Assembly: GCA_001664005.1 (NCBI GenBank)
Contig: CP016093.1
Coordinates: forward strand, 3,587,031 to 3,651,030
Direction of reading: 5' to 3'
DNA length: 64,000 nucleotides
From: Rhizobiales bacterium NRL2
GTDB taxonomy: Bacteria; Pseudomonadota; Alphaproteobacteria; Minwuiales; Minwuiaceae
Part shown: one piece after another, positions 1 to 64,000 of the stretch
Numbering within the stretch: position 1 is the first letter of the stretch
Layout of the letters: each line of letters begins with the position of its first letter
The notes under the pieces: model-generated
Database searches by the model: none
Seen by the model: the letters and a program-made list of their open reading frames with translations, nothing else
Told to the model about the DNA's origin: nothing
Translations under genes and position numbers: made by a program

Positions 1-40
1 ACGATCCGCCCGCGTTGATCGGCGTTCATGGGGCCTCAGG

Positions 41-556
41 GTGGCGGCGGAAAATTCGGGCGGCAAGAGACGACGCGGCGGCGGATTCCGCAAGGCCTCG
101 GAGGAGGCGCGGGCTATCCTCTCGCCCGTCTTCCGCAAGCGCGGCTTCGCCCAGACCGACATCATCACCCAGTGGCCGCAGATCGTCGGCCCCACCATGG
201 CCGACCAGTGCCGGCCGGAACGGCTGATGTGGCCGCGCGACGAGGCGAACGCCGACGGCGCGACGCTGCACATGGTCGTCGCCCATGGCTGGGCCACCGA
301 GGTGCAGCACCTCGAGCCCGTGATCGTGGAGCGGGTCAACCGCTTCTTCGGCTGGCGCGCGGTGACGCGACTGAAGCTCCGCCAGGCCAATATCGAACCC
401 TGGCGGCGGAAGGAGACGCCGAAGCGCCGCCCGCTGACCGAGGCCGAGCGGGCGGAACTGGAGCGCCTGGTCGCGGGCGTCTCCGATCCCCGGCTGAAGG
501 AATCGCTCCGCCAACTGGGGGAGACGATCTTCACGACCGAGGGTCCGGCAACCTAG
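41..556 (+). CDS. DUF721 (DciA-like) protein
   Basis: This 171-residue protein starts with GTG. The core, roughly residues 25-115, fits the DUF721 pattern: a helix ending in WPQIVGP, then a strand with LHMVVAHGWATEV, then a helix carrying the FFGW turn. DUF721 proteins include DciA, which loads or assists the replicative helicase DnaB in bacteria that lack DnaC. A role in replication initiation is therefore likely but not shown here. The N-terminus is basic (KRRRGGG). The stop overlaps the stop of the convergent glutathione transferase gene by 4 bp. The reverse strand has an ATG at 29 reading out of the window, possibly a divergent neighbour, but too little is present to call it. Confidence 0.8.
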   Translation: MAAENSGGKRRRGGGFRKASEEARAILSPVFRKRGFAQTDIITQWPQIVGPTMADQCRPERLMWPRDEANADGATLHMVVAHGWATEVQHLEPVIVERVNRFFGWRAVTRLKLRQANIEPWRRKETPKRRPLTEAERAELERLVAGVSDPRLKESLRQLGETIFTTEGPAT

Positions 557-1224
557 AACAGGAAGCTGCGGTCCAGGCCCATCTGTTCTGCGAAGGGCGC
601 CTCGGCGGTCAGCGCCTGCGCCACCGGCGCCCAGGACAGCATGGCCGAGAACTGCGCCGCCAGCTTCGGATGGCGCGCCCGATCGAGCCGGAAGCCCAGA
701 TAGTGGTAGTTGAGGAGGTTCGACATGATCGCGATATCGGCGATGCACGGATGCGACCCGCCGAAGAAGGCCCCTTTCAGCTGCGCCTCCGGATAATCGA
801 AGACCGGCGGCGCCGCCTGCTCGACGATGCGGGCAACCTCGCCCTCGTCCACCGGTCCCTGCTGCAGGATGTTCGGCCCGATCACCTTCTGGAAGAACAG
901 CGGGTGGATGACCTCGCGGAACAGCACGGTGGTGGCGAACTGCTCCAGCCAGAGGGCTTCGCCGAGGGCCTTCGCATCCGCCGGATAGAGCGCCGGCTCC
1001 GGGGCCAGCCGTTCGAGAAAGGCGCAGATGGCATTGGAATCGGCGATGCGGTAGTCGCCGTCTTCCAGCGCAGGCACCGTGCCTGCCGGACTCAGATCGC
1101 GCCAGCCCTCGGGCGGATCGAAGGGAATGACCGGCGGATTCTCGAAAGGGACACCCTTGGTGAGGGCGGTGACGATCGCCTTGCGGGCATGAACCGAAAT
1201 CGGGACGCCATGGATCTTCAGCAT
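553..1224 (-). CDS. Glutathione S-transferase family protein
   Basis: The product is 223 residues, the usual length for a cytosolic GST. The N-terminal thioredoxin-like domain carries the cis-proline motif (GTVPAL) and the DSNAI element that contacts the gamma-glutamyl group of glutathione. The all-helical C-terminal domain contains an N-capping-box-like SHPCIADIAI. A serine near residue 10 (GVPISVHARK) sits where the catalytic Ser, Cys or Tyr lies in the fold. It probably conjugates glutathione to an electrophile or has a related thiol-transfer role; the substrate cannot be read from sequence. It lies downstream of the MerR-type regulator on the same strand, 109 bp apart, so that regulator might control it. 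Confidence 0.85.
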   Translation of the reverse strand: MLKIHGVPISVHARKAIVTALTKGVPFENPPVIPFDPPEGWRDLSPAGTVPALEDGDYRIADSNAICAFLERLAPEPALYPADAKALGEALWLEQFATTVLFREVIHPLFFQKVIGPNILQQGPVDEGEVARIVEQAAPPVFDYPEAQLKGAFFGGSHPCIADIAIMSNLLNYHYLGFRLDRARHPKLAAQFSAMLSWAPVAQALTAEAPFAEQMGLDRSFLF

Positions 1225-1333
1225 GTCTTGCTCCTGTGCTGAGGGGAAATCGAGTCGCCGGACAGACTCCGCCTGTCGCCGGCAGCGATGGCGCGGCGGG
1301 AAGAGGGTCCGGCGGTGGCAGGATTGGCGGTCT

Positions 1334-2176
1334 CTACGGCTCCGTGGCCGCGGTCACCGGGAACTGCACGTCGACCACGACGTCGGTCCGCCCGGGGATC
1401 TCGCCCGGCATTTCGAGGAACACCTCGCGACAAGGGCCGGCGATGCGGAAACGGTTGGCTTCCATCCAGACACCGAGTGCGCCGAACGCCCTGTGGATTT
1501 CGTGGGGCGGGCCGCTGCGCGCCAGGGAGGCGACGGCGGACGCTGCTTCCAGTTCCCGCATCTCCAGCAGGCCGCCGCCGGGCAGTTCGACCCGGGTGTT
1601 GGTGGGACGCGACAGGGTGAAGCCGAACTCGAGGTCCAGCACATCGCCGTCGAACTCGGAATGAGCGACGACCACCAGGTTCTCGCGCTCCGCCGGGCGC
1701 AGCCGCCGACGGCCCGCGCGGCTCACCGCTCCGAGCATCTCGACGGCCGCGTCCATGTCCTCGCATGGGCGGCGCACCGCGAGATAGGGTCTGGCCGGCG
1801 CTGGCCTCAGCACGATGTCGGGCAACACCGCCCGGCCCTGTTCCTCGATCTGTTCGATGCGCGATTCGATCTGGCGGAGGCGAGCCTGTTCCTCGGCCAG
1901 GTCCCGCTCCACCTGCGCCTTGCGGATGGCGAGCATGCCGCGCATCTCGTCGGCCGGCACGTCGTCGTCCAGCAGACGGCCGATCTGATCCAGCGAGAAG
2001 CCCAGATCCTTCAGCGCCAGCAGCCGGTTGAGACGCGGCAACTGCCCGGCGCTGTAGTAACGGTAGCCGGTCTGCGGATCGATCCGGTCCGGCTGCAGCA
2101 GGCCGAGACGGTCATAATGGCGCAACTGACGGCCCGACACGCGGCCGATCTGTGCAAACTCGCCGATCCTGAACAT
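1334..2176 (-). CDS. MerR-family transcriptional regulator with GyrI-like effector domain
   Basis: This is a 280-residue regulator. Residues 1-70 form the MerR winged helix (MFRIGEFAQIG, then LRHYDRLGLL and the TGYRYYS wing). A dimerisation coiled coil with repeated E, Q and R follows at about 75-115. The C-terminal half (about 120-275) resembles the GyrI/SOUL effector-binding fold found in BltR/BmrR-type multidrug regulators. It is expected to bind hydrophobic or cationic small molecules and to twist DNA between over-spaced -35 and -10 boxes. Such a promoter lies just upstream of this gene, which suggests autoregulation. Genes downstream on the same strand (GST) or across the thiolase gap may be targets. 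Confidence 0.88.
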   Translation of the reverse strand: MFRIGEFAQIGRVSGRQLRHYDRLGLLQPDRIDPQTGYRYYSAGQLPRLNRLLALKDLGFSLDQIGRLLDDDVPADEMRGMLAIRKAQVERDLAEEQARLRQIESRIEQIEEQGRAVLPDIVLRPAPARPYLAVRRPCEDMDAAVEMLGAVSRAGRRRLRPAERENLVVVAHSEFDGDVLDLEFGFTLSRPTNTRVELPGGGLLEMRELEAASAVASLARSGPPHEIHRAFGALGVWMEANRFRIAGPCREVFLEMPGEIPGRTDVVVDVQFPVTAATEP

Positions 2177-2228
2177 TTCGCCTCTCCGCCATCACCTCGC
2201 CGGCAGCTTTCGTTCCGGCACGGGAAGG

Positions 2229-2262
2229 ACGGTACGGTTTGACACAATGTCAAAGTCAAACC
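2229..2262 (-). promoter_or_regulatory. MerR-type promoter/operator with 19-bp spacer
   Basis: Reading the minus strand, a -35 box TTGACT (2259-2254) is separated by exactly 19 bp from TACCGT (2234-2229). The spacer carries the inverted repeat GGTTTGAC (2236-2243) / GTCAAACC (2255-2262), with a second palindrome TTTGAC-ACAAT-GTCAAA nested inside. Over-long 19-bp spacers covered by a dyad are the hallmark of MerR-activated promoters. The adjacent gene (start 2176) encodes a MerR protein, with a leader of about 45 nt and the ribosome-binding site GGAGAGG. Autoregulation is inferred. Confidence 0.7.
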
Positions 2263-2312
2263 GCTTTTTCGCAGTCCTGCGGTTTTATTGCGGGAGACCG
2301 TCTGCGAGGCAG

Positions 2313-3575
2313 TCAGTCGTCCCGCGCGCGCTCCAGGATCGTGACCGCGCAGGCCGCCTCCTCGAAGCCCATGACGCCGCCGCCGTTCTCGGCCAGCGCA
2401 ATGCGGGCGTCGGGGACCTGCCGCTCGCCGGCCTCGCCGCGGAGTTGGGTGGTGAGTTCGTAGATCATCGACAGGCCGGTGGCCCCCACCGGATGGCCCT
2501 TGGAGACCAGCCCGCCCGAGGTGTTCACCGGCACCTTGCCGCCCGGCCCGGTCTCGCCGGCCTCGATGAAACGGCCGCCCTCGCCGATGTCGCAGAAGCC
2601 CATCATCTCCACCTGCAGCACTTCGCAGAAGCTGGTGGCGTCGTGGACCTCGGCGACCTGGATGTCGTCGGGCTTCAGGTCCGCCATCGAGTAGGCCTTC
2701 TTCGCCGCCGTCATCGAGAGCGACGGCTCGTCGAGCTTCTTGTACTTGCCGCCCGAGAGCGCGTTGGCGCGAATCTTCACCGCCCGGTCCTTCACCGCCT
2801 GCGGCAGGCCCTGGAAATAATCCTCCGAGACCACGACCGCCGCCGCCGCGCCGTCGCCGATGGGTGAGCACATGGCGCGGGTCAGGGGATAGCTGACCGG
2901 CCGGTCCTGCATCACCTGGTCGACCGACATCTGGAACTGGTACTGCGCGTTCGGATTCATGGCGCCGTAATTGTGGTTCTTCGCCGCGCCGGCGGCGATC
3001 TGGCGCTGCGTCGTGCCGTGCTTCTTCATGTGATAGCAGGCCTGCATGGCGTAGGTGTCCATGAAGACCGTGCGGTTCGGCCCGGTCTCGAATTCCTTGC
3101 CGGCCTCTTCGCCCGCCGCCTTGTAGTATTCCATCCACTCGTCAGGATCGAAATTGTCGATGCCGGCGTAGAAGCTGCGCTGGATCTTCTCCGGCTCGTC
3201 GGGGATCCAGATCTTCTCCACGCCCAGCGCCAGGCTGACGTCGGTCTGGCCCGACAGAATGTCCTTCCAGGCGCCGTGCAGCGCCATGGACGCGGTGGCG
3301 CAGGCGCCCTCCACATTGATCATCGGGACGCGGGCGGGGAACAGTCCCTCGTTGACCAGCGGCGTGAAGCAGACCTGGCCGCGAATCGAGCCCTGATCGT
3401 TGTGCAGCCACATGCCGCAATTGCCGAACCAGCCGAACTCGATGTCGTCGCCGTTCTCCATGCCGGCGTCGGCCAGGGCGCCCAGATAGGCCTCCCGCGT
3501 CAGATCCTTGAAGGACTTGTCGGGCCATTTCTGAAAGCGTGTGGAAAAACTACCGATGATGTAGGCGTCGCGCAT
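2313..3575 (-). CDS. Thiolase family protein (SCP2-type acetyl-CoA acetyltransferase)
   Basis: The product is 420 residues. The acylated nucleophile is Cys92 in NVEGACATAS and the catalytic His lies in SKGHPVGATG (about residue 361). The C-terminal cysteine found in classical CxGGG thiolases is replaced by Asn in AENGGGVMG (about 397). This places it in the SCP2/SCPx-type or lipid-transfer-linked thiolase group, which cleaves or forms 3-ketoacyl-CoA, often from branched or sterol-like substrates. The start is supported by GGGGAGGATCAG directly before ATG. It is transcribed alone, divergent from the bactofilin gene. No SCP2 or DUF35 (OB-fold) partner gene lies next to it, although such thiolases often have one. 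Confidence 0.85.
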   Translation of the reverse strand: MRDAYIIGSFSTRFQKWPDKSFKDLTREAYLGALADAGMENGDDIEFGWFGNCGMWLHNDQGSIRGQVCFTPLVNEGLFPARVPMINVEGACATASMALHGAWKDILSGQTDVSLALGVEKIWIPDEPEKIQRSFYAGIDNFDPDEWMEYYKAAGEEAGKEFETGPNRTVFMDTYAMQACYHMKKHGTTQRQIAAGAAKNHNYGAMNPNAQYQFQMSVDQVMQDRPVSYPLTRAMCSPIGDGAAAAVVVSEDYFQGLPQAVKDRAVKIRANALSGGKYKKLDEPSLSMTAAKKAYSMADLKPDDIQVAEVHDATSFCEVLQVEMMGFCDIGEGGRFIEAGETGPGGKVPVNTSGGLVSKGHPVGATGLSMIYELTTQLRGEAGERQVPDARIALAENGGGVMGFEEAACAVTILERARDD

Positions 3576-3708
3576 CTGATCCTCCCCGTCACAGAATAAT
3601 CACCGGATATACAGCAATTTCCTCGATCCGCCCAATTGTCGCCGCCTTCGCCGCGGACTATGGATAACGTCAGATGTGGTGAACGGCAGACATGGGGGCG
3701 CCCAGCCG

Positions 3709-4299
3709 ATGTTCAGCAAGAAGCAGAGTGGCCAGAACGGCAACACCGAAACCGGCGAGGCGAAGGAGGACGCGCCGCGCTTGCCCAAGACGAGCACACC
3801 GCGTCCCGCCGAGGACCTGCTCGCCCGGCGGCCGCGGCCCGACATCCCGCGCACGCCGGCCGCACCGGCGGCCGCGAGCGCGGCATCCGAACCCCGTGCG
3901 CCGGCGCACAGGGATGAGACGGCGAAGGAAGAGCAGAGCCGGCTGCTGGTCGGCGAGGGGATCAAGCTGAAGGGCGAGATCACGAACTGCGCCGAACTGG
4001 TGATCGAGGGGGCCGTCGACGCCCGCGTCGAGGCCAGCCGCTTCCAGGTCAGCAACAACGGCACCTTCTCCGGCGAATGTAATGTCGAGGAAGCCGATAT
4101 CGCGGGACAGTTCGACGGCACGCTGAACTGCCGCGGCAAGCTGATCGTGCGCAGCACCGGCAAGCTGAAGGGCACGCTGCGCTATGGCGACGTGGAGATC
4201 GAGGGCGGTGGCCGCGTCGCCGGCGAGATCCAGGAATTCGGCGCCGAGGAAAGCCGCAAACCCGTCGAGCAGCCGCAGCTCAAGGCCGCCGGCGAGTAG
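3709..4299 (+). CDS. Bactofilin (polymer-forming cytoskeletal protein)
   Basis: About 196 residues from the ATG at 3709; a GTG at 3676 would add 11 residues but lacks a better ribosome-binding site. Residues 1-75 are a disordered Pro/Ala/Arg-rich tail. The central region (about 80-175) shows the regular glycine-rich beta-helix of bactofilins: KLKGEITNCAELVIEGAVDA, SGECNVEEADIAGQFDGTL and KLIVRSTGKLKGTLRYGDVEIEGG. Bactofilins self-assemble without nucleotides and scaffold cell-wall enzymes or determine shape. The short C-terminal tail is polar. A strong hairpin with a T-rich stretch follows at 4332. No peptidase or morphogenesis gene flanks it here; the mreCD-mrdA-rodA genes lie 50 kb away. 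Confidence 0.9.
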   Translation: MFSKKQSGQNGNTETGEAKEDAPRLPKTSTPRPAEDLLARRPRPDIPRTPAAPAAASAASEPRAPAHRDETAKEEQSRLLVGEGIKLKGEITNCAELVIEGAVDARVEASRFQVSNNGTFSGECNVEEADIAGQFDGTLNCRGKLIVRSTGKLKGTLRYGDVEIEGGGRVAGEIQEFGAEESRKPVEQPQLKAAGE

Positions 4300-4331
4300 C
4301 CCGGGCACAACCACCGGAGATCTTTCGCGAG

Positions 4332-4369
4332 CGCGCGTCGTCCCCCGGGGCGGCGCGCGTTCCGCTTTT
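4332..4369 (+). terminator. Probable intrinsic terminator after bactofilin gene
   Basis: A GC-rich stem, CGCGCGTCGTCCCC against GGGGCGGCGCGCG with one bulged T, occupies about 4332-4359 and is followed by TTCCGCTTTT. It begins about 32 nt after the bactofilin stop and precedes the start of the MFS gene. The T tract is short and interrupted. Confidence 0.5.
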
Positions 4370-4432
4370 GCAGCGCAGCCCTGCGCAAGAAACGGGATAA
4401 CAGCCCTTCCGGCGCTGGCATAAGATCGCGCC

Positions 4433-5716
4433 ATGTTCAGCCGCCTGCCCTTTTTCTACGGCTGGGTCATCGTCGCGGTGGCATTCGTCACCATGGCGGT
4501 GTCCGTCAGCGCCCGGACCTCCTTCTCGCTGCTGCTGCCACCCATCCTGGATGAGTACGGCTGGGAGCGCGCGGTCGTCGCCGGAGCCTTCTCGACAGGC
4601 TTCCTGATGTCGGCGTTGTTCAGCCCCATCGCGGGCCGGCTTGTCGACCGGAAGGGACCACGGCTGGTGATCCAGATGGGCGCCCTGTCGGTCGGCGCCG
4701 GCATGATCCTGGCGACGCAGGTCGCCGAACCCTGGCAGCTCTACCTGACGGTCGGCGTGCTGGTCGGCGTCGGCGCGAACCTGATGAGCTACACCGTGCA
4801 GTCGATGTACCTGCCGAACTGGTTCCAGCGCCGCCGGGGACTGGCCATCAGCCTGGCCTTCAGCGGCGTTGGCGTCGGCGCGATTCTGGTCCTGCCGGCC
4901 TTCCAGCAAATCATCGTGGCCGAGGGCTGGCGCGAGGCCTGCTACACGCTCGGCATCCTGACCCTGGTGTTGCTGGTGCCGATCAATCTGCTGGTGCGCA
5001 AGCGCCCGCAGGATCTCGGCCTGCAGCCCGACGGGCGCAAGCCCGCGCCCGGCGAGACCGACGATGGCGGCCAGCGCTATCGCATCGTGGATCCCGAATG
5101 GGTGGCGGTGGAGTGGACGCTGGGCCGCGCCGTCCGGACGGCGCGGTTCTGGTGGGTCGCGCTCGGCTTCTTCACCGCCCTCGTCGCCTGGTACGCGGTG
5201 CAGGTGCACCAGACAAAGTACCTGCTGGAGATCGGCTTCAACCCCATCGACGCGGCCTGGGCGCTCGGCTTCGTCGCGGTCGTCGCCATTCCCGGCCAGA
5301 TCGCGCTGGGCGCGCTGTCGGACCGGATCGGCCGCGAAGGCGTCTGGGCGCTCGCCAGCCTGGGCTTTGCCATCACATATGCCGCTCTGCTGGCGCTGAA
5401 AGTGTGGCCGACCGAACTGCTGCTCTACGTCATGGTCTTCGGCCAGGGCTTTCTGGGCTACGCCTATACGTCCGTGCTGGGACCGATCATGGCCGAGATC
5501 TTCGAGGGCCCGCATTTCGGCACGATCTTCGGGGCCATGAACGTGGCCGCGATCGGCGGCGGCGCAGCGGGACCGTTCATCGCAGGCGTGATCTTCGACG
5601 CCACCGGCAGCTACGATCCGGCCTGGATATTCGCGCTGGTCTGCTGCTTCGTCAGCGCCTTCGCCATCTGGCGCGCCGCCCCGCGCAAGGTCCGCTCGGT
5701 CGTTACCGCCCCCTGA
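4433..5716 (+). CDS. Major facilitator superfamily transporter
   Basis: A 427-residue integral membrane protein with twelve predicted hydrophobic segments in two six-helix halves. The A-like motif between helices 2 and 3 reads GRLVDRKGPR, and an equivalent in the second half reads GALSDRIGREG. The N-terminus (FFYGWVIVAVAF) resembles the monocarboxylate/oxalate-type (OFA, MCT-like) MFS carriers common in proteobacteria. It probably moves an organic anion by symport or exchange; the substrate is unknown. The stop overlaps the stop of the convergent enoyl-CoA hydratase gene by 14 bp, so the two transcripts converge without a spacer. Confidence 0.85.
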   Translation: MFSRLPFFYGWVIVAVAFVTMAVSVSARTSFSLLLPPILDEYGWERAVVAGAFSTGFLMSALFSPIAGRLVDRKGPRLVIQMGALSVGAGMILATQVAEPWQLYLTVGVLVGVGANLMSYTVQSMYLPNWFQRRRGLAISLAFSGVGVGAILVLPAFQQIIVAEGWREACYTLGILTLVLLVPINLLVRKRPQDLGLQPDGRKPAPGETDDGGQRYRIVDPEWVAVEWTLGRAVRTARFWWVALGFFTALVAWYAVQVHQTKYLLEIGFNPIDAAWALGFVAVVAIPGQIALGALSDRIGREGVWALASLGFAITYAALLALKVWPTELLLYVMVFGQGFLGYAYTSVLGPIMAEIFEGPHFGTIFGAMNVAAIGGGAAGPFIAGVIFDATGSYDPAWIFALVCCFVSAFAIWRAAPRKVRSVVTAP

Positions 5717-6485
5717 AGTCGGGCTTGCGCTTCTCGACGAAGGCGCGCGTGCCTTCGCGCCGGTCCTCGCTGTCGAAACAGCGGCCATAGGCGTCCAGCT
5801 CGAACTCGCGCGCGGTGGCGAAGTCCATCTCCAGCGACGCGTTGAGCACGGTCTTGAGCTCGCGCATGGCGACGGGACTGTAGTTTGCGAGGGTCTCGAC
5901 GACCTCGGCGGTTTCCTTCTCCAGATCATCCGGTTCGGCGAGCCGGTTGACCAGGCCGAGCTGGAAGGCGCGCTCGGCTGAGAAGCGGTCGCCCAGCAGG
6001 CAGATCGCCCGCGCCGTGGCCGGGCCGATCAGCCGGTCGATCAGCACCGTGCCGCCGGTGCCGGGAAAGATGCCCAGCCTGATCTCCGGATAGCCGAAGC
6101 TGGCCGCCGTGGAGGCGACGCGGATGTCGCAGGCCATGGCGATCAGCATGCCGCCGCCCAGGGCGTAGCCCTGGATCGAGGCCACCAGAGGCTGCGGCAT
6201 GCGCCGCATCTGGTCGTAGAGCCGCATGCCCGTCCAGCTCCGCGTCTCCGCCTCGCGGCGGGACATGCCGACCATCTCCTTGATGTCGGCGCCGGCCACG
6301 AAGGCCTTGTTTCCCGCGCCCTTCAGCACGATGACGCGGATCGCCGGATCGACCGCGACCTCCGCCAGCAGTTCGCTCATCTCCCGGAAGACGGTCGAGT
6401 TCAGCGCGTTGAGCTGGTCGGGGCGATTGATGGTGATCGTACCGACGCGGCCCGCCGGCTCGTAGAGCAGTGTCTCCCAGGCCAT
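5703..6485 (-). CDS. Enoyl-CoA hydratase/isomerase family protein
   Basis: The product is 260 residues from the ATG at 6485, which gives the normal crotonase N-terminus (MAWETLLYEPAGRVGTITIN). The reading frame stays open upstream but that stretch overlaps the dioxygenase gene and is not expected to be translated. Oxyanion-hole and CoA-binding elements are seen: KAFVAGADIKEM near residue 65 and GYALGGGMLIAMACD near 105. The Glu-containing segment GYPEIRLGIFPGTGG follows, as in true enoyl-CoA hydratases. It likely hydrates 2-enoyl-CoA in fatty-acid or amino-acid oxidation. It starts 5 bp after the stop of the TauD-type gene, so the two form an operon. Confidence 0.9.
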   Translation of the reverse strand: MAWETLLYEPAGRVGTITINRPDQLNALNSTVFREMSELLAEVAVDPAIRVIVLKGAGNKAFVAGADIKEMVGMSRREAETRSWTGMRLYDQMRRMPQPLVASIQGYALGGGMLIAMACDIRVASTAASFGYPEIRLGIFPGTGGTVLIDRLIGPATARAICLLGDRFSAERAFQLGLVNRLAEPDDLEKETAEVVETLANYSPVAMRELKTVLNASLEMDFATAREFELDAYGRCFDSEDRREGTRAFVEKRKPDFRGR

Positions 6486-6490
6486 GGCGA

Positions 6491-7471
6491 TCAGGCGGCG
6501 GCGGCGATGTCGCGGGTCGGACGGTGGCCGATGATCGAGACCCGCTCGCCATAGCGGCTGTAGGGCCAGTAGTCCCAAGACGCCTGGTGCTGCAGACAGC
6601 GGTTGTCCCAGAACATCAGCGTGTTGGGCCGGTAGCTCATGCGGACCTGCAGATCGAGGCGCTTCTCGACATGGCGGTAGAGCATTTCGAGGATGTGCTG
6701 GCTCTCGTAGCGGCTCAGGCCCTTGATGTGGGAGGTGAAACCGGGATTGACGTAGAGCACTTCGCGTCCGGTGTCGGGATGGCGCACCACGACGGGGTGC
6801 TCGTTGCGCGGATAGCCGCCCTCCGGCGGAACGGTGTTGTAGGCGCCGACATAGGGAATGGCGCCGTCGTGCACCGCGGTCAGGGGGCGCAGGAATTCCT
6901 TCATCGGCTCCGACAGGGTGTCGAAGGCGCGGTACATGTTGGCGAAACAGGTATCGCCGCCGCAGCCCACATCCGGCACCTGCTTGATCAGCAGCATGGA
7001 GCCCATGGGCGGGCGCTCATCGCAGGTCACGTCGGCGTGCCACGCCCCGCCGGCGGTGTATTTGGAGTTCTGGGTCGTCTTGATCTCCAGGATCGCCGGA
7101 TCGCTCTCGCCGCCGGTATCCCCCTGCATCAGCGGATGGTCGCTCTTGCCCTCGCCTTCGGCGAAGGGGTTGTCCTTGTGCGTCGTCTTCATCCGGTCGT
7201 GCTTCAGCGGATGGACATGCAGCTCACCGAAATGCGACGCGAACGCCTTGTGGGCGTCCCGGCCGATACTCTGATCGTGGAACGCCAGCACGTGATGGGT
7301 CACGAATGCCCGCCGGATCTCCTCGAGTTGCTTCGGCTCCAGCGGTTTCGAGAGATCGACGCCATGGACCTCGGCCCCCACCACCGGCGTGACCGGCCGG
7401 ACATCGATGGTGTCATAGCCCTCGGTCTTCCAGTGATCCTGATAGGTGACGGTCGGCCTCTGCAGCGTCAT
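6491..7471 (-). CDS. TauD/TfdA-family Fe(II)/2-oxoglutarate dioxygenase
   Basis: This 326-residue protein carries the facial triad of the TauD family: H145-x-D147 in AWHADVTC and H295 in LQHQASWDY. R310 or nearby R306 is placed to bind 2-oxoglutarate. It is an alpha-ketoglutarate-dependent hydroxylase; taurine, alkylsulfonate, aryloxyalkanoate and carnitine-like substrates are all possible within the family. A region with extra charge at about 95-125 (KDNPFAEGEGKSD) is longer than in E. coli TauD. The ribosome-binding site GGGAGGATGCCGAA precedes ATG. It is first in an operon with the enoyl-CoA hydratase gene. Confidence 0.88.
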   Translation of the reverse strand: MTLQRPTVTYQDHWKTEGYDTIDVRPVTPVVGAEVHGVDLSKPLEPKQLEEIRRAFVTHHVLAFHDQSIGRDAHKAFASHFGELHVHPLKHDRMKTTHKDNPFAEGEGKSDHPLMQGDTGGESDPAILEIKTTQNSKYTAGGAWHADVTCDERPPMGSMLLIKQVPDVGCGGDTCFANMYRAFDTLSEPMKEFLRPLTAVHDGAIPYVGAYNTVPPEGGYPRNEHPVVVRHPDTGREVLYVNPGFTSHIKGLSRYESQHILEMLYRHVEKRLDLQVRMSYRPNTLMFWDNRCLQHQASWDYWPYSRYGERVSIIGHRPTRDIAAAA

Positions 7472-7514
7472 TTCGGCATCCTCCCGATTAATTTGATTGC
7501 ATTATTCATACACC

Positions 7515-7530
7515 ATTCGCCGCCGCGAAT
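7515..7530. promoter_or_regulatory. Perfect inverted repeat upstream of the TauD-type gene
   Basis: ATTCGC-CGCC-GCGAAT is a perfect 6-bp dyad with a 4-bp centre, 44 bp before the dioxygenase start and 88 bp before the divergent kinase gene. Its size and place suit a regulator binding site. No regulator gene adjoins it, so the role is a guess. Confidence 0.3.
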
Positions 7531-7618
7531 CAGCAGCAAAAGCCATGCGGATGGCGTGCTCACACGGCATGGCGCAGCCGGCATGCGCACAGCGGACGGG
7601 GGGTGATATGCTTGCGGC

Positions 7619-8029
7619 ATGACCGGACGCCATCACGCCTCGTTCGACCGCCATCCCGACCAGGTCCGCCCCGCCGCGCACTGGGTGGAAGAGACGTCTG
7701 CCGAACTGGGACTGCGCGACGGCGACCGGAAGCGCCTGGCGCTCGCTCTGGAGGAACTGTTCGCCAACACGCTGGAGCACGGCAGATCGCGCGATGGCGA
7801 CGTCATAGAAGTCCGCCTCGACCGCGAGGACGACAGTGTACGGATGGACTACCGCGACCCGGGTGCGGCCTTCAATCCGCTGGCGATCGATGTCTCCGGG
7901 CCGCCGGACCTGGAAAACTGGCCCGTCGGCGGCATGGGCCTGCGTCTGATCCAGCGGCTGGCCACCCGCACCGCCTACAGCTTCGAGAACGGGGTCAACG
8001 TGATCAGCCTGTGGCTGCGTTCCACCTGA
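7619..8029 (+). CDS. Anti-sigma-factor-type ATP-binding protein (RsbW/SpoIIAB-like HATPase)
   Basis: A 136-residue single-domain GHKL ATPase. The N box is ALEELFANTLEHG (Asn50), the G1 box is DPGAAFNP (Asp80-Gly82), and the G2 box is GGMGLRLI (104-111). Stand-alone domains of this kind are serine kinases that bind sigma factors or phosphorylate STAS-domain anti-anti-sigma factors, as in partner-switching systems. No STAS partner, PP2C phosphatase or sigma gene is adjacent; an ECF sigma gene lies 4.5 kb away but partner-switching kinases seldom act on ECF factors. The role is therefore inferred from fold only. The gene stands alone on the plus strand, 125 bp before the flavoprotein gene. Confidence 0.8.
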   Translation: MTGRHHASFDRHPDQVRPAAHWVEETSAELGLRDGDRKRLALALEELFANTLEHGRSRDGDVIEVRLDREDDSVRMDYRDPGAAFNPLAIDVSGPPDLENWPVGGMGLRLIQRLATRTAYSFENGVNVISLWLRST

Positions 8030-8154
8030 CCGGAGCGGAATATCCCCTCAGCGGCACCGCGCCGTCGCGCCCAGCGCAGCCTCAGGATCGCTGGCAGGGC
8101 ATTTGACTGCGATCCGGCCGAATGAAAGCGCCGGGCGCAAGCGGGGGAGCGGCG

Positions 8155-10587
8155 ATGAAATCTCATGCGCGGGCCGTGGTCATCGGCGGAGGCGTCGTCG
8201 GCGTTTCCACCCTCTACCATCTGGCGAAGAAGGGCTGGTCGGACGTGGTGCTGCTGGAGCGCAACGAACTGACCTCCGGCTCCACCTGGCATGCCGCCGG
8301 GCTGCTGCCGCTGTTCAACATGTCCTATTCGGTTGGCCAGATTCACAAGTACTCGGTCAGGCTCTACGGCGAACTGGAGGCCGAGACCGGTCAGGACGTC
8401 GGCCTGCGGCGCGTCGGCAATGTCCGGCTGGCCCAGACCCGCGAGCGCTGGGACGAGTACATGCAGTACGCCGGCGTGGCCGAGACCATCGGCGTTCACG
8501 TCGAGATGATGACGCCGGAAGACGTGAAGCAGATCTGGCCGCTGTGCCATACCGATGACCTGGTCGGCGCCATCCGCCACCCCGATGACGGCTATGTCCA
8601 GCCCGCCGACCTGACCCAGGCGCTGGCAACCGGCGCGCGCCGGCTGGGCGCCACGATCCACCGCCAGACCCGGGTGACCGTGATCGAACGCACGGCATCG
8701 GGCGAGTGGAAGGTGACGACCGACAAGGGCGAGATCACCTGCGAGCACCTGATCACCGCGACCGGCAATTTCGTGCAGCAGACCGCGCGCATGCTGGGCC
8801 TGAGAATCCCGGTGGTCCCGGTCGAGCACCAGTACATCGTCACCGACGCCCACCCCGACATCCTGAAGCGCCGCGAGCAGGGCCTGCCGGAAATGGGCGT
8901 GCTGCGCGATTCGGACGCTTCCTGGTACATGCGCGAGGAGCGCGGCGGCCTGTTGCTGGGTCCCTACGAGGTCGGCGCCCCGGCCTGCTATGTGAACGGT
9001 CCCGCCGACGACGCCGAATTCGAACTGTTCCAGGAGGACCTGGACCGTCTGGTGCCGCATATCGAAAGCGCCATTCACCGCGTGCCGGCCTTCGGCGAGG
9101 TTGGCGTCAAGCAGGTCTACAACGGCGCCATCTGCTACACGCCCGACGGCAGCCCGATCATCGGTCCTGCCTGGGACTTGCCCAATCTCTGGTTCAACGA
9201 GGGCCACAGCTTCGGCATCACCGCCGCCGGCGGGGCGGGCTGGCAGCTCGCCGAGTGGATCGTCGAGGGCGAGCCGACGATCGACATGCTGGGCGTCGAT
9301 CCCCGGCGTTTCGGCGACTACGCCACCCGTTCCTATCTGGTGAAGAAGAACGAGGAGGCCTACGCCAACGTCTTCACCATCCATTACCCGGACGAGGAGC
9401 GCGAAGCGGGACGGCCGCTGAGGACCGCGCCCTGCTACGACCGGCTGAAGAACCTGGGCGCCGTCTTCGGCCAGAAGTTCGGCTGGGAGCGCGCCAACTG
9501 GTTCGCGCCCGAAGGCGTGGCGCCGAAGGACGACTGGTCGTTCCGCCGCTCCGCCTGGTTCGAGCACGCCCGGAACGAGGCCCTGAACGTCGCGGACAAT
9601 GTCGGCCTGCTCGACATGTCGGCCTTCGCCAAGTGCCGCGTTTCCGGCCCCGGCGCGCTGGACTTCCTGCGCTGGATGCTGGCCAACCGCATCCCCTCGA
9701 AAGGCCGCATCGGCCTCTGCCACAGCCTGACCGCGCGCGGCGGCGTGCATTCGGAGTTCACCGTCATCCGGGAGGCGAAGGACAGCTTCTACCTGGTCTC
9801 GGCCGGGGCCTATCAGCGCCTCGACCATGACTGGCTGCGCAAGCACATGCCGACCGACGGCTCGGTCCAGTTCCAGGACCTGACCAACGCCATGGGCGTG
9901 CTGGTTGTCGCCGGCCCGAAGGCGCGCGACCTCATGCAACGGGTCTCCGACGCCGATTTCTCCAACGAGGCCTTTCCCTGGCTGACGGCGCAGTGGATCG
10001 ACGTCGGTCTGGCGCCGGCCTTCGCCGCGCGCGTCAACTTCGTCGGCGAACTGGGCTGGGAACTGCACCACCCGATCGAGTACCAGAACCACATCTTCGA
10101 TGCGCTCTGGACCGCCGGACAGGACCTCGGGCTGAAACCCTTCGGCATCCGCGCCATGGACATGCTCCGCATCGAGAAATCCTACCGCATGGTGGGCACG
10201 GAGATGTCGATCGAATATGCCGCCTACGAGAGCGGGCTGGAGCGCTTCGTGCATCCGAACAAGGGCGACTTCCTGGGCCGCGACGCCCTGGTGGAGTGGC
10301 AGCAGCGGGGCTTCGCCAACGCCTTCGTCACGCTGGAGGTGCACGACATCGAGGACGCCGACGCGCTGGGCAACAATCCGATCTACCGGGACGGCAAGCT
10401 TGCCGGCCGCGCGACCTCCGGCAATTTCGGGCCGCGCACGGGCAAGTCGCTGGCGCTCGCCATGATCTCGCCCGACCTGGCGGTGGAGGGCGCAGAGCTG
10501 GAGATGAAGATCCTCGACCGCATGCACCGCGTCACGGTGGTGGGCGAGAGTCCCTTCGACCCGGAGAACGAACGCCTCAGGGCGTGA
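8155..10587 (+). CDS. FAD-dependent dehydrogenase with C-terminal GcvT domain (dimethylglycine/sarcosine dehydrogenase-like)
   Basis: About 810 residues from the ATG at 8155, chosen because MKSHARAVVIGGGVVGVS places the Rossmann motif at residue 8; an ATG at 8122 would add 11 residues. The first half is a DAO-type FAD domain. Its SGSTWHAAGL segment holds His46 at the position of the flavinylated histidine in mammalian dimethylglycine dehydrogenase. A DUF1989-unlike linker region joins it to a GcvT/aminomethyltransferase fold from about residue 480 to the end, which in this family passes the released one-carbon unit to tetrahydrofolate. It is expected to demethylate N-methylated glycines or related amines in the cytoplasm. 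The true substrate is unclear because Rhodospirillales carry many paralogues. Confidence 0.85.
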   Translation: MKSHARAVVIGGGVVGVSTLYHLAKKGWSDVVLLERNELTSGSTWHAAGLLPLFNMSYSVGQIHKYSVRLYGELEAETGQDVGLRRVGNVRLAQTRERWDEYMQYAGVAETIGVHVEMMTPEDVKQIWPLCHTDDLVGAIRHPDDGYVQPADLTQALATGARRLGATIHRQTRVTVIERTASGEWKVTTDKGEITCEHLITATGNFVQQTARMLGLRIPVVPVEHQYIVTDAHPDILKRREQGLPEMGVLRDSDASWYMREERGGLLLGPYEVGAPACYVNGPADDAEFELFQEDLDRLVPHIESAIHRVPAFGEVGVKQVYNGAICYTPDGSPIIGPAWDLPNLWFNEGHSFGITAAGGAGWQLAEWIVEGEPTIDMLGVDPRRFGDYATRSYLVKKNEEAYANVFTIHYPDEEREAGRPLRTAPCYDRLKNLGAVFGQKFGWERANWFAPEGVAPKDDWSFRRSAWFEHARNEALNVADNVGLLDMSAFAKCRVSGPGALDFLRWMLANRIPSKGRIGLCHSLTARGGVHSEFTVIREAKDSFYLVSAGAYQRLDHDWLRKHMPTDGSVQFQDLTNAMGVLVVAGPKARDLMQRVSDADFSNEAFPWLTAQWIDVGLAPAFAARVNFVGELGWELHHPIEYQNHIFDALWTAGQDLGLKPFGIRAMDMLRIEKSYRMVGTEMSIEYAAYESGLERFVHPNKGDFLGRDALVEWQQRGFANAFVTLEVHDIEDADALGNNPIYRDGKLAGRATSGNFGPRTGKSLALAMISPDLAVEGAELEMKILDRMHRVTVVGESPFDPENERLRA

Positions 10588-10590
10588 GGC

Positions 10591-11319
10591 TCAGGCCGCG
10601 GGCGCGCCGCGACCGGTCTTCAGGTCCACCTCGAAGCGGACCTTTCGCCCTTCGCCGTCCCGGGCCGTGCCGATGACGCCCCGCGTGCCCACGCCACTGT
10701 AGTCGCCGCGCAGTTCCCCGGCACCGCAGCGCACGGAAAACCGGCCCGTCGAGTTCGACGTCGGCGTGATGGTGACCGGGCAGGCGCCGCCGCCGGCAAG
10801 ACCCTCGACCCTGAGTTCGCCCTCGTGGCCCACCAGCCGTGCGCCGTCCGCAGCCGGCGCCCAGTCAGTCTCGACCGGCCAGACACCGTGATAGGGGACG
10901 GTCTGCCCTGTCGCCGGATGGCGGATGTAGATCGGTCCCTGCCAGACGATGCGGCGATCGATCGAGTACAGGCCGCAGTCGTACTGCCCGTCCTTTGTGC
11001 AATGGTTCACCGCCCTCTGCGGCGCATTGGATTCGCCCAGACACTTCGACAGCTCCTTCGCCGGGCAATAAGTCGCCCCATAGCTGCGCAGCCGACGATC
11101 GACCGCGATATGCAGGTTCTCTCGAACTGCATCACGGCCGTAGCGATACTTCTGAATGGCTCCCTCTGCCTTCGCTGAAAGCACCAGAGGCCCGGTCCCG
11201 TAGTAATCGCTGCCGGACTTGCACCCGGCCGCGCCGAATCCCGCGACGGCAATGAAAATCATGAACAATCGAAAGAACACGGCACGCCCTCCTGCCCGCT
11301 TCAACCCCTGTTCCTTCAT
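10591..11319 (-). CDS. Hypothetical lipoprotein
   Basis: A 242-residue protein from the ATG at 11319, which has GGAGG close upstream. The N-terminus is basic, then hydrophobic (FFRLFMIFIAVAGFGAAGC), and ends in a lipobox with Cys33, so it should be lipid-anchored in the envelope. The mature part has four further cysteines in a cluster at about 80-115 (YCPAKE, KCLGE, HCTKDG, YDCGLY), suggesting two disulphides. The C-terminal part looks like a beta-rich domain with CPVTITPTSNSTGRF and a final KVRFEVDLKTGR. I do not recognise the family. It ends 3 bp from the stop of the flavoprotein gene and is divergent from the PRC-barrel gene. Confidence 0.65.
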   Translation of the reverse strand: MKEQGLKRAGGRAVFFRLFMIFIAVAGFGAAGCKSGSDYYGTGPLVLSAKAEGAIQKYRYGRDAVRENLHIAVDRRLRSYGATYCPAKELSKCLGESNAPQRAVNHCTKDGQYDCGLYSIDRRIVWQGPIYIRHPATGQTVPYHGVWPVETDWAPAADGARLVGHEGELRVEGLAGGGACPVTITPTSNSTGRFSVRCGAGELRGDYSGVGTRGVIGTARDGEGRKVRFEVDLKTGRGAPAA

Positions 11320-11395
11320 AGCCTCCGACCTGACGCGCGGCAATTGCGCAGGCGTCGAATTCTGCAACCGTCGCGATGAGGGCGAAATTTTTTCG

Positions 11396-11421
11396 GGAAC
11401 CTTTTCGGGCCTGGCGGCGTC
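11396..11421 (+). promoter_or_regulatory. Candidate EcfG-type (general stress) promoter
   Basis: GGAAC (11396-11400) is followed after exactly 17 bp by CGTC (11418-11421). The alphaproteobacterial general-stress sigma EcfG recognises GGAAC-N16/17-CGTT, so this is one mismatch away. It sits 60 bp before the PRC-barrel start, and CsbD and PRC-barrel genes are common members of that regulon. Confidence 0.4.
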
Positions 11422-11481
11422 TCACTCCCGGATGGCGGCGAAACGCCATTCCAACAAGAAAGTCAGTGTGGAGTATTCGAC

Positions 11482-12258
11482 ATGATTCCGACGATGAAGA
11501 AGCTGGCGGCCGCCGGCATGGCCGCGGTGGCCCTGACCAGCTTCGCGGCGCTGAGCGTCGCCCAGGCCGAAACGAAGAACGACGCGGCGAACGCGAAAGC
11601 CCCGGCGCAGAGCCAGAACCAGGCGGCCGCGGACGGTGACAGGGCCGCGAATTCCGAATGCGTCGCCAGCATCCACGACATGCAGGCGAACTACCGCGAG
11701 AGCAATGTCCGCTACGATCCGGAACTGCGTGCCGATGTCCGCACCCTGCGCGAGGCGGCCTACACCCTGGCCTACAACGGCGACGAGGATGGCTGCCGCT
11801 GGATGCTGCAGAAGATCGAGGAAGTCCGCACCAACGCGCAGGAGAACGGCGCGGCTGACACCGCCGAACTGCAGGAACGCCGCATGGAGCGCCTGGACGA
11901 GGCCGAGAGCCTGACCGGAATGAAGGGCGCGGTGCGTGCCGAAATGCTGCTGGGCGCCGATGTGGTCAACATGCAGGACGAGGATCTCGGCGCCGTCGAG
12001 GACGTCATCCTGAACAGCAAGGGCAATCCTTCCTACGTTCTGATCAGCCATGGCGGCCTGTTCGGTATCGGCGACAACCTCACCCCGGTCTCGATCGGGC
12101 AGCTGAAGAAGATCCAGGGCGAGGACACGCTGGTGCTGGACATCGCCGAGGAACGCTTCGAGGAAGCGCCCGAATATGACGAGGAGGCGGCGCGGACCAC
12201 GGGTCTCGACGCCTGGTCGCAGGATGTCGAGAACTGGTGGGACAAGAACACCGGCTGA
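11482..12258 (+). CDS. PRC-barrel domain protein, exported
   Basis: A 258-residue protein with a signal peptide (MIPTMKKLAAAGMAAVALT, cleavage after about SVAQA). A low-complexity Ala/Gln/Asn linker follows, then a helical region about 55-145 rich in Glu and Arg. A PRC-barrel occupies about 150-230 (GADVVNMQDEDLGAVEDVIL, then a VLISHGGLFGIGDN segment). PRC-barrel proteins of this type are periplasmic or membrane-associated and often stress-induced; the ligand is unknown. GGAG lies 8 nt upstream of the ATG. The gene is followed 100 bp later by csbD-like, and the pair resembles osmotic and envelope stress modules. A candidate EcfG-type promoter lies upstream. Confidence 0.82.
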   Translation: MIPTMKKLAAAGMAAVALTSFAALSVAQAETKNDAANAKAPAQSQNQAAADGDRAANSECVASIHDMQANYRESNVRYDPELRADVRTLREAAYTLAYNGDEDGCRWMLQKIEEVRTNAQENGAADTAELQERRMERLDEAESLTGMKGAVRAEMLLGADVVNMQDEDLGAVEDVILNSKGNPSYVLISHGGLFGIGDNLTPVSIGQLKKIQGEDTLVLDIAEERFEEAPEYDEEAARTTGLDAWSQDVENWWDKNTG

Positions 12259-12285
12259 ACGGCGACCGGGAATCAGGCGAAGGCT

Positions 12286-12303
12286 GCGGGGTTGCGACCC
12301 CGC
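12286..12303. other. Hairpin between PRC-barrel and CsbD genes
   Basis: GCGGGGT-TGCG-ACCCCGC forms a perfect 7-bp stem with a 4-nt loop, 27 nt after the PRC-barrel stop. No T tract follows, so it is more likely an mRNA-stabilising structure or partial attenuator than a terminator. Confidence 0.35.
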
Positions 12304-12358
12304 GGCTGTCCGCTGCGGGATCGCCCTCGGCGATGCCGGAACGAAGAGGAGTAGCGTG

Positions 12359-12550
12359 ATGAATTCGGAACAGCTCAAGGGCAACTGGAACAAGCTCAAG
12401 GGCGAGGCGCGCCGGCAGTTCGGCGAACTCACCGACGACGATATCGAGAAGATCGCAGGCGACCGCGACAAGATGGTCGGGGTCGTCCAGGAGCGGTACG
12501 GGATCGAGAAGGAAGAGGCCGAGCGCCGGGTCGACAACTGGCGGGCCTGA
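12359..12550 (+). CDS. CsbD family stress protein
   Basis: A 63-residue protein from the ATG at 12359 with AGAGGAG upstream. It matches the CsbD/YjbJ pattern throughout: MNSEQLKGNWNKLKGEARR, a central LTDDDIEKIAGDRDKMVG, and a C-terminal RYGIEKEEAERRVDNW. CsbD-like proteins are small, acidic/basic amphipathic, abundant in stationary phase and under osmotic or acid stress; their biochemical role is unknown. The frame is open further upstream but that part overlaps the PRC-barrel gene and has no CsbD features. It is convergent with the ECF sigma gene, 10 bp between stops. Confidence 0.9.
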   Translation: MNSEQLKGNWNKLKGEARRQFGELTDDDIEKIAGDRDKMVGVVQERYGIEKEEAERRVDNWRA

Positions 12551-12560
12551 AGCCTCCGGG

Positions 12561-13043
12561 CTATTCGGCCAGGCGGGCGCGGGCGCGCGACAGGCGGGAC
12601 TTGATGGTCCCCGGCGCCACCCGCTCCCGCCGCGCCAGCTCGGCATGGCTCACGCCGCAGAGGCCGGCGAGATAGATCGCCCGTCGCTCCCGGCTGGGCA
12701 ATGTCCGCACACGCAGCCATAGCCGGCCGATCGCCGAATAGGCCGGCTGCGGCGGTGCGACGGCGATCAGATCGCGGCAGTCGTCCACATTCTCGTGGAC
12801 CCCGCGCCGGCCGTCCCGGCGCACCCGGGAACGATGCAGATTGGCCATGATGGCGGCGACCCAGGACCGCACGCTGCCGTCGCCGCGGAAGCGGCCACGC
12901 TTGCGCAGCGCCTGCTCCACCCCGTCCTGCACCAGATCCTCGGCCCGGTCGCCTGACGAAGCCAGACGCCGGCCGACGCGATACAGGTAGGGAAGGGCCG
13001 CGACCAGCTCGGCCTGGAAGTCGTCATGGATGTCCTGCGCCAC
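12561..13043 (-). CDS. ECF-type RNA polymerase sigma factor
   Basis: The product is 160 residues. Region 2 is at about 12-75 (LPYLYRVGRRLASSGDRAEDLVQDGVEQALRK, where the DLVQD helix contacts core RNA polymerase). Region 4 is at about 105-158 (LPSRERRAIYLAGLCGVSHAELARRERVAPGTIKSRLSRAR, a helix-turn-helix for the -35 box). There is no C-terminal extension. I see no anti-sigma gene next to it, and no NepR/PhyR pair, so it does not look like the EcfG general-stress sigma locus. It may still control the convergent csbD/PRC genes, but that is only a neighbourhood guess. Confidence 0.85.
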   Translation of the reverse strand: MAQDIHDDFQAELVAALPYLYRVGRRLASSGDRAEDLVQDGVEQALRKRGRFRGDGSVRSWVAAIMANLHRSRVRRDGRRGVHENVDDCRDLIAVAPPQPAYSAIGRLWLRVRTLPSRERRAIYLAGLCGVSHAELARRERVAPGTIKSRLSRARARLAE

Positions 13044-13293
13044 GCCATGCTCCTGCTACGCTACGGGCGCGCGGCCCGAAGCGGAAGCGGCGCGCGCCTG
13101 AGGTTGTTGTTCCGGCGTCTCCGCGCCGGTTTCGCCGCACTCTGGCGATATCATCTCAGGTGAGCGGCCGCGGCCGGCCCTTCAATGTCCTGCGACATCG
13201 CTGCTTTTGCCCGCGGGACGGCTCGCGCCTTCCCCCGTCCGGTCCTTCGTCCTAATGTGCGTGCGGATTCACGCGGTCTGGGGAGGACGCGGC

Positions 13294-14469
<1,176 letters not shown>

Positions 14470-14485
14470 CCGGGACGGGGGAAGC

Positions 14486-16453
14486 ATGACCATCCAGACC
14501 CTGCTGATCGCCAACCGCGGCGAGATCGCCTGCCGCGTCATCCGCACCGCGCGCCGTCTGGGCATCCGCACCGTCGCCGTGCATTCGGAAGCGGACGCCG
14601 GCGCGCCGCACGTCCACATGGCGGACACGGCAATCGGGATCGGCCCCGCTGCGGTCGCCGAAAGCTATCTTTCGATCGAGCGCATCATGGACGCCGCGAG
14701 GAAGACGGGCGCCGACGCCATCCATCCCGGCTACGGCTTCCTGTCGGAGAACGCGAAGTTCGCCCGGGCCTGCGAAGACGCCGGACTCACCTTCGTCGGC
14801 CCGCCGATCGCGGCTATCGACCTGATGGGCGACAAGGCGCGGTCCAAGCTGCGCATGATCGAGGCGGGCGTGCCGACGGTGCCCGGCTATCAGGACGAGG
14901 ACCAGTCCGACGCGAAGCTGCTGGGCGAGGCGGATCGCATCGGCTTTCCGCTGATGGTCAAGGCCAGCGCCGGCGGCGGCGGGCGCGGCATGCGCCTGGT
15001 CGACGACCCCGCAAAGCTGGAGCGGGCGCTGAAGGCCGCGCGGTCGGAAGCGAAGAACGCCTTCGGCGACGACCGGCTGATCCTGGAAAAGGCCGTGGTC
15101 GAGCCGCGCCATGTGGAGATCCAGGTCTTCGCCGACCGGGCCGGCAATGTCGTCCATCTGGGCGAGCGCGACTGTTCGGTCCAGCGCCGCCACCAGAAGG
15201 TGGTCGAGGAGGCCCCCTCCCCGGCCGTCACGCCGGAAATCCGCCGCGCCATGGGAGAGGCCGCGGTGCAGGCGGCGCAGTCCATCGGCTATCTGGGCGC
15301 GGGAACGGTCGAGTTCCTGCTGGACCGCAACGGCGACTTCTACTTCCTGGAGATGAACACCCGCCTGCAGGTGGAGCATCCGGTGACCGAGATGGTAACC
15401 GGCTACGACCTGGTGGAATGGCAGATCCGCGTCGCCGAGGGCGAGGACCTGCCCGCCCGGCAGGCGGACATCCGACTGAACGGTCACGCCATCGAGGTCC
15501 GGCTCTACGCCGAAAGTCCGGCGAAGAACTTCCTGCCGCGCACCGGCCGGGCGCATCTGTGGCGCATACCGGAAGGCGCCGGGATCCGCGTCGATGCAGG
15601 CCTTTCGGAAGGCCAGGAGATCACGCCCTTCTACGATCCGATGATCGCCAAGGTCATCGCTCAAGGGCCCACCCGCGACGCGGCCCGGCTGCGGCTGGCG
15701 AATGCGCTGCGCGACACGAAGCTGCTGGGCGTCGAGACCAACCGGCGTTTCCTGATCGAGACGCTGGAGGACGAGGTCTTCGCCGCCGGCGAGGCGACCA
15801 CGGCTTTCATCGAGCAGCGTTTTCCGAAATCCCGGCTGAAGCCGGCGGAGATCGGGGCTGAAGACATCGCCTTGGCCGCAGTGCTGCTGTTCCGGCGCAC
15901 GCGGACGGACGCCCCGGCGGCGTTTCACGGCTGGCGCAGCTCCGGCCAGACGCCGCGCAGCCCGATGGTGATCCGCATCGGCGAGGACGAGCACGAGGTC
16001 ACCGTGATCTGGCACGGCGGCGACGATTACGAAGTCACGACGGGCGGCGGCGCCGTGACCGTTGCCGGGACCTGCGTGGGCAACGCGGAGATCGCCTGGC
16101 GCACGGAAGCGGGCACGAAACGCGCCGCCTTCTGCTTCGACGGAGAGAGGCTGTTGCTGCAGACGGAGATGGCGGATATCGCGGCGGAGGAGACGACCTA
16201 TCTCGACCGCGCCGCCGAGGCGGCGGGCGGCGACGGCGCCGTGGTCGCGCCCATGAACGGCCGCGTCCTGCGCCTCGCGGTGAAGGCCGGCGACAAGGTG
16301 GCCCGCGGCCAGATCGTCGCCGTGCTGGAAGCCATGAAGATGGAGCACGAGATCACCGCGCCGATCGCCGGCGAGGTCGCGGAGACCGCCGCGGCGGAAG
16401 GTCAGCAGGTCGCCACCAACGCGCTGCTGGTCCGCATCGAGGCGGGAAACTGA
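14486..16453 (+). CDS. Acyl-CoA carboxylase alpha subunit (biotin carboxylase + BCCP)
   Basis: A 655-residue protein with the layout of PccA/MccA: biotin carboxylase N-domain (LLIANRGEIACRVIRTARR), an ATP-grasp domain with KASAGGGGRGMR, the biotin carboxylase C-domain, a BT linker, and a C-terminal biotinyl domain with the lysine in EAMKMEHE (about residue 617). It carboxylates biotin with bicarbonate and ATP, then needs a carboxyltransferase beta subunit. No beta subunit is coded anywhere in the window. By length and company with an acyl-CoA dehydrogenase it fits methylcrotonoyl-, geranyl- or propionyl-CoA carboxylase; I cannot choose. Confidence 0.9.
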   Translation: MTIQTLLIANRGEIACRVIRTARRLGIRTVAVHSEADAGAPHVHMADTAIGIGPAAVAESYLSIERIMDAARKTGADAIHPGYGFLSENAKFARACEDAGLTFVGPPIAAIDLMGDKARSKLRMIEAGVPTVPGYQDEDQSDAKLLGEADRIGFPLMVKASAGGGGRGMRLVDDPAKLERALKAARSEAKNAFGDDRLILEKAVVEPRHVEIQVFADRAGNVVHLGERDCSVQRRHQKVVEEAPSPAVTPEIRRAMGEAAVQAAQSIGYLGAGTVEFLLDRNGDFYFLEMNTRLQVEHPVTEMVTGYDLVEWQIRVAEGEDLPARQADIRLNGHAIEVRLYAESPAKNFLPRTGRAHLWRIPEGAGIRVDAGLSEGQEITPFYDPMIAKVIAQGPTRDAARLRLANALRDTKLLGVETNRRFLIETLEDEVFAAGEATTAFIEQRFPKSRLKPAEIGAEDIALAAVLLFRRTRTDAPAAFHGWRSSGQTPRSPMVIRIGEDEHEVTVIWHGGDDYEVTTGGGAVTVAGTCVGNAEIAWRTEAGTKRAAFCFDGERLLLQTEMADIAAEETTYLDRAAEAAGGDGAVVAPMNGRVLRLAVKAGDKVARGQIVAVLEAMKMEHEITAPIAGEVAETAAAEGQQVATNALLVRIEAGN

Positions 16454-16461
16454 GGCGGGCC

Positions 16462-16902
16462 GTGATGAGAGCGGCGCCGCCATTCCGGGACGCGGCCGTC
16501 GAGGCTGTCTTCGCCTCATACACCGAGCCGGCGCGGGCAGGACTGCTGGCATTGCGCCGGCTGATCTTCGAGACCGCAGCGGCGACGCCGGGCGTGGGCG
16601 CGGTGAAAGAGACTCTGAAATGGGGCCAGCCGGCCTATCTGACGCCGGAGACGAAGTCGGGCTCCACGCTCCGGCTCGCCCCGGACAAACAGGGCGGGTT
16701 CGCGATCTACGCCCACTGCCAGACCACGATCATCCCGGATTTCCGCGACCTCTTTCCCGACGGCTTCGATTACGAGGGCAACCGCGCCATCCACTTCCGC
16801 GACGCGGATTCGCTGCCGCTGGAGCGGCTGCGCCTGCTGGTTTCCAGCGCCCTGACCTGGCACCTGAGCAAACGGAAACAGGCCACCCGTCTTCAGCGGT
16901 GA
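16462..16902 (+). CDS. DUF1801 domain-containing protein
   Basis: A 146-residue soluble protein with the YdhG/DUF1801 fold pattern: an N-terminal helix (FRDAAVEAVFASY), then LRRLIFETAA, the conserved KETLKWGQPAYLT, and SGSTLRLA preceding a strand KQGGFAIYAHCQT. The family has an SCP-like fold and no established function. Two Met codons start the frame (MMRAAPP). It lies 8 bp after the carboxylase stop, so it may be cotranscribed. Its 3' end overlaps the stop of the convergent ABC ATPase gene by 10 bp. Confidence 0.8.
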   Translation: MMRAAPPFRDAAVEAVFASYTEPARAGLLALRRLIFETAAATPGVGAVKETLKWGQPAYLTPETKSGSTLRLAPDKQGGFAIYAHCQTTIIPDFRDLFPDGFDYEGNRAIHFRDADSLPLERLRLLVSSALTWHLSKRKQATRLQR

Positions 16903-17759
16903 CGGCGGTCGTAGTCCGCGACGCGGGCCAGAAGTTCGGCGCGGACAGGCTCCGGCACCGGCTCCAGCATCTCGCCGGGCCGGTCGTGACGCGGCATCGA
17001 GGCCATCAGCGCGCGGGTAAAGGGCTGCGCGTCCTTCGAAAGCATCTGCGAGACCGGCCCCTGCTCGACCACCATCCCCTCGTGCATCACGGTCACCCGG
17101 TCGCACATCCGCGCGACCACACTCAGATCATGCGTGACGAACAACAGCGTCGACCGGCGGCTTTCGGTCATGTCGGCGATCAGGCGGAGAATCTGCATCT
17201 GCGCCGTGACGTCGAGGGCCGCCGTCGGCTCGTCGGCGATGACGAGCTTGGGGCTGCAGGCAAAGGCGATGGCGATCAGCACGCGCTGCCGCGCGACTGC
17301 TGAAAGCTCATAGGGATAGCGTTCCACTGCGTGTTCGGGCTCGCGGACGCCGACCTCCTCCAGCAGTTGCAGCGCCGCGCGCCGCGATTCCGAACGGCCG
17401 AACTTCAGGTTCTCGCGGAAGACGTCGGCGACCTGGCGGCCGATCCGCCGCGAGGGCGTCAGCGCCATCAGCGGGTCGCGCGGGATGGTGGCGATCTGGC
17501 GACCCAGAAGCCGCCGCCTGGGCGAGGTGTGCATGTCCAGAAGATCGCTGTCGTCGAAGCGGATCTGGCCCCCGACGATGCGCATGTCGTCCGGCAGCAC
17601 GCCCAGGATGGCGCGGGTGACCGTCGTCCGGCCCGCGCCGCTCTCGCCGACCAGTCCATGGACCTCGCGCGCCGCCGCCGTCATGGAAACGCCGCGGAGC
17701 ACGTTGCTGCCATCCTTGTGGCGGATGCGGAGGTCGCGGATGTCGAGAAGCGCACTCAT
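16893..17759 (-). CDS. Peptide-type (OppD/DppD/SapD-like) ABC ATPase with degenerate catalytic motifs
   Basis: 288 residues from the ATG at 17759. The fold matches OppD/DppD/SapD nucleotide-binding domains with the usual C-terminal tail (PFTRALMASMP). Catalytic motifs are altered. The Walker A reads GESGAGRTT, with Arg44 in place of the invariant Lys. The Q-loop reads TIPRDP, with Arg94 for Gln. The signature reads LSAVARQR in place of LSGGxRQR (152-159). Walker B (LVIADEPTAALD, 172-183) and the switch His210 (LFVTHDL) are intact. No permease, binding protein or second ATPase gene adjoins. It may be half of a heteromeric NBD pair encoded elsewhere, or a regulatory or decaying protein. The reading frame is intact, which argues against simple decay. 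Confidence 0.8.
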   Translation of the reverse strand: MSALLDIRDLRIRHKDGSNVLRGVSMTAAAREVHGLVGESGAGRTTVTRAILGVLPDDMRIVGGQIRFDDSDLLDMHTSPRRRLLGRQIATIPRDPLMALTPSRRIGRQVADVFRENLKFGRSESRRAALQLLEEVGVREPEHAVERYPYELSAVARQRVLIAIAFACSPKLVIADEPTAALDVTAQMQILRLIADMTESRRSTLLFVTHDLSVVARMCDRVTVMHEGMVVEQGPVSQMLSKDAQPFTRALMASMPRHDRPGEMLEPVPEPVRAELLARVADYDRRHR

Positions 17760-17861
17760 CACAGGCGCAGGCGCGCGTTCATGATGTCCCCTCCGCATCG
17801 ATGACCGCGGCTGTCGCCTTCCGGTCCGGCGCTCCCGAACGGAACCCGAAGCCGGCCGCGG

Positions 17862-18254
17862 CTACTTCTTCTCGACCGCTTCGATCTCGTTGCCCGCCTT
17901 CTTCCAGGCGCCGAAGCCGCCGCCGATATGGCAGACATTGGTCAGACCCAGCTTCATCGCCGTGTCGGTCGCCAGCGCCGAACGGGCCCCGGCGGCGCAG
18001 TAGAAGACGAACCTGTTGCCCGTCTGGAAGACGTCCTTGGTGTAGGGGCTGTCCTCGGCGATCCAGAACTCCAGCATGCCGCGCGGCGCGTGATAGGCGC
18101 CGGGGATCTTGCCGTCACGCCAGAGTTCGCGGACATCGCGGATATCGACGATGGTGACGCCATCCTTGCCCACCAGTTCCTTCGCGTCGTCGACGCTGAT
18201 GGTTTCCACCCGGGCCATCGCGTCGTCGACCATCTGATTCACACCTGACGGCAT
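17862..18254 (-). CDS. Rhodanese-like domain protein
   Basis: A 130-residue single-domain rhodanese. The fold runs from KELVGKDGVTIVDIRDVREL to the active-site loop, with catalytic Cys86 in YCAAGARS. The loop of six residues (C-A-A-G-A-R) fits sulfurtransferases that form a persulfide. Its substrate is unknown. The C-terminus (GGFGAWKKAG) is typical. It is 27 bp downstream of upp and may be the last gene of the nucleobase uptake operon, though its function there is not obvious. No signal peptide, so it is cytoplasmic. Confidence 0.88.
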   Translation of the reverse strand: MPSGVNQMVDDAMARVETISVDDAKELVGKDGVTIVDIRDVRELWRDGKIPGAYHAPRGMLEFWIAEDSPYTKDVFQTGNRFVFYCAAGARSALATDTAMKLGLTNVCHIGGGFGAWKKAGNEIEAVEKK

Positions 18255-18281
18255 TTCCGTGTTCTCCCCTGAATGTTGCGC

Positions 18282-18917
18282 TCAGACGGTACCATAAAGC
18301 CGGTCGCCCGCATCCCCCAGCCCGGGAACGATGTAGCCGACCTCGTTGAGACGGTTGTCGATGGCGGCGGTGACCACGGGAACGTCCGGATGGCGTTCAG
18401 CCATGTGGGCCAGACCCTCCGGCGCGGCAAGCACGCAGACGAAGCGAAGCTCGCGCACGCCGGCCGCGCGCAGCTGGTCGATGGCGTCCGCGGCGGAGCC
18501 GCCCGTCGCCAGCATCGGATCCACCAGCAGCACCCGCGCCCGTCCGATGCCGCGCGGCAGGTTGAGGTAGTAGCGTTCGGGCTTCAGCGTCGTCTCGTTG
18601 CGGCGCAGGCCGATATGCCCGACCGGCACGTCCGGCAGCAGGTCGGAGACGCCGTCGGCCAGCCCGTTGCCCGCCCTGAGGATGGAGACCACGGCCAGCG
18701 TACCCTGCGCGATCTCCGAAGCATCCATCTCAGCTACCGGCGTTTCGATCCTGACCGCTGCGACCGGCAGATCGCGCAGCGCCTCGTAGGCCAGCAGCGC
18801 ACCGAGTTCCCGCAGCGTGCGGCGGAACTGGGACGGCGGCGTCGCCGCGCGGCGCAGCAGCGTCAGCTTGTGCTGCGCCACAGGGTGCTCGACGACCGTC
18901 ACGCCCGCCGCCGTCAT
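18282..18917 (-). CDS. upp: Uracil phosphoribosyltransferase
   Basis: The product is 211 residues, the normal length. It converts uracil and PRPP to UMP in pyrimidine salvage. The PRPP-binding loop is VLLVDPMLATGGSA (about 130-143). The uracil-binding C-terminus is YIVPGLGDAGDRLYGT, as in E. coli Upp. N-terminal HPVAQHKLTLLR matches the family. It follows the BMP-family binding protein gene by 21 bp. Its place in an uptake operon suggests that the ABC system brings in nucleosides or nucleobases that feed UMP synthesis. Confidence 0.95.
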   Translation of the reverse strand: MTAAGVTVVEHPVAQHKLTLLRRAATPPSQFRRTLRELGALLAYEALRDLPVAAVRIETPVAEMDASEIAQGTLAVVSILRAGNGLADGVSDLLPDVPVGHIGLRRNETTLKPERYYLNLPRGIGRARVLLVDPMLATGGSAADAIDQLRAAGVRELRFVCVLAAPEGLAHMAERHPDVPVVTAAIDNRLNEVGYIVPGLGDAGDRLYGTV

Positions 18918-18938
18918 GGCCGTTTCAAACCGTCCGGG

Positions 18939-20015
18939 TCACTTCGGCAGGCTGCCCTCGAGACCTTCGACATAGAAGTTCATGCCAAGCAGGTCCGCGT
19001 CGCTCGCCGTCTCGCCTTCCGCCAGCCAGACGCTGCCGTCCTGACGCCGGATCGGGCCCGTGAAGGGGTGGCGCTCGCCGGCGGCGATCTCGGCGCGGGC
19101 CTTGTCCGCCAGCGCCTTGACGTCGCCGGGCATGGCGTCGTTGTAGGGCGCGAAGGCGACCATGCCGCTGGCGATGCCGCCCCAGGTGTCCTTCGCTTCC
19201 CACGCGCCGTTCAGCGCGGCTTCCACCCGCTCGATGTAATAGGGCGACCAGTCGTCGATGATCGCCGTGAGCTGCGCGTTCGGGCCGAAGCGGGTCATGT
19301 CGGAGGCCTGGCCGAAGGCGTAGATGCCGTTCTGCTCGGCGATCTTCATGGCAGCGGGGCTGTCGGTGTGCTGCATCAGGATGTCGGCGCCCTGGTCGAT
19401 CAGCGCCTTGGCCGCGTCGGCCTCCTTGCCCGGATCAAACCAAGTGTTGACCCAGACGACCTTGAACTGGATGTCGGGATTGACCGACTTCGCCGCCAGG
19501 TAGGCGGCGTTGATGCCGCGCACGACTTCGGGGATCGGGAAGGAAGCGATGTAGCCGACGATGTTGTTCTCGGTCATCTCGCCGGCGATCAGGCCGATGA
19601 CGTGCCGGCCCTCGTAGAAGCGCGCCGAATAGGTGGCCAGGTTCTCGGCCTGCTTGAAGCCGGTGGCGTGCTCGAACATCGTGTCGGGGAAGCGCTTCGC
19701 CACCTTCACGGTCGGATTCATGAAACCGAAGGAGGTGGTGAAGATCAGGTCGTTGCCGCCCTGGGCGAGCTGGCGGATGACGCGCTCGGCATCGGGACCG
19801 TCGGCAACGCCTTCGACATAGGTCGTCTCCACCTTGTCGCCCAGCGCTTCCTCGATCGCCTTGCGGCCCTGATCATGCTCGTAGGACCAGCCCAGGTCGC
19901 CGACCGGACAGCAGTAGACGAATCCGATCTTCAGCTTCTCCGCCGCCGTCGCCCCGAAGGCGAATGACGCGGCCATGGCCGCCGCCAGCAGCGGCGCCCC
20001 GATGCGCTTGAACAT
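18939..20015 (-). CDS. BMP-family ABC transporter substrate-binding protein
   Basis: 358 residues from the ATG at 20015, which gives a clean signal peptide (MFKRIGAPLLAAAMAASFAFG, cleavage near TAAEK). There is no lipobox, so it is a free periplasmic protein. The mature part has the Bmp/PnrA fold: KIGFVYCCPVGDLGWSYEHDQG, VIRQLAQGGNDLIFTTSFG, and GEMTENNIVGYIASFPIPEV. Homologues bind purine nucleosides (PnrA) or related nucleobases. The two cysteines near residue 32 are unusual for the family. It is the last transporter gene of the operon, after the ATPase and two permeases, and before upp. Confidence 0.9.
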   Translation of the reverse strand: MFKRIGAPLLAAAMAASFAFGATAAEKLKIGFVYCCPVGDLGWSYEHDQGRKAIEEALGDKVETTYVEGVADGPDAERVIRQLAQGGNDLIFTTSFGFMNPTVKVAKRFPDTMFEHATGFKQAENLATYSARFYEGRHVIGLIAGEMTENNIVGYIASFPIPEVVRGINAAYLAAKSVNPDIQFKVVWVNTWFDPGKEADAAKALIDQGADILMQHTDSPAAMKIAEQNGIYAFGQASDMTRFGPNAQLTAIIDDWSPYYIERVEAALNGAWEAKDTWGGIASGMVAFAPYNDAMPGDVKALADKARAEIAAGERHPFTGPIRRQDGSVWLAEGETASDADLLGMNFYVEGLEGSLPK

Positions 20016-20077
20016 GTCGCTTTGTCCTCCTGAACAGGGATGCAGGCTCCTTCTCCCTAACCGTCTGAGCGACCCGG

Positions 20078-20998
20078 TCAAGAAGAAGCGTAGAAGGTCC
20101 GGCCCAGGCTGCCCGGCGCCCGCAGCACCGCCGCCCCCCGCCCGCCGGAGATCAGCACCAGCACGACGATGGTGGCGAGATAGGGCAGCATCGAAAGATA
20201 CTGGCTGGCGATGTCGACGCCGGCGCCCTGGACGTGAAGCTGGACGATGGTCACGCCGCCGAAGAGATAGGCGCCGAGCAGCGCACGACCGGGCCGCCAG
20301 CTGGCGAAGACGACAATCGCCAGCGCGATCCAGCCCCGGCCGGCGGTCATGTCCTCCGACCAGAGCGGCGTCCGCGCCACCGAGAGATAGGCGCCGCCGA
20401 GCCCCGCCATGGCGCCGCCGAAGGCGACCGCGGCCAGCCGCACGCGCACCACGGGAAAGCCGATGGCATGGGCGGCGTGATGGTTCTCGCCCACGGCGCG
20501 CAGGATCATCCCGGCGCGTGTGGCGTAGAGGAACCAGGCGACCAGCGCGGTCAGCAGGATCGAGAGATAGAACATCGGTTCGTGGTGGAACAGCAGCGGC
20601 CCGAGAACCGGCAGCTCGCTCAGCACCGGCAGCCGGATCGCCTCCAGCGGCGGCACGGACAGGCCCGAATAGCCCTGACCCATCAGCGCCGACAGGCCGA
20701 GGCCGAAGATGGTCAGCGCCAGTCCGGTGGCGACCTGGTTGGCGAGCAGGATCTGGGTCATCAGCCCGAACAGCAGCCCCATCAGCATGCCGGCGAAGGC
20801 CGCGACGGCGATGCCGGCAAAGTGGGAGCCACTCTCGGCGGTGACGATGAACCCGGTGACCGCGCCCACGACCATCATGCCCTCGACGCCCAGATTGAGA
20901 ACGCCGGCCCGTTCGGCCACCAGTTCGCCCAGCGCCGCGAACAGCAGCGGTGTCGCCGCCAGCATCATGCCGACCAGGATGTCGACGGCGAGCTCCAT
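20078..20998 (-). CDS. Nucleoside-type ABC transporter permease (YufQ/NupQ-like)
   Basis: 306 residues with eight to nine hydrophobic segments, in the branched-chain-amino-acid-permease (LivH-like) superfamily. The AGVLNLGVEGMMVVGAVTGF segment and the C-terminal AIVVFASWRPGRALLGAYLFGG are typical of BMP-associated permeases such as YufQ. It forms the membrane channel with the next permease. Its ATG overlaps the upstream permease stop in a TGATG, so translation is coupled. Confidence 0.9.
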   Translation of the reverse strand: MELAVDILVGMMLAATPLLFAALGELVAERAGVLNLGVEGMMVVGAVTGFIVTAESGSHFAGIAVAAFAGMLMGLLFGLMTQILLANQVATGLALTIFGLGLSALMGQGYSGLSVPPLEAIRLPVLSELPVLGPLLFHHEPMFYLSILLTALVAWFLYATRAGMILRAVGENHHAAHAIGFPVVRVRLAAVAFGGAMAGLGGAYLSVARTPLWSEDMTAGRGWIALAIVVFASWRPGRALLGAYLFGGVTIVQLHVQGAGVDIASQYLSMLPYLATIVVLVLISGGRGAAVLRAPGSLGRTFYASS

Positions 20999-22083
20999 CA
21001 GGGCGTCTCCACCACGTTGGCGCGGCGCGGCAGCCTGAGGCGGAAGCGGAAACCGGCCAGCAGGTCCATGCCCAGCAGGAAGAACAGCAGCATGCCCTGG
21101 AAGACGCGGGTGACGGCGGCGGGAAGCTGCATCTGGATCTGCGCCGCCTCGCCGCCGATATAGGTCACCGCGATGACGAAGCCGGCCAGCACGATGCCGA
21201 TCGGGTTCAGGCGTCCGAGGAAGGCCACGATGATCGCCGTGAAACCATAGCCCGCGGGCAGGGCCGGCACGAGCTGTTCGACCGGGCCTGCGGCCTCGAA
21301 CACGCCGGCAAGGCCCGCCAGCCCGCCGGAGACCATCAGGCAGAACCAGATGATCCGCTTTTCACGGAAGCCCGCGAAGCGGGCCGCGCGCGGCGACTGG
21401 CCCATCAGTCGGATCTGGAAGCCGACCACATGCCGGCCGAGCAGGATCCAGCCCGTGGCGGCGGCGGCGAGCGCCACGAGGAAGCCGACATTGGCCCGGC
21501 CCTGCTCGAAAAGCGGGGGCATCAGGGCGCTGTCGTGGAAGATGCGGCTTTCCGGAAAGTTGAAGCCATCGGGATCGCGCAGCGGGCCGGTGACCATGGC
21601 GCTCAGCAGCAGGATGGCGACATAGGTCAGCATCAGGCTGACCAGTATCTCGTTGGTGCCGAAGCGGGTGCGCAGGAAGGCCGGCACGGCGGCCCAGGCC
21701 ATACCGCCGGCGATTGCCGCGAGACTCATGAGCGGCAGCAGCCAGACGCCGGAGATGTCGTAGAACGCGAGCGCCACAGCGCCGCCGGTCAGCGCGCCGA
21801 TGACGAACTGGCCCTCCGCGCCGATGTTCCAGACCCCGGCCCGGAAGCCGAGCGACAGTCCGACGCCGATCAGGATCAGCGGCGTCGCCTTCACGATCAG
21901 TTCCGAGAGGCTGTAGGCGTCCGAGAAAGGCGAAAGGAAGATGATCCCCACCGCCCGTACCGGGTCGACGCCCAGAATCGCGAACAGCACCATGCCGGCG
22001 GCGACTGTCAGCAGAACAGCCAGCACCGGCGTCATCCAAACCACTGCCCGGGAAGGCTGCGGACGTCGTTCCAGCCGGATCAC
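20998..22083 (-). CDS. Nucleoside-type ABC transporter permease (YufP/NupP-like)
   Basis: 361 residues, longer than its partner because of an extra N-terminal region, which is typical for the YufP side of this transporter type. It shows LGFRAGVWNIGAEGQFVIGAL, the shared permease motif, and an EAA-like stretch GFTAIIVAFLGRLNPIGIVLAG. About nine membrane helices are predicted. The start codon overlaps the stop of the ATPase gene by 4 bp (ATGA), so the genes are translationally coupled. Confidence 0.9.
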   Translation of the reverse strand: MIRLERRPQPSRAVVWMTPVLAVLLTVAAGMVLFAILGVDPVRAVGIIFLSPFSDAYSLSELIVKATPLILIGVGLSLGFRAGVWNIGAEGQFVIGALTGGAVALAFYDISGVWLLPLMSLAAIAGGMAWAAVPAFLRTRFGTNEILVSLMLTYVAILLLSAMVTGPLRDPDGFNFPESRIFHDSALMPPLFEQGRANVGFLVALAAAATGWILLGRHVVGFQIRLMGQSPRAARFAGFREKRIIWFCLMVSGGLAGLAGVFEAAGPVEQLVPALPAGYGFTAIIVAFLGRLNPIGIVLAGFVIAVTYIGGEAAQIQMQLPAAVTRVFQGMLLFFLLGMDLLAGFRFRLRLPRRANVVETP

Positions 22084-23594
22084 GCAGCCTCCTCCAGACG
22101 TCCGCCCATCATCAGCCCGATGGTCTCGATATCCAGTTCACCGGTCGGCCGCGGACGGCTCAGCCGGCCTTCCGACAACACGGCGAACCGGTCGCTGATC
22201 GCCAGCAGTTCGTCCAGGTCCTGACTGATCACCAGCACTGCTGCGCCGGCGGCCGCCAGGCGGTCGAGCGCGGCGTGGATCTCGGCGGCCGAACCGGCGT
22301 CGACGCCCCAGGTCGGTTGGGCGGCGATCAGCACGCCCGGCTCCTGCAGCACCTCGCGGCCGACGACGAACTTCTGCAGGTTGCCGCCCGAGAGGCTGCC
22401 GGCCGGTGCAGAGGCGCCCGTGGCGGCAACGCGGAAGACCTCGATCACGCGTTTCGCGTAGCCGGCAGCCGAGAGGAAACTCAGGAAGCCCCGCCGCACC
22501 AGGCCCTGGCCGCCGCGGGCCGAAATGATCGCGTTCTCCGCCAGCGACATCTCGGCCACGGCGCCGTGGCCGATGCGCTCCTCAGGCACGAAGGCCATGC
22601 CGCGGGCGCGGCGGCCGACCGGCCCACGTGTGCCGACGGGCTTGCCATCCAGAACGATGGTCTCCCGCCTGGCGCTCGGCCGCTCCCCGATCAGCGCCTC
22701 CATCAACTCGGTCTGACCGTTGCCGGCGACGCCCCCGATGCCCAGGATCTCGCCGGCGCGCAGTTCGAAGGAGATACCGCGCAACGCCGTGCCGAACTCC
22801 GAGACTGCCGGCAGGGAGAGGTCGTCCACCTTCAGGCGCACGTCGCCCGGCGTCTGCTTGGCGCGGCGGGGCGGCGGCAGTTCCGCCCCGATCATCATGG
22901 CCGCGAGGCTCCGCGCGGTCTCCTTTCGCGGGTCGCATCGCGCGACCACCTCGCCGCGGCGCAGCACAGTCGCCGCATCGCAGATGGCCCGGATCTCGTC
23001 CAGCTTGTGAGAGATGTAGAGCACCGAACAGCCCCGGTCTCTGAGACGCCGGAGAATGTCGAACAGCTTCTCCGCCTCCTGGGGCGTCAGCACCGACGTC
23101 GGCTCGTCCATGATCAGCAGGCTGGGCGACTGCAGCAGGCAGCGGACGATCTCGACGCGCTGCTTCTCGCCGACCGAAAGGTCGTCGACGCGCCGCGTCG
23201 GATCCACCTTCAGGCCATATTCGGCAGACACGGCGCGGATACGGTGTTCGAGGTCGTCGCCGATCGCATCCGCCGGCAGGCCGAGGGCGATGTTTTCCTC
23301 CACCGTCATCGCGTCGAACAGGGAGAAGTGCTGGAAGACCATGCCGATGCCGGCCGCGCGCGCGTCGGCAGGCTTCTGCGGACGATGCCTGCGGCCGTTG
23401 ACGAACATCTGCCCCGCGTCCGGGCGCAGCACGCCGTAGATGATCTTCACGAGCGTCGACTTGCCGGCGCCATTCTCGCCCAGCAGGGCATGGATGCTGC
23501 CCCGCCCCACGGCGAGGCTGACGTCGCGGTTCGCCACCACGCCCGGGAAGGACCTGGCCACGCCGTTCAGTTCCAGCAGGGGGACGTCTTCCAT
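22080..23594 (-). CDS. Nucleoside-type ABC transporter ATP-binding protein (YufO/NupO-like, two NBDs)
   Basis: 504 residues from the ATG at 23594; upstream in-frame sequence overlaps the riboswitch region and has no family features. Two ABC domains are fused. The first has GENGAGKSTLVK, LSVGEKQRVEI and LLIMDEPTSVLT. The second has GVAGNGQTEL in place of a full Walker A, LSGGNLQKFVVGRE, and VLIAAQPTWGVD. That asymmetry, with a weak second site, is normal for sugar/nucleoside (MglA/YufO-like) ATPases. It is first in the operon ATPase-permease-permease-BMP-upp and divergent from the B12 riboswitch. Confidence 0.92.
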   Translation of the reverse strand: MEDVPLLELNGVARSFPGVVANRDVSLAVGRGSIHALLGENGAGKSTLVKIIYGVLRPDAGQMFVNGRRHRPQKPADARAAGIGMVFQHFSLFDAMTVEENIALGLPADAIGDDLEHRIRAVSAEYGLKVDPTRRVDDLSVGEKQRVEIVRCLLQSPSLLIMDEPTSVLTPQEAEKLFDILRRLRDRGCSVLYISHKLDEIRAICDAATVLRRGEVVARCDPRKETARSLAAMMIGAELPPPRRAKQTPGDVRLKVDDLSLPAVSEFGTALRGISFELRAGEILGIGGVAGNGQTELMEALIGERPSARRETIVLDGKPVGTRGPVGRRARGMAFVPEERIGHGAVAEMSLAENAIISARGGQGLVRRGFLSFLSAAGYAKRVIEVFRVAATGASAPAGSLSGGNLQKFVVGREVLQEPGVLIAAQPTWGVDAGSAAEIHAALDRLAAAGAAVLVISQDLDELLAISDRFAVLSEGRLSRPRPTGELDIETIGLMMGGRLEEAA

Positions 23595-23715
23595 CGATCT
23601 TCCCGTTACCGCGTGGGGACGGTTATTCCACCCGAGTCGCGGATCGCGCAAGCCATGCCGTACCGGGGCTTGTCCTCGGGTGCCGCTTGGGCCACCATGA
23701 CACCCAGCAGCGGTT

Positions 23716-23900
23716 CCGCCGAATCCGAAGCGTTCGGCGGATGCAAAAGGGAACACGGTGCGGCGTACCCATCAGGGACCAAGACCGTGGCTGCCCCCGC
23801 AACTGTAAGCGTCGAGGACGCCCCGATACGCCACTGGGCCAACTGCCCGGGAAGGCGGGGAAGGTCCGCCGAGGCGCGAGCCAGGAAACCTGCCGCCGCG
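23716..23900 (+). ncRNA. Cobalamin (B12) riboswitch
   Basis: The conserved core is plain: ATGCAAAAGGGAACACGGTG (from 23741), then GTGGCTGCCCCCGCAACTGT, and the B12 box AGCCAGGAAACCTGCC (about 23879-23894). An 8-bp stem CCGCCGAA/TTCGGCGG (23716-23740) opens the element. It precedes cbtB, cbtA, cobW, cobN and cobO, all involved in cobalt uptake or B12 synthesis. When adenosylcobalamin binds, expression of the downstream cobalt and cobalamin genes should fall. It fills most of the 354-bp gap between the nucleoside ATPase gene and cbtB, with no gene there. Confidence 0.95.
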
Positions 23901-23916
23901 AGAGAGCACGCCAACG

Positions 23917-23943
23917 GACCGCCGGAGGGGCGGTCGAGGAGGA
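23917..23943 (+). promoter_or_regulatory. Riboswitch expression-platform hairpin and ribosome-binding site
   Basis: GACCGCC (23917-23923) and GGCGGTC (23929-23935) form a 7-bp stem with loop GGAGG, directly followed by GAGGAGGA (23936-23943), the ribosome-binding site of cbtB. No T tract follows. The layout suggests control of translation initiation instead of termination. The loop GGAGG could be a decoy or a partner for the aptamer. Confidence 0.5.
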
Positions 23944-23948
23944 ACGAC

Positions 23949-24131
23949 ATGACCACTATCCGCAATGCCGCCGCCGGCGCCACAGACCGCCGCGCTGCCG
24001 TGATTCCCGCCGCCGTCGCGGCGATACTCATCGGCGCTTTCCTTGTTTTCGGCGCCGGCCTGGCCCAGTCCAGCACGCTGCACAACGCGGCGCATGACGG
24101 TCGGCACAGCTTCGCCTTTCCCTGCCACTGA
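23949..24131 (+). CDS. cbtB: Cobalt transporter subunit CbtB
   Basis: A 60-residue membrane protein. One hydrophobic helix (VIPAAVAAILIGAFLVFGAG) is followed by the C-terminal histidine motif HNAAHDGRHSFAFPCH, which is diagnostic of CbtB. The histidines and cysteine probably bind Co2+ at the outer face. It works with CbtA as a cobalt uptake system found next to B12 riboswitches in alphaproteobacteria and pseudomonads. It is the first gene under the riboswitch and ends 4 bp before cbtA. Confidence 0.95.
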   Translation: MTTIRNAAAGATDRRAAVIPAAVAAILIGAFLVFGAGLAQSSTLHNAAHDGRHSFAFPCH

Positions 24132-24135
24132 GGCG

Positions 24136-24834
24136 ATGTTCTACCGTATTTTTGCGAGCGCCCTGGTCGCCGGGGTGCTCGCGGGGCTGTTCGTGTCCGT
24201 GCTGCAGCAGTTCACGACCGTGCCCATCATCGTGCAGGCGGAGAGCTATGAGAGCGCTCCGGCTGCAGGGGACTCTCACGCCCACGGTCCCGGCGAGGAA
24301 GAAGCGCACGACCACGGCGGCGGTTGGGCGCCGGCCGATGGCGGGGAGCGGATATTCTACACTGCCCTGTCCTCCGTCCTCATCGCCGCGGGCTGGGGCC
24401 TGTTGCTGGTCGCACTCATCGCACTGAGCGGACGCCGGATCGACGGCAAGACCGGCGTGCTCTGGGGCGCGGCGGGTTTCGTCGCGACGGCGCTGGCGCC
24501 CGGCGCAGGGCTGCCACCCGAACTGCCGGGCACCATGGCCGCCGAAGTCACGGCGCGTCAGGTCTGGTGGGTCGCCACTTTGGTCGCGACAGGCGCCGCC
24601 CTCTGGCTGCTGGTCCTGGCCAGGGCGACAATCTGGAAAGGGGCCGGCGTTCTCCTGCTGATCGTCCCTCACGCGGTGGGCGCTCCCCAGCCGGACCATT
24701 TCGGCGGCGCCGTTCCACCGGAGCTGGCCGCCCATTTCGTCGCCACATCACTCGCCGTCTCAGCCGCCTTCTGGGTCCTGCTGGGGTGGCTGGCCGGCGC
24801 GATGTGGGACAAACTGGAACCCAGTGGAGACTGA
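24136..24834 (+). CDS. cbtA: Cobalt transporter subunit CbtA
   Basis: A 232-residue membrane protein with five or six hydrophobic helices. The N-terminal helix is FYRIFASALVAGVLAGLFVS, as in CbtA. A His-rich extracytoplasmic loop (DSHAHGPGEEEAHDHGGG, about residues 47-64) may hold cobalt. Later segments LPPELPGTMAAEVTARQVWW and VGAPQPDHFGGAVPPELAAHF are characteristic family motifs. Start ATG at 24136 lies 4 bp after the cbtB stop. It is expected to import Co2+ for cobalamin synthesis under riboswitch control. Confidence 0.93.
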   Translation: MFYRIFASALVAGVLAGLFVSVLQQFTTVPIIVQAESYESAPAAGDSHAHGPGEEEAHDHGGGWAPADGGERIFYTALSSVLIAAGWGLLLVALIALSGRRIDGKTGVLWGAAGFVATALAPGAGLPPELPGTMAAEVTARQVWWVATLVATGAALWLLVLARATIWKGAGVLLLIVPHAVGAPQPDHFGGAVPPELAAHFVATSLAVSAAFWVLLGWLAGAMWDKLEPSGD

Positions 24835-24838
24835 AACC

Positions 24839-25900
24839 ATGAGTACCGCATCGGGCAAGATCCCGGCGACCGTCGTCACCGGCTTTCTCGGCGCCGGCAA
24901 GACGACGCTGATCCGACACCTGCTGCAGAATGCCGGTGGCAAACGCATCGCCCTGATCATCAACGAATTCGGCGACCTGGGCGTCGACGGCGAAGTGCTG
25001 AAGGGCTGCGGCGAGGAAACCTGCAGTGAGGACGACATCGTGGAACTGGCGAACGGCTGCATCTGCTGCACGGTCGCCGACGATTTCATCCCCACCATGA
25101 CCGCCCTGCTGGAGCGCGAGGTCCGGCCCGACCACATCGTCATCGAGACCTCCGGGCTCGCCCTGCCCCAGCCCCTGGTGAAGGCGTTCAACTGGCCCGA
25201 CATCCGCACGCGCGTGACGGTCGACGGCGTGGTCACCGTGGTCGACGGCGCGGCAGTGGCCGAGGGCCGCTTCGCGCACGACGAGGCGGCGCTGGACCGC
25301 CAGCGGCTGTCCGACGAGATGCTGGACCACGAAACGCCGCTTTCGGAGCTGTTCGAGGATCAGCTCGGCTGCGCCGACATCGTTGTGATCAACAAGACCG
25401 ACCTGCTGGGCGAAGGCGGCCTCGAGAAGGTCATGGCGGAGCTCCGGCACGACATCCGCCCCGGCGTGCAGGTGATCCGCTCCAGCCACGGCGCAGTGGC
25501 GCCTGCGGCGCTGCTCGGTCTGGGTATCGGCGCGGAGGACGACATCGCCAACCGTCCCACCCATCACGAACGGGAAGGCGCCGAGGACCACGACCATGAC
25601 GAGTTCGACAGCTTCGCCGTCGAACTGCCGGAGATCGACGATCCGAAGGCCTTCGCGAATCAGGTCGCTCAGGTCATCCGCGCGCACGACATCCTCAGGC
25701 TGAAGGGCTTCGCATCCGTCGCCGGCAAGCCGATGCGGCTGGTCGTGCAGGCCGTGGGGCCGCGCATCGACAGCTATTTCGACCGGCCCTGGCGCGCGGG
25801 CGAACCCCGGGGGACGAGGCTGGTCGTGATCGGCGAGACCGGCTTCGACCGCGCCGCGATCGAGGCCGACCTGCGCCGCGTCTACGACCGCGCCGCGTAG
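24839..25900 (+). CDS. cobW: CobW, GTP-dependent metallochaperone of cobalamin synthesis
   Basis: 353 residues from the ATG at 24839, five bases after the cbtA stop. Walker A is GFLGAGKTT (15-23). The metal site is Cys74-Ile-Cys76-Cys77 in NGCICCTV, the CxCC motif of COG0523 GTPases. A short acidic/His stretch EREGAEDHDHDEFD lies near residue 245 and the CobW C-terminal domain (KGFASVAGKPMRLVVQAVG) follows. Bacterial CobW is proposed to load Co2+ into the CobNST chelatase, which fits its place directly before cobN. Confidence 0.95.
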   Translation: MSTASGKIPATVVTGFLGAGKTTLIRHLLQNAGGKRIALIINEFGDLGVDGEVLKGCGEETCSEDDIVELANGCICCTVADDFIPTMTALLEREVRPDHIVIETSGLALPQPLVKAFNWPDIRTRVTVDGVVTVVDGAAVAEGRFAHDEAALDRQRLSDEMLDHETPLSELFEDQLGCADIVVINKTDLLGEGGLEKVMAELRHDIRPGVQVIRSSHGAVAPAALLGLGIGAEDDIANRPTHHEREGAEDHDHDEFDSFAVELPEIDDPKAFANQVAQVIRAHDILRLKGFASVAGKPMRLVVQAVGPRIDSYFDRPWRAGEPRGTRLVVIGETGFDRAAIEADLRRVYDRAA

Positions 25901-25929
25901 GGACGGCCTGCCGGTCGCCATGGTTTGAA

Positions 25930-25997
25930 GTCCTTGGGCTTGACCCAAGGACCCCGGTGAGCGGCCCGCAACTGGGCCCCTGGATCGAGTCCAGGGG
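25930..25997. repeat. Double-hairpin palindromic element between cobW and cobN
   Basis: Two perfect hairpins with 5-nt loops lie side by side: GTCCTTGGG-CTTGA-CCCAAGGAC (25930-25952) and CCCCTGGA-TCGAG-TCCAGGGG (25977-25997). The build resembles other elements in this window (28413-28495, 30578-30664, 31708-31806). No T tract follows, so it is not a classical terminator although it may stabilise or trim the cbtBA-cobW part of the message. Confidence 0.75.
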
Positions 25998-26024
25998 CGC
26001 CACTACTGTCATCGGAAGGATTCG

Positions 26025-29000
26025 ATGCATCTCCTCCAGGCGCAGCCCGGACAGATCGACGACGGGACGGAAGCGGTCGACCTGGGCCAGAGCCCGGCCG
26101 ACGTCGTCTTCCTGACCGCCGCCGACACCGAGATCGCGGCGCTGGCCGCGGCGCGGCGGGAGCTTGGACCGGAAGCGCCGGCATTGCGTCTCGCCAATCT
26201 GATGTTCCTGAAGCACCCCATGTCGGTCGACCAGTATGTCGAGAACACCGTCGCCGGCGCGCGGCTGGTGGTCGGGCGTTTCCTGGGCGGCGTCGGCTAC
26301 TGGTCCTATTGTATCGAGGAGATCGCCACCGCCTGCCGGGCGAAGGGAATCGCCTTCGCCGCCCTCCCCGGCGACGAGAAGCCCGACGCCGACCTCAAGG
26401 CCGTCTCGACGCTCGACGGCGAACCATACGAGACGCTGCACCGGTATCTCCGCGAAGGCGGACCCGGCAACTACCGCCACTGGCTCGCGTTCTGCCGCAC
26501 AATGCTGGAAGGCGGCGAGGCCCCGCCCCCGCCGAAGCGACTCATGCGCGCCGGACTCTACTGGCCCGGCCGGGAAGCGCCCTCGCTCGCCGAGGTGCAG
26601 ACCGACCGCACCCGGCCGGCGGCCATGGTCGTCTTCTACCGCGCACTGTTGCAGGGCGGCTCGACGGAACCTGTCGACGCGCTGATCGGGGCGCTGGAAG
26701 AAGCCGGGCTGCAGCCCGTGCCGGTCTTCGTCGCCAGCCTCAAAGAGGAATTGTCGGCGGACGTGCTGCGCGGGATCATGGCTGAGGCGCGCCCCGACAT
26801 CGTCCTCAACCTGACCGCCTTCGCCGTCGGCAAGCCGGGCGAGGCGGACGGCTCGGCCGAGATCCTGAACACCGTGCTGGAATCGGAGGACACGCCGGTC
26901 CTGCAGGTCGTCATGGCCTCCAGCTCCGAGGCGGCCTGGTCGGAGTCCATGCAGGGCCTGGGACCGCGCGACATCGCCATGCACGTCGCCCTGCCGGAAG
27001 TGGACGGGCGGGTGCTCAGCCGGGCGATCTCCTTCAAGGCCGAGGCGTCGTTCGACGAGGACGTCCAGTGCGCCATCGTCACGCCGAAGCCCCGCACCGA
27101 CCGCGTCCGGTTCGTCGCCGAACTGGCGCGCAACTGGACGACGCTGCGCCGCAAGCCCGCTGCCGAACGCAAGATCGCGCTGGTGCTCGCCAACTACCCC
27201 AACCGCGACGGACGGCTCGCCAACGGCGTCGGGCTGGACACGCCCGCCAGCACGGTCGGGGTCCTCGCTGCGCTCGATGCCGCCGGCTACCGCATCGAGG
27301 GCGCGCCTGAGGCAAGCAAGGAGCTGATGGACCGGATCATGGCCGGTCCGACCAACTGGCTGACCGACCGGACCGAACGCGCCGGCGGCGTCGTGCTGCC
27401 GACGGACGACTACCGCATTTTCTGGGAAGGCCTGCCGGAAGACCTGCGGCGGACCGTCGAGGACCGCTGGGGCGCGCCGGAAACGGATCCGTTCCACGAT
27501 CCCGCCCGTGGTGGCTTCGTGCTCTCGGTCATCGAGTTCGGCAACGCCGTCGTCGCGGTACAGCCGGCGCGCGGCTATCAGATCGACCCGAAGGAGAGCT
27601 ATCACAGCCCCGATCTGCCGCCGCCGCACGGTTATCTCGCTTTCTACTGCTGGCTCCGGCGGTCCTTCGGCGCGGACGCCATCGTCCATCTGGGCAAGCA
27701 CGGCAATCTGGAATGGCTGCCGGGCAAGGCCCTGGCGCTTTCGGAATGCTGCTTCCCGGAGGCGGCGCTGGGCCCCCTGCCCCATCTCTATCCCTTCATC
27801 GTCAACGATCCGGGCGAGGGCTCCCAGGCCAAGCGCCGCAGCGCCGCCGTGATCGTCGACCACCTGACGCCGCCCATGACCCGCGCGGAGACCTATGGCG
27901 CGCTGAAGGACCTGGAAGCGCTTGTCGACGAGTACTACGACGCGGCCGGCCTCGACCGCCGCCGGCTGGAGCACCTGAAGAAGGAGATCCTGTCGCTGGT
28001 CCGCACCGAAGGGCTGGACGCCGATGCCGGCATCGCCCCTGGCGACGACGAGGAGGCCGCCTTTCAGGCGCTCGACAACTATCTCTGCGAACTCAAGGAA
28101 GCGCAGATCCGCGACGGCCTGCATATCTTCGGTCAGTCCCCGGACGGACGGCAGCGCCGCGACCTTCTGGTGGCGCTCGCCCGCGTGCCGGGCCGCAACC
28201 ACGGTTCGCTCCACCGCGCCATCGCCGACGATCTCGGACTGGGCTTCGATCCGCTGGACTGCGACCTCGGCGCGCCGTGGACGGGACCGGAACCGGATGC
28301 GCTGGCGAAGGTCGACAACGCCCCCTGGCGCACGGCGGGCGACACCGTCGAGCGGATCGAACTTCTGGCGGCCGAGTTGGTGGCACTCGTTGAGCTATCA
28401 CCCCCTCCCCGGCCCTCCCCCATCAAGGGGGAGGGAAAGGAAGAGACCGGCTTCAAATCCTCCCCCCTGGTGGGGGAGGTCGGCGCGGAGCGCCGGGTGG
28501 GGGGGATGCCCGAGTCAGCGAAGATTCTCGACCGTCTCGACAGCGCGCTCGCGCCGGCGCTGGATAGCTGCGGCGCGGCGGAGATGGCGGCGCTGCTGCG
28601 CGGCCTCGATGGCCGCTTCGTGCCGCCGGGACCGTCGGGCGCGCCGACGCGGGGCCGGGCCGACGTGCTGCCGACGGGCCGCAACTTCTTCTCCATCGAC
28701 AGCCGCGCCATGCCGACCGAAGCCGCGTGGACGCTGGGCTGGAAGTCCGCCAGCCGACTGATCGAGCGGCACATGCAGGACCAGGGCGACTGGCCCCGCA
28801 CCATGGCGCTGACCGCCTGGGGCACGTCAAACATGCGCACCGGCGGCGACGACATCGCCCAGGCGCTGGCCCTGGTCGGCGCCCGGCCCGTCTGGGAGAA
28901 GGCGTCCCGGCGCGTCACGGGCTTCGAGATCATTCCAGCCACGGCCCTGGGGCGGCCGCGCGTCGACGTCACGCTGCGCATCTCCGGCTTCTTCCGCGAC

Positions 29001-29861
29001 GCCTTTCCCGTGCAGATCGATCTGTTCGATTCGGCGGTGCGCGCGATCATGGCGCTGGACGAGAGCCCCGACGACAACCCGCTGGCCGCCGCCTTCGCCC
29101 GCGACGCAGCGCAACTCGCGGACGGCGGGCAGGACCGCGCCGAGGCCGAACGCCGGGCGGGCTACCGCATCTTCGGCGCCAAGCCCGGCGCCTATGGCGC
29201 AGGGCTGCAGGCGCTGATCGACGAACGGCTGTGGGAGAACCGGGGCGATCTGGCCGACAGCTTCCTGAACTGGGGCGGCTACGCCTATGGCGCGGGCGCG
29301 GAGGGCGACCGGGCGCGCGGCGAACTGGAAACCCGGCTCGCCAACGTCGAGGCGGTTGTCCAGAACCAGGACAACCGCGAGCACGACATCCTCGATTCGG
29401 ACGACTACTACCAGTTCGAGGGCGGCATGAGCGCCGCGGTCACCCACCTGAGGGGCGCGGAACCGGTCAGCTATCACAATGACCATTCCCGGCCCGAACG
29501 TCCCGTCATCCGCACCCTGTCGGAGGAGGTCGGACGCGTCGTGCGTTCGCGCGCCGCGAACCCGAAATGGATCGAAGGCGTGATGCGCCACGGCTACAAG
29601 GGCGCCTTCGAAATCGCGGCGACGGTGGACTACCTCTTCGCCTTCGCGGCGACCACCAGCGCGGTCGGCTCGCACCATTTCGACCTGCTCTACCGCGCCT
29701 ATCTGGCCGACGATGCCGTGCGCGGCTTCATCGCCGAGCACAATCCGGCGGCGCTGAAGGAAATTGCGGCACGGCTGGACGAGGCGATCCGGCGCGGCTT
29801 CTGGCGCCCGCGGGCCAATGACGCCACAGTACGACTGAACGAACTGATCGAGGGAGGCTGA
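26025..29861 (+). CDS. cobN: Cobaltochelatase subunit CobN
   Basis: 1278 residues, the large subunit of the ATP-dependent aerobic cobaltochelatase that inserts Co2+ into hydrogenobyrinate a,c-diamide. The N-terminus MHLLQAQPGQIDDGTEAVDL is typical. Core family blocks are present: RGYQIDPKESYHSPDLPPPH, IVHLGKHGNLEWLPGK, and, near the end, NDHSRPERPVIRTLSEEVGR with VDYLFAFAATTSAVGSHH. At about residues 790-828 the protein carries a Pro/Gly-rich stretch (SPPPRPSPIKGEG, then SPLVGEVGAERRVGG) coded by an inserted palindromic DNA element. This stretch is foreign to the family and likely sits in a surface loop. Partners CobS and CobT are not in the window. Four bases separate it from cobO. Confidence 0.97.
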   Translation: MHLLQAQPGQIDDGTEAVDLGQSPADVVFLTAADTEIAALAAARRELGPEAPALRLANLMFLKHPMSVDQYVENTVAGARLVVGRFLGGVGYWSYCIEEIATACRAKGIAFAALPGDEKPDADLKAVSTLDGEPYETLHRYLREGGPGNYRHWLAFCRTMLEGGEAPPPPKRLMRAGLYWPGREAPSLAEVQTDRTRPAAMVVFYRALLQGGSTEPVDALIGALEEAGLQPVPVFVASLKEELSADVLRGIMAEARPDIVLNLTAFAVGKPGEADGSAEILNTVLESEDTPVLQVVMASSSEAAWSESMQGLGPRDIAMHVALPEVDGRVLSRAISFKAEASFDEDVQCAIVTPKPRTDRVRFVAELARNWTTLRRKPAAERKIALVLANYPNRDGRLANGVGLDTPASTVGVLAALDAAGYRIEGAPEASKELMDRIMAGPTNWLTDRTERAGGVVLPTDDYRIFWEGLPEDLRRTVEDRWGAPETDPFHDPARGGFVLSVIEFGNAVVAVQPARGYQIDPKESYHSPDLPPPHGYLAFYCWLRRSFGADAIVHLGKHGNLEWLPGKALALSECCFPEAALGPLPHLYPFIVNDPGEGSQAKRRSAAVIVDHLTPPMTRAETYGALKDLEALVDEYYDAAGLDRRRLEHLKKEILSLVRTEGLDADAGIAPGDDEEAAFQALDNYLCELKEAQIRDGLHIFGQSPDGRQRRDLLVALARVPGRNHGSLHRAIADDLGLGFDPLDCDLGAPWTGPEPDALAKVDNAPWRTAGDTVERIELLAAELVALVELSPPPRPSPIKGEGKEETGFKSSPLVGEVGAERRVGGMPESAKILDRLDSALAPALDSCGAAEMAALLRGLDGRFVPPGPSGAPTRGRADVLPTGRNFFSIDSRAMPTEAAWTLGWKSASRLIERHMQDQGDWPRTMALTAWGTSNMRTGGDDIAQALALVGARPVWEKASRRVTGFEIIPATALGRPRVDVTLRISGFFRDAFPVQIDLFDSAVRAIMALDESPDDNPLAAAFARDAAQLADGGQDRAEAERRAGYRIFGAKPGAYGAGLQALIDERLWENRGDLADSFLNWGGYAYGAGAEGDRARGELETRLANVEAVVQNQDNREHDILDSDDYYQFEGGMSAAVTHLRGAEPVSYHNDHSRPERPVIRTLSEEVGRVVRSRAANPKWIEGVMRHGYKGAFEIAATVDYLFAFAATTSAVGSHHFDLLYRAYLADDAVRGFIAEHNPAALKEIAARLDEAIRRGFWRPRANDATVRLNELIEGG
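28400..28512. repeat. Palindromic element inserted in frame inside cobN
   Basis: Two hairpins with 5-nt loops, CCCTCCCCC-ATCAA-GGGGGAGGG (28413-28435) and CCTCCCCC-CTGGT-GGGGGAGG (28459-28479), are followed by CGGCGC-GGA-GCGCCG (28481-28495) and a G run. The base pattern differs sharply from flanking codons. The insert keeps the cobN frame and adds about 38 residues. Short palindromic repeats of this look are known between genes in many alphaproteobacteria and, in Rickettsia, within genes. Confidence 0.8.
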
Positions 29862-29864
29862 CCG

Positions 29865-30482
29865 ATGGCCGAGCAAGAAGATCCCAACGCCCGCCACAAC
29901 GAGAAGATGGCCAAGAAGAAGGCCGCGCGGGACAAGATCATGGCCACCAAGACCGGCGAGAAGGGCCTGATCGTGGTCCACACCGGCAAGGGCAAGGGCA
30001 AGTCGACCGCCGCCTTCGGCATGATCTTCCGCTGTATCGCCCACGGCATGCGCTGCGCCGTGGTGCAGTTCATCAAGGGCGGCATGGACACCGGCGAGCG
30101 GCGTCTGATCGAGGAGCGCTTCTCCGACCTCTGCACCTTCGAGACCATGGGCGAGGGCTTCACCTGGGAGACCCAGGACCGCGAGCGCGACGTCGCCAAT
30201 GCCCGCGCCGCCTGGGAGCGCGCCAAGCAGCTCATCCTCGACCCGGAAGTGAAGATGGTCCTGCTGGACGAACTCAACATCGCGCTGCGCTACGACTACA
30301 TCCCGGTCGAGGAGATCGTCGATTTCCTGAAGAACGAGAAGCCCGAGATGACCCACGTCGTCATCACCGGCCGCAACGCCAAGGACGAACTGCTGGAGAT
30401 CGCGGATCTCGCCACCGAGATGACCATGCTCGCCCACCCCTTCCGCGCCGGCGTCAAGGCGCAGCAGGGCGTGGAGTTCTAG
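29865..30482 (+). CDS. cobO: Cob(I)yrinic acid a,c-diamide adenosyltransferase (CobO/BtuR type)
   Basis: 205 residues. It transfers the adenosyl group of ATP to cob(I)yrinate a,c-diamide or cobinamide. The P-loop variant is TGKGKGKSTAAFG (40-52), which in CobA/BtuR binds ATP in reversed orientation. Later blocks include VVQFIKGGMDTGERR, KMVLLDELNIALRYDY and HVVITGRNAKDELLEIADLATEM, all diagnostic. The basic N-terminus (NEKMAKKKAARDK) is typical of the alphaproteobacterial form. It is the last gene of the riboswitch-led unit, with a 39-bp repeat just after the stop. Confidence 0.95.
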   Translation: MAEQEDPNARHNEKMAKKKAARDKIMATKTGEKGLIVVHTGKGKGKSTAAFGMIFRCIAHGMRCAVVQFIKGGMDTGERRLIEERFSDLCTFETMGEGFTWETQDRERDVANARAAWERAKQLILDPEVKMVLLDELNIALRYDYIPVEEIVDFLKNEKPEMTHVVITGRNAKDELLEIADLATEMTMLAHPFRAGVKAQQGVEF

Positions 30483-30487
30483 GGGGA

Positions 30488-30526
30488 GCAGGCGGACTGG
30501 GGATGGCTGGGCCGGCCAGCCCGCCG
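30488..30526. repeat. 39-bp repeat, copy A, after cobO
   Basis: This segment begins 6 nt after the cobO stop and matches 34641-34680 at about 35 of 39 positions; all differences I see are transitions. It can fold with GGCGGACTGG pairing to CCAGCCCGCC around a loop that contains GGGCCGG. Both copies start within ten bases of a stop codon. Confidence 0.6.
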
Positions 30527-30577
30527 TCCCGCGAGCGAATGACCGGACGAACGGGCAATGACGTTCCGGCAAAAACC

Positions 30578-30664
30578 TGTCACCCCCGCCTTGTGCGGGG
30601 GTCCGGAGCGGCTGCGCCGCAAGTCAATGATTCAACCGGATGCCCGCACAGGGCGGGCATGACA
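30578..30664. repeat. Double-hairpin intergenic element with TGTCA/TGACA ends
   Basis: The element starts TGTCA and ends TGACA. Inside are CCCCCGC-CTTGT-GCGGGGG (30583-30601) and ATGCCCGC-ACAGG-GCGGGCAT (30640-30660). It lies between convergent cobO and the oxidoreductase gene. Its ends and its second hairpin resemble the element at 31708-31806. Confidence 0.75.
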
Positions 30665-30678
30665 CCGAAAAATCAACA

Positions 30679-31692
30679 TTACACCGCCACCCACCGCCCC
30701 TCATCGGCCGAGCGGTAGACGGCTTCCTCGATCTCAACGTTCCGCAGGTAGTCCCGGACCGACGTCTCCGCCGGCGCGCCGTCCAGGAAGTGGGCAAGGG
30801 CGTGCGCCTGGAAGGCGTGCACACAGTCGCCGCCGAAGCCCCGGTCGTCCCAGGCGTAGCCGTGGCGGCGTTCGGCCTGGCCATTGGGCTTGAGCCAGAG
30901 CGCGCCATCGCCGGTCAGCCTGAGCCGCGCTTCCGAGCCGTCCAGCCAGAGCTCCCCCATGGTGAGCCGCGGGTTCGCCGCCTCGAACTCTGTCAGCCGG
31001 TTGCCGTCGAAGACGCCGCGGCCGCCGTCCCGGAACCGGAACAGCACGATCCCGGCGTCCTCCCCCGCGATCGCCGGGTTGAGGCGGCGTAGATCGGCGA
31101 AGGCCTCGCCTACCTCCCCCATCAGGAATCGGAAGGTGTCGATGAAATGGATGCCGGTCTCGTGGACGAGAAAGCGCGGCATCTTCTGGAAATAGGGCTG
31201 GCGGGCGAGATAGGCGTCCGGGCCGCGCCCGTCGCCGGGCCGGAGCCGGAACAGGATCGACTGGGGCGCGCCCAGCAGCCCCGCGTCGAGCAGCCGCCGC
31301 GCCTCCCGGTACCAGGGCTGGAAGCGGAAGTTCTCATGCACCAGCGCCCGGACCCCGGCGGCTTCCACCGCCTCGGCGATGGCTTGCGCGCCGGCGAGAT
31401 GGTCGGCCAGCGGCTTCTGCAGGATCATGGGCAGGCCGCGCTCGGCCACGCGCCGTGCCAGCCCCAGCCGCGTCGCCGGCGGGGTGATCAGATCGACCAC
31501 GTCAGGCGCGGTCCGCTCCAGCGCTTCGTCGAAATCGGCGAAGGCCGGCGCCCCGCCCACGGCCTCGGCCTTCCCAAGGTCAAGATCGCACACACCAGCG
31601 AGCTCTGCGCGGTCCAGCCGCTTCCAGGAGTCGTAGTGGAACTGCGCGAAATAGCCGGCGCCGACGCCGAGGACGCGGAGGCGGTCAGCCAT
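30679..31692 (-). CDS. Gfo/Idh/MocA family oxidoreductase
   Basis: 337 residues from the ATG at 31692; the open frame upstream is repeat-derived sequence and not coding. The N-terminal Rossmann motif is VLGVGAGYFAQFHY (residues 7-20) and the conserved lysine motif reads QKPLADH (usual EKP; Glu replaced by Gln, Lys kept). The C-terminal alpha/beta domain carries LVHETGIHFIDTFRFLMGEV, with the His used in catalysis by the family. It likely uses NAD(P)(H) on a polyol or sugar-type substrate; the exact one is unknown. It stands between two palindromic elements, downstream of the dehydrogenase gene on the same strand. Confidence 0.85.
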   Translation of the reverse strand: MADRLRVLGVGAGYFAQFHYDSWKRLDRAELAGVCDLDLGKAEAVGGAPAFADFDEALERTAPDVVDLITPPATRLGLARRVAERGLPMILQKPLADHLAGAQAIAEAVEAAGVRALVHENFRFQPWYREARRLLDAGLLGAPQSILFRLRPGDGRGPDAYLARQPYFQKMPRFLVHETGIHFIDTFRFLMGEVGEAFADLRRLNPAIAGEDAGIVLFRFRDGGRGVFDGNRLTEFEAANPRLTMGELWLDGSEARLRLTGDGALWLKPNGQAERRHGYAWDDRGFGGDCVHAFQAHALAHFLDGAPAETSVRDYLRNVEIEEAVYRSADEGRWVAV

Positions 31693-31707
31693 GCCGCGGC
31701 CGCCTCC

Positions 31708-31806
31708 TGTCATCCCCGATGCCGCATCGCGGCACTCGGGGACCGTGTGGCGGATCGCGATGGCGTTCCATCCTGGTCCCGATGCCCGGGCAAGCCGGGC
31801 ATGACA
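31708..31806. repeat. Double-hairpin intergenic element with TGTCA/TGACA ends
   Basis: Begins TGTCATCCCCG and ends GGGCATGACA. The first hairpin pairs CCCCGATGCCGC with GCGGCACTCGGGG (31714-31741, one bulge), and the second is ATGCCCGG-GCAAG-CCGGGCAT (31782-31802). It fills most of the gap between the oxidoreductase and the dehydrogenase genes, and shares its termini with 30578-30664. Confidence 0.75.
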
Positions 31807-31832
31807 TCGAGAGTGAGGTATGGGAACGCAGG

Positions 31833-32903
31833 TCACCCCTCGAGTTCCGCGAGCACCGCGTCGGCGGCGGCGGCGGTCGAGGCCTCGCCGCCCAGATCGC
31901 GGGTGCGCGCCGCGCCGGAGCGGAGCGCGGCCTCCACCGCCCACTCGATCGCCGAGGCCGCGCGTTGCAGGCGCTCGTCCTCGCGGCGGCGGCCCAGCCA
32001 GTCCAGCATCAGGGCGGCCGAGAGGATCATCGCCCCCGGGTTGGCGATGCCCTGGCCCATGATGTCCGGCGCAGTGCCGTGGCTCGGCTGGAAGATGGCG
32101 ACGTCGCCGCCAATATCGCCGGACGGCGCCAGACCCAGCCCGCCGATCAGGCCGGCCCCGAGGTCGGAGAGGATGTCGCCGAACATGTTCTCGGTCACCA
32201 TGACGTCGAAGTCCCAGGGCCGCTGCACCATCGCCATGGCGCAGGCGTCGACGTAGAGCCGCTCGGTCGCGACGTCCGGATACTCGGTGGCTATCTCGTC
32301 GAAGATGCGGCGGAAGAAGGCCATGGAGCCCAGCACGTTGGCCTTGTCGATCAGGGTGAGGTGCTTGCGCCGCGTGCGGGCCAGGTCGAAGGAGAAGCGG
32401 AACAGCTTCTCCGACGTCGCCCGCGTCACCTCCATGATGTCGCGGACGGCCCGGTCGCCGTCGGCCTGTTCCTTGCCGCGGCCGACGAACAGGCCCTCGG
32501 TGGACTCCCGGACCAGCACGAAGTCGATGTCGCGGCCGCGGGGGTCCTTCAGTGGCACGGCGTCGGGCAGCCAGGCGCGGATCGGACGCACGCCGCCATA
32601 GAGGCCGAAGATCTCGCGCAGGTCGATCTGGGGCACGATCTCCGTGTTGTCGGCGTAGCGCACGTCCGGCAGCCCCATGGCGGCGAGCAAAGTGGCGTCA
32701 GCCCGGCCCACGGCCTCCACTGTGGCTCGCGGCAGCGCCTCGCCGTGGTCGCGATAATGGGCGGCGCCCGCCGGGTGCTCGGCCGCCGAGACGCTGAAGC
32801 CGAAGAGGTCGGCGGCGCGGTCCAGCACCTTCAGCGCCGGATCCGTGACCTCGGGCCCGATGCCGTCCCCGGGTAGCACGGCGATGGAAATCGTGTCGTT
32901 CAA
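31833..32903 (-). CDS. Isocitrate/isopropylmalate dehydrogenase family (tartrate dehydrogenase-like)
   Basis: About 356 residues from a TTG at 32903, which has GGGAGGGG upstream and gives the normal N-terminus NDTISIAVLPGDGIGPEV. An ATG at 32951 would add 16 residues without a good ribosome-binding site. The metal/substrate site shows DVMVTENMFGDILSDLGAGL and GLAPSGDIGGDVAIFQPSHG, and the NAD-binding end matches the beta-decarboxylating dehydrogenases. It oxidises a 2-hydroxy diacid with decarboxylation; tartrate, malate or 3-isopropylmalate analogues are possible. leuB itself is usually next to leuCD, which are absent, so a tartrate/D-malate type is more likely. Confidence 0.85.
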   Translation of the reverse strand: MNDTISIAVLPGDGIGPEVTDPALKVLDRAADLFGFSVSAAEHPAGAAHYRDHGEALPRATVEAVGRADATLLAAMGLPDVRYADNTEIVPQIDLREIFGLYGGVRPIRAWLPDAVPLKDPRGRDIDFVLVRESTEGLFVGRGKEQADGDRAVRDIMEVTRATSEKLFRFSFDLARTRRKHLTLIDKANVLGSMAFFRRIFDEIATEYPDVATERLYVDACAMAMVQRPWDFDVMVTENMFGDILSDLGAGLIGGLGLAPSGDIGGDVAIFQPSHGTAPDIMGQGIANPGAMILSAALMLDWLGRRREDERLQRAASAIEWAVEAALRSGAARTRDLGGEASTAAAADAVLAELEG

Positions 32904-33010
32904 GCTGCACCCCTCCCGGGCCTCCGGCCATTCAGCAGGCCGCGTTTTCATTGTCTGCCCCGCACTATAGTATGACCCCCGGTCAGAGGCGACGCTTGGG
33001 GAGGCGGCAG

Positions 33011-34636
33011 ATGATGACGGACAAGTCCGAATGGGTGATCGGCCGGACGCTGGCGCGGCAGGCGCGCGAGCGCGGCGACAAGCCGTTCATGCAGTTCGAG
33101 GACGGCGAGCCCTTTACATATTCGCAGGCGCACGAGATCGCCAACGCGACGGGCCACCGCTTCCGGGAGATCGGCGTGCAGTTCGGCGAGCATGTCGTGC
33201 TGATGCTGCACAACCGGCTGGAGTATCTGTGGTGCTGGTTCGGCCTAAACCGTATCGGCGCCGTCGCGGTGGCAGTGAACACCGCCTACAAGGGCCGCTT
33301 CCTGACCCACGTGCTGACCAACTGCAAGGCGCGCATCGCGGTGGTCGAGCGGGAATTCCTGCCCTGGCTGGCCGACATCGAGGACACCGCGCCCGACCTG
33401 GAGACCGTCTACGTGCCCGGCGGTCCGCTGATGGAAGGCGAAGTCCCGGCGTTCGAGCGGATCGACGTGCGTCCCTATTCCGAGCTGGAGGGCGGCTCGA
33501 CCGCCGACCACAACACCGAGGTCACCTATCGCGACATCGGCATGGTGATGTTCACCTCCGGGACCACCGGCCCGTCCAAGGCGGTGCTGATGCCGCACGG
33601 CCACCTGCACCTGGTCGGCGTCTCCCAGCAGCGGGCGCTGAACCTGACGGAAAACGACCGCTACTACATCTGCATGCCGCTGTTCCACGCCCAGGGCATC
33701 CTGATGCAGACCTACTCCATCATGCTGGCCGGCGGCAGCGCCGTGCTGATGAAGCAGTTCCGGCCGGCGCAGTGGATCGATGACGTGAAGAAGTACCAGG
33801 CGACCGTCACCAACCTGCTCGGCGTGATGAACGACTTCGTCCTCGCCCAGCCCGTCAAGGAGGGCGAGCGCGACAACAGGCTCCGCATGCTCAGTGCCGT
33901 GCCGGTGACCAACGAGACGGTATCGGCGCTCCGCGACCGCTTCGGCATTCCGAAATTCAGCGAGCTGTTCGGCATGACCGAGTGCAACATCCCCGCCTGG
34001 CGGCCCTTCGACGCGCCGGACGAGCCCGGCTGCTCGGGCAAGGTCTGGGACGAGTTCTACGAGGTGCGCATCGCCGACCCGGAGACCGATGAACCGCTGC
34101 CCACGGGCGAGGTCGGCGAAATCCTGGTCCGGCCGAAGGAACCCTTCTGCTTCATGCAGGGCTACAACGGCATGCCCGACCGCACGGTCGATACCTGGCG
34201 GAACTTCTGGTTCCACACCGGCGACGCCGGTCGCCTCGATGAGCGGAACTTTCTCTGGTACATCGACCGCATCAAGGACACGATCCGCCGCCGCGGCGAG
34301 AACATCTCCTCCTACGAGGTGGAATCGGTGCTGCTGGAACACCCGGCCATCGCCGAGGCGGCGGCCGTCGCGGTGAAGGCGGAGCAAGGCGGCGAGGACG
34401 AGGTGATGGCGTGCATCGTCCTGGCGCCCGGCGCGGAGGCGCCCGACCCCGTGGCGCTGCTGGATTTCTGCACGCCACGCATGCCCTATTTCGCCGTGCC
34501 GCGCTTCATCGAGTATCTCGACGAGATCCCGAAGACGCCGTCGTCCAAGATCCAGAAGAACAAGCTGCGCGAGCGCGGCCTGACCGAAAGCACCTGGGAC
34601 CGGGAGTCCGTCGGCTACAAGGTGAAGCGGACCTGA
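33011..34636 (+). CDS. AMP-dependent acyl-CoA ligase (crotonobetaine/carnitine-CoA ligase-like)
   Basis: 541 residues from the ATG at 33011, preceded by GGGGAGGCGGCAG; frame open to 32951. The ANL motifs are complete: A3 FTSGTTGPSKAVLMPHG, A5 FGMTECNIPAW, A7 FWFHTGDAGR, A8 RRRGENISSYEVE, and the catalytic lysine region KTPSSKIQKNKLRERG. The sequence resembles CaiC-type ligases that activate carnitine or other short hydrophilic acids; the substrate is not certain. It forms acyl-AMP then acyl-CoA in the cytoplasm. It is divergent from the dehydrogenase gene. Copy B of the 39-bp repeat follows. Confidence 0.88.
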   Translation: MMTDKSEWVIGRTLARQARERGDKPFMQFEDGEPFTYSQAHEIANATGHRFREIGVQFGEHVVLMLHNRLEYLWCWFGLNRIGAVAVAVNTAYKGRFLTHVLTNCKARIAVVEREFLPWLADIEDTAPDLETVYVPGGPLMEGEVPAFERIDVRPYSELEGGSTADHNTEVTYRDIGMVMFTSGTTGPSKAVLMPHGHLHLVGVSQQRALNLTENDRYYICMPLFHAQGILMQTYSIMLAGGSAVLMKQFRPAQWIDDVKKYQATVTNLLGVMNDFVLAQPVKEGERDNRLRMLSAVPVTNETVSALRDRFGIPKFSELFGMTECNIPAWRPFDAPDEPGCSGKVWDEFYEVRIADPETDEPLPTGEVGEILVRPKEPFCFMQGYNGMPDRTVDTWRNFWFHTGDAGRLDERNFLWYIDRIKDTIRRRGENISSYEVESVLLEHPAIAEAAAVAVKAEQGGEDEVMACIVLAPGAEAPDPVALLDFCTPRMPYFAVPRFIEYLDEIPKTPSSKIQKNKLRERGLTESTWDRESVGYKVKRT

Positions 34637-34641
34637 TCAAC

Positions 34642-34680
34642 GCAGGCGGGCCGGGGATGGCCGGGCCGGCCAGCTCGCCG
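34642..34680. repeat. 39-bp repeat, copy B, after CoA ligase gene
   Basis: Starts 5 nt after the ligase stop and aligns without gaps with copy A (30488-30526). It can pair GGCGGGCCGG with its 3' part CCAGCTCGCC, less perfectly than copy A. The flank after the shared block diverges. Confidence 0.6.
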
Positions 34681-34697
34681 ACTTTCGCTCATTTCCG

Positions 34698-34725
34698 TTG
34701 ACCCCGCACACCGGCGGCATAGTTT
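34698..34725 (+). promoter_or_regulatory. Candidate sigma-70-type promoter of nitronate monooxygenase gene
   Basis: TTGACC (34698-34703) is followed after 16 bp by TAGTTT (34720-34725). Transcription would start near 34732, giving a leader of about 30 nt with GAGGGGAAAC before the ATG at 34762. The -35 box is good; the -10 box is weak. Confidence 0.4.
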
Positions 34726-34761
34726 CTCGCGCACGCACCAATCCGAGGGGAAACAAGGCAC

Positions 34762-35757
34762 ATGAAGACGCGCATCACCGAACTGTTCGACATCGAGCAT
34801 CCGATCATCCAGGGCGGCATGCACTATGTCGGCTTCGCCGAACTGGCCGCGGCGGTCTCCAACGCCGGCGGGCTCGGGATCATCACCGGCCTGACCCAGA
34901 AGACCCCCGAGGATCTGGCCCGGGAAATCGCCAGGTGCCGGGCGCTGACCGACAAGCCCTTCGGCGTGAACCTGACCTTCCTGCCGACGGTCACCGCGCC
35001 GGACTATCCCGGCTATATCGACGCCATCATCGACGGTGGCGTGCGCATCGTGGAGACGGCAGGCCGCAACCCGGAAGCGCACCTGCCGAAGCTGAAGGAA
35101 GCGGGCTGCAGGATCATCCACAAGTGCACCTCGGTGCGGCATTCGCTGAAGGCCGAGGCCATCGGCTGCGATGCGGTGTCCGTCGACGGCTTCGAATGCG
35201 GCGGCCATCCGGGCGAGGACGACGTGCCCAACATGATCCTGCTGCCGCGCGCCGCCGAAGAGCTGAAGATCCCCTTCGTCGCCTCGGGCGGCATGGCCGA
35301 TGCGCGCAGCCTGGTCGCCGCGCTGGCGATGGGCGCGGAAGGCATGAACATGGGCACGCGCTTCATCGCCACGAAGGAGGCGCCGGTCCATGAGAACGTC
35401 AAGAAGGCCATCGTCGCGGCCTCCGAGCTCGACACGCGGCTGGTCATGCGCCCGCTGCGCAACACCGAGCGGGTGCTGAACAACGCCGCCGCCGAGAAGG
35501 TGCTCGCCACCGAGCGCGAAAAGGGCGCCGATCTCCAGTTCCAGGACATCCTGCAGGAGGTCGCGGGCGTCTATCCGAAGATCATGCTCGACGGCAACAT
35601 GGACGTCGGCGTCTGGTCATGCGGCATGGTCGCCGGCCTGATCCACGACATCCCGACCTGCAAGGAGCTGATCGACCGCATCATGGCCGACGCCGAGACG
35701 ATCATCCGCCAGCGCCTGGAAGGCATGCTGGGCGGCGCCCCGGCCGTGGCGGCGTAG
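34762..35757 (+). CDS. Nitronate monooxygenase family protein (2-nitropropane dioxygenase-like)
   Basis: 331 residues with an FMN-binding TIM barrel. The N-terminus HPIIQGGMHYVGFAELAAA and the FMN-phosphate segments IPFVASGGMADARSL and ALAMGAEGMNMGTRF match the family. KCTSVRHSLKAEAIGCDAV and the FECGGHPGEDD loop (around residue 150) carry the conserved His of this group. The enzymes use FMN and O2 to oxidise nitronates, though some relatives act as enoyl reductases (FabK-like). GAGGGGAAAC precedes ATG. It stands between two CoA ligases, so a role in acyl-CoA metabolism cannot be excluded. Confidence 0.87.
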   Translation: MKTRITELFDIEHPIIQGGMHYVGFAELAAAVSNAGGLGIITGLTQKTPEDLAREIARCRALTDKPFGVNLTFLPTVTAPDYPGYIDAIIDGGVRIVETAGRNPEAHLPKLKEAGCRIIHKCTSVRHSLKAEAIGCDAVSVDGFECGGHPGEDDVPNMILLPRAAEELKIPFVASGGMADARSLVAALAMGAEGMNMGTRFIATKEAPVHENVKKAIVAASELDTRLVMRPLRNTERVLNNAAAEKVLATEREKGADLQFQDILQEVAGVYPKIMLDGNMDVGVWSCGMVAGLIHDIPTCKELIDRIMADAETIIRQRLEGMLGGAPAVAA

Positions 35758-35823
35758 GCCGCACCCGCGTTCCGCGGCAGGCGTCGCCGTTGCCGGGGAC
35801 GGCTCAGGCAGCGAGGTTTCCGA

Positions 35824-37299
35824 TCACAACCGGGCGGCGCGGAGTTCCTTGCGGCGGACCTTGCCGGCGTCGTCGCGGAGCGGGGCGTCGGTGGTGAATT
35901 CGAAGCTGCGCGGGATCTTGTAACGGACCAGCCGCTCGCCCAGAAAAGTCCTGAGTTCCTCCTCGTCGACGCCGCCAGGCGCGTCGACGATGGCGTGCAC
36001 CCGGTTGCCGAGATCGTCGTCCGGCAGGCCGATGACGACCGAGGAGCGGACGCCGGGGAAGAGGTCGATCGCGGCCTCCACCTCGGCCGGGTAGATGTTG
36101 GCGCCGCCGGCCAGGATCATGTCGGCGATGCGGTCGGTCAGGTAGAGATAGCCTTCCCTGTCGACATAGCCGAGATCGCCCAGGCTTTCCCAGCCGCCTT
36201 CCATCGCCTTGGATTCCGCACCGAGATAGGTGTAGGTCGAGCCCTGCCCGCCATCGGGCAGGAAGAAGACCTCGCCGACCTCGCCCGGTTCGGCCTCGGT
36301 CCCGTCCTCGCGCACGATCTTCATGGTGGAACCGGGGAGCAGCTTGCCGACCGAGCCCTTGTGGGTCATCCACTCATCGCCCGTGATCCACGTGACGCCG
36401 GTGCCCTCGGTGCCGCCCATCAGCTCGTAGATGCGGTCGGCGCCCAGCCAGTTGATCCATTCCTCCTTCAGCCACGGCGGGCACGGCGCGGCGAGATGCA
36501 GGAGAACCCGCAGGCTGGAGAGGTCATAGGCGTTGCGCACGTCGTCGGGCAGACGCCAGATGCGGTGCATCATGGTCGGCACCATCATCATCCAGTCGAT
36601 GCCGTAGTCCTGGATCAGGCGAAGCGTCTCCTCGGCGTCGAAGCGGTCGGCGACGATGATGTGGTTGCGCTTCAGCATCGCCTGGATGGCGAAGATGAAG
36701 GGACCGTTATGGTAGAGCGGCCCGACCACGAGGTGGTTGCGGTAGTTCTCCTGCAGGAGCCAGGAATTGTCCGAGCCGGCCAGCGTCGAGGCCTCGAAAT
36801 CGTAGAGCGGCGCGCTGGCCGAGACGATCAGCTTGGGCCGGCCCGTCGAGCCGCCCGACGTCGGCGCCTTCCAGCTGTCGGCGACGACGTCGTCAAGGTC
36901 GCTGTCGTCGGTCTCCTCGGGCGGCATGTAGCCCTTCGGCAGCACGGGGCAGCCATTGGGCGAGGGCTCGTCGGACCCGACGACGAGCCGGCTGCCGGCG
37001 ACCTCGATGATGGCGTCCCGTTCGGCTTTCGGCAGGCGGGCCGAGACGGGCTGCGGGATCCCGCCGGCCTTCCACGCCGCCCAGGCGGCGGCGAAGAACT
37101 CCGCCCCGTTGGGGAGGGCGATGGTGACCATGGCGTTCCGCTCGACGCCCATGTCGCGGTAGACACGGGCCAGGCGGTTGGTCCAGCGGTGGAACTCGGC
37201 CGCTGTCCAGGTACGGCCGTTGTGGGTGACGAAGGGCCGGTCCGGCATCTCCGCCGCCAGCGCCGCCAGATTTTGCGCGAACGAGATTTCCGCCATCAT
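35824..37299 (-). CDS. AMP-dependent acyl-CoA synthetase (bile-acid/long-chain-CoA ligase-like)
   Basis: 491 residues, a short ANL enzyme. A3 is TSGGSTGRPKLIV, A5 is YELMGGTEGTGVTW, A7 is LGYVDREGYLYLTDR, A8 is LAGGANIYPAEVEAAI, and the adenylating lysine lies in DDAGKVRRKEL near the C-terminus. The compact size and ANIYPAEVE form resemble bile acid-CoA ligase and AliA-type synthetases for cyclic or steroid-like acids. It activates a carboxylic acid to its CoA thioester. It is upstream of the PAS_5 and acyl-CoA dehydrogenase genes only in position; those lie on the same strand further upstream in transcription order. Confidence 0.88.
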   Translation of the reverse strand: MMAEISFAQNLAALAAEMPDRPFVTHNGRTWTAAEFHRWTNRLARVYRDMGVERNAMVTIALPNGAEFFAAAWAAWKAGGIPQPVSARLPKAERDAIIEVAGSRLVVGSDEPSPNGCPVLPKGYMPPEETDDSDLDDVVADSWKAPTSGGSTGRPKLIVSASAPLYDFEASTLAGSDNSWLLQENYRNHLVVGPLYHNGPFIFAIQAMLKRNHIIVADRFDAEETLRLIQDYGIDWMMMVPTMMHRIWRLPDDVRNAYDLSSLRVLLHLAAPCPPWLKEEWINWLGADRIYELMGGTEGTGVTWITGDEWMTHKGSVGKLLPGSTMKIVREDGTEAEPGEVGEVFFLPDGGQGSTYTYLGAESKAMEGGWESLGDLGYVDREGYLYLTDRIADMILAGGANIYPAEVEAAIDLFPGVRSSVVIGLPDDDLGNRVHAIVDAPGGVDEEELRTFLGERLVRYKIPRSFEFTTDAPLRDDAGKVRRKELRAARL

Positions 37300-37362
37300 C
37301 CCCTCCCCCGAGACATGCTGATTCCGAAGCCGTTCAGAGGATAACCGCGCGCGCGCCCAAGG

Positions 37363-37935
37363 CTAGACCGTGCGCAGGCTGTCCAGGCCGATCACCGGCT
37401 CCTCGCCCTCGGGCGCACCGAAACCGAGGTCGACGAAATAGAACTCGTCCGGCAGCGCGTTGCGCATGTCGTTGCTCGGCGGTTCCGATTCCGCCCGTGA
37501 CCGGGACGACGAGAAAACGCTCATGAGCTGGACCGGCGCGTCGTCGGCGTCCGCCAGAACCGGCAGGATGATGCCTTCCATCGGCGCCTCGGCGCGGGTT
37601 TCCGGATAGCGGTGAAGGAAACGGAAATAACCGCCGCAGGGTGTGCTCGCCAGGCTCCACAGCCGCCGGGCGCGTGTGGCGCGGTTCTCGGGCGCGGTCA
37701 GGTCGAGTGCGTTCACACCGGTCATGTGCATGCCCGAATACTCATCGACACCCGTACCCGCGAGCCGGAAGTGGAAGACATCCGGCGCCCGGGCTTCGAG
37801 CAGGATGATGCCCGGCAGCAGTTCGACGATGTCCTCCAGCCGCACATCGCGGCGGCGGGGCGGCGCACCGGCCTTCCGCCAGCCGATCCAGGCTGCGAGA
37901 AACAGCGCGTTGCCCTCTGCAAGCTCGAATTTCAT
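37363..37935 (-). CDS. PAS domain-containing protein (PAS_5 family)
   Basis: 190 residues from the ATG at 37935 (ATG at 37965 adds 10). The body fits the PAS_5 family common in Rhodospirillales: a WIGWRKAGAPPRRRDVRLEDI opening, then LLPGIILLEAR and VFHFRLAGTGVDEYSGMHMTG, the PAS core, and a C-terminal LPVLADADDAPVQLMSVFSS strand pair. There is no output domain, kinase or DNA-binding part. It may sense a ligand by protein-protein contact; the ligand is unknown. It sits alone between the CoA ligase and the small acyl-CoA dehydrogenase gene on the same strand. Confidence 0.8.
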   Translation of the reverse strand: MKFELAEGNALFLAAWIGWRKAGAPPRRRDVRLEDIVELLPGIILLEARAPDVFHFRLAGTGVDEYSGMHMTGVNALDLTAPENRATRARRLWSLASTPCGGYFRFLHRYPETRAEAPMEGIILPVLADADDAPVQLMSVFSSSRSRAESEPPSNDMRNALPDEFYFVDLGFGAPEGEEPVIGLDSLRTV

Positions 37936-38016
37936 ATCGCCCCCGACCAGCGCCCGCCACTTCATAACGCGGGCGCGGCGGAATGGATAGCGGTCAGAGC
38001 GCCGGCCCGAAGGCCC

Positions 38017-39147
38017 TCATTGGGTGAGGGCCGCGAACTGCTTCAGCTGGTAGTCGCGGTTGCCGAACATGGTGTCGATCTGCATCAGCCGCTTGTAGTA
38101 GTGGCTGATCTTCAGCTCGTCGGTCATGCCCATGCCGCCGTGCATCTGCACCGACTCGGCGCCGACGAAGACCCCGCCCTTGCCGATCTGCGCCTTGGCG
38201 GCGGTCGCGGCCTTGCGCCGCTCGGCCTCGTCCTCGTCCAGCTTCAGCGTCACCATGTAGGCCATGGAACGCGACTGCTCCAGTTCGATGAAGCAGTCCA
38301 CCATGCGGTGCTGCAGCACCTGGAACTTGCCGATCGGCACGCCGAACTGCTTGCGGGTCTTGAGGTACTCGTTGGTCTCGTCCTTGAGCACTTCCATGCA
38401 GCCGACCGCCTCGGCGCAGAGCGCTGCGATGGCGCGGTCGACGACCTTCTCGATGACAGGCATGGCCTTGCCTTCCTCGCCCAGCAGGGCGTCGGCGCCG
38501 ACCTCGACGCCTTCCAGCATCACCTCGGACGCGCGCAGGCCGTCCGCGGTCGGGTAGTCGCGGCGGCTCAGGCCATTGGCGTTGTTGTCGACGATGAACA
38601 GGGAGACCCCGTCACGGTCGCGCTGGCCGCCCGAGGTGCGAGCGGAAACGATGATCTTGTCCGCCGCCGGCGCGCCGTAGACCACCGACTTGTGGCCCGA
38701 GAGCTTCCAGCCGCCGCCGGACTTCTCGGCCTTGGTGGCGACGTCGGCAAGGTTGAAACGGCTGGTCGGCTCGGCATAGGCGAAGGCGACCATGCAGGAC
38801 CCGTCGGCGATGGCGCCCAGGATCTCGGTCTTCTGCGTTTCGTTACCGGCCTCGGCGATCAGGCCGCCGCCGAGCACCACGGTCGGCAGATAGGGCTCGG
38901 TGAGCAGGCCGCGGCCGATGCCTTCCATGATCACCATGGTCTCCACGGCGCCGCCGAAGCCGCCATGCTCCTCGGGAAGGCCCACCGCCAGCCAGCCGAG
39001 CTCCGCGAAGGTCTTCCAGTTGTCGCGGCTGAAGCCCTCGTCGGAGTTGGCGATCTTGCGCCGCTTCTCGAAGTCGTACTCGTTCTGGATGAAACGGTCG
39101 ACGCTGTCCTTGAGAAGCTGCTGGTCCTCGGAAAGGTTGAAATCCAT
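38017..39147 (-). CDS. Acyl-CoA dehydrogenase, small subunit (pimeloyl-CoA dehydrogenase PimD-like)
   Basis: 376 residues, matching the PimD-type small subunit (MDFNLSEDQQLLKDSVDRF start; AFAYAEPTSRFNL; C-terminal MHGGMGMTDELKISHYYKRL). It lacks the usual catalytic Glu in its C-terminal motif. Such subunits form alpha2beta2 enzymes with a longer acyl-CoA dehydrogenase, which is coded just upstream (39192-40388, 44 bp away). These heteromeric dehydrogenases act on dicarboxyl-CoA or steroid-side-chain CoA substrates, with electrons going to ETF. Confidence 0.88.
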   Translation of the reverse strand: MDFNLSEDQQLLKDSVDRFIQNEYDFEKRRKIANSDEGFSRDNWKTFAELGWLAVGLPEEHGGFGGAVETMVIMEGIGRGLLTEPYLPTVVLGGGLIAEAGNETQKTEILGAIADGSCMVAFAYAEPTSRFNLADVATKAEKSGGGWKLSGHKSVVYGAPAADKIIVSARTSGGQRDRDGVSLFIVDNNANGLSRRDYPTADGLRASEVMLEGVEVGADALLGEEGKAMPVIEKVVDRAIAALCAEAVGCMEVLKDETNEYLKTRKQFGVPIGKFQVLQHRMVDCFIELEQSRSMAYMVTLKLDEDEAERRKAATAAKAQIGKGGVFVGAESVQMHGGMGMTDELKISHYYKRLMQIDTMFGNRDYQLKQFAALTQ

Positions 39148-39191
39148 CTGCCCTTTGTTCCTCCCGCGTTCGCCGGACCCCGTCGCCGGCT

Positions 39192-40388
39192 CTAAAGTCC
39201 CAACACCATCTTGGCGATGATGTTCTTCTGAATTTCACTCGAACCGCCGGCGATGGTGATCGCCCGCATGAAGAGATGCTGTCCCAGCACGCCCTCGGCA
39301 TGGTCCGGTCCGACCGGGGTCCGGTTGCTGCCCGGGGTCTCGTCCGGCATGTCGTAGGGAGCGGCATAGTATCCCAGCGCCTCGACCGTCAACTCGGTAA
39401 TCGACTGGGTGACCTCCGAACCGAGCAATTTCAGCATGGAGGCCTCGCCGCCGGGGGGCGAGCCCTCCTGCATGTCGGCCAGGACGCGCAGGTTGCAGTA
39501 TTCCAGCGAGGTCAGCTTGACCTCGGTCTCGGCGACCTTGCGGCTGAAGACATCGTCCTCGATCAGGGGGCGGCCGTCAGCCTGCTCGGAGAAGGCGATC
39601 TCCTTCAGCCGCCGGAGCAGCTTCTTGTTCCAGGCGACCTCGGCAATGCCGGCGCGCTCGTTGCCCAGCAGGAACTTGGCGTAGGTCCAGCCCTTGTTCT
39701 CCTCGCCGATGCGGTTCTCCACCGGCACGCGCACATCCTCGAAAAACACCTCGTTGACGTGATGGCCCCGGTCCATGAGGTGGATCGGCCGGACGGTGAC
39801 GCCCGGCGTCTTCATGTCGATCAGCAGGAAGGTGATCCCCTCCTGCTGCTTGCCGTCGGAGGCAGTACGGACCAGGCAGAAGATCCAGTCCGCGTAGTGC
39901 GCCAGCGAGGTCCAGATCTTCTGGCCGTTGACGATGTAGTCGTCGCCGTCGCGGACGGCTGACGTCTTCAGGCTGGCGAGGTCGGAACCGGAACCCGGCT
40001 CGGAATAGCCCTGGCACCACCAGTGCTCGCCCGACAGCAGCTTCGGCAGGAAATAGTCCTTCTGCGCCTGGCTGCCGAAGGTATAGATCACCGGTCCCAC
40101 CATCTGCAGCCCGAATGGCAGGAGCGGCGGGGCGTCGGCGTTGTGACATTCCTCGTCGAAGATGTGGCGCTCGGCGGGCGTCCAGCCGCAGCCGCCATGT
40201 TCCTTCGGCCACCAGCCGGCGACCCAGCCCTTCCGGTGCAGGATGCGGTGCCAGCGCAGATAGTCGTCGCGCTTCAGCTCGCGGCGGTTGCGGACCTTCT
40301 CGCGCAGATCGTCCGGCAAGTGCTCGGCCAGAAAGGCGCGCACTTCCTCGCGGAACGCCAATTCTGCGGGCGAGAACGCCAGATCCAT
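39192..40388 (-). CDS. Acyl-CoA dehydrogenase, large subunit (PimC-like)
   Basis: 398 residues with the FAD-binding YSEPGSGSDLASL and WTSLAHYADW segments and the C-terminal GGSSEIQKNIIAKMVLGL. The N-terminus (FSPAELAFREEVRAFLAEHLP) is typical of the large subunit of pimeloyl-CoA or steroid-type heteromeric dehydrogenases. The ribosome-binding site GGGAGGACCACGAAGC precedes ATG. It is first in a two-gene operon with the PimD-like gene. Together with the two CoA ligases and the SCP2-type thiolase elsewhere in the window it indicates degradation of unusual acids (dicarboxylic, alicyclic or steroid-like), though the substrate is not shown. Confidence 0.9.
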   Translation of the reverse strand: MDLAFSPAELAFREEVRAFLAEHLPDDLREKVRNRRELKRDDYLRWHRILHRKGWVAGWWPKEHGGCGWTPAERHIFDEECHNADAPPLLPFGLQMVGPVIYTFGSQAQKDYFLPKLLSGEHWWCQGYSEPGSGSDLASLKTSAVRDGDDYIVNGQKIWTSLAHYADWIFCLVRTASDGKQQEGITFLLIDMKTPGVTVRPIHLMDRGHHVNEVFFEDVRVPVENRIGEENKGWTYAKFLLGNERAGIAEVAWNKKLLRRLKEIAFSEQADGRPLIEDDVFSRKVAETEVKLTSLEYCNLRVLADMQEGSPPGGEASMLKLLGSEVTQSITELTVEALGYYAAPYDMPDETPGSNRTPVGPDHAEGVLGQHLFMRAITIAGGSSEIQKNIIAKMVLGL

Positions 40389-40489
40389 GCTTCGTGGTCC
40401 TCCCGGCGCGCCATCTCCCCCGGCGCGCGCGGAACTCTAGCGCGAGGGCCGGAGCGCTGTCCACAATGCCCCCGCGTCAAGACCCCGGA

Positions 40490-41344
40490 TCAGGTTTCCC
40501 GGATGCCCCGCAGCCTCTCCGTCCGGCGGCGCAGCAGTTCCAGCGTGAACAGCAGCATCGCCGAGACGAGGGTCAGCAGGGTCGCCACGGCGAGGATCGT
40601 CGGGCTGATCTGCTCGCGGATGCCGGAGAACATCTGCCAGGGGATCGTGCGCTGGTCGAAGGAGCCGACGAACAGCACCACCACGACCTCGTCGAACGAG
40701 GTGATGAAGGCGAACAGCGCGCCCGAGATCACGCCGGGCGTGATCAGCGGCACGATCACCTTGAAGAAGGTCCGCGCCGGCGAGGCGCCGAGGCTGTAGG
40801 ACGCCCGGGTCAGGTTGTGGTCGAAGCCCACCAGTGTCGCCGTCACGGTGATGACCACGAAGGGCGTGCCCAGCGCGGCGTGGGCCAGAATGACGCCGAT
40901 ATGCGTGCCCTGCAGGCCGACGGAACTGTAGAAGAAGAACATGCCCGCCGCGGAGATGATCAGCGGCACGATCATCGGCGAGATCAGGATCGACATGACG
41001 ATGGTGCGGTAGGGCATGGTCGGCCGCGAGAGGCCCAGCGCCGCAAGGGTCCCGAGCGTGGTCGAGATGATGGTCGCGAAGATGGCGATCACCACCGAGT
41101 TCCAGACCGCGCCCTGCCAATTGGGATTGGTCAGGAAGTCCTGGTACCACTTCGTCGAATAGCCGGCCGGATCAAGCGCCAGCATCTCCGGCGTGAAGGA
41201 GAAATAGGGCACCGAATTGAACGACAGCGGGATGATGACGACCAGCGGGAAGATCAGGAAGAACAGGATCAGTGCGCAGATCACGCGGAAGGCGTAGTGC
41301 CAGACACGCTCGATCGGAGAATAGTACGGAGGAAGCGCCGCCAT
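40490..41344 (-). CDS. Polyamine-type ABC transporter permease (PotC-like)
   Basis: 284 residues with six hydrophobic helices and the EAA loop around ASYSLGASPARTFFKVIVPLITPGV, which docks with the ATPase. N-terminal basic YSPIERVWHYAFRVI leads into helix 1. It matches the PotC/YdcV side of spermidine-putrescine-type importers. It is the last gene in the operon ATPase-binding protein-permease-permease and follows the other permease by 4 bp. Confidence 0.9.
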   Translation of the reverse strand: MAALPPYYSPIERVWHYAFRVICALILFFLIFPLVVIIPLSFNSVPYFSFTPEMLALDPAGYSTKWYQDFLTNPNWQGAVWNSVVIAIFATIISTTLGTLAALGLSRPTMPYRTIVMSILISPMIVPLIISAAGMFFFYSSVGLQGTHIGVILAHAALGTPFVVITVTATLVGFDHNLTRASYSLGASPARTFFKVIVPLITPGVISGALFAFITSFDEVVVVLFVGSFDQRTIPWQMFSGIREQISPTILAVATLLTLVSAMLLFTLELLRRRTERLRGIRET

Positions 41345-41348
41345 CGTA

Positions 41349-42617
41349 TCAGCCCAGCTTCATGTTATCGATGCCGACGATCTTGTCGTAGAGAATGTAG
41401 AAGGCGAGCACGATGCCCAGCAGGATCACGCCAAGCGCCGCCGCCAGTCCCCAGTTCAGCGAAACCGAGATGTTGTAGGCGATGCGGTTGGAGATGAAGG
41501 TGCCGTCGGTGCCGCCGACCAGTTCCGGCGTGATGTAGTAGCCGATGGCCAGGATGAACACCAGGATGGCGCCCGCGCCGATGCCCGGCACCGTGTTCGG
41601 GAAGTAGACCTTCCAGAACGCGGGCCAGGGATGAGCCCCCAGCGAGGTCGCCGCCCGCATGTAGCTCGGCGGGATCGTCTTCATCACGCTGTAGAGCGGC
41701 AGCACCATGAACGGCAGCAGGATGTGTGTCATGGCGATGACCGTGCCGGTGGCGTTGTGGATCATCGCCAGCCGTCCGTCATCGGAGATCAGGCCGAGGA
41801 AGATGAAGGTGTCGTTGAGCACGCCCTGCTGCTGCAGCAGCGCGATCCAGGATGTCGTCCGCACCAGCAGCGAGGTCCAGAAGGGCAGCAGCACGCAGAT
41901 GATCAGCAGGTTGCCGATGCGCGCCGGCTGGGTGGCGATCAGGTAGGCGACGGGAAAGCCTAGAACCAGCGTCAGTACCGTGATCAGCGTGCTTAGCAGC
42001 ACTGTGCGGATGAACAGCTTGGAATAGATGGCGCGTTCGGACTCGACGAATTCGATGCCGCCGTCCGGCTGCGGCTTGGCGTCGATCGCCGAGAGGAAAT
42101 AGCCGGCCGTGAACGGACCCGAGAACATCTTGATCGTCTGCCAGGTCGCGACCTTCGCCCAGTCCTTGTCGGCCTCGATGAGCTTTTCCTTGTAGGGCCC
42201 TTCCTCCATGCGCTGGGCCTTGCGGGCAGAACCGCGGAACAGGCTGGACATGCCTGAGCGCTCGTAGTTGAGGCGCTGGCCCACCTTGGTGTTGGTGCGG
42301 TTTTCCTTGGCTTCCTGGAGGTCGAGAACCATCGCCTCGAAAACCGCCTCGCCGGGCAGGTCGCCCGAGGTCTCGTCCCAGTCCTCCAGCGCCTCGGTGC
42401 TGCGCGGCAGGATTTCCGCAACCATGTCGTTCTCGACCGAGCGGAGCAGCATGTCGCCGATCGGCAGCATGAATGTGAAGAAGATGAAGGCGAAGAGCGG
42501 CAGCACGAGGCCGATCGAGATCACCTTCTTGCGGAACATGGCCCGCGCCAGGCTCGACTTCAGCGAGCGGCCATCGGCGGTGACAAGACCAGCTTCCTTG
42601 ACGGTGGTGTAACTCAT
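41349..42617 (-). CDS. Polyamine-type ABC transporter permease (PotB-like) with large periplasmic insert
   Basis: 422 residues, about 130 longer than E. coli PotB. After the first helix (VISIGLVLPLFAFIFFTF) comes a hydrophilic segment of about 130 residues rich in Glu, Lys and Arg (for example DWDETSGDLPGEAV and AQRMEEGPYKEKL), then the remaining five helices and the EAA loop (ATSLGAHPWPAFWKVYFPNTVPG). The insert lies in the first periplasmic loop and could contact the binding protein. Similar inserts occur in alphaproteobacterial relatives. It is expected to form the channel with the PotC-like subunit. Confidence 0.9.
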   Translation of the reverse strand: MSYTTVKEAGLVTADGRSLKSSLARAMFRKKVISIGLVLPLFAFIFFTFMLPIGDMLLRSVENDMVAEILPRSTEALEDWDETSGDLPGEAVFEAMVLDLQEAKENRTNTKVGQRLNYERSGMSSLFRGSARKAQRMEEGPYKEKLIEADKDWAKVATWQTIKMFSGPFTAGYFLSAIDAKPQPDGGIEFVESERAIYSKLFIRTVLLSTLITVLTLVLGFPVAYLIATQPARIGNLLIICVLLPFWTSLLVRTTSWIALLQQQGVLNDTFIFLGLISDDGRLAMIHNATGTVIAMTHILLPFMVLPLYSVMKTIPPSYMRAATSLGAHPWPAFWKVYFPNTVPGIGAGAILVFILAIGYYITPELVGGTDGTFISNRIAYNISVSLNWGLAAALGVILLGIVLAFYILYDKIVGIDNMKLG

Positions 42618-42661
42618 CCTGCTCCCTCAAGCGCCCCTCGATGGGTTCCGGCGCCCATGCC

Positions 42662-42683
42662 GGGCGGCCGTGGTCGCGGCCGC
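42662..42683. other. Hairpin in the binding protein-permease gap
   Basis: GGCGGCCG (42662-42669) and CGGCCGCC (42676-42683) form an 8-bp GC stem with a 6-nt loop between the binding-protein and PotB-like genes. It stands near the stronger hairpin at 42724-42749. Confidence 0.4.
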
Positions 42684-42723
42684 CGGGGATGGGTCTGTCC
42701 GCGCCGCCATTGCAGCGGCGAAT

Positions 42724-42749
42724 GCCGGGGCGGGCGGACCCGCCCCGGC
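42724..42749 (-). other. Strong 11-bp hairpin downstream of the binding-protein gene
   Basis: GCCGGGGCGGG (42724-42734), a 4-nt loop, and CCCGCCCCGGC (42739-42749) form a perfect 11-bp stem 19 nt after the binding-protein stop on the minus strand. No T tract follows in the direction of transcription. In ABC operons such a structure usually protects the 3' end of the binding-protein message or acts as a leaky terminator, giving more binding protein than permease. That role is inferred. Confidence 0.6.
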
Positions 42750-42768
42750 TTCCGTCGGACGTCGGAGA

Positions 42769-43869
42769 CTACTCCAGGAGCCAGGCCTGGAACCGCTCGT
42801 CGATGTCGTCGCGGTTATCCGCCCAGAACTCGTAGTTGTAGAGCAGGGTGGTCTTCGAATTCTCCGGATCGGTCGGCATGTGCGGACCCATCGGGATACC
42901 GAGTTCCGCGTGATCGCCGACCAGAGGCGCCGACGACTTGCGCGCCGGGCCATAGGAGATGTACTTGGCCTGATCCGCCAGACGCTGGGTGTCGGTGGCG
43001 AACTTCAGGTACTCCATCACTTCGGCTTCATTGTCGCCCCCCGTCGGCACGATCCAGCCGTCGAGGTCGAAGACCTGCCAGTCCCAGAGCATCTTGATCG
43101 GCTGCTTCTGCTCCTCGATGGCGGCGAACAGCCGGCCGTTGTAGGCCGAGGCCATCACGACCTCGCCGTCGGCGAGCAGCTGCGGCGGCTGAGCGCCCTT
43201 GGTCCACCAGACGACACTGTCCTTGATGGTGTCCAGCTTGGCGAGCGCCCGCTCGACGCCTTCCCGGGTGCCGAGCACGTCATAGACGTTGGCCGGATCG
43301 ACGCCATCGCAGATCAGCGCCCATTCCATGTTGTTGATGGGGTTCTTTTCCATCGACCGCTTGCCGGGGAAATTCTGCAGGTCGAAGACGTCGCAGACAC
43401 TGGTCGGATCCTTGTCCAGCATGTCGTGGCGATAGCCCCAGGTGGTGGAGTAGACGATCTGCGGAATGAAGCATTCCGAGACGATCAGGTCGCCGAAGTC
43501 TTCCGAGGCGGGCGTGCCGTCCGGCGCAGGCGCCAGAACCTTGTCATGGTCGATCGGCTTGGCCAGGCCCTCGTCGCAGAGACGGATGGCATCCGCGGCG
43601 ACCACGTCGACCAGATCCCAGGTGACGTTGCCGGCTTCGTTCATCGCCCTGAGCTTGGCCACGGCCTCGCTCGAGGAATCGTCGTTCACGATCGAGACGT
43701 CGGAATTATTCTTCATGTAGGGATCGTGATAGGCGTTCTGCTGGCTCGCGGAATACGCGCCGCCCCAGCTCACGATCACCAGCTCGGTGTCCGCCGACGC
43801 GTTGCCGGCGAAGCCGCCGGCCGCCGCCGCCATGGCCGCGGCTGCGGCCGTTAGTGCGATGCGTTTCAT
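42769..43869 (-). CDS. Polyamine-type ABC transporter substrate-binding protein (PotD-like)
   Basis: 366 residues from the ATG at 43869, giving a signal peptide (MKRIALTAAAAAMAAAAGGF, cleavage near NASA-DT). The mature part starts ELVIVSWGGAYSASQQNAY, the usual N-terminus of PotD/PotF relatives. It is a periplasmic two-lobed binding protein. WDLVDVVAADAIRLCDEGL and ALICDGVDPANVYDV contain conserved acidic residues for amine binding. Four cysteines are present, more than in PotD. The cargo may be spermidine, putrescine or another cationic or zwitterionic compound. The gene starts 46 bp after the ATPase stop. Confidence 0.9.
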   Translation of the reverse strand: MKRIALTAAAAAMAAAAGGFAGNASADTELVIVSWGGAYSASQQNAYHDPYMKNNSDVSIVNDDSSSEAVAKLRAMNEAGNVTWDLVDVVAADAIRLCDEGLAKPIDHDKVLAPAPDGTPASEDFGDLIVSECFIPQIVYSTTWGYRHDMLDKDPTSVCDVFDLQNFPGKRSMEKNPINNMEWALICDGVDPANVYDVLGTREGVERALAKLDTIKDSVVWWTKGAQPPQLLADGEVVMASAYNGRLFAAIEEQKQPIKMLWDWQVFDLDGWIVPTGGDNEAEVMEYLKFATDTQRLADQAKYISYGPARKSSAPLVGDHAELGIPMGPHMPTDPENSKTTLLYNYEFWADNRDDIDERFQAWLLE

Positions 43870-43915
43870 GGATGCCTCCTTGTTGCTACTCGCGCTGCTT
43901 GCGCCCTGTTCGGCG

Positions 43916-45037
43916 TCACAGACCCTCGGGCCAGTCAAGGGCCCGGCAGTCACGTGTCCGCCACCCGAGGGCGACTTCACTGCCGGGCGACAGCCCGGCA
44001 CGTTCGGTTGAATTCGGTATCTTGACGACGAAGTCGTCGCGGCCGCAGACGGTCATGCGCGTGCGGATGTGGTCGCCGAGATAGATCAGCTCCTCCACCC
44101 GTCCCTCGACCCGGGAATCGCAGCCCTCGGCCTCTTCGCCCATACGCACCCGCTCGGGCCGCAGCGACAGCATGGTCTCGCTGCCCACGCCCTCATGGCC
44201 GATCGAAAGCGCACGAACCTTTTCGCCGGTCTTCAGCGTCACGACGCACTGGTCGCCCTCGACGCTCTCGACGCGGCCGGTGAGCTTGTTGTTCTCGCCG
44301 ATGAACTGCGCCACGAAGGCGTTGTCGGGCCGCTCGTAGAGCGCATCGGGCTCGGCGAGCTGCTGGATCACGCCGTCGTTGAACACCGCGATGCGGTTGG
44401 ACATCGTCAGCGCCTCCGACTGGTCGTGGGTGACGTAGACCACGGTGATGCCGAGATTGTCGTGGATGTGCTTGATCTCGAATTGCATCTGCTCGCGCAG
44501 CTGCTTGTCCAGCGCGCCCAGCGGTTCGTCCATCAGCACCAGCTTGGGATCGAAGACCAGCGCCCTGGCCACGGCGACGCGCTGCTGCTGGCCGCCGGAG
44601 AGCTGCGCCGGACGGCGATGGCCCAGCTCCGGCAACTGAACCATCTCCAGCGCCCGCTGCACCCGCTCCTCGATCTCGGCGCGGCCCATCCGGCGCACGC
44701 GCAGCGGAAAGGCCAGGTTCTCGGCCACCGTCATGTGGGGAAACAGGGCGTAATTCTGGAACACCATGCCGATGTCGCGCTTGTGCGGCGGCACGTTGTT
44801 CAGATGGTTGCCGTCGAGGACAACCTTGCCGTGGGTGGGGGTCTCGAACCCTGCCAGCATCATCAGGCAGGTGGTCTTTCCGGAACCGGAAGGACCAAGC
44901 ATCGTCAGGAATTCACCCTTGGCGATGTCAAGATTCAAGTTTTTGACGACTAGCGTTTCGCCATCATAACTTTTCTGGACTTCCTGGAAGCTGACGAAAG
45001 GATCGCCCGCCGCCACGGTTGCGGTCGCATCGTTCAT
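43916..45037 (-). CDS. Polyamine-type ABC transporter ATP-binding protein (PotA-like)
   Basis: 373 residues. The ABC domain shows Walker A GPSGSGKTT, signature LSGGQQQRVAVARAL, Walker B LVLMDEPLGALD and switch VTHDQSEAL, all intact. The C-terminal TOBE domain (about 270-370) is present (NNKLTGRVESVEGDQC). It is first in the operon and powers import with the two permeases. A 143-bp gap upstream separates it from the TIGR02302 gene on the same strand; TTGACA occurs at its far end, with no good -10 box at the right distance. Confidence 0.92.
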   Translation of the reverse strand: MNDATATVAAGDPFVSFQEVQKSYDGETLVVKNLNLDIAKGEFLTMLGPSGSGKTTCLMMLAGFETPTHGKVVLDGNHLNNVPPHKRDIGMVFQNYALFPHMTVAENLAFPLRVRRMGRAEIEERVQRALEMVQLPELGHRRPAQLSGGQQQRVAVARALVFDPKLVLMDEPLGALDKQLREQMQFEIKHIHDNLGITVVYVTHDQSEALTMSNRIAVFNDGVIQQLAEPDALYERPDNAFVAQFIGENNKLTGRVESVEGDQCVVTLKTGEKVRALSIGHEGVGSETMLSLRPERVRMGEEAEGCDSRVEGRVEELIYLGDHIRTRMTVCGRDDFVVKIPNSTERAGLSPGSEVALGWRTRDCRALDWPEGL

Positions 45038-45180
45038 GAAGTCTTTTCTTACCGTCCCTTGCCGACGTTGGTCGCTCTACTGCGCGCCTGCCGCTTTTCT
45101 CTCGGCTTCGACCCGCAACCTCCCGAAGGCGTCGCTACGATGTCAGTTTTGCGTCGGGCGCGCAACCCGCCTGTCAAAAA

Positions 45181-47712
45181 TCAGAATTGACGCAGCAGAC
45201 GATCAAGGTAATCGAGTTCGTTTTCGCTGCGATGGCGCTGCCCCGAACGCTTGCGCAACTCATCGAGTATTTCCCGCGATCGCTGTAATGCGCCCTTTTC
45301 CGGCACCATGTCGCCGGAGGTGTCGCCCCAGCTCTCCGCCGGGGTCCGGCCGAGGGGGTCGGTGTCCTCGCCGTCGATGCCGGCCTGGCCGGCGCCCTGG
45401 TCGCTCTGTCCCTCGTTCTCACCGCGATTGGCCATTTCCTCGAGCACCGATTCCGTGCCCCGGCGCAGCTGATCCAGCGCCCGGTTCTGCCGATCCAGCG
45501 CCCCGTCCCGGTCGCCCTGGCCCAGCGAGCCCTCGGCGCCGCGCATCGACTGCTCGGCCTGACCCAGCTCGTCGGGAATGCGGCCCATGCCCTCGCCCAG
45601 CCGCCGCATCAGTTCGCCCAGCTGGCGCCGGAGCGCCTCCTGCTGCTGGGCCAGATCCCCGTCGCCCGGCTGACCGCCCTGTCCCTGCCGGGGCTCGCCG
45701 CGCTCGCCCTGCTGGCCCTGACGGCCCTGACGACCGGGCGGCGTGAAGGGGTTGCGCTGCGTGGGCAGACGGGAATTCGGCTGGTTGCGGCGCTGCTGGC
45801 GCCTGTAGGTCTCGTCCATGAGCTCCTGCTGGCGCTGCATCATGCGGCCCAGTTCGTCCAGCATCTGCGCGCCCTCCTGCTGGCCCTGGGCGGATTGCGG
45901 GCGTTTGCCCATCTGCAGGTTCTCAAGCATCTCCTGAAGCTGGGAGAGCATGTCGCGCGCCTGGTCGCGCGCGCCCGACCGCGACAGCTCCCGCGCCCGG
46001 TCGAGAATGTCGGCGAGGTCCCGCTGATCCATGGTCTCGCCGTCCTGCATCTCCGGCAGTTCCTCGCCGCTCTGCATGCGTTCCATCGCCTGCTGCTGCA
46101 GGGCCTGGAGATATTCGTCCATCGCCTGCTGCAGTTCGTCCATCAGGCGCTGGATCTCCTCCTCGGAGGCGCCGCTGGCCAGCGCTTCCTGCAGTTTCTG
46201 CTGGATGTCGCGAAGCTTCTTCAGCGCCACGGAAATCTGGCCCTCCTCGATGCGCAGCGCCGTGCGCCAGAGCAGTTCCTCATTGTCGGCGATGACGCCG
46301 GGTGCGCCGCTTTCGGCCAGTTCCGCCCGCGCCAGCGAGAGCATCAGATGCGCGGCCAGGTCATCGTCGTAGACGCCCGGATTGATCTGCAGCGCGCTGA
46401 TTGCGCGCACCACCCACTCGCGATGCGCGTCGGCGTCGACGATGAGCTTGCGGCGCTGTTCGATGACCGCGCGCGCCGCCGGCTGGGAGAACTGCCGTGC
46501 GGGAAGTGTCATTTCCAGCACGCCGCTGTCGGCGGTCTGCCCCGCCTGGTCCTGCGCCCGGAGGTGGAAGGTGACCGGCAGGCCGGCCCACCGGTGCGCG
46601 GTCAGGTCGCGAAAGACCGTATCCTCGATACTGCGCTGTCCCCGGCCCGGCAGGGGCAGTTCGAGCACCAGTCCCTCCTCCTCACCATCCGCGCGCCGGA
46701 TATGGGCGCTGATCGAGGTCAGACCGTAGTCGTCGGTTGCGTGATAGCTGACCTGCATCGCGCCGCGGAGCGACGTCTCGATGTCCTTGGTGATTTCCAC
46801 TGCGGGCGGCGCGTCCGGAATGATCTCGATCATCCAGCGGCCGAGGACTTCGCCATCGTTCTCGATGCCCAGCGGACCGCCGGCCGTGAGTTCCGTCTCG
46901 AACTGCGCGTCCCGTTCGCTCACGGCCTCGAAGGCGCGTACCGTCTCGCCCTGCCGCATCTCCGGCAGGCCGGGCCCGTGATAACGGGCCAGCAGGCGGC
47001 TGTTGACCGGCACCTGCAGCGTCCGGGTCTCCTCCCCCGCCATCGCCGAAATGAACATCGGCGGATGGCCGGTATAGGCCGGCGGGGTGATCCAGGCCTC
47101 CATCACCGCCGGCTCCGTGCCGGCCGGCGCGAAGCCCGGCTCCAGCGCGGCCTGCAGGTTGTCGCCGAAACGCTGCCCGCCCGCGGCAAGGCCCAGCGCC
47201 AGCAACAGGACCGCGGCGAAGCGCAGGGCGTAGGGATCGCGGCGCGCCGTATCCGGCTTCGGCGCCGGCACGGTCAGGGCGTCGATCCGTTCCGCCATGC
47301 GGCGGCGATGGGCTTCCCACAGCCCCGCCGCGGCCGGATCGCCCCCGCCCAGCGCCATGCGGTCGCCGACAGCCGTCAGCGGCCTGTGACTGACACCTTC
47401 GCCCTCCAGGCGCCGGGTGACCTCGGCCGCCGAAGGCGGATGGAACAGGATCAGGGATCGGACGCCGAGCCCGGCCACGGCCAGAGCCCAAAGGCCGATC
47501 AGGGCCAGGTGCAGATAGCCGGGAAGCGCGCTCCAGAGACCCGCGGCGGTTGCCGCCAGGCCGACGCAGAGCAGCGCCACCGGCGCCCAGAGCAGCGGCG
47601 TCAGACGTTCGAGGATCAGCGAGCTTCGGGTCAGCAGTCTCTTGCGGCGAAGGCGTCGCCGGGCGTCGGCGTCGAGGATGTCGTGGGCCGTCGGTCTATC
47701 TGCTGGCGACAT
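45181..47712 (-). CDS. TIGR02302 (DUF4175) family membrane protein
   Basis: 843 residues. Two or three hydrophobic helices lie in the first 200 residues (LWAPVALLCVGLAATAAGLW and a helix near 165-180), followed by a large extracytoplasmic beta-rich part and a long helical region from about 480 to 700, rich in Gln, Met and Glu (AMDEYLQALQQQAMERMQSG; many QQ pairs). The C-terminal third is Gly/Gln-rich, low complexity (GQGGQPGDGDLAQQQ). TIGR02302 proteins are widespread in alphaproteobacteria and are coded next to lysA, as here, but have no known function. The stop of this gene is followed by the pot-type operon. Confidence 0.92.
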   Translation of the reverse strand: MSPADRPTAHDILDADARRRLRRKRLLTRSSLILERLTPLLWAPVALLCVGLAATAAGLWSALPGYLHLALIGLWALAVAGLGVRSLILFHPPSAAEVTRRLEGEGVSHRPLTAVGDRMALGGGDPAAAGLWEAHRRRMAERIDALTVPAPKPDTARRDPYALRFAAVLLLALGLAAGGQRFGDNLQAALEPGFAPAGTEPAVMEAWITPPAYTGHPPMFISAMAGEETRTLQVPVNSRLLARYHGPGLPEMRQGETVRAFEAVSERDAQFETELTAGGPLGIENDGEVLGRWMIEIIPDAPPAVEITKDIETSLRGAMQVSYHATDDYGLTSISAHIRRADGEEEGLVLELPLPGRGQRSIEDTVFRDLTAHRWAGLPVTFHLRAQDQAGQTADSGVLEMTLPARQFSQPAARAVIEQRRKLIVDADAHREWVVRAISALQINPGVYDDDLAAHLMLSLARAELAESGAPGVIADNEELLWRTALRIEEGQISVALKKLRDIQQKLQEALASGASEEEIQRLMDELQQAMDEYLQALQQQAMERMQSGEELPEMQDGETMDQRDLADILDRARELSRSGARDQARDMLSQLQEMLENLQMGKRPQSAQGQQEGAQMLDELGRMMQRQQELMDETYRRQQRRNQPNSRLPTQRNPFTPPGRQGRQGQQGERGEPRQGQGGQPGDGDLAQQQEALRRQLGELMRRLGEGMGRIPDELGQAEQSMRGAEGSLGQGDRDGALDRQNRALDQLRRGTESVLEEMANRGENEGQSDQGAGQAGIDGEDTDPLGRTPAESWGDTSGDMVPEKGALQRSREILDELRKRSGQRHRSENELDYLDRLLRQF

Positions 47713-49026
47713 TCACGCTCCTTTCGCCGAGCCCCCCCGGGCCGCACCGCCGCGCAGCCACTCCGGTATCTGATCCCTCGCGATCAGGCTTTCCAGATCC
47801 TCGCGCGGACGGACGACGGCGAAACGATCGCCGTCCACCATCACCTCGGCGACCAGTGGCCGGGTATTGTAGGTCGACGACATCACCGCGCCATAGGCGC
47901 CCGCAGTCTCGAAACAGACGATATCACCCGCGGCGAGAGGGGGCACTTCACAATCCCGAGCGAACATGTCGCCGCTCTCGCAGACCGGCCCGACCAGGTC
48001 GACCTTCTCGAAGGCGCTGTCCGGCGCCGGCTCGCGTTCCGCCATCACCTCATGGCGGGCATCGTACATCGCCGGGCGGATGAGATCGTTCATCGCCGCA
48101 TCGAGGATGACGAATTTCCGGTCCTGGCCTTGTTTGACGTAGATCACCGAAGTCATCAGCACGCCCGAATTCCCGGCGATCATCCGGCCCGGCTCGAAGA
48201 TCAGCTCACAGCCCAGATTGCCGACCGTGCGCTGGACGACGCCGGCATATGCGTCCGGATGCGGCCAGGGCGCGTTGCGTTCGTAGGGAATGCCCAGACC
48301 GCCGCCCAGATCGACCGAACGGATGGCATGGCCGTCATCGCGCAGCGCGTGGACCAGATCCGCGACCTTCGCGAAGGCGCGTTCGAACGGCGTCAGGTTG
48401 GTGAGTTGGGAGCCGATGTGGACGTCCACGCCGACGATCTCGATGGACGGGTGCGTTGCCGCCCAGCGGTAGATCTCCCGGGCGCGGTCGAACGGCACGC
48501 CGAACTTGTTCTCCTTCTTGCCGGTGGAGATCTTGGCGTGGGTTTCCGCGTCCACGTCCGGATTGACGCGGAAGGCGACCGGCGCGCGCAGGCCCATCGA
48601 GTCCGCAACCGCGGCGAGCACTTCCAGCTCCGGCTCGCTTTCCACGTTGAACTGCCGGATGCCGGCTTCCAGCGCCGCGCGCATCTCCGGGGCCGTCTTG
48701 CCGACGCCGGAGAAGACGATCTTTCCGCCCGGAATGCCGGCGGCCAGGGCGCGCCGGAGTTCGCCCAGGGAGACGACATCGGCGCCGGAGCCGAGATCGG
48801 CCAGCACCCGGATCACGGCCTGGTTGGAGTTCGCCTTCAGCGAATAGCAGATCAGATGCTTCACACCCGGCGCGGCGCTGGCCAGGGCGCCGGCAAAGAC
48901 CTTGTAGTGCCGCCGGAGCGTCGCCGCCGAATAGACATAGGCCGGTGTGCCGACCTCGGCTGCGATCGTCGCCAGCGGCACGCCCTCCGCATGGAGCCGG
49001 CCGCCGCGGTAATCGAAATAGTTCAT
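47713..49026 (-). CDS. lysA: Diaminopimelate decarboxylase
   Basis: 437 residues from the ATG at 49026. It decarboxylates meso-diaminopimelate to lysine with PLP. The Schiff-base lysine lies in ICYSLKANSNQAV (about residue 60), the PLP-phosphate loop in DLGGGLGIPYE, and the catalytic Cys/Asp block in GPVCESGDMFARD. The C-terminal FETAGAYGAVMSSTYN is diagnostic. It overlaps the lptM stop by 4 bp. TIGR02302 begins one base after its stop. The set argH-lptM-lysA is the usual alphaproteobacterial order. Confidence 0.97.
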   Translation of the reverse strand: MNYFDYRGGRLHAEGVPLATIAAEVGTPAYVYSAATLRRHYKVFAGALASAAPGVKHLICYSLKANSNQAVIRVLADLGSGADVVSLGELRRALAAGIPGGKIVFSGVGKTAPEMRAALEAGIRQFNVESEPELEVLAAVADSMGLRAPVAFRVNPDVDAETHAKISTGKKENKFGVPFDRAREIYRWAATHPSIEIVGVDVHIGSQLTNLTPFERAFAKVADLVHALRDDGHAIRSVDLGGGLGIPYERNAPWPHPDAYAGVVQRTVGNLGCELIFEPGRMIAGNSGVLMTSVIYVKQGQDRKFVILDAAMNDLIRPAMYDARHEVMAEREPAPDSAFEKVDLVGPVCESGDMFARDCEVPPLAAGDIVCFETAGAYGAVMSSTYNTRPLVAEVMVDGDRFAVVRPREDLESLIARDQIPEWLRGGAARGGSAKGA

Positions 49027-49160
49027 TGCTGCTTCTTCTCCTCGGCGTCCGCGGACGCCGCAGCGGCGGCTGCTTCCGAAGGCGTCTTCGGATTGCCCTT
49101 CTTGCCGCAGGCGCCGAGCGCCAGGAGGGCAACGGCCAACAGGATCAGGAGGGGTCTCAT
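49023..49160 (-). CDS. lptM: LptM-like small lipoprotein (LPS translocon maturation chaperone)
   Basis: A 45-residue protein. The signal [21 protein letters not shown] ends in a lipobox with Cys18, followed by GKKGNPKTP, which matches the LptM (YifL) pattern of lipid-modified Cys-Gly-x-Lys-Gly-x-x-x-x-Pro. The rest is Ala/Glu/Lys-rich. In E. coli LptM stabilises the LptD/LptE outer-membrane LPS translocon. It overlaps argH by 4 bp upstream and lysA by 4 bp downstream, so all three are translationally coupled. Confidence 0.88.
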
Positions 49161-50551
49161 GCCAGCTTCTCCTTCCAGCGTTCGATCTGGGCGCGGACCT
49201 GCGCCGGCGCGGTGCCGCCATAGGAATTGCGCCCGTGCACGGCGCGCTCGACGGTCAGCGCCTCGAAAACGGCCTCGCTCACGCCGGGCGCGATCGAGCG
49301 GAGTTCGTCCAGTGAGAGATCGCCCAGGTCGCAGCCCTTCGCCTCGGCCATGCGCACCGCCGCGCCGGTGGCGTGATGGGCCTCGCGGAACGGCATGTCG
49401 AGGTTCTGCACAAGCCAGTCGGCGAAGTCGGTGGCCGTGGCGAAGCCCTGGGCGGCAGCGCGGCCCATCGCACCGGCATCCGGCGACATGTCCGCGATCA
49501 TCCCGGTCATGGCCGTGACCGACAGTTCGATCGTGTCGGCGGCATCGAAGACCGCCTCCTTGTCCTCCTGCATGTCCTTGCCATAGGTCATCGGCAGGCC
49601 CTTCATGACTGTCGTCAGCGCGACATAGGAACCGGTGATTCGGCCGATCTTGGCCCTGACCAGTTCCGCGGCGTCGGGATTTCGTTTCTGCGGCATGATC
49701 GACGAGCCGGTCGAGAAGGCGTCGGACATCTTCACGAAACTGAATTGTGCCGAGGACCAGATCACCAGTTCCTCCGCGAGCCGCGACAGGTGCATCGCGC
49801 AGACGCTGGCGGCGTGCAGGTAGTCCAGGGCGAAGTCCCGGTCGGAGACCGAATCCAGACTGTTCGCCGTCGGCCGGTCGAAACCCAGCGCAACTGCCGT
49901 CGCGTCCCGGTCGATCGGGAAGGAAGTGCCGGCCAGGGCCGCCGCGCCGAGCGGGCATTCGTTCAGCCGCCGCCGCGTTTCGGCGAAGCGATCGCGGTCA
50001 CGCGCCGCCATCTCCAGATAGGCCATCATGTGATGACCGAAGGTCACCGGCTGCGCCACCTGCAGGTGCGTGAAGCCGGGCATCGCGGTCTCGGCGTGGG
50101 CTTCGGCCTGCGCCAGCAGCGCCCGCTGGAAGTCGGCCAGCATGCCGTCCAGGCGGTCGATGGCGTCGCGCAGCCAGAGCCTGAAGTCGGTCGCCACCTG
50201 GTCGTTGCGGCTGCGCGCGGTGTGCAGACGGCCCGCGGCGTCGCCGATCAACTCGCGCAGGCGCGCCTCCACGTTCATGTGGATGTCCTCCAGCGCGGCG
50301 GAGAATTCGAACCGGCCCTCACCGATCTCTCGCAGGATCGTGTTCAGCCCGTCGGTGATGGCCGTCAGGTCTTCCCTTGTCAGCACGCCCCGATCGGCCA
50401 ACATGGTCGCATGCGCAATCGAACCCCGGATGTCCTGGGCATAGAAGCGCTTGTCATAATCGATGGAGGCGTTGATCTTCTCCATCACCTTCGCGGGGCC
50501 GCCGGCGAAACGGCCGCCCCACATGATATTGCTGGCATCTTTGTCGGACAT
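49157..50551 (-). CDS. argH: Argininosuccinate lyase
   Basis: 464 residues from the ATG at 50551. It splits argininosuccinate into arginine and fumarate, the last step of arginine synthesis. The fumarase/aspartase superfamily signature is [16 protein letters not shown], with the catalytic Ser in the mobile loop. N-terminal [20 protein letters not shown] and the [13 protein letters not shown] block are family-specific. The reading frame upstream of 50551 runs into tlpA. The start lies only 19 bp from the divergent tlpA start, so its promoter must be within tlpA, or the two share a leader region. Confidence 0.97.
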
Positions 50552-50570
50552 GGATACCCGGAGGACCTGA

Positions 50571-51128
50571 ATGAAGTTGCGTCTGCTGCCGGCGCTCGTC
50601 GCCGTCACGTTCCTTAATCTGACTGCCGCGGCAGCGGAACCCCCACTGGCGAAATTCGCCGCCGGCGAGGTGGCGAACTTCACCGCGCACGCGGAGCCCA
50701 GGCCGCTGGACGCGATCGCGTTCCAGGACGCCGATGGCGCCGAGAGGAGCCTGGCTGACTTCGAGGGGCAGGTGGTGCTGGTCAATCTCTGGGCGACATG
50801 GTGCGCGCCCTGCCGGCACGAGATGCCCTCGCTGGACCGGCTGGCCGAAGCCATAGACGATCCCGAATTCAGCCTCGTGGCGATCTCGCTGGACCGGGCC
50901 GGTGCCGACAAGGCGAAAGCCTTCCTGGACGAGATCGGGGTGGAGAACCTGGATTTCTACATCGATCCCTCGGCGCGGACCGGCATGCGCCTGCAGGCCT
51001 TCGGCCTGCCCGTCACCATCCTGATCGGGCGCGACGGCCGGGAACTCGGCCGCCTCGTCGGTCCGGCGGAGTGGGACAGCGAGGAAGCGCAGGCGCTGAT
51101 CCGCGCGGCGCTGGCCGGCGGCTCCTGA
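50571..51128 (+). CDS. TlpA-family thiol:disulfide oxidoreductase
   Basis: 185 residues with an N-terminal signal or anchor ([20 protein letters not shown]) and a thioredoxin-like domain with the active site WCAPC (Cys78, Cys81). A cis-proline lies in [14 protein letters not shown]. Proteins of this type, TlpA/ResA-like, are periplasmic reductants for cytochrome c or CuA maturation in alphaproteobacteria. GGAGG precedes the ATG. Divergent tlpA next to argH is conserved in alphaproteobacteria. No cytochrome maturation genes are nearby. Confidence 0.9.
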
Positions 51129-51137
51129 GCGGATCGG

Positions 51138-52277
51138 TCAGCCGCTGGCGCGGGGAATCTCGACCTGACGGTGGATCGACACCGACAGGATCAGACCGAA
51201 GCCGATCAGCAGGGTCAGCATGGCCGTGCCGCCGTATGAAATCAGCGGCAGCGGCACGCCCACGACCGGCAGGATGCCGGTGACCATGCCCACATTGATG
51301 AACACATAGAGGAAGAACGTCGCGGCGATGCCGATCGCCACCAGCCGGCCGAACTGGTTGCGGCTGCGGAAGCCGATCACGTAGGCGTAGATCAGGATCA
51401 GCGTGTAGATCGCCAGCAGCGCCAGCCCGCCCATCATGCCGAATTCCTCCGCCAGCATGGTGAAGATGAAATCGGTGCGCATCTCGGGCAGAAAGTTCAG
51501 GTGGCTCTGCGTGCCCTGCAGGAAGCCCTTGCCCGCCACGCCGCCCGATCCCAGCGCGATCTTCGACTGCAGGATGTGATAGCCCGCGCCCAGCGGATCG
51601 CGCTCCGGGTTGAAGAAGGTCATCACCCGGCCCTTCTGGTACTCATGGAGCTGCGACCAGGCGATCGGCAGGGCGGCGACCGCCACGGCGATGGCGAGCG
51701 CGAACTTCCATATCCGTACGCCGGCGAGGAAGAAGATCACCGCCCCTCCGGCGGCCAGCAGCAGGGCCGTGCCGAGATCGGGCTGGCGCAGCACCAGGGC
51801 CGTCGGAACGGCGATCAGCAGCAAGGGCGGGACCAGCCACAGTACCCGTCCGGCTTCCTCCAGCGAAAGCCCGTGGAAATAGCGCGCGAGCGCCAGCACG
51901 AGCGCGATCTTCATCAGCTCGGACGGCTGCAGGTTGATGAAGCCGAGGCTGATCCAGCGGGTCGCGCCCATGCCCGTGGTGCCGACGACCTCGACGCCGA
52001 TCAACAGGACCAGCGCGCCGAGATAGATCAGATAGGCCCAGCGCATCCAGAAGCGGATGTCGATCAGGGCGATGACCACCATCAGCGCCAGACCGACTCC
52101 GAAACGCATCATCTGCCGGATCGCCCATGGTTCGAGCGAGCCGTTGGCGGCCGAATAGAGCATGGCGAAGCCGATGCACGCGGTAAGCGCGAGCAGTGCG
52201 ACCAGGCCCCAGTTCAGGCCGAGAAGCTTGCGGCCCAGGCCCATATGCGCTTCGCCCCTGCGATAGGCCATCGCCAC
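51138..52277 (-). CDS. rodA: Rod shape-determining peptidoglycan glycosyltransferase RodA
   Basis: 379 residues from a GTG at 52277, favoured because GGAGGAGGG lies 7 nt upstream; an ATG at 52271 would be two residues shorter. It is a SEDS protein with about ten helices. Family segments LVALLALTACIGFAMLYSA, ALARYFHGLSLEEAG, LRQPDLGTALLL and QSHLNFLPEMRTDFIF (with the catalytic Asp) are present. It polymerises lipid II during side-wall synthesis with its partner PBP2, coded just upstream, 3 bp away. C-terminal PLPLISYGGTAMLT is intact. Confidence 0.97.
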   Translation of the reverse strand: MAMAYRRGEAHMGLGRKLLGLNWGLVALLALTACIGFAMLYSAANGSLEPWAIRQMMRFGVGLALMVVIALIDIRFWMRWAYLIYLGALVLLIGVEVVGTTGMGATRWISLGFINLQPSELMKIALVLALARYFHGLSLEEAGRVLWLVPPLLLIAVPTALVLRQPDLGTALLLAAGGAVIFFLAGVRIWKFALAIAVAVAALPIAWSQLHEYQKGRVMTFFNPERDPLGAGYHILQSKIALGSGGVAGKGFLQGTQSHLNFLPEMRTDFIFTMLAEEFGMMGGLALLAIYTLILIYAYVIGFRSRNQFGRLVAIGIAATFFLYVFINVGMVTGILPVVGVPLPLISYGGTAMLTLLIGFGLILSVSIHRQVEIPRASG

Positions 52278-52280
52278 GGC

Positions 52281-54149
52281 TCAGCCCTCCTCCGAGGCCG
52301 GGGCACGCGCCGCGACCTCGGGCTTCGACGGATCCAGGCGAAGAGTCTCCTCCAGGATATCGCGGGCGAGCGGCGCCGCCGTCGAGGAGCCGCTGCCGCC
52401 ATGCTCGGCGACCACGGCGATGGCGTAGCGCGGGGCGTGGACAGGCGCATAGGCGACGAACAGCGCGTGATCGCGGCTGCGCCACTCCAGTTCCTCGTTC
52501 TTGAGCACGCCCGAAAGCCGCTCGGCCTTGGTGATGCGGCGCACCTGGGCGGTGCCGGTCTTGCCCGCCATCTCCCAGCCCTCCCGGTCGATGCTGGAGG
52601 CGCGCGCCGTACCCCGTTCGCCGTTGACCACGCGGTTCATACCCTCCCGCACCAGATCCAGCGCCTCGACGGAAATGCCGAGCGGCTCCGGTTCGGCGGC
52701 GAGTTCATCCGCCGGCCGGCGCAGGATCGACGGCGTGACGGCATGGCGGCCGTTGGCGAGGCGCGCGGTCATGGTGGCGAGCTGCAGCGGCGTCGTCAGC
52801 AGATAACCCTGGCCGATACCGGCGATAAGCGTTTCGCCGAGCTGCCAGGATTCGCCGAAATGCGCCTCCTTCCACATCTTGCGCGGCACCAGCCCGGCGC
52901 TCTCGCCCGGCAGATCGGGCAGCAGCTTCCGGCCCATGCCGAGTTTCTCGGCCATGTCGGCGATGCGCTCGATGCCGACCTTGCGGGCGATGTCGTAGAA
53001 GTAGATGTCGCAGCTCTGGGTGATCGCCTCGGTCAGATTCATCCAGCCGTGCCCCCAGCGCTTCCAGCAATGGAAGGTGTGGTTGCCGAGCTGGTGGCGG
53101 CCATTGCAGAAGACCCGGTGCCCCGCGTCGATGGCCCCGGCCTCCAGCGCCGCGAGCGCCACGGCCATCTTGAAGGTGGAACCCGGCGGATAGCGGCCAG
53201 CGACGGCCTTGTTGGTCAGGGGATTGCGGGGATTGGTCGTCAGCCGCCGCCATTCCGCGTTGCTGAGCCCGACATTGAAGGCGTTGGGATCGAAGGTCGG
53301 CGTGGAGGCCATGACCAACAGTTCGCCGGAATGGACATCCATCACCACGACCGAACCGCTGTTGCCCGCGAACCGGCGCATGGCGAAACGCTGCAGCCGA
53401 ACGTCGAGTGTCATGCGGACGTCGGCGCCGGGCCGGCCCTCGGTACGCGAGAGTTCGCGGATCACACGGCCGAAGGCGTTGACCTCGACGCGCTGATTGC
53501 CGGCCGCGCCCCGCAGCCGGGATTCCTGGCTGCGTTCCAGCCCGCGCTTGCCGACGCGGAATCCGGGCAGTTCCAGCAACGGGTCGCCGTCGCCGTTCTT
53601 CAGGTCGGCCTCCGAGACCGGGGCGACATAGCCGACGGCATGGGCCAGGTGCGCGCCATAGGGATAGTCCCGGGTGTCGCCGACATCGAGCTGGATGCCG
53701 GGCAACTCGGGACTGCGCACGTTGATCCGGGCGAATTCCTCCCATGTCAGGTTGTCGACCACCGCGATGGGCACGAAGCCGCGCTTGCGCGCAGCCTCCT
53801 TCAGTACCCGCTCCCGTTCATGGTCGCTGACGGACACGATGCGGTTCAGCGCATCCAGGGTTCCGGACACCGAGCTGGTCTGCTCGGGCACGATGACGAC
53901 GCGGAAATTCTGCCGGTTGGTCGCCACGGGCAGGCCGTTGCGGTCGAGGATACGCCCGCGCGGCGGGGCCAGCAGGCGCAGGTTCATGCGGTTCTCGTCG
54001 GCCTGCATGCGATACTGGTCGGATTCCAGCACCTGTAGGTAATAGAGCCGCCCCGCCAGCAGTCCCATCAGGCCGAGCTTGGCCCCGCCCAGGATCGCCG
54101 CCCGCCGGGTGAAGACGGGAAAGCGCGCCTTCTCGACCCGCTGCTTCAC
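52281..54149 (-). CDS. mrdA: Penicillin-binding protein 2 (transpeptidase)
   Basis: 622 residues from a GTG at 54149 that overlaps the mreD stop in a GTGA. After a cytoplasmic tail and one membrane helix (AAILGGAKLGLMGLLAGRLY) come the pedestal domain and the transpeptidase domain. Active-site motifs are Ser324-x-x-Lys (GSTFKMAV), SxN-equivalent TQSCDIYFYD, and Lys530-Thr-Gly (MAGKTGTAQV). It crosslinks new peptidoglycan in the elongasome together with RodA and MreC. The domain layout is complete and the length is normal for MrdA. Confidence 0.97.
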   Translation of the reverse strand: MKQRVEKARFPVFTRRAAILGGAKLGLMGLLAGRLYYLQVLESDQYRMQADENRMNLRLLAPPRGRILDRNGLPVATNRQNFRVVIVPEQTSSVSGTLDALNRIVSVSDHERERVLKEAARKRGFVPIAVVDNLTWEEFARINVRSPELPGIQLDVGDTRDYPYGAHLAHAVGYVAPVSEADLKNGDGDPLLELPGFRVGKRGLERSQESRLRGAAGNQRVEVNAFGRVIRELSRTEGRPGADVRMTLDVRLQRFAMRRFAGNSGSVVVMDVHSGELLVMASTPTFDPNAFNVGLSNAEWRRLTTNPRNPLTNKAVAGRYPPGSTFKMAVALAALEAGAIDAGHRVFCNGRHQLGNHTFHCWKRWGHGWMNLTEAITQSCDIYFYDIARKVGIERIADMAEKLGMGRKLLPDLPGESAGLVPRKMWKEAHFGESWQLGETLIAGIGQGYLLTTPLQLATMTARLANGRHAVTPSILRRPADELAAEPEPLGISVEALDLVREGMNRVVNGERGTARASSIDREGWEMAGKTGTAQVRRITKAERLSGVLKNEELEWRSRDHALFVAYAPVHAPRYAIAVVAEHGGSGSSTAAPLARDILEETLRLDPSKPEVAARAPASEEG

Positions 54150-54664
54150 GCCGGCTGCTCCTGTCCCAGACGGTGCGCGACATAGAGCAGCGGCGCAGCG
54201 ACGAAGGGAAACAGCGCCACGGTTGAACCGGCCTGCAGCATCACGTCGCCGATCGGTACGATCTCGGCGAAGTAGATGCAGGCGATCAGCCACTGGGCGA
54301 GAGCGGCCGGCAGGGCGATCACTGCGAAGCCGGCCCAGGCCAGGGCGAAGGGCCGCCCGACCAGAAAGCGGCGCTGCCCGGCGCAGACCGCCTGCACGAC
54401 CATCAGCAGCAGCGCGTTGAGACCCAGCGGACCGCCGGTAACGAGATCCTGCGCAAGGCCGATCAGGAAGGCCAGCCAGTGGGGCATCAGATCGGGCCGC
54501 TGCACCGCGAAGACGAAGACGGCGATCATGCCGAAGGCCGGCAGAACCGGACCGACCAGAGGTGCGCCGATGGGGACGCTGCCAACCAGGATCAGAAGCA
54601 CGGTCACCAGACCCGGCAGCGCCAGCAGCAGCCTGGACGGATGCCAGATGCGGTCGTCGCTCAC
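54146..54664 (-). CDS. mreD: Rod shape-determining protein MreD
   Basis: 172 residues from a GTG at 54664 that overlaps the mreC stop in a GTGA; a longer frame is open but this start fits spacing and length. It is a hydrophobic protein with five or six helices (LLLALPGLVTVLLILVGSVP, then VGPVLPAFGMIAVFVFAV, and PHWLAFLIGLAQDLVTGGPLG, the characteristic MreD segment). It is a membrane part of the elongasome and is thought to connect MreC with RodA/PBP2. Overlaps on both sides show translational coupling. Confidence 0.93.
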   Translation of the reverse strand: MSDDRIWHPSRLLLALPGLVTVLLILVGSVPIGAPLVGPVLPAFGMIAVFVFAVQRPDLMPHWLAFLIGLAQDLVTGGPLGLNALLLMVVQAVCAGQRRFLVGRPFALAWAGFAVIALPAALAQWLIACIYFAEIVPIGDVMLQAGSTVALFPFVAAPLLYVAHRLGQEQPA

Positions 54665-55524
54665 GGCCCGTTGGCCCCCGGATCCAGCGAGGGCGGGCTG
54701 TAGCGCAGCACGTTGACCATCTCCAACCGCGACCATTCGACGAAGGGCCGGATACGCACGTCGCCCTGTTCGGCGCGGGCGACCACGCCCACCGGCAGGC
54801 CGGGCGGGAAGACGCCGCCATGGCCGGAGGTGACGATGCGGTCGCCGGGGCGCGCCCGGGTCTCCGCCTCCATGAATTCCAGACGCGGCCGGGCGGTGTT
54901 GTCGCCCGAAAGGATGGCGCGGCGGCGGCTGTCCTCGACCAGGACCGGCACGCGGCTGTTGAGGTCGGTGATCAGCAGGATGCGCGAGGCGTTGCGGCCC
55001 GTCTCCGTCACCCGCCCGACCAGTCCGCGGGCGTTGACGACGGCCTGCTGGGGGGCGACGCCGTCGCGTTCGCCGGCGGCCAGCACCAGGGTACGAACGA
55101 ACGGCCCGCCGCTTTCACCGATTACCCGGGCGGTGATGTAGCGGACATCGTCGTGACTGCGCACGCTGAGCAGGCTGCGATACTGGGCGTTGTCGCGCTC
55201 CAGTTGCCGCGCGACCTCCTGCCAGTGCATCAGCCGGGCGTTCTCTTCGCGCAGCCGGGCGTTCTCTTCGTAGACCCGGAAGACGCTGTCCGCCTCCTCC
55301 AAGGCCGCGTTGACCGCGGCAACCGGGCGGGAAAGCACGTCCAGCACGGGGGCGGCGACGTCCAGGATCGCCGTCCGCGCCCTTTCGACCGCAGGCAGGC
55401 CCGAACCGCCCGCCGCGAGCAACATCACCGACGCCGCCACAAGGGCCGCCAGGGAGAAGCGGTTCACCAGCAAGCTCATGGGACTTGCCATACGTGCCGC
55501 CAGCGGTTTCGACGGACGTCGCAC
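54661..55524 (-). CDS. mreC: Rod shape-determining protein MreC
   Basis: 287 residues. An N-terminal membrane helix (FSLAALVAASVMLLAAGG) is followed by a coiled coil about 85-125 (AALEEADSVFRVYEENARLREENARL) and the double beta-barrel domain (ARVIGESGGPFVRTL and GDRIVTSGHGGVFPPGLPVGVV). It is a periplasmic scaffold that activates PBP2/RodA. The usual upstream partner mreB is missing at this locus: the next gene upstream codes an HNH protein, after a 145-bp gap that holds an inverted repeat ATCGTT...AACGAT (55557-55582). Confidence 0.95.
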   Translation of the reverse strand: MRRPSKPLAARMASPMSLLVNRFSLAALVAASVMLLAAGGSGLPAVERARTAILDVAAPVLDVLSRPVAAVNAALEEADSVFRVYEENARLREENARLMHWQEVARQLERDNAQYRSLLSVRSHDDVRYITARVIGESGGPFVRTLVLAAGERDGVAPQQAVVNARGLVGRVTETGRNASRILLITDLNSRVPVLVEDSRRRAILSGDNTARPRLEFMEAETRARPGDRIVTSGHGGVFPPGLPVGVVARAEQGDVRIRPFVEWSRLEMVNVLRYSPPSLDPGANGP

Positions 55525-55556
55525 GCTACACTCAACCCCTCATTCGGAAACGTCGT

Positions 55557-55582
55557 ATCGTTGCCGGGACAACGGAAACGAT
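55557..55582. promoter_or_regulatory. Inverted repeat upstream of mreC
   Basis: ATCGTT (55557-55562) pairs with AACGAT (55577-55582) about an inner GTTG/CAAC dyad (55560-55573). It stands 33 bp before the mreC start, so it may fold in the mreC leader or bind a regulator. Nothing else supports a role. Confidence 0.3.
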
Positions 55583-55669
55583 AACCCGTTCTAGCCGCTG
55601 CCGCTTAGGACCGCTAGTCATAATTCGCGGGCCTTGACAAGTGATGAACCGACAGAGTCGCAGGATAGA

Positions 55670-56221
55670 TCAAGGCTCGAGTTCTGTATCCCAGTAGAGG
55701 TAGTCCCGCCAGCTGTCGTGCAGGTAGTTCGGCGGGAAGGAACGGCCGACATCGTTGAGTTGATGGACCGTCGGCCGCATCGGCGCGCGGCGCGGATGCA
55801 TCTGGGCGCGGGCCGGCATGCGGCCGCCCTTGCGGATGTTGCACGGCGCGCAGGCGGCGACGACGTTCTCCCAGGTCGTGCGCCCGCCGGCCCGGCGCGG
55901 GATCACGTGGTCGAAGGTCAGATCCTCCGTCGAGCCGCAGTACTGGCACCGGAAGCGGTCGCGCAGGAACAGGTTGAAGCGCGTGAACGCCGGATAGGCC
56001 GCGGGGCGGATGTATTCCTTCAGCGCGATGACGCTGGGCAACTGCATCGAGAGGCTTGGGCTGGATACCTGCCGGTCATAGAACTGGATGATGTTGACCC
56101 GCTCCAGATAGGCGGCCTTCACGGCCTCCTGCCAAGGCCAGACCGAGAGCGGAAAATAGCTGAGCGGCCGGAAATCCGCATTGAGCACCAGCGCGGGATA
56201 TTTCTCAGGCTTCAGATACAC
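55670..56221 (-). CDS. HNH endonuclease family protein
   Basis: 183 residues from a GTG at 56221. The HNH/zinc site is at about 83-132: CQYCG, then FDHVIPRRAGG (HV...) and CAPCNIRKGG, with both CxxC pairs for zinc. The N-terminal part (MYLKPEKYPALVLNADFRPL) is the family region found in stand-alone RloH-unlike HNH proteins common in alphaproteobacteria. The role is unknown; such genes occur singly in conserved chromosome contexts and are not restriction systems by themselves. It is transcribed toward mreC. Confidence 0.85.
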   Translation of the reverse strand: MYLKPEKYPALVLNADFRPLSYFPLSVWPWQEAVKAAYLERVNIIQFYDRQVSSPSLSMQLPSVIALKEYIRPAAYPAFTRFNLFLRDRFRCQYCGSTEDLTFDHVIPRRAGGRTTWENVVAACAPCNIRKGGRMPARAQMHPRRAPMRPTVHQLNDVGRSFPPNYLHDSWRDYLYWDTELEP

Positions 56222-56351
56222 GGGCTTGCCCCCAGGCGAATCCTTAGCTGTTCAGGCCGCGTGCGGATTGTCTCTCCGGCGAATCGAAAGCGCAACCGCT
56301 TAGGGGATCCATATCCGGTGGCGCTGACGGAAATATGACACAAGATGTCCC

Positions 56352-57086
56352 TCAGCCGATGGCGCAGGACACGGGACCGGCGCATTGGAGCCGGCCGGCG
56401 AAGGCCAGCGCGAGATGCCGCGTGGCGATCTCGATACCGTCCGGAGCGATGCCGTGACCGATGCCGGCGGAGATGTGGAAGGCGACCGGCACACCGGCGC
56501 GCCCCAAGCCGGCCGCGGCCCAGAACATGGCCAGCGGCGGCACCAAGTCGTCCTGGTCGCCGTGGACCAGCTGCACCGGCACCGGAGCGACCTGCTCGCC
56601 GGCCAGCGCCTCCGGACCCAGCAGGGCGCCGGAAAAGCCGACGATGGCCGCCGGCGGCGTCGGCCGGCGCAGTCCCAGATGCAGCGACATCATCGTGCCC
56701 TGGCTGAACCCGACCAGCGCCAGCGCGCCGCCATCGAGCCCGTGGCGCGCCAGTTCTTCGTCGATGAACCCATCGAGCGCCGGGGCCGCGTCGGTGGCGC
56801 GGTCGGCCATCGCGGCATAGCGTTCGGCCAGCCTCTCGGGGTCGCGGCTCATCATCGCCGGATCGTCCAGCGAGATCGGAAACCACTCCCGGCCCATGGG
56901 CGCCGATCCGCAGGGGTCCGGGCCGTCGGGGGCCACGAAGGCGGCCTCCGGCAGGGCGCGCTGCAGATAGGGCGCCAGCGCAATCAGGTCATTGCCGTCG
57001 GCGCCATAGCCATGCACCAGGACGACGAGCTGTTTCGGCTTGCCGCCGCTGGCAGGCGGCACGCGGGGGCCGGAGAGCTGTTTCAT
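56352..57086 (-). CDS. Phospholipase/carboxylesterase (alpha/beta hydrolase)
   Basis: 244 residues from the ATG at 57086. The nucleophile elbow is VGFSQGTMM (Ser at about 133), with the HGYGADGND oxyanion segment near residue 30 and the terminal His in GIGHGIAPDG. The Asp is likely in VHGDQDDLVP. This is the carboxylesterase/APT1-like group (Pfam Abhydrolase_2), which cleaves acyl or lysophospholipid esters in the cytoplasm. The true substrate is unknown. It starts 26 bp after the stop of the AlkA-type gene, so the two may share a message. Confidence 0.87.
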   Translation of the reverse strand: MKQLSGPRVPPASGGKPKQLVVLVHGYGADGNDLIALAPYLQRALPEAAFVAPDGPDPCGSAPMGREWFPISLDDPAMMSRDPERLAERYAAMADRATDAAPALDGFIDEELARHGLDGGALALVGFSQGTMMSLHLGLRRPTPPAAIVGFSGALLGPEALAGEQVAPVPVQLVHGDQDDLVPPLAMFWAAAGLGRAGVPVAFHISAGIGHGIAPDGIEIATRHLALAFAGRLQCAGPVSCAIG

Positions 57087-57112
57087 GGAGCCTTCACCAT
57101 CAAGGGGAACAT

Positions 57113-57766
57113 TCAGACCGAAACCGGATCGGCGCGCCGGCGGGTGACGCCATAATAGCGCCAGAGCAGACGCGCGGCGACGCCGCGATGGGGCCGCCAT
57201 GCTTCCGCCATCGCGGCAAGCTGGCTTTCGTCGGGCCGCGCCGGCAGACCCTTGAGATCCTGCGCCGCCGCCTGCAGCGCCAGATCGCCCGCCGGAAAGA
57301 TGTCTGGGCGCTGCAGCGCGAACAGCAGGTAGACCTCGGCCGTCCAGCGCCCGATGCCCTTCACCGCCGTCAGCGCCGCCATCGCCTCGGCGTCGCTCAT
57401 GGATCCGAGCCGCCGCAGCGGCAACTCGCCGTCGGCCACCGCCTGCGCCAGTGCGCGCGTGTAGACCATCTTCGGACGGCTCAGGCCGAAACCGCGCAGC
57501 GCTTCCTCGTCGTGATCGAGGTAGCGGCGGGCCGAAAAGGGCTTCGTCCCCGCCTCCACCCGGGTCCAGATCGCCCGCGCGGACGCCACGGAGACCTGCT
57601 GTTCGACGATCAGCATCATCAGGGACTTGAGACCCGGCGCGCGGCTGCGGTCCGGCAAGGCGCCGGCGACCTGCCGCGCGCGCCGGAGATCCGGGTCGGC
57701 GGCGAACAGCGCCTCCATCGCCGTCAGGAGCTCCGGCGTCTCTCCCGATTTGAAGCGCGGTGACAT
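57113..57766 (-). CDS. DNA-3-methyladenine glycosylase II (AlkA family)
   Basis: 217 residues. The HhH-GPD core reads ALTAVKGIGRWTAEVYLL (132-149) and the catalytic Asp161 lies in FPAGDLAL. N-terminal SLMMLIVEQQVSVASARAIW is the typical helix that packs on the HhH. It lacks the N-terminal domain of E. coli AlkA, so it is the shorter bacterial form. It removes alkylated bases such as 3-methyladenine from DNA. Divergent with gluQRS (43 bp between the starts). Confidence 0.88.
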   Translation of the reverse strand: MSPRFKSGETPELLTAMEALFAADPDLRRARQVAGALPDRSRAPGLKSLMMLIVEQQVSVASARAIWTRVEAGTKPFSARRYLDHDEEALRGFGLSRPKMVYTRALAQAVADGELPLRRLGSMSDAEAMAALTAVKGIGRWTAEVYLLFALQRPDIFPAGDLALQAAAQDLKGLPARPDESQLAAMAEAWRPHRGVAARLLWRYYGVTRRRADPVSV

Positions 57767-57809
57767 GGAACGCTAAATAGAGCGCACCCACCGTCACTGT
57801 CGAGCCAGC

Positions 57810-58682
57810 ATGACCTTCATCACCCGCTTCGCGCCCAGCCCCACCGGCCCCCTGCACCTGGGCCACGCCCTCTCGGCGCTGTTGTGCGCCGAGGCGGCCA
57901 GGATGGCCGGGGGACGCCTGCTGCTGCGCATAGAGGACATCGACGCGACGCGGTGCAGGCCCGAATACGAGGCGATGATACTCGACGATCTCGCCTGGCT
58001 CGGTCTTGCCTGGGAGGAACCGGTCTGGCGGCAGTCGGAGCGTATGCCCCACTACCGCGGCGCGCTGGCGGCGCTGGAACGCCGCGGGCTGGTCTATCCC
58101 TGCTTCTGTACCCGCGCCGAGGTCCGGGAACTGGCGACGGCAGAAGGTCTGGAGGGCCCCATCTACCCCGGCACCTGCCACGCGCTGCCGCGAGACGCGG
58201 CCCGCGCGCGCATCGACGCAGGCGAGCCGGCGGCCTGGCGGCTGGATCTCGCCGCCGCGCTGGGGGCGGCCGGCCCCGTGACCTGGACGGACGCCCGTGC
58301 CGGCGCGCAGACATGGGACGGCAGGGGCTGGGGCGACGTGGTGCTGGCCCGCAAGGACATCGGCACGAGCTATCACCTCGCGGTGACGGTCGACGACGCC
58401 GCCCAGGGGATCACCGACGTGATCCGCGGGCTCGACCTGTTTCACGCCGCCCATGTGCACGTCCTGCTGCAGCGCCTGCTGGGGCTGGCGACGCCGCGCT
58501 ACGCCCATCACGAACTTCTGACCGGCGAGGACGGCGCCAAGCTGTCCAAGCGTCATGGCGCGGAAAGCCTGCGCAGCCTCATCGATTCGGGACTCGGCCG
58601 GGCGGAGCTGGCGCGGCTTCTCGTCGCGCGGGGGGCGCCCGCGCGGATTCTGCACATGGACACCCCTTTCCCGTCACAATGA
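57810..58682 (+). CDS. gluQRS: Glutamyl-Q tRNA(Asp) synthetase
   Basis: 290 residues, a shortened GluRS without the anticodon-binding domain. It activates glutamate and attaches it to queuosine-34 of tRNA(Asp). The ATP site motifs are HLGHALSAL (HIGH-like, near residue 17) and KLSKRHG (near 247). Zinc ligands appear as CFC with a downstream YPGTC (about 98-125). The length and RFAPSPTGPLHLGH opening are diagnostic. It is 42 bp upstream of the DUF2062 gene. Confidence 0.95.
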   Translation: MTFITRFAPSPTGPLHLGHALSALLCAEAARMAGGRLLLRIEDIDATRCRPEYEAMILDDLAWLGLAWEEPVWRQSERMPHYRGALAALERRGLVYPCFCTRAEVRELATAEGLEGPIYPGTCHALPRDAARARIDAGEPAAWRLDLAAALGAAGPVTWTDARAGAQTWDGRGWGDVVLARKDIGTSYHLAVTVDDAAQGITDVIRGLDLFHAAHVHVLLQRLLGLATPRYAHHELLTGEDGAKLSKRHGAESLRSLIDSGLGRAELARLLVARGAPARILHMDTPFPSQ

Positions 58683-58724
58683 TATGGGTACTATCCGCCA
58701 ACGCCAGTTGGAGGCAGCCGGTTC

Positions 58725-59357
58725 TTGAGCGCGATGGACACAGACAGAGGCCGCGATGCGCGCGGTCCGATGACCAATCTGGGACGGCTGACCCGCTATC
58801 GGCTCATCATTCCCCTGAAACGCGGCCAGATGCCGCCCGAGCATGTCGCCCGGGGCGTCGCCGTCGGCCTCGCCGTGGCCTTCACGCCGACGGTCGGGAT
58901 CCAGCTCATCGCCGTTTTCGGCATCTGGGCGCTGGCGCGGGCCATCGCCACCCGGTTCCAGTTCCACCTCGTGGCCGCTCTGGCCTGGGTGTGGGTGACC
59001 AACATCTTCACCATCGGCCCGATCTACTACACCTTCCTGCTCACCGGACAGCTCATGCTGGGCCGCTTCGACGAACTCGGCTCGATCGGTTTCGGCACCT
59101 TCACGGCCCAGCTCACCGACGTCGTGAACGCCGATTCCAGTTTCCTGGAAGGGCTCTGGATCGGCACGCTCACGCTGTTCAAGGTCTGGGGCCTGCCCCT
59201 GTTCATCGGCTCGATTCCCTGGGCCGTGGGGACGGCATGGGTCGGCTATGTCTGGTCCAGGCGCTTCATCATCCGCTTCCGCGAGGCGCGCCAGAAGCGC
59301 TGGGCAAGGAAACTGCAGCGTCGCGACCAGCACGACGCGGGCGGTCCGCCAGCCTGA
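58725..59357 (+). CDS. DUF2062 domain membrane protein
   Basis: 210 residues. The DUF2062 pattern is clear: a first amphipathic part LIIPLKRGQMPPEHVARGVAVGLAVAFTPTVGIQ, then helices with FHLVAALAWVWVTNIFTIGPIYYTFLLTGQLML, and a basic C-terminal tail (RFREARQKRWARKLQRRD). Three to four membrane helices are predicted. Function is unknown; in proteobacteria the gene often sits near competence- or carbamoyl-type housekeeping genes. It runs in the same direction as gluQRS and pyrB. Confidence 0.85.
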   Translation: MSAMDTDRGRDARGPMTNLGRLTRYRLIIPLKRGQMPPEHVARGVAVGLAVAFTPTVGIQLIAVFGIWALARAIATRFQFHLVAALAWVWVTNIFTIGPIYYTFLLTGQLMLGRFDELGSIGFGTFTAQLTDVVNADSSFLEGLWIGTLTLFKVWGLPLFIGSIPWAVGTAWVGYVWSRRFIIRFREARQKRWARKLQRRDQHDAGGPPA

Positions 59358-59413
59358 AACGGGGCCCGCGGCGGCAACCCCGGGGCAGCCTTTGAGAAAT
59401 CCGATTTGCCCCC

Positions 59414-59441
59414 TTGCACGGACGGCGCTTGCCCCTATTGT
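59414..59441 (+). promoter_or_regulatory. Candidate promoter of pyrB (leaderless start possible)
   Basis: TTGCAC (59414-59419) and TATTGT (59436-59441) are spaced 16 bp. A start site 6-9 bp later falls within a few bases of the pyrB ATG at 59451, and no ribosome-binding site lies between. This suggests a leaderless mRNA, but both boxes are imperfect. Confidence 0.35.
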
Positions 59442-59450
59442 CCGGGCTTT

Positions 59451-60425
59451 ATGGACCATGCGGACGACGCCTTCGATCTGCCCTTCCCCCACCGGCACCT
59501 GCTGGGGACGCAGAACCTCAGCCGTGGCGACATCGAGCGTATTCTTGACCTGTCGGAGCGGTTCATCGACCAGAACCGGCAGGCCAACAAGCATCGCACC
59601 GATCTCTACGGCCGAACCCAGATCAACCTGTTCTTCGAGAATTCGACGCGGACGCTGACTTCCTTCGAACTGGCGGGCAAGCGCCTCGGCATCGACGTCA
59701 TCAACATGAATACCGAGGTCTCCTCCACCAAGAAGGGCGAGACTCTCATCGACACGGCGATGACGCTGAACGCCATGCACCCCGACGTGCTGGTGGTCCG
59801 CCATCCCGATTCGGGCGCGGTGGACCTGCTGGCCCAGAAGATGGACTGCGCCGTCATCAATGCCGGCGACGGCAAGCACGAACATCCGACCCAGGCGCTG
59901 CTTGACGCCCTGACCATCCGTCAGCGCCTGAAGCGTCTGGAGGGTCTCACGGTCGCGATCTGCGGCGATGTGGCCCACAGCCGGGTGGCGCGGTCCAACA
60001 TCCACCTGCTGAACACGATGGGCGCGCATGTCCGCGTGATCGCGCCGCCCACCCTGCTGCCGACGGGGATCGCCCGGCTCGGCGCCACGCCCTTCATCGA
60101 CATGCGCGAGGGTCTGAAGGACGCCGACGTGGTGATGATGCTGCGCCTTCAGCGGGAGCGGATGACCGGCTCCTTCCTGCCGTCCGTGCGAGAATACTTC
60201 CACTATTACGGGCTCGATCACGACAAGCTGGCCTGCGCCAAGCCGGACGCGCTGATCATGCATCCGGGACCGATGAACCGCGGCGTGGAGATCGATACGG
60301 AGGTCGCCGACGACATCCACCGCAGCGTCATACGCGAACAGGTGGAGATGGGCGTCGCCGTGCGCATGGCCGTGCTGCTGCTGCTGACGCCGAAACAGGG
60401 CAACGGGGGACCGGCCGATGGCTAG
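59451..60425 (+). CDS. pyrB: Aspartate carbamoyltransferase catalytic subunit
   Basis: 324 residues from the ATG at 59451, with the usual N-terminus ([18 protein letters not shown]). The enzyme joins carbamoyl phosphate and aspartate in pyrimidine synthesis. Carbamoyl-phosphate motifs are [11 protein letters not shown] and, near the middle, [12 protein letters not shown]; the aspartate loop is LRLQRERM and the C-terminus has [13 protein letters not shown]. No pyrI regulatory subunit is present. Its 3' end overlaps the pyrC-like gene by 8 bp, as in bacteria whose ATCase forms a complex with an inactive dihydroorotase. Confidence 0.97.
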
Positions 60426-61719
60426 CCACCGCATCGCCTACATGAACGGCCGCATCCTGGATCCCGCCAGCGGCCGTGACGAGACCGGCCATCTGCTGAT
60501 CGAGGACGAGCGGATCGCCGCCGTCGGACCCGACATCTTTCCCAGGGGGCTGCCGGACCGGACCGAGGTCGTCGACCTCGCCGGCCTCTGCCTGGCGCCG
60601 GGACTGGTCGACATGCACGTGGTGGTGGGGGAGCCGGGCGCGGAGCACAAGGAGAGCTTCGCCAGCGCCGCGGCCGCCGCCCGCGCGGGCGGCGTCACCA
60701 CGCTCTGCACCCTGCCCAACACGGATCCGGTGATCGACAATGTCGCCCTGGTCGAATACGTGCTCCGCCGGGCCAACGAGGGTTCGGACGTCCACATCCG
60801 CCCCTTCGCCGCGGCGACCCAGGGCCTTGCAGGCGCGCAGCTTACCGAGTTCGGTCTGCTGAAGGCGGCCGGCGCCGTCGCCTTCACCGATGGCGACCGC
60901 GCCATCGCCAACGCCAATATCCTGCGCCGGGCGCTGAGCTACTCCACGGCCTTCGACGCCCTGATCGTCCAGCACGCCGAGGAACCGACGCTGGCCAGCG
61001 GCGTGATGAACGCCGGCGAGCTGGCCACCCGTCTCGGTCTCTCCGGCATCCCGACGGCGGCCGAGACGATCATGGTCGAACGCGACCTGCGCCTGGTGGA
61101 GCTCACCGGCGCGCGCTATCACTTCGCGCAGCTCACCACCGCCGATGCGCTGGACGCCATGCGCCGCGCCAAGAAGGCGGGATTGAGGGTCTCGTGCGGA
61201 ACGGCGCCCCACTACTTCACGCTGAACGAGCACGAGGTCTCGGGCTACCGGACCTTCGCCAAGGTTTCGCCGCCGCTGCGCTCCGAGGATGACCGCCGCG
61301 CGGTCGTCGAAGCGATCCGCGACGGCACGATCGATGTCATCGCCTCCCAGCACACGCCGGAAGATCCGGAGGCGAAACGCCAGACCTTCGAGCAGGCGGC
61401 CTTCGGCGTGGTCGGGCTGGAGACGATGCTGGCGCTGGGACTGCAGCTCAACATGAGCGAGGACGTGCCGCTGCTGACGGTGCTCGCCTGCATGACCTGC
61501 AATCCGGCGCGGCTGTTGGGTCTCGACTGCGGCGTTCTGGAGCCGGGACGGCCGGCCGACCTGGTGATCTTCGATCCCGAGGCGCCCTGGGTTGTGGATT
61601 CGAAGAAGTTCCGTTCGAAATCCAAGAACTCGCCCTTCGATGAGCGCCCGCTGCAGGGCCACGCCGTGCGCACCGTGGTCGACGGGCGCACCGTCTTCGT
61701 GCGCCGGGTCGAAAAGTAA
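60418..61719 (+). CDS. pyrC: Dihydroorotase-like protein, probably a catalytically inactive PyrC'
   Basis: 433 residues with the cyclic amidohydrolase TIM-barrel fold. Key metal ligands of active enzymes are missing. The HxH element (usual DxHxHLREPG) reads [10 protein letters not shown] at 65-74, so only one His is kept. The Asp-containing DHAPH motif reads SQHTPEDP. A lone His survives in [13 protein letters not shown]. In Pseudomonas and many alphaproteobacteria the gene after pyrB codes for such a pseudo-dihydroorotase, which holds the ATCase dodecamer together. A separate active dihydroorotase should then exist elsewhere. The start overlaps pyrB. Confidence 0.85.
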
Positions 61720-61724
61720 CAGCC

Positions 61725-62363
61725 ATGTATTCCGACCTCGCCCTCGTCCTCGGCCAGATCGGCGTCGCGCCGATCCAGCTTGGCGGCACCCTGCTCGTCG
61801 CCTATCTGCTGGGCTCGGTGCCCTTCGGCGTGGTGCTGACCTCCGTCGCCGGACTCGGCGACGTGCGCCGGATCGGTTCGGGCAATATCGGCGCGACCAA
61901 CGTCCTGCGCACGGGACGGAAGGATCTGGCGCTGATCACCCTGCTGCTCGACGGGGGCAAGGGCGCCGCGGCCGTGCTGATCGCCGGACATCTCTACGGT
62001 CCCAATGGCGAGGTTCTGGCGGCCATCGGCGCCTTTCTCGGCCATCTCTTTCCCGTCTACCTGGCCTTCCGTGGCGGCAAGGGTGTGGCCACATTCCTGG
62101 GCATCGCGCTGGCGCTGCACTTCCACGTCGGCCTCGCGACCTGCGCCATCTGGCTCGCGGTGGCGTTCCTGACACGCTACTCCTCGCTGGCGGCGCTGGT
62201 GATGGCCATCGCGACCCCTGTTCTGGCCTTCTACCTGCACGGCCCGCTGGCAATGGAACTCGACATCGTCCTGGCCGCCCTGATCTATCTCAAGCACCGC
62301 GGCAATATCCGGCGGCTGGTCACCGGCGAGGAACCGAGGATCGGCGGCGGGAAGAAACCTTGA
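61725..62363 (+). CDS. plsY: Acyl-phosphate:glycerol-3-phosphate acyltransferase PlsY
   Basis: 212 residues with five hydrophobic helices. The catalytic loops are [16 protein letters not shown] (about 46-61) and [23 protein letters not shown] (about 103-125), both hallmarks of PlsY, which makes lysophosphatidate from acyl phosphate in the inner membrane. It starts 5 bp after the pyrC-like gene. The stop TGA overlaps a TTG start of the next gene (TTGA), indicating coupled translation. Confidence 0.95.
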
Positions 62364-63154
62364 CGTCCCTCCGGGTTCTGGCGGCTCTGCTGGCCGCGGC
62401 CGTGCTGCTGGCCGGGTGCGCGACGCCGGGCCAGCGCGGCGACTTCACGGAAGCAGACGTCGTGCGGGGTTTCGAGATCGTCGCCTTCGGACGCGAGTTC
62501 GCGGACGCGGAGGCAACCTACGTCACCAAGTTCGACGCCCCCATCCGCATCCACGTGCTGCACGAACCTCTCGATCTGCGGCCCGTCGATGGCACGCGGG
62601 CAGTGATGGACATGATCGCCGGATTCCACCGCCCGCCCGCCTTCGCCGGCCTGACCCACGCCTCGATCGACCAGGGCGCTTCGGAAGCCCTCGACAACGC
62701 TCACATCCTGGTCGTGGCGCTCGGCTCGCGGAACTACGAGACCTTCTACGAGAAGGCCTCGCAGCGCTGGATCGAGGGCGGCAAGCTGCTGGTCGCGGAC
62801 CATTTCTACTTCAGCCGCTGCGGCGCCAGCATCAGCGATCAGAAGGGCCGCATCCGCCGCGCCGTCGTCTTCCTGGACGTGGACGACATGAGCCCGATCC
62901 TCAACGAGTGCCTGGCCGAGGAAATCCTCCAGTCGCTGGGCCTGCCCGACGACGACGATTCGCTCGTCTGGTCGATGTTCAACGATTCCAACGACGTCCG
63001 GTTCCCGACGGACTTCGACAACCTGCTGGTCTCGGTACTTTATTCGGATGCGCTGCGGCCGGGTCAGAGCCGCGGGCGGGTGATGCAGCAGGTGCCGGGG
63101 CTGGTCAGGGAACTGTGGCCGAGCCACCTGGCGCGGCGTCGGAACGCCGAATAG
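62360..63154 (+). CDS. DUF2927 domain lipoprotein
   Basis: 264 residues from a TTG at 62360 that overlaps the plsY stop. The frame is open further upstream but that part lies in plsY. The signal [20 protein letters not shown] ends in a lipobox with Cys20, so it should be lipid-anchored. DUF2927 occupies the rest: [19 protein letters not shown] at the start, [22 protein letters not shown] in the middle, and [20 protein letters not shown] near the end, where His/Glu pairs resemble metallopeptidase-like sites. Function unknown. Its stop is 16 bp from that of the convergent gene. Confidence 0.82.
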
Positions 63155-63170
63155 AGACTGGCGCCTCGGC

Positions 63171-64000
63171 TCAGGCGGCGGCCGTCTCGCTGGCCTTGAC
63201 GTATTTTCCGGTGGTGTCCTTCAGCCGCTCGACGAGAATCAGCGAGAGATTGAACAGGATGCGCGCGGCAATGTCGGGCATCTTCGTCATGGCCCGGGTC
63301 ATGGTGTCCTGGGTGAGCACCAGAATTTCGGCGGGCCGCAGCGCAACGACGTCCGCCGTGCGGGGCTCGGTATTGAGATAGGCCATCTCGCCGAAGATGC
63401 CGCCCTTGCCGAAGCGGGCGATGCGCCGCTCGCCGTCACGGACCTCGACGGCGCCGTCCAGGACAACGAACATCTCGTTGCCCATGTCGCCCTTCTTGAC
63501 GATGGTTTCGCCCGCGCCGCACTTCACCACCGTCGCCAGCTTCAGGAAGCGGGCCGCGTCGCGGTACTCCAGCGCCATCAGCAGCGGGATGCCGTTGTGC
63601 GGCGTCTGGTTGAGCTTGCGGGTCAGATAGCTCCAGAGCGCCTCCTCGTCCATCGCCGCGGGCTGGACGGAGTCGCAGGCTTCGGCAAAGGCGCGGCGGA
63701 ACCAGTTCACCAGTTCCCGGTCGTGATTCATCGTCCGCGCCAGCGGCAGGAACGGCGATCTGGTCGCCGTCATGTGCTCCAGGTCGCCCGTGGGCAGCAC
63801 CATGGGCACGCGGAAGCCGAGGTCGGCGTCCTGATAGTTGGCGCCGTAACTGCGGTAGCCCAGCCGCTCGAACACGCCCACTTCGCCCGGTGCGGCATTG
63901 GTGAAATCGAACCCGCTGCCCCTGGCGCAGGCGATCTTGTAGGCAGCCGTCATGAGGATCGCGGCGGCGCGGCTGTCGGCGCGGTCGGTATCGACGACCA
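63171..64000 (-). CDS. GNAT-like N-acyltransferase fragment fused to cyclic nucleotide-binding domain (partial, runs off window)
   Basis: The frame is open from the stop at 63171 to the window end, so the 5' part is missing; an ATG at 63951-63953 is internal and probably not the start. The upstream residues read VVDTDRADSRAAAILMTAAYK, followed by FERLGYRSYGANYQDADLGFRVPM, the end of an acyl-amino-acid/autoinducer-synthase type acyltransferase fold. A cNMP-binding domain fills about the last 125 residues: VVKCGAGETIVKKGDMGNEMFVVLDGAVEV and, further on, GKGGIFGEMAYLNTEPRTADVVA with the phosphate-binding GEMAYL cassette and Arg. The C-terminus (SLILVERLKDTTGKY) is helical. It suggests an acyltransferase controlled by cAMP or cGMP; whether nucleotide binds is not shown. 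Confidence 0.7.
   Translation of the reverse strand, partial: VVDTDRADSRAAAILMTAAYKIACARGSGFDFTNAAPGEVGVFERLGYRSYGANYQDADLGFRVPMVLPTGDLEHMTATRSPFLPLARTMNHDRELVNWFRRAFAEACDSVQPAAMDEEALWSYLTRKLNQTPHNGIPLLMALEYRDAARFLKLATVVKCGAGETIVKKGDMGNEMFVVLDGAVEVRDGERRIARFGKGGIFGEMAYLNTEPRTADVVALRPAEILVLTQDTMTRAMTKMPDIAARILFNLSLILVERLKDTTGKYVKASETAAA

Follow-up and report, generated by a model that had tools for sequence, protein, structure and literature searches.

A REP-like palindromic repeat within the coding frame of the cobaltochelatase gene cobN in an alphaproteobacterial lineage

A palindromic DNA element lies in frame within cobN, the gene for the large subunit of the aerobic cobaltochelatase, in the genome of Rhizobiales bacterium NRL2 (G000). 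It is very probably a REP-like repeat that has been tolerated in a linker of CobN and, as such, a case of the known intragenic REP/RPE kind. The grounds for this reading are the identity of the repeat, its placement, the open frame, the selection on the remainder of cobN, the faster change of the insert and the low pLDDT of the modelled segment. In the mechanism that we propose, the block would be one dimeric copy of a REP-like repeat that, in this genus, is scattered chiefly over intervals between convergent or codirectional genes, and whose hairpin core also occurs in some of the Alphaproteobacteria. This copy would have entered cobN in the common ancestor of G000 and its sister species G004, where CobN has a short helix-to-helix linker immediately preceding its catalytic C-terminal part. 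As the repeat is GC-rich with mostly stop-free frames, and the net gain is a multiple of three, cobN would have stayed readable; the encoded peptide would form a protruding, flexible loop that is hardly constrained, if at all, with the rest of CobN under purifying selection. The case is a datable one, outside Rickettsia, of a mobile-type palindrome turned protein sequence, and the sister species lets the fate of the peptide be measured: the frame is kept, the sequence changes faster and the hairpins are damaged.

The palindromic block and its repeat family

The window, that is, the whole stretch of 64,000 nt analysed here, corresponds to positions 3,587,031-3,651,030 of the one-contig 4.70-Mb genome G000. 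In it cobN occupies 26025..29861 on the plus strand, between cobW (24824-25900) and cobO (29865-30482). The open reading frame encodes 1278 aa, which match Pfam PF02514 with 1309.9 bits and, over residues 1-1275, NCBIfam TIGR02257 (CobN) with 1646.1 bits against a cut-off of 822. The frame runs uninterrupted through the palindromic block. Together with the identification of the block as a repeat copy and its absence from five of six congeners (below), this upholds the view of the first-pass annotation that palindromic DNA was inserted in frame in cobN.

The block is a repeat dimer at 28401..28506 on the plus strand, delimited from the sequence and by BLAST, with both halves matched by a covariance model of the repeat (R1). 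It is laid out as left arm, hairpin, spacer, hairpins and right arm. The left outer arm (28401..28412) finds its pairing partner in the outer right-hand portion of the block, where the right outer arm lies at 28497..28506; both were recognized as inverted repeats and on folding. The same holds for hairpin 1 (28413..28435; 9-bp arms, loop ATCAA) and hairpin 2 (28459..28479; 8-bp arms, loop CTGGT), while hairpin 3 (28480..28496; seven pairs including one U-G, 3-nt loop) comes from folding. Direct reading and folding thereby reproduce the two 5-nt-loop hairpins and the third with a 3-nt loop that had been described at the outset. The two large hairpins can also pair mutually, over 21-nt arms at 90%. 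Of 200 dinucleotide shuffles, 199 fold less well than the whole block (z -3.9 for RNA; z -3.3 when folded as DNA). Hairpin 1 alone reaches z -4.1, and hairpins 2 and 3 alone are ordinary for their composition (z -0.81, with 44 of 200 shuffles equally good). A search of 28300-28620 against Rfam returned no family at gathering score, with 13 sub-threshold matches (best E 0.023). With regard to a MITE, the outer arms pair, and inspection of the flanks by eye found no clear target-site duplication.

CobN residues 792-827 (SPPPRPSPIKGEGKEETGFKSSPLVGEVGAERRVGG, 36 residues) are encoded by the repeat and the codon before it. The earlier figure of about 38 extra residues has to be revised to these 36, with a net gain of 32 relative to the congeners. 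Five of the six frames are free of stops across 28400-28506, as are 196 of the 240 frames over 40 repeat copies.

BLAST with the cobN block finds 29 places in G000, the block itself included. The hairpin pattern at one mismatch or fewer occurs at 19 sites of the whole genome (reversed control, 0); within the window, at two mismatches or fewer, it was found twice against 1.13 expected, a number within chance expectation, as 32 of 100 shuffles had as many. The covariance model, built from 27 units, gives 48 matches in G000, and 38, 34, 20, 14, 2 and 0 in the congeners G001, G004, G003, G002, G005 and G006, respectively. A unit is either of the full form, 60-69 nt long, or a half unit of 38-52 nt, the latter lying in close pairs.

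The 48 model matches of G000 and three places found by BLAST only form 40 clusters, which we located with a gene caller based on hexamers and with a flank test made independently of ORF calls, its score threshold being our own choice. Of these, 34 are intergenic (21 between convergent and 11 between codirectional genes, one divergent, one of unassigned orientation), four lie at the 5' edge of an ORF call, and two, those in cobN and cobK, lie inside genes, with same-strand coding on both sides. In G004 the flank test covered 31 clusters, comprising 32 of the 34 matches; the cobN match is the 33rd, and one further match was left out. It marks a single cluster as in-gene, that of cobK. Four other G004 clusters run into the 5' part of an ORF call; the one that lies 346 nt inside its call was judged by eye to be upstream of the true start. 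The mapping of same-consensus repeats suggested by the first-pass annotation thus reveals copies throughout the genome and a second gene hit, cobK. Gene calls were made by script, and some of the genomes compared are fragmented.

REPs are defined in general as usually extragenic, palindromic, short and of common consensus (accessible part of PMC12306157). The repeat shows one consensus repeated genome-wide (the 48 matches to one model in G000), is palindromic and stem-loop forming according to its inverted repeats and folding, and has 38 of 40 G000 clusters outside gene bodies as called by script. Its half units are 38-52 nt and its full units 60-69 nt long; for REPs of E. coli the same partial source gives 14-40 nt. 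The element would have moved by copying; the Y1 (RAYT) transposase domain PF01797 was found in none of the seven genus genomes, against 5 of 14 in the control rings.

The exact hairpin core is present in 74 of 372 genomes of the class, with at most one hit in any genome for the reversed control; as these class-wide counts may lump different repeats, it is the family, or several look-alikes, that extends past the genus. The top count among the 372, 143 copies of the core, belongs to G332, a 4.3-Mb genome of another family. Separately, a second palindromic family, GTGTCATGCCCGCC...GCGGGCATCCGG, lies on the minus strand of the window at ~30654 and ~31796 and resembles CGTC-type REPs. Its core has 23 matches, one of them listed twice from two overlapping stretches, against 3.7 expected in 290 kb of G000.

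Position and age of the insert in CobN

An AlphaFold2 model of CobN residues 546-1278, made with 28 sequences (mean pLDDT 70, pTM 0.60), places the insert in a low-confidence loop between two helices, where the first-pass annotation had proposed to look for a surface loop. Model residues 247-275 (CobN 792-820) have pLDDT < 50 and lie between helices 228-244 and 284-316; the first 100 residues of the fragment are unreliable. Because another stretch (315-350) also has low pLDDT and the model is of moderate quality, the low pLDDT is no proof of disorder. In Foldseek, CobN of M. tuberculosis (7c6o) is listed first with a poor whole-length superposition (rmsd 20.7), and the C-terminal CobN part 9fpc superposes with rmsd 1.2 over 383 columns. 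Sequence comparison shows about 12 residues at the position of the insert in the CobN of PDB entry 9uk9. The suggestion that the segment is tolerated as a loop is supported; that it is tolerated is inferred from cobN having kept an open frame and being under purifying selection elsewhere.

The insert is common to G000 and G004 and missing from G001, G002, G003, G005 and G006. The CobN of G004 is 96% identical to that of G000, and those of the other five congeners are about 71% identical. This distribution dates the insertion, as an alignment of relatives had been expected to do: the repeat entered after the pair left the other congeners and before the sister split. More widely, 97 of the 99 CobN regions read, the five congeners among them, lack the insert. 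The linker between two anchors measures 62-68 aa in 88 of the 99, and 97 and 95 aa in G000 and G004, respectively.

We also compared 96 full-length CobN sequences, mostly the nearest matches of one search and no random sample. Insertions of at least 30 residues among them amount to three events, all with perfect inverted repeats, whose arms measure 9, 10 and 21 bp (6 bp in the damaged G004 copy); as background, arms of at least 9 occur in 25 of the 3309 windows (108 nt each) taken from cobN genes, foreign inserts included. In Meinhardsimonia xiamenensis (G389:C12:36383-36532, locus L075) a 44-residue insertion occupies the same place in CobN as in G000 and belongs to a different genome-wide palindromic repeat (29 matches, three being the insert and 26 further ones). 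Tropicimonas sediminicola (L072) has a 32-residue insertion near residue 763 with a perfect palindrome of 21-bp arms at 6333-6377 of the locus, of which no second copy was found within the 11.8 kb of that locus. A shorter, 30-nt palindrome lies at the CobN linker of a Rhodobiaceae MAG (L138). It fits the printed features of CGTC REPs, namely the CGTC end, a 9-bp stem starting with AT, a 5-nt loop and a CCA tail, and has no other copy in its genome at three mismatches or fewer. The three long inserts and this palindrome show no mutual similarity at E 0.01. The palindromes at the CobN linker region in unrelated bacteria mark sites at which so large an enzyme can accommodate insertions.

Smaller length changes are of other kinds. 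The insertions of 14 and 17 aa in L117 and L109 are not palindromic. The small variants of Rhodobacteraceae (DGGWGDV type) are not established as a repeat: a 63-nt query matches only cobN in its own genome, G390, and gives partial matches of 21-30 nt in some of the other seven genomes. A survey of the class drew 385 genomes, 141 with a match. It contained 27 loci with a long or partial-looking match, 24 of them readable across the linker, and the linker is 60-63 aa in 23 and 73 aa in one (L248); in none of the 30 other loci did the printed length exceed 68 aa. Given this near-constancy, a class-wide hotspot at the CobN linker was rejected as a general rule. Insertion in the CobN linker is rare, and the long insertions seen are palindromes. 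One CobN of the set, L263 (G252:C390), has an in-frame stop at codon 335 of frame 1, before the linker, and continues after it in the same frame.

Divergence, cobK and competing explanations

Between G000 and G004, the 1242 codons outside residues 792-827, taken as the borders of the insert, differ at 32, 22 and 133 first, second and third positions, and 42 amino acids differ. This strong third-position bias indicates that cobN outside the insert has been under purifying selection since the sister split. The 34 codons compared inside the borders have 4, 1 and 5 differences, and six amino acids differ, so that the peptide diverges more than the rest of CobN (6/34 vs 42/1242 residues, Fisher p 0.001). 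Nucleotide divergence is 9.8% in the insert against 5.0% outside it and 10.7% at outside third positions. The codon-position pattern with strict borders is indistinguishable between insert and flanks (p 0.17, from 10 differences in two species). A version with residues 786-826, which takes in six residues of the host linker, gives 6/3/5, 8/39 amino acids and p 0.006, and was not relied on. Selection maintains cobN with the insert in place; that the insert itself is constrained little or not at all is likely, as judged from these few differences. In G004, a 6-nt in-frame deletion cuts hairpin 2, and hairpin 1 is mispaired (-14.5 vs -21.4 kcal/mol). We infer that the insertion is neutral or nearly so and that the enzyme works.

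The second gene hit, cobK, encodes precorrin-6A reductase. In G004 (locus L308) its product of 283 aa contains one repeat unit in frame, and its best NCBIfam match, of 224 bits in two stretches, falls just under the cut-off of 231. G000 has a longer repeat dimer at the same site (297746-297880) of its cobK (G000:C1:297281-298146; L055:2782-3647), with the two halves, N-terminal (profile positions 2-159) and C-terminal (176-242), in different frames. Sequencing is error-prone in long runs of C and G, and the frame split may be either a real break or an error in such runs; recoding is less likely. The repeat segment is absent from all three cobK sequences aligned, out of six other cobK loci outside G000 and G004. 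Both in-gene copies fall in B12 genes, which neutrality alone does not explain. The chance of a second in-gene copy falling in a cobalamin gene is about 0.5-0.9%, assuming roughly 20-40 cobalamin genes of about 4400, which is our own estimate; as the coincidence was noticed afterwards, it is a lead and no test. It points to a connection, open to testing, between B12 genes and the spread of the repeat. A broader proposition, which we regard as rather doubtful, is that unrelated palindromic repeats land time and again in the stretch preceding the catalytic part of CobN in Alphaproteobacteria and that, in this lineage, B12 genes are the preferred or only coding targets of the repeat, whose insertions would repeatedly remodel B12 enzymes and, in the cobK of G000, perhaps break or recode them.

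Alternatively, the B12 genes of this lineage might be relaxed or decaying, in which case repeats would accumulate there irrespective of any structural tolerance of the sites. The shared B12 role of the two genes hit fits this, as do the split frames of the G000 cobK and the differences between the sister cobK sequences (13/151 and 10/80 amino acids), which exceed those of cobN. We nevertheless think it unlikely: the third-position bias of cobN is that of a gene maintained since the sister split, the adjoining cobW and cobO both score above their family cut-offs in profile matches, and the break in cobK may be a sequencing error.

The insert might also have been put to use, with an mRNA hairpin slowing translation between two parts of CobN or protecting the message, or a peptide binding CobS/CobT or CobW. 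Such a role would suit the very stable fold, the modelled position in a helix-helix linker before the catalytic part and the presence of a copy in cobK, and the codon positions under strict borders lend no support to neutrality. It is improbable given that the pairing of hairpin 1 is broken and hairpin 2 shortened in G004, that the peptide changes faster than the remaining CobN, and that five of the six congeners do without the insert. An assembly or sequencing artefact that keeps the frame by chance would draw on the error-prone C/G runs and on the frame broken at the same repeat in the G000 cobK, and is very unlikely, since two assemblies carry the cobN insert with substitutions between them; this also answers the earlier concern that a sequencing error created the frame. 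That the segment is ancestral to CobN and was lost in other lineages is equally negligible, with a linker of near-constant length elsewhere and a segment that is itself a genomic repeat.

Relation to known palindromic repeats

The preferred reading, a REP-like repeat tolerated in the CobN linker, has precedents. In several species, GTAG and CGTC REPs lie within genes, where they add 20 to 82 residues and were proposed to sit in linkers or loops; in two Xanthomonas species recB was hit at about the same site by a REP (PMC3733652, in its accessible part). The RPE, a palindromic element of about 105-150 bp, lies in frame in conserved genes (PMC2229807 and PMC10969869, both in part), and a gmk enzyme with an RPE inserted stayed active (same part of PMC2229807). 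These intragenic REPs, along with the ERIC and Neisseria elements fused in frame (PMC2229807, in part), speak against the initial remark that in-gene palindromes are rare outside Rickettsia. A search of an open library of papers returned none on a CobN with a palindromic in-frame insertion, and two for GGGGGAGG with palindromic repeats in proteobacteria.

Like the GTAG and CGTC REPs, which favour 3' ends, the repeat is, as far as the available text on these goes, a short palindrome, frequently paired into dimers of opposite orientation, that lies for the most part between convergent or codirectional genes and sometimes within genes. It differs from both in that visual inspection of the 27 aligned units with their flanks revealed neither a GTAG nor a CGTC end tag, and from CGTC REPs in a stem that, also by eye, does not start with AT pairs. 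CGTC REPs apparently have no dedicated transposase (accessible part of PMC3733652). The lack of a Y1 transposase in the genus fits these and not the RAYT-linked GTAG REPs. It also sets the repeat apart from BIMEs, whose sequence presumably differs as well. What is shared with BIMEs, which are pairs or clusters of REPs (PMC3733652, in part), is the occurrence of units as close pairs.

The in-frame insertion in a conserved gene (cobN, and cobK of G004) recalls the RPE; the likeness is one of description, just 2 of the 40 clusters here are intragenic, and the host is not a Rickettsia. Br-REP1 and Br-REP2 of Bradyrhizobium are likewise alphaproteobacterial palindromes near 3' ends, although their printed consensus differs and the available portion of the source (PMC5082802) describes them in intergenic regions; Br-REP1 is there part of a unit of three stem-loops.
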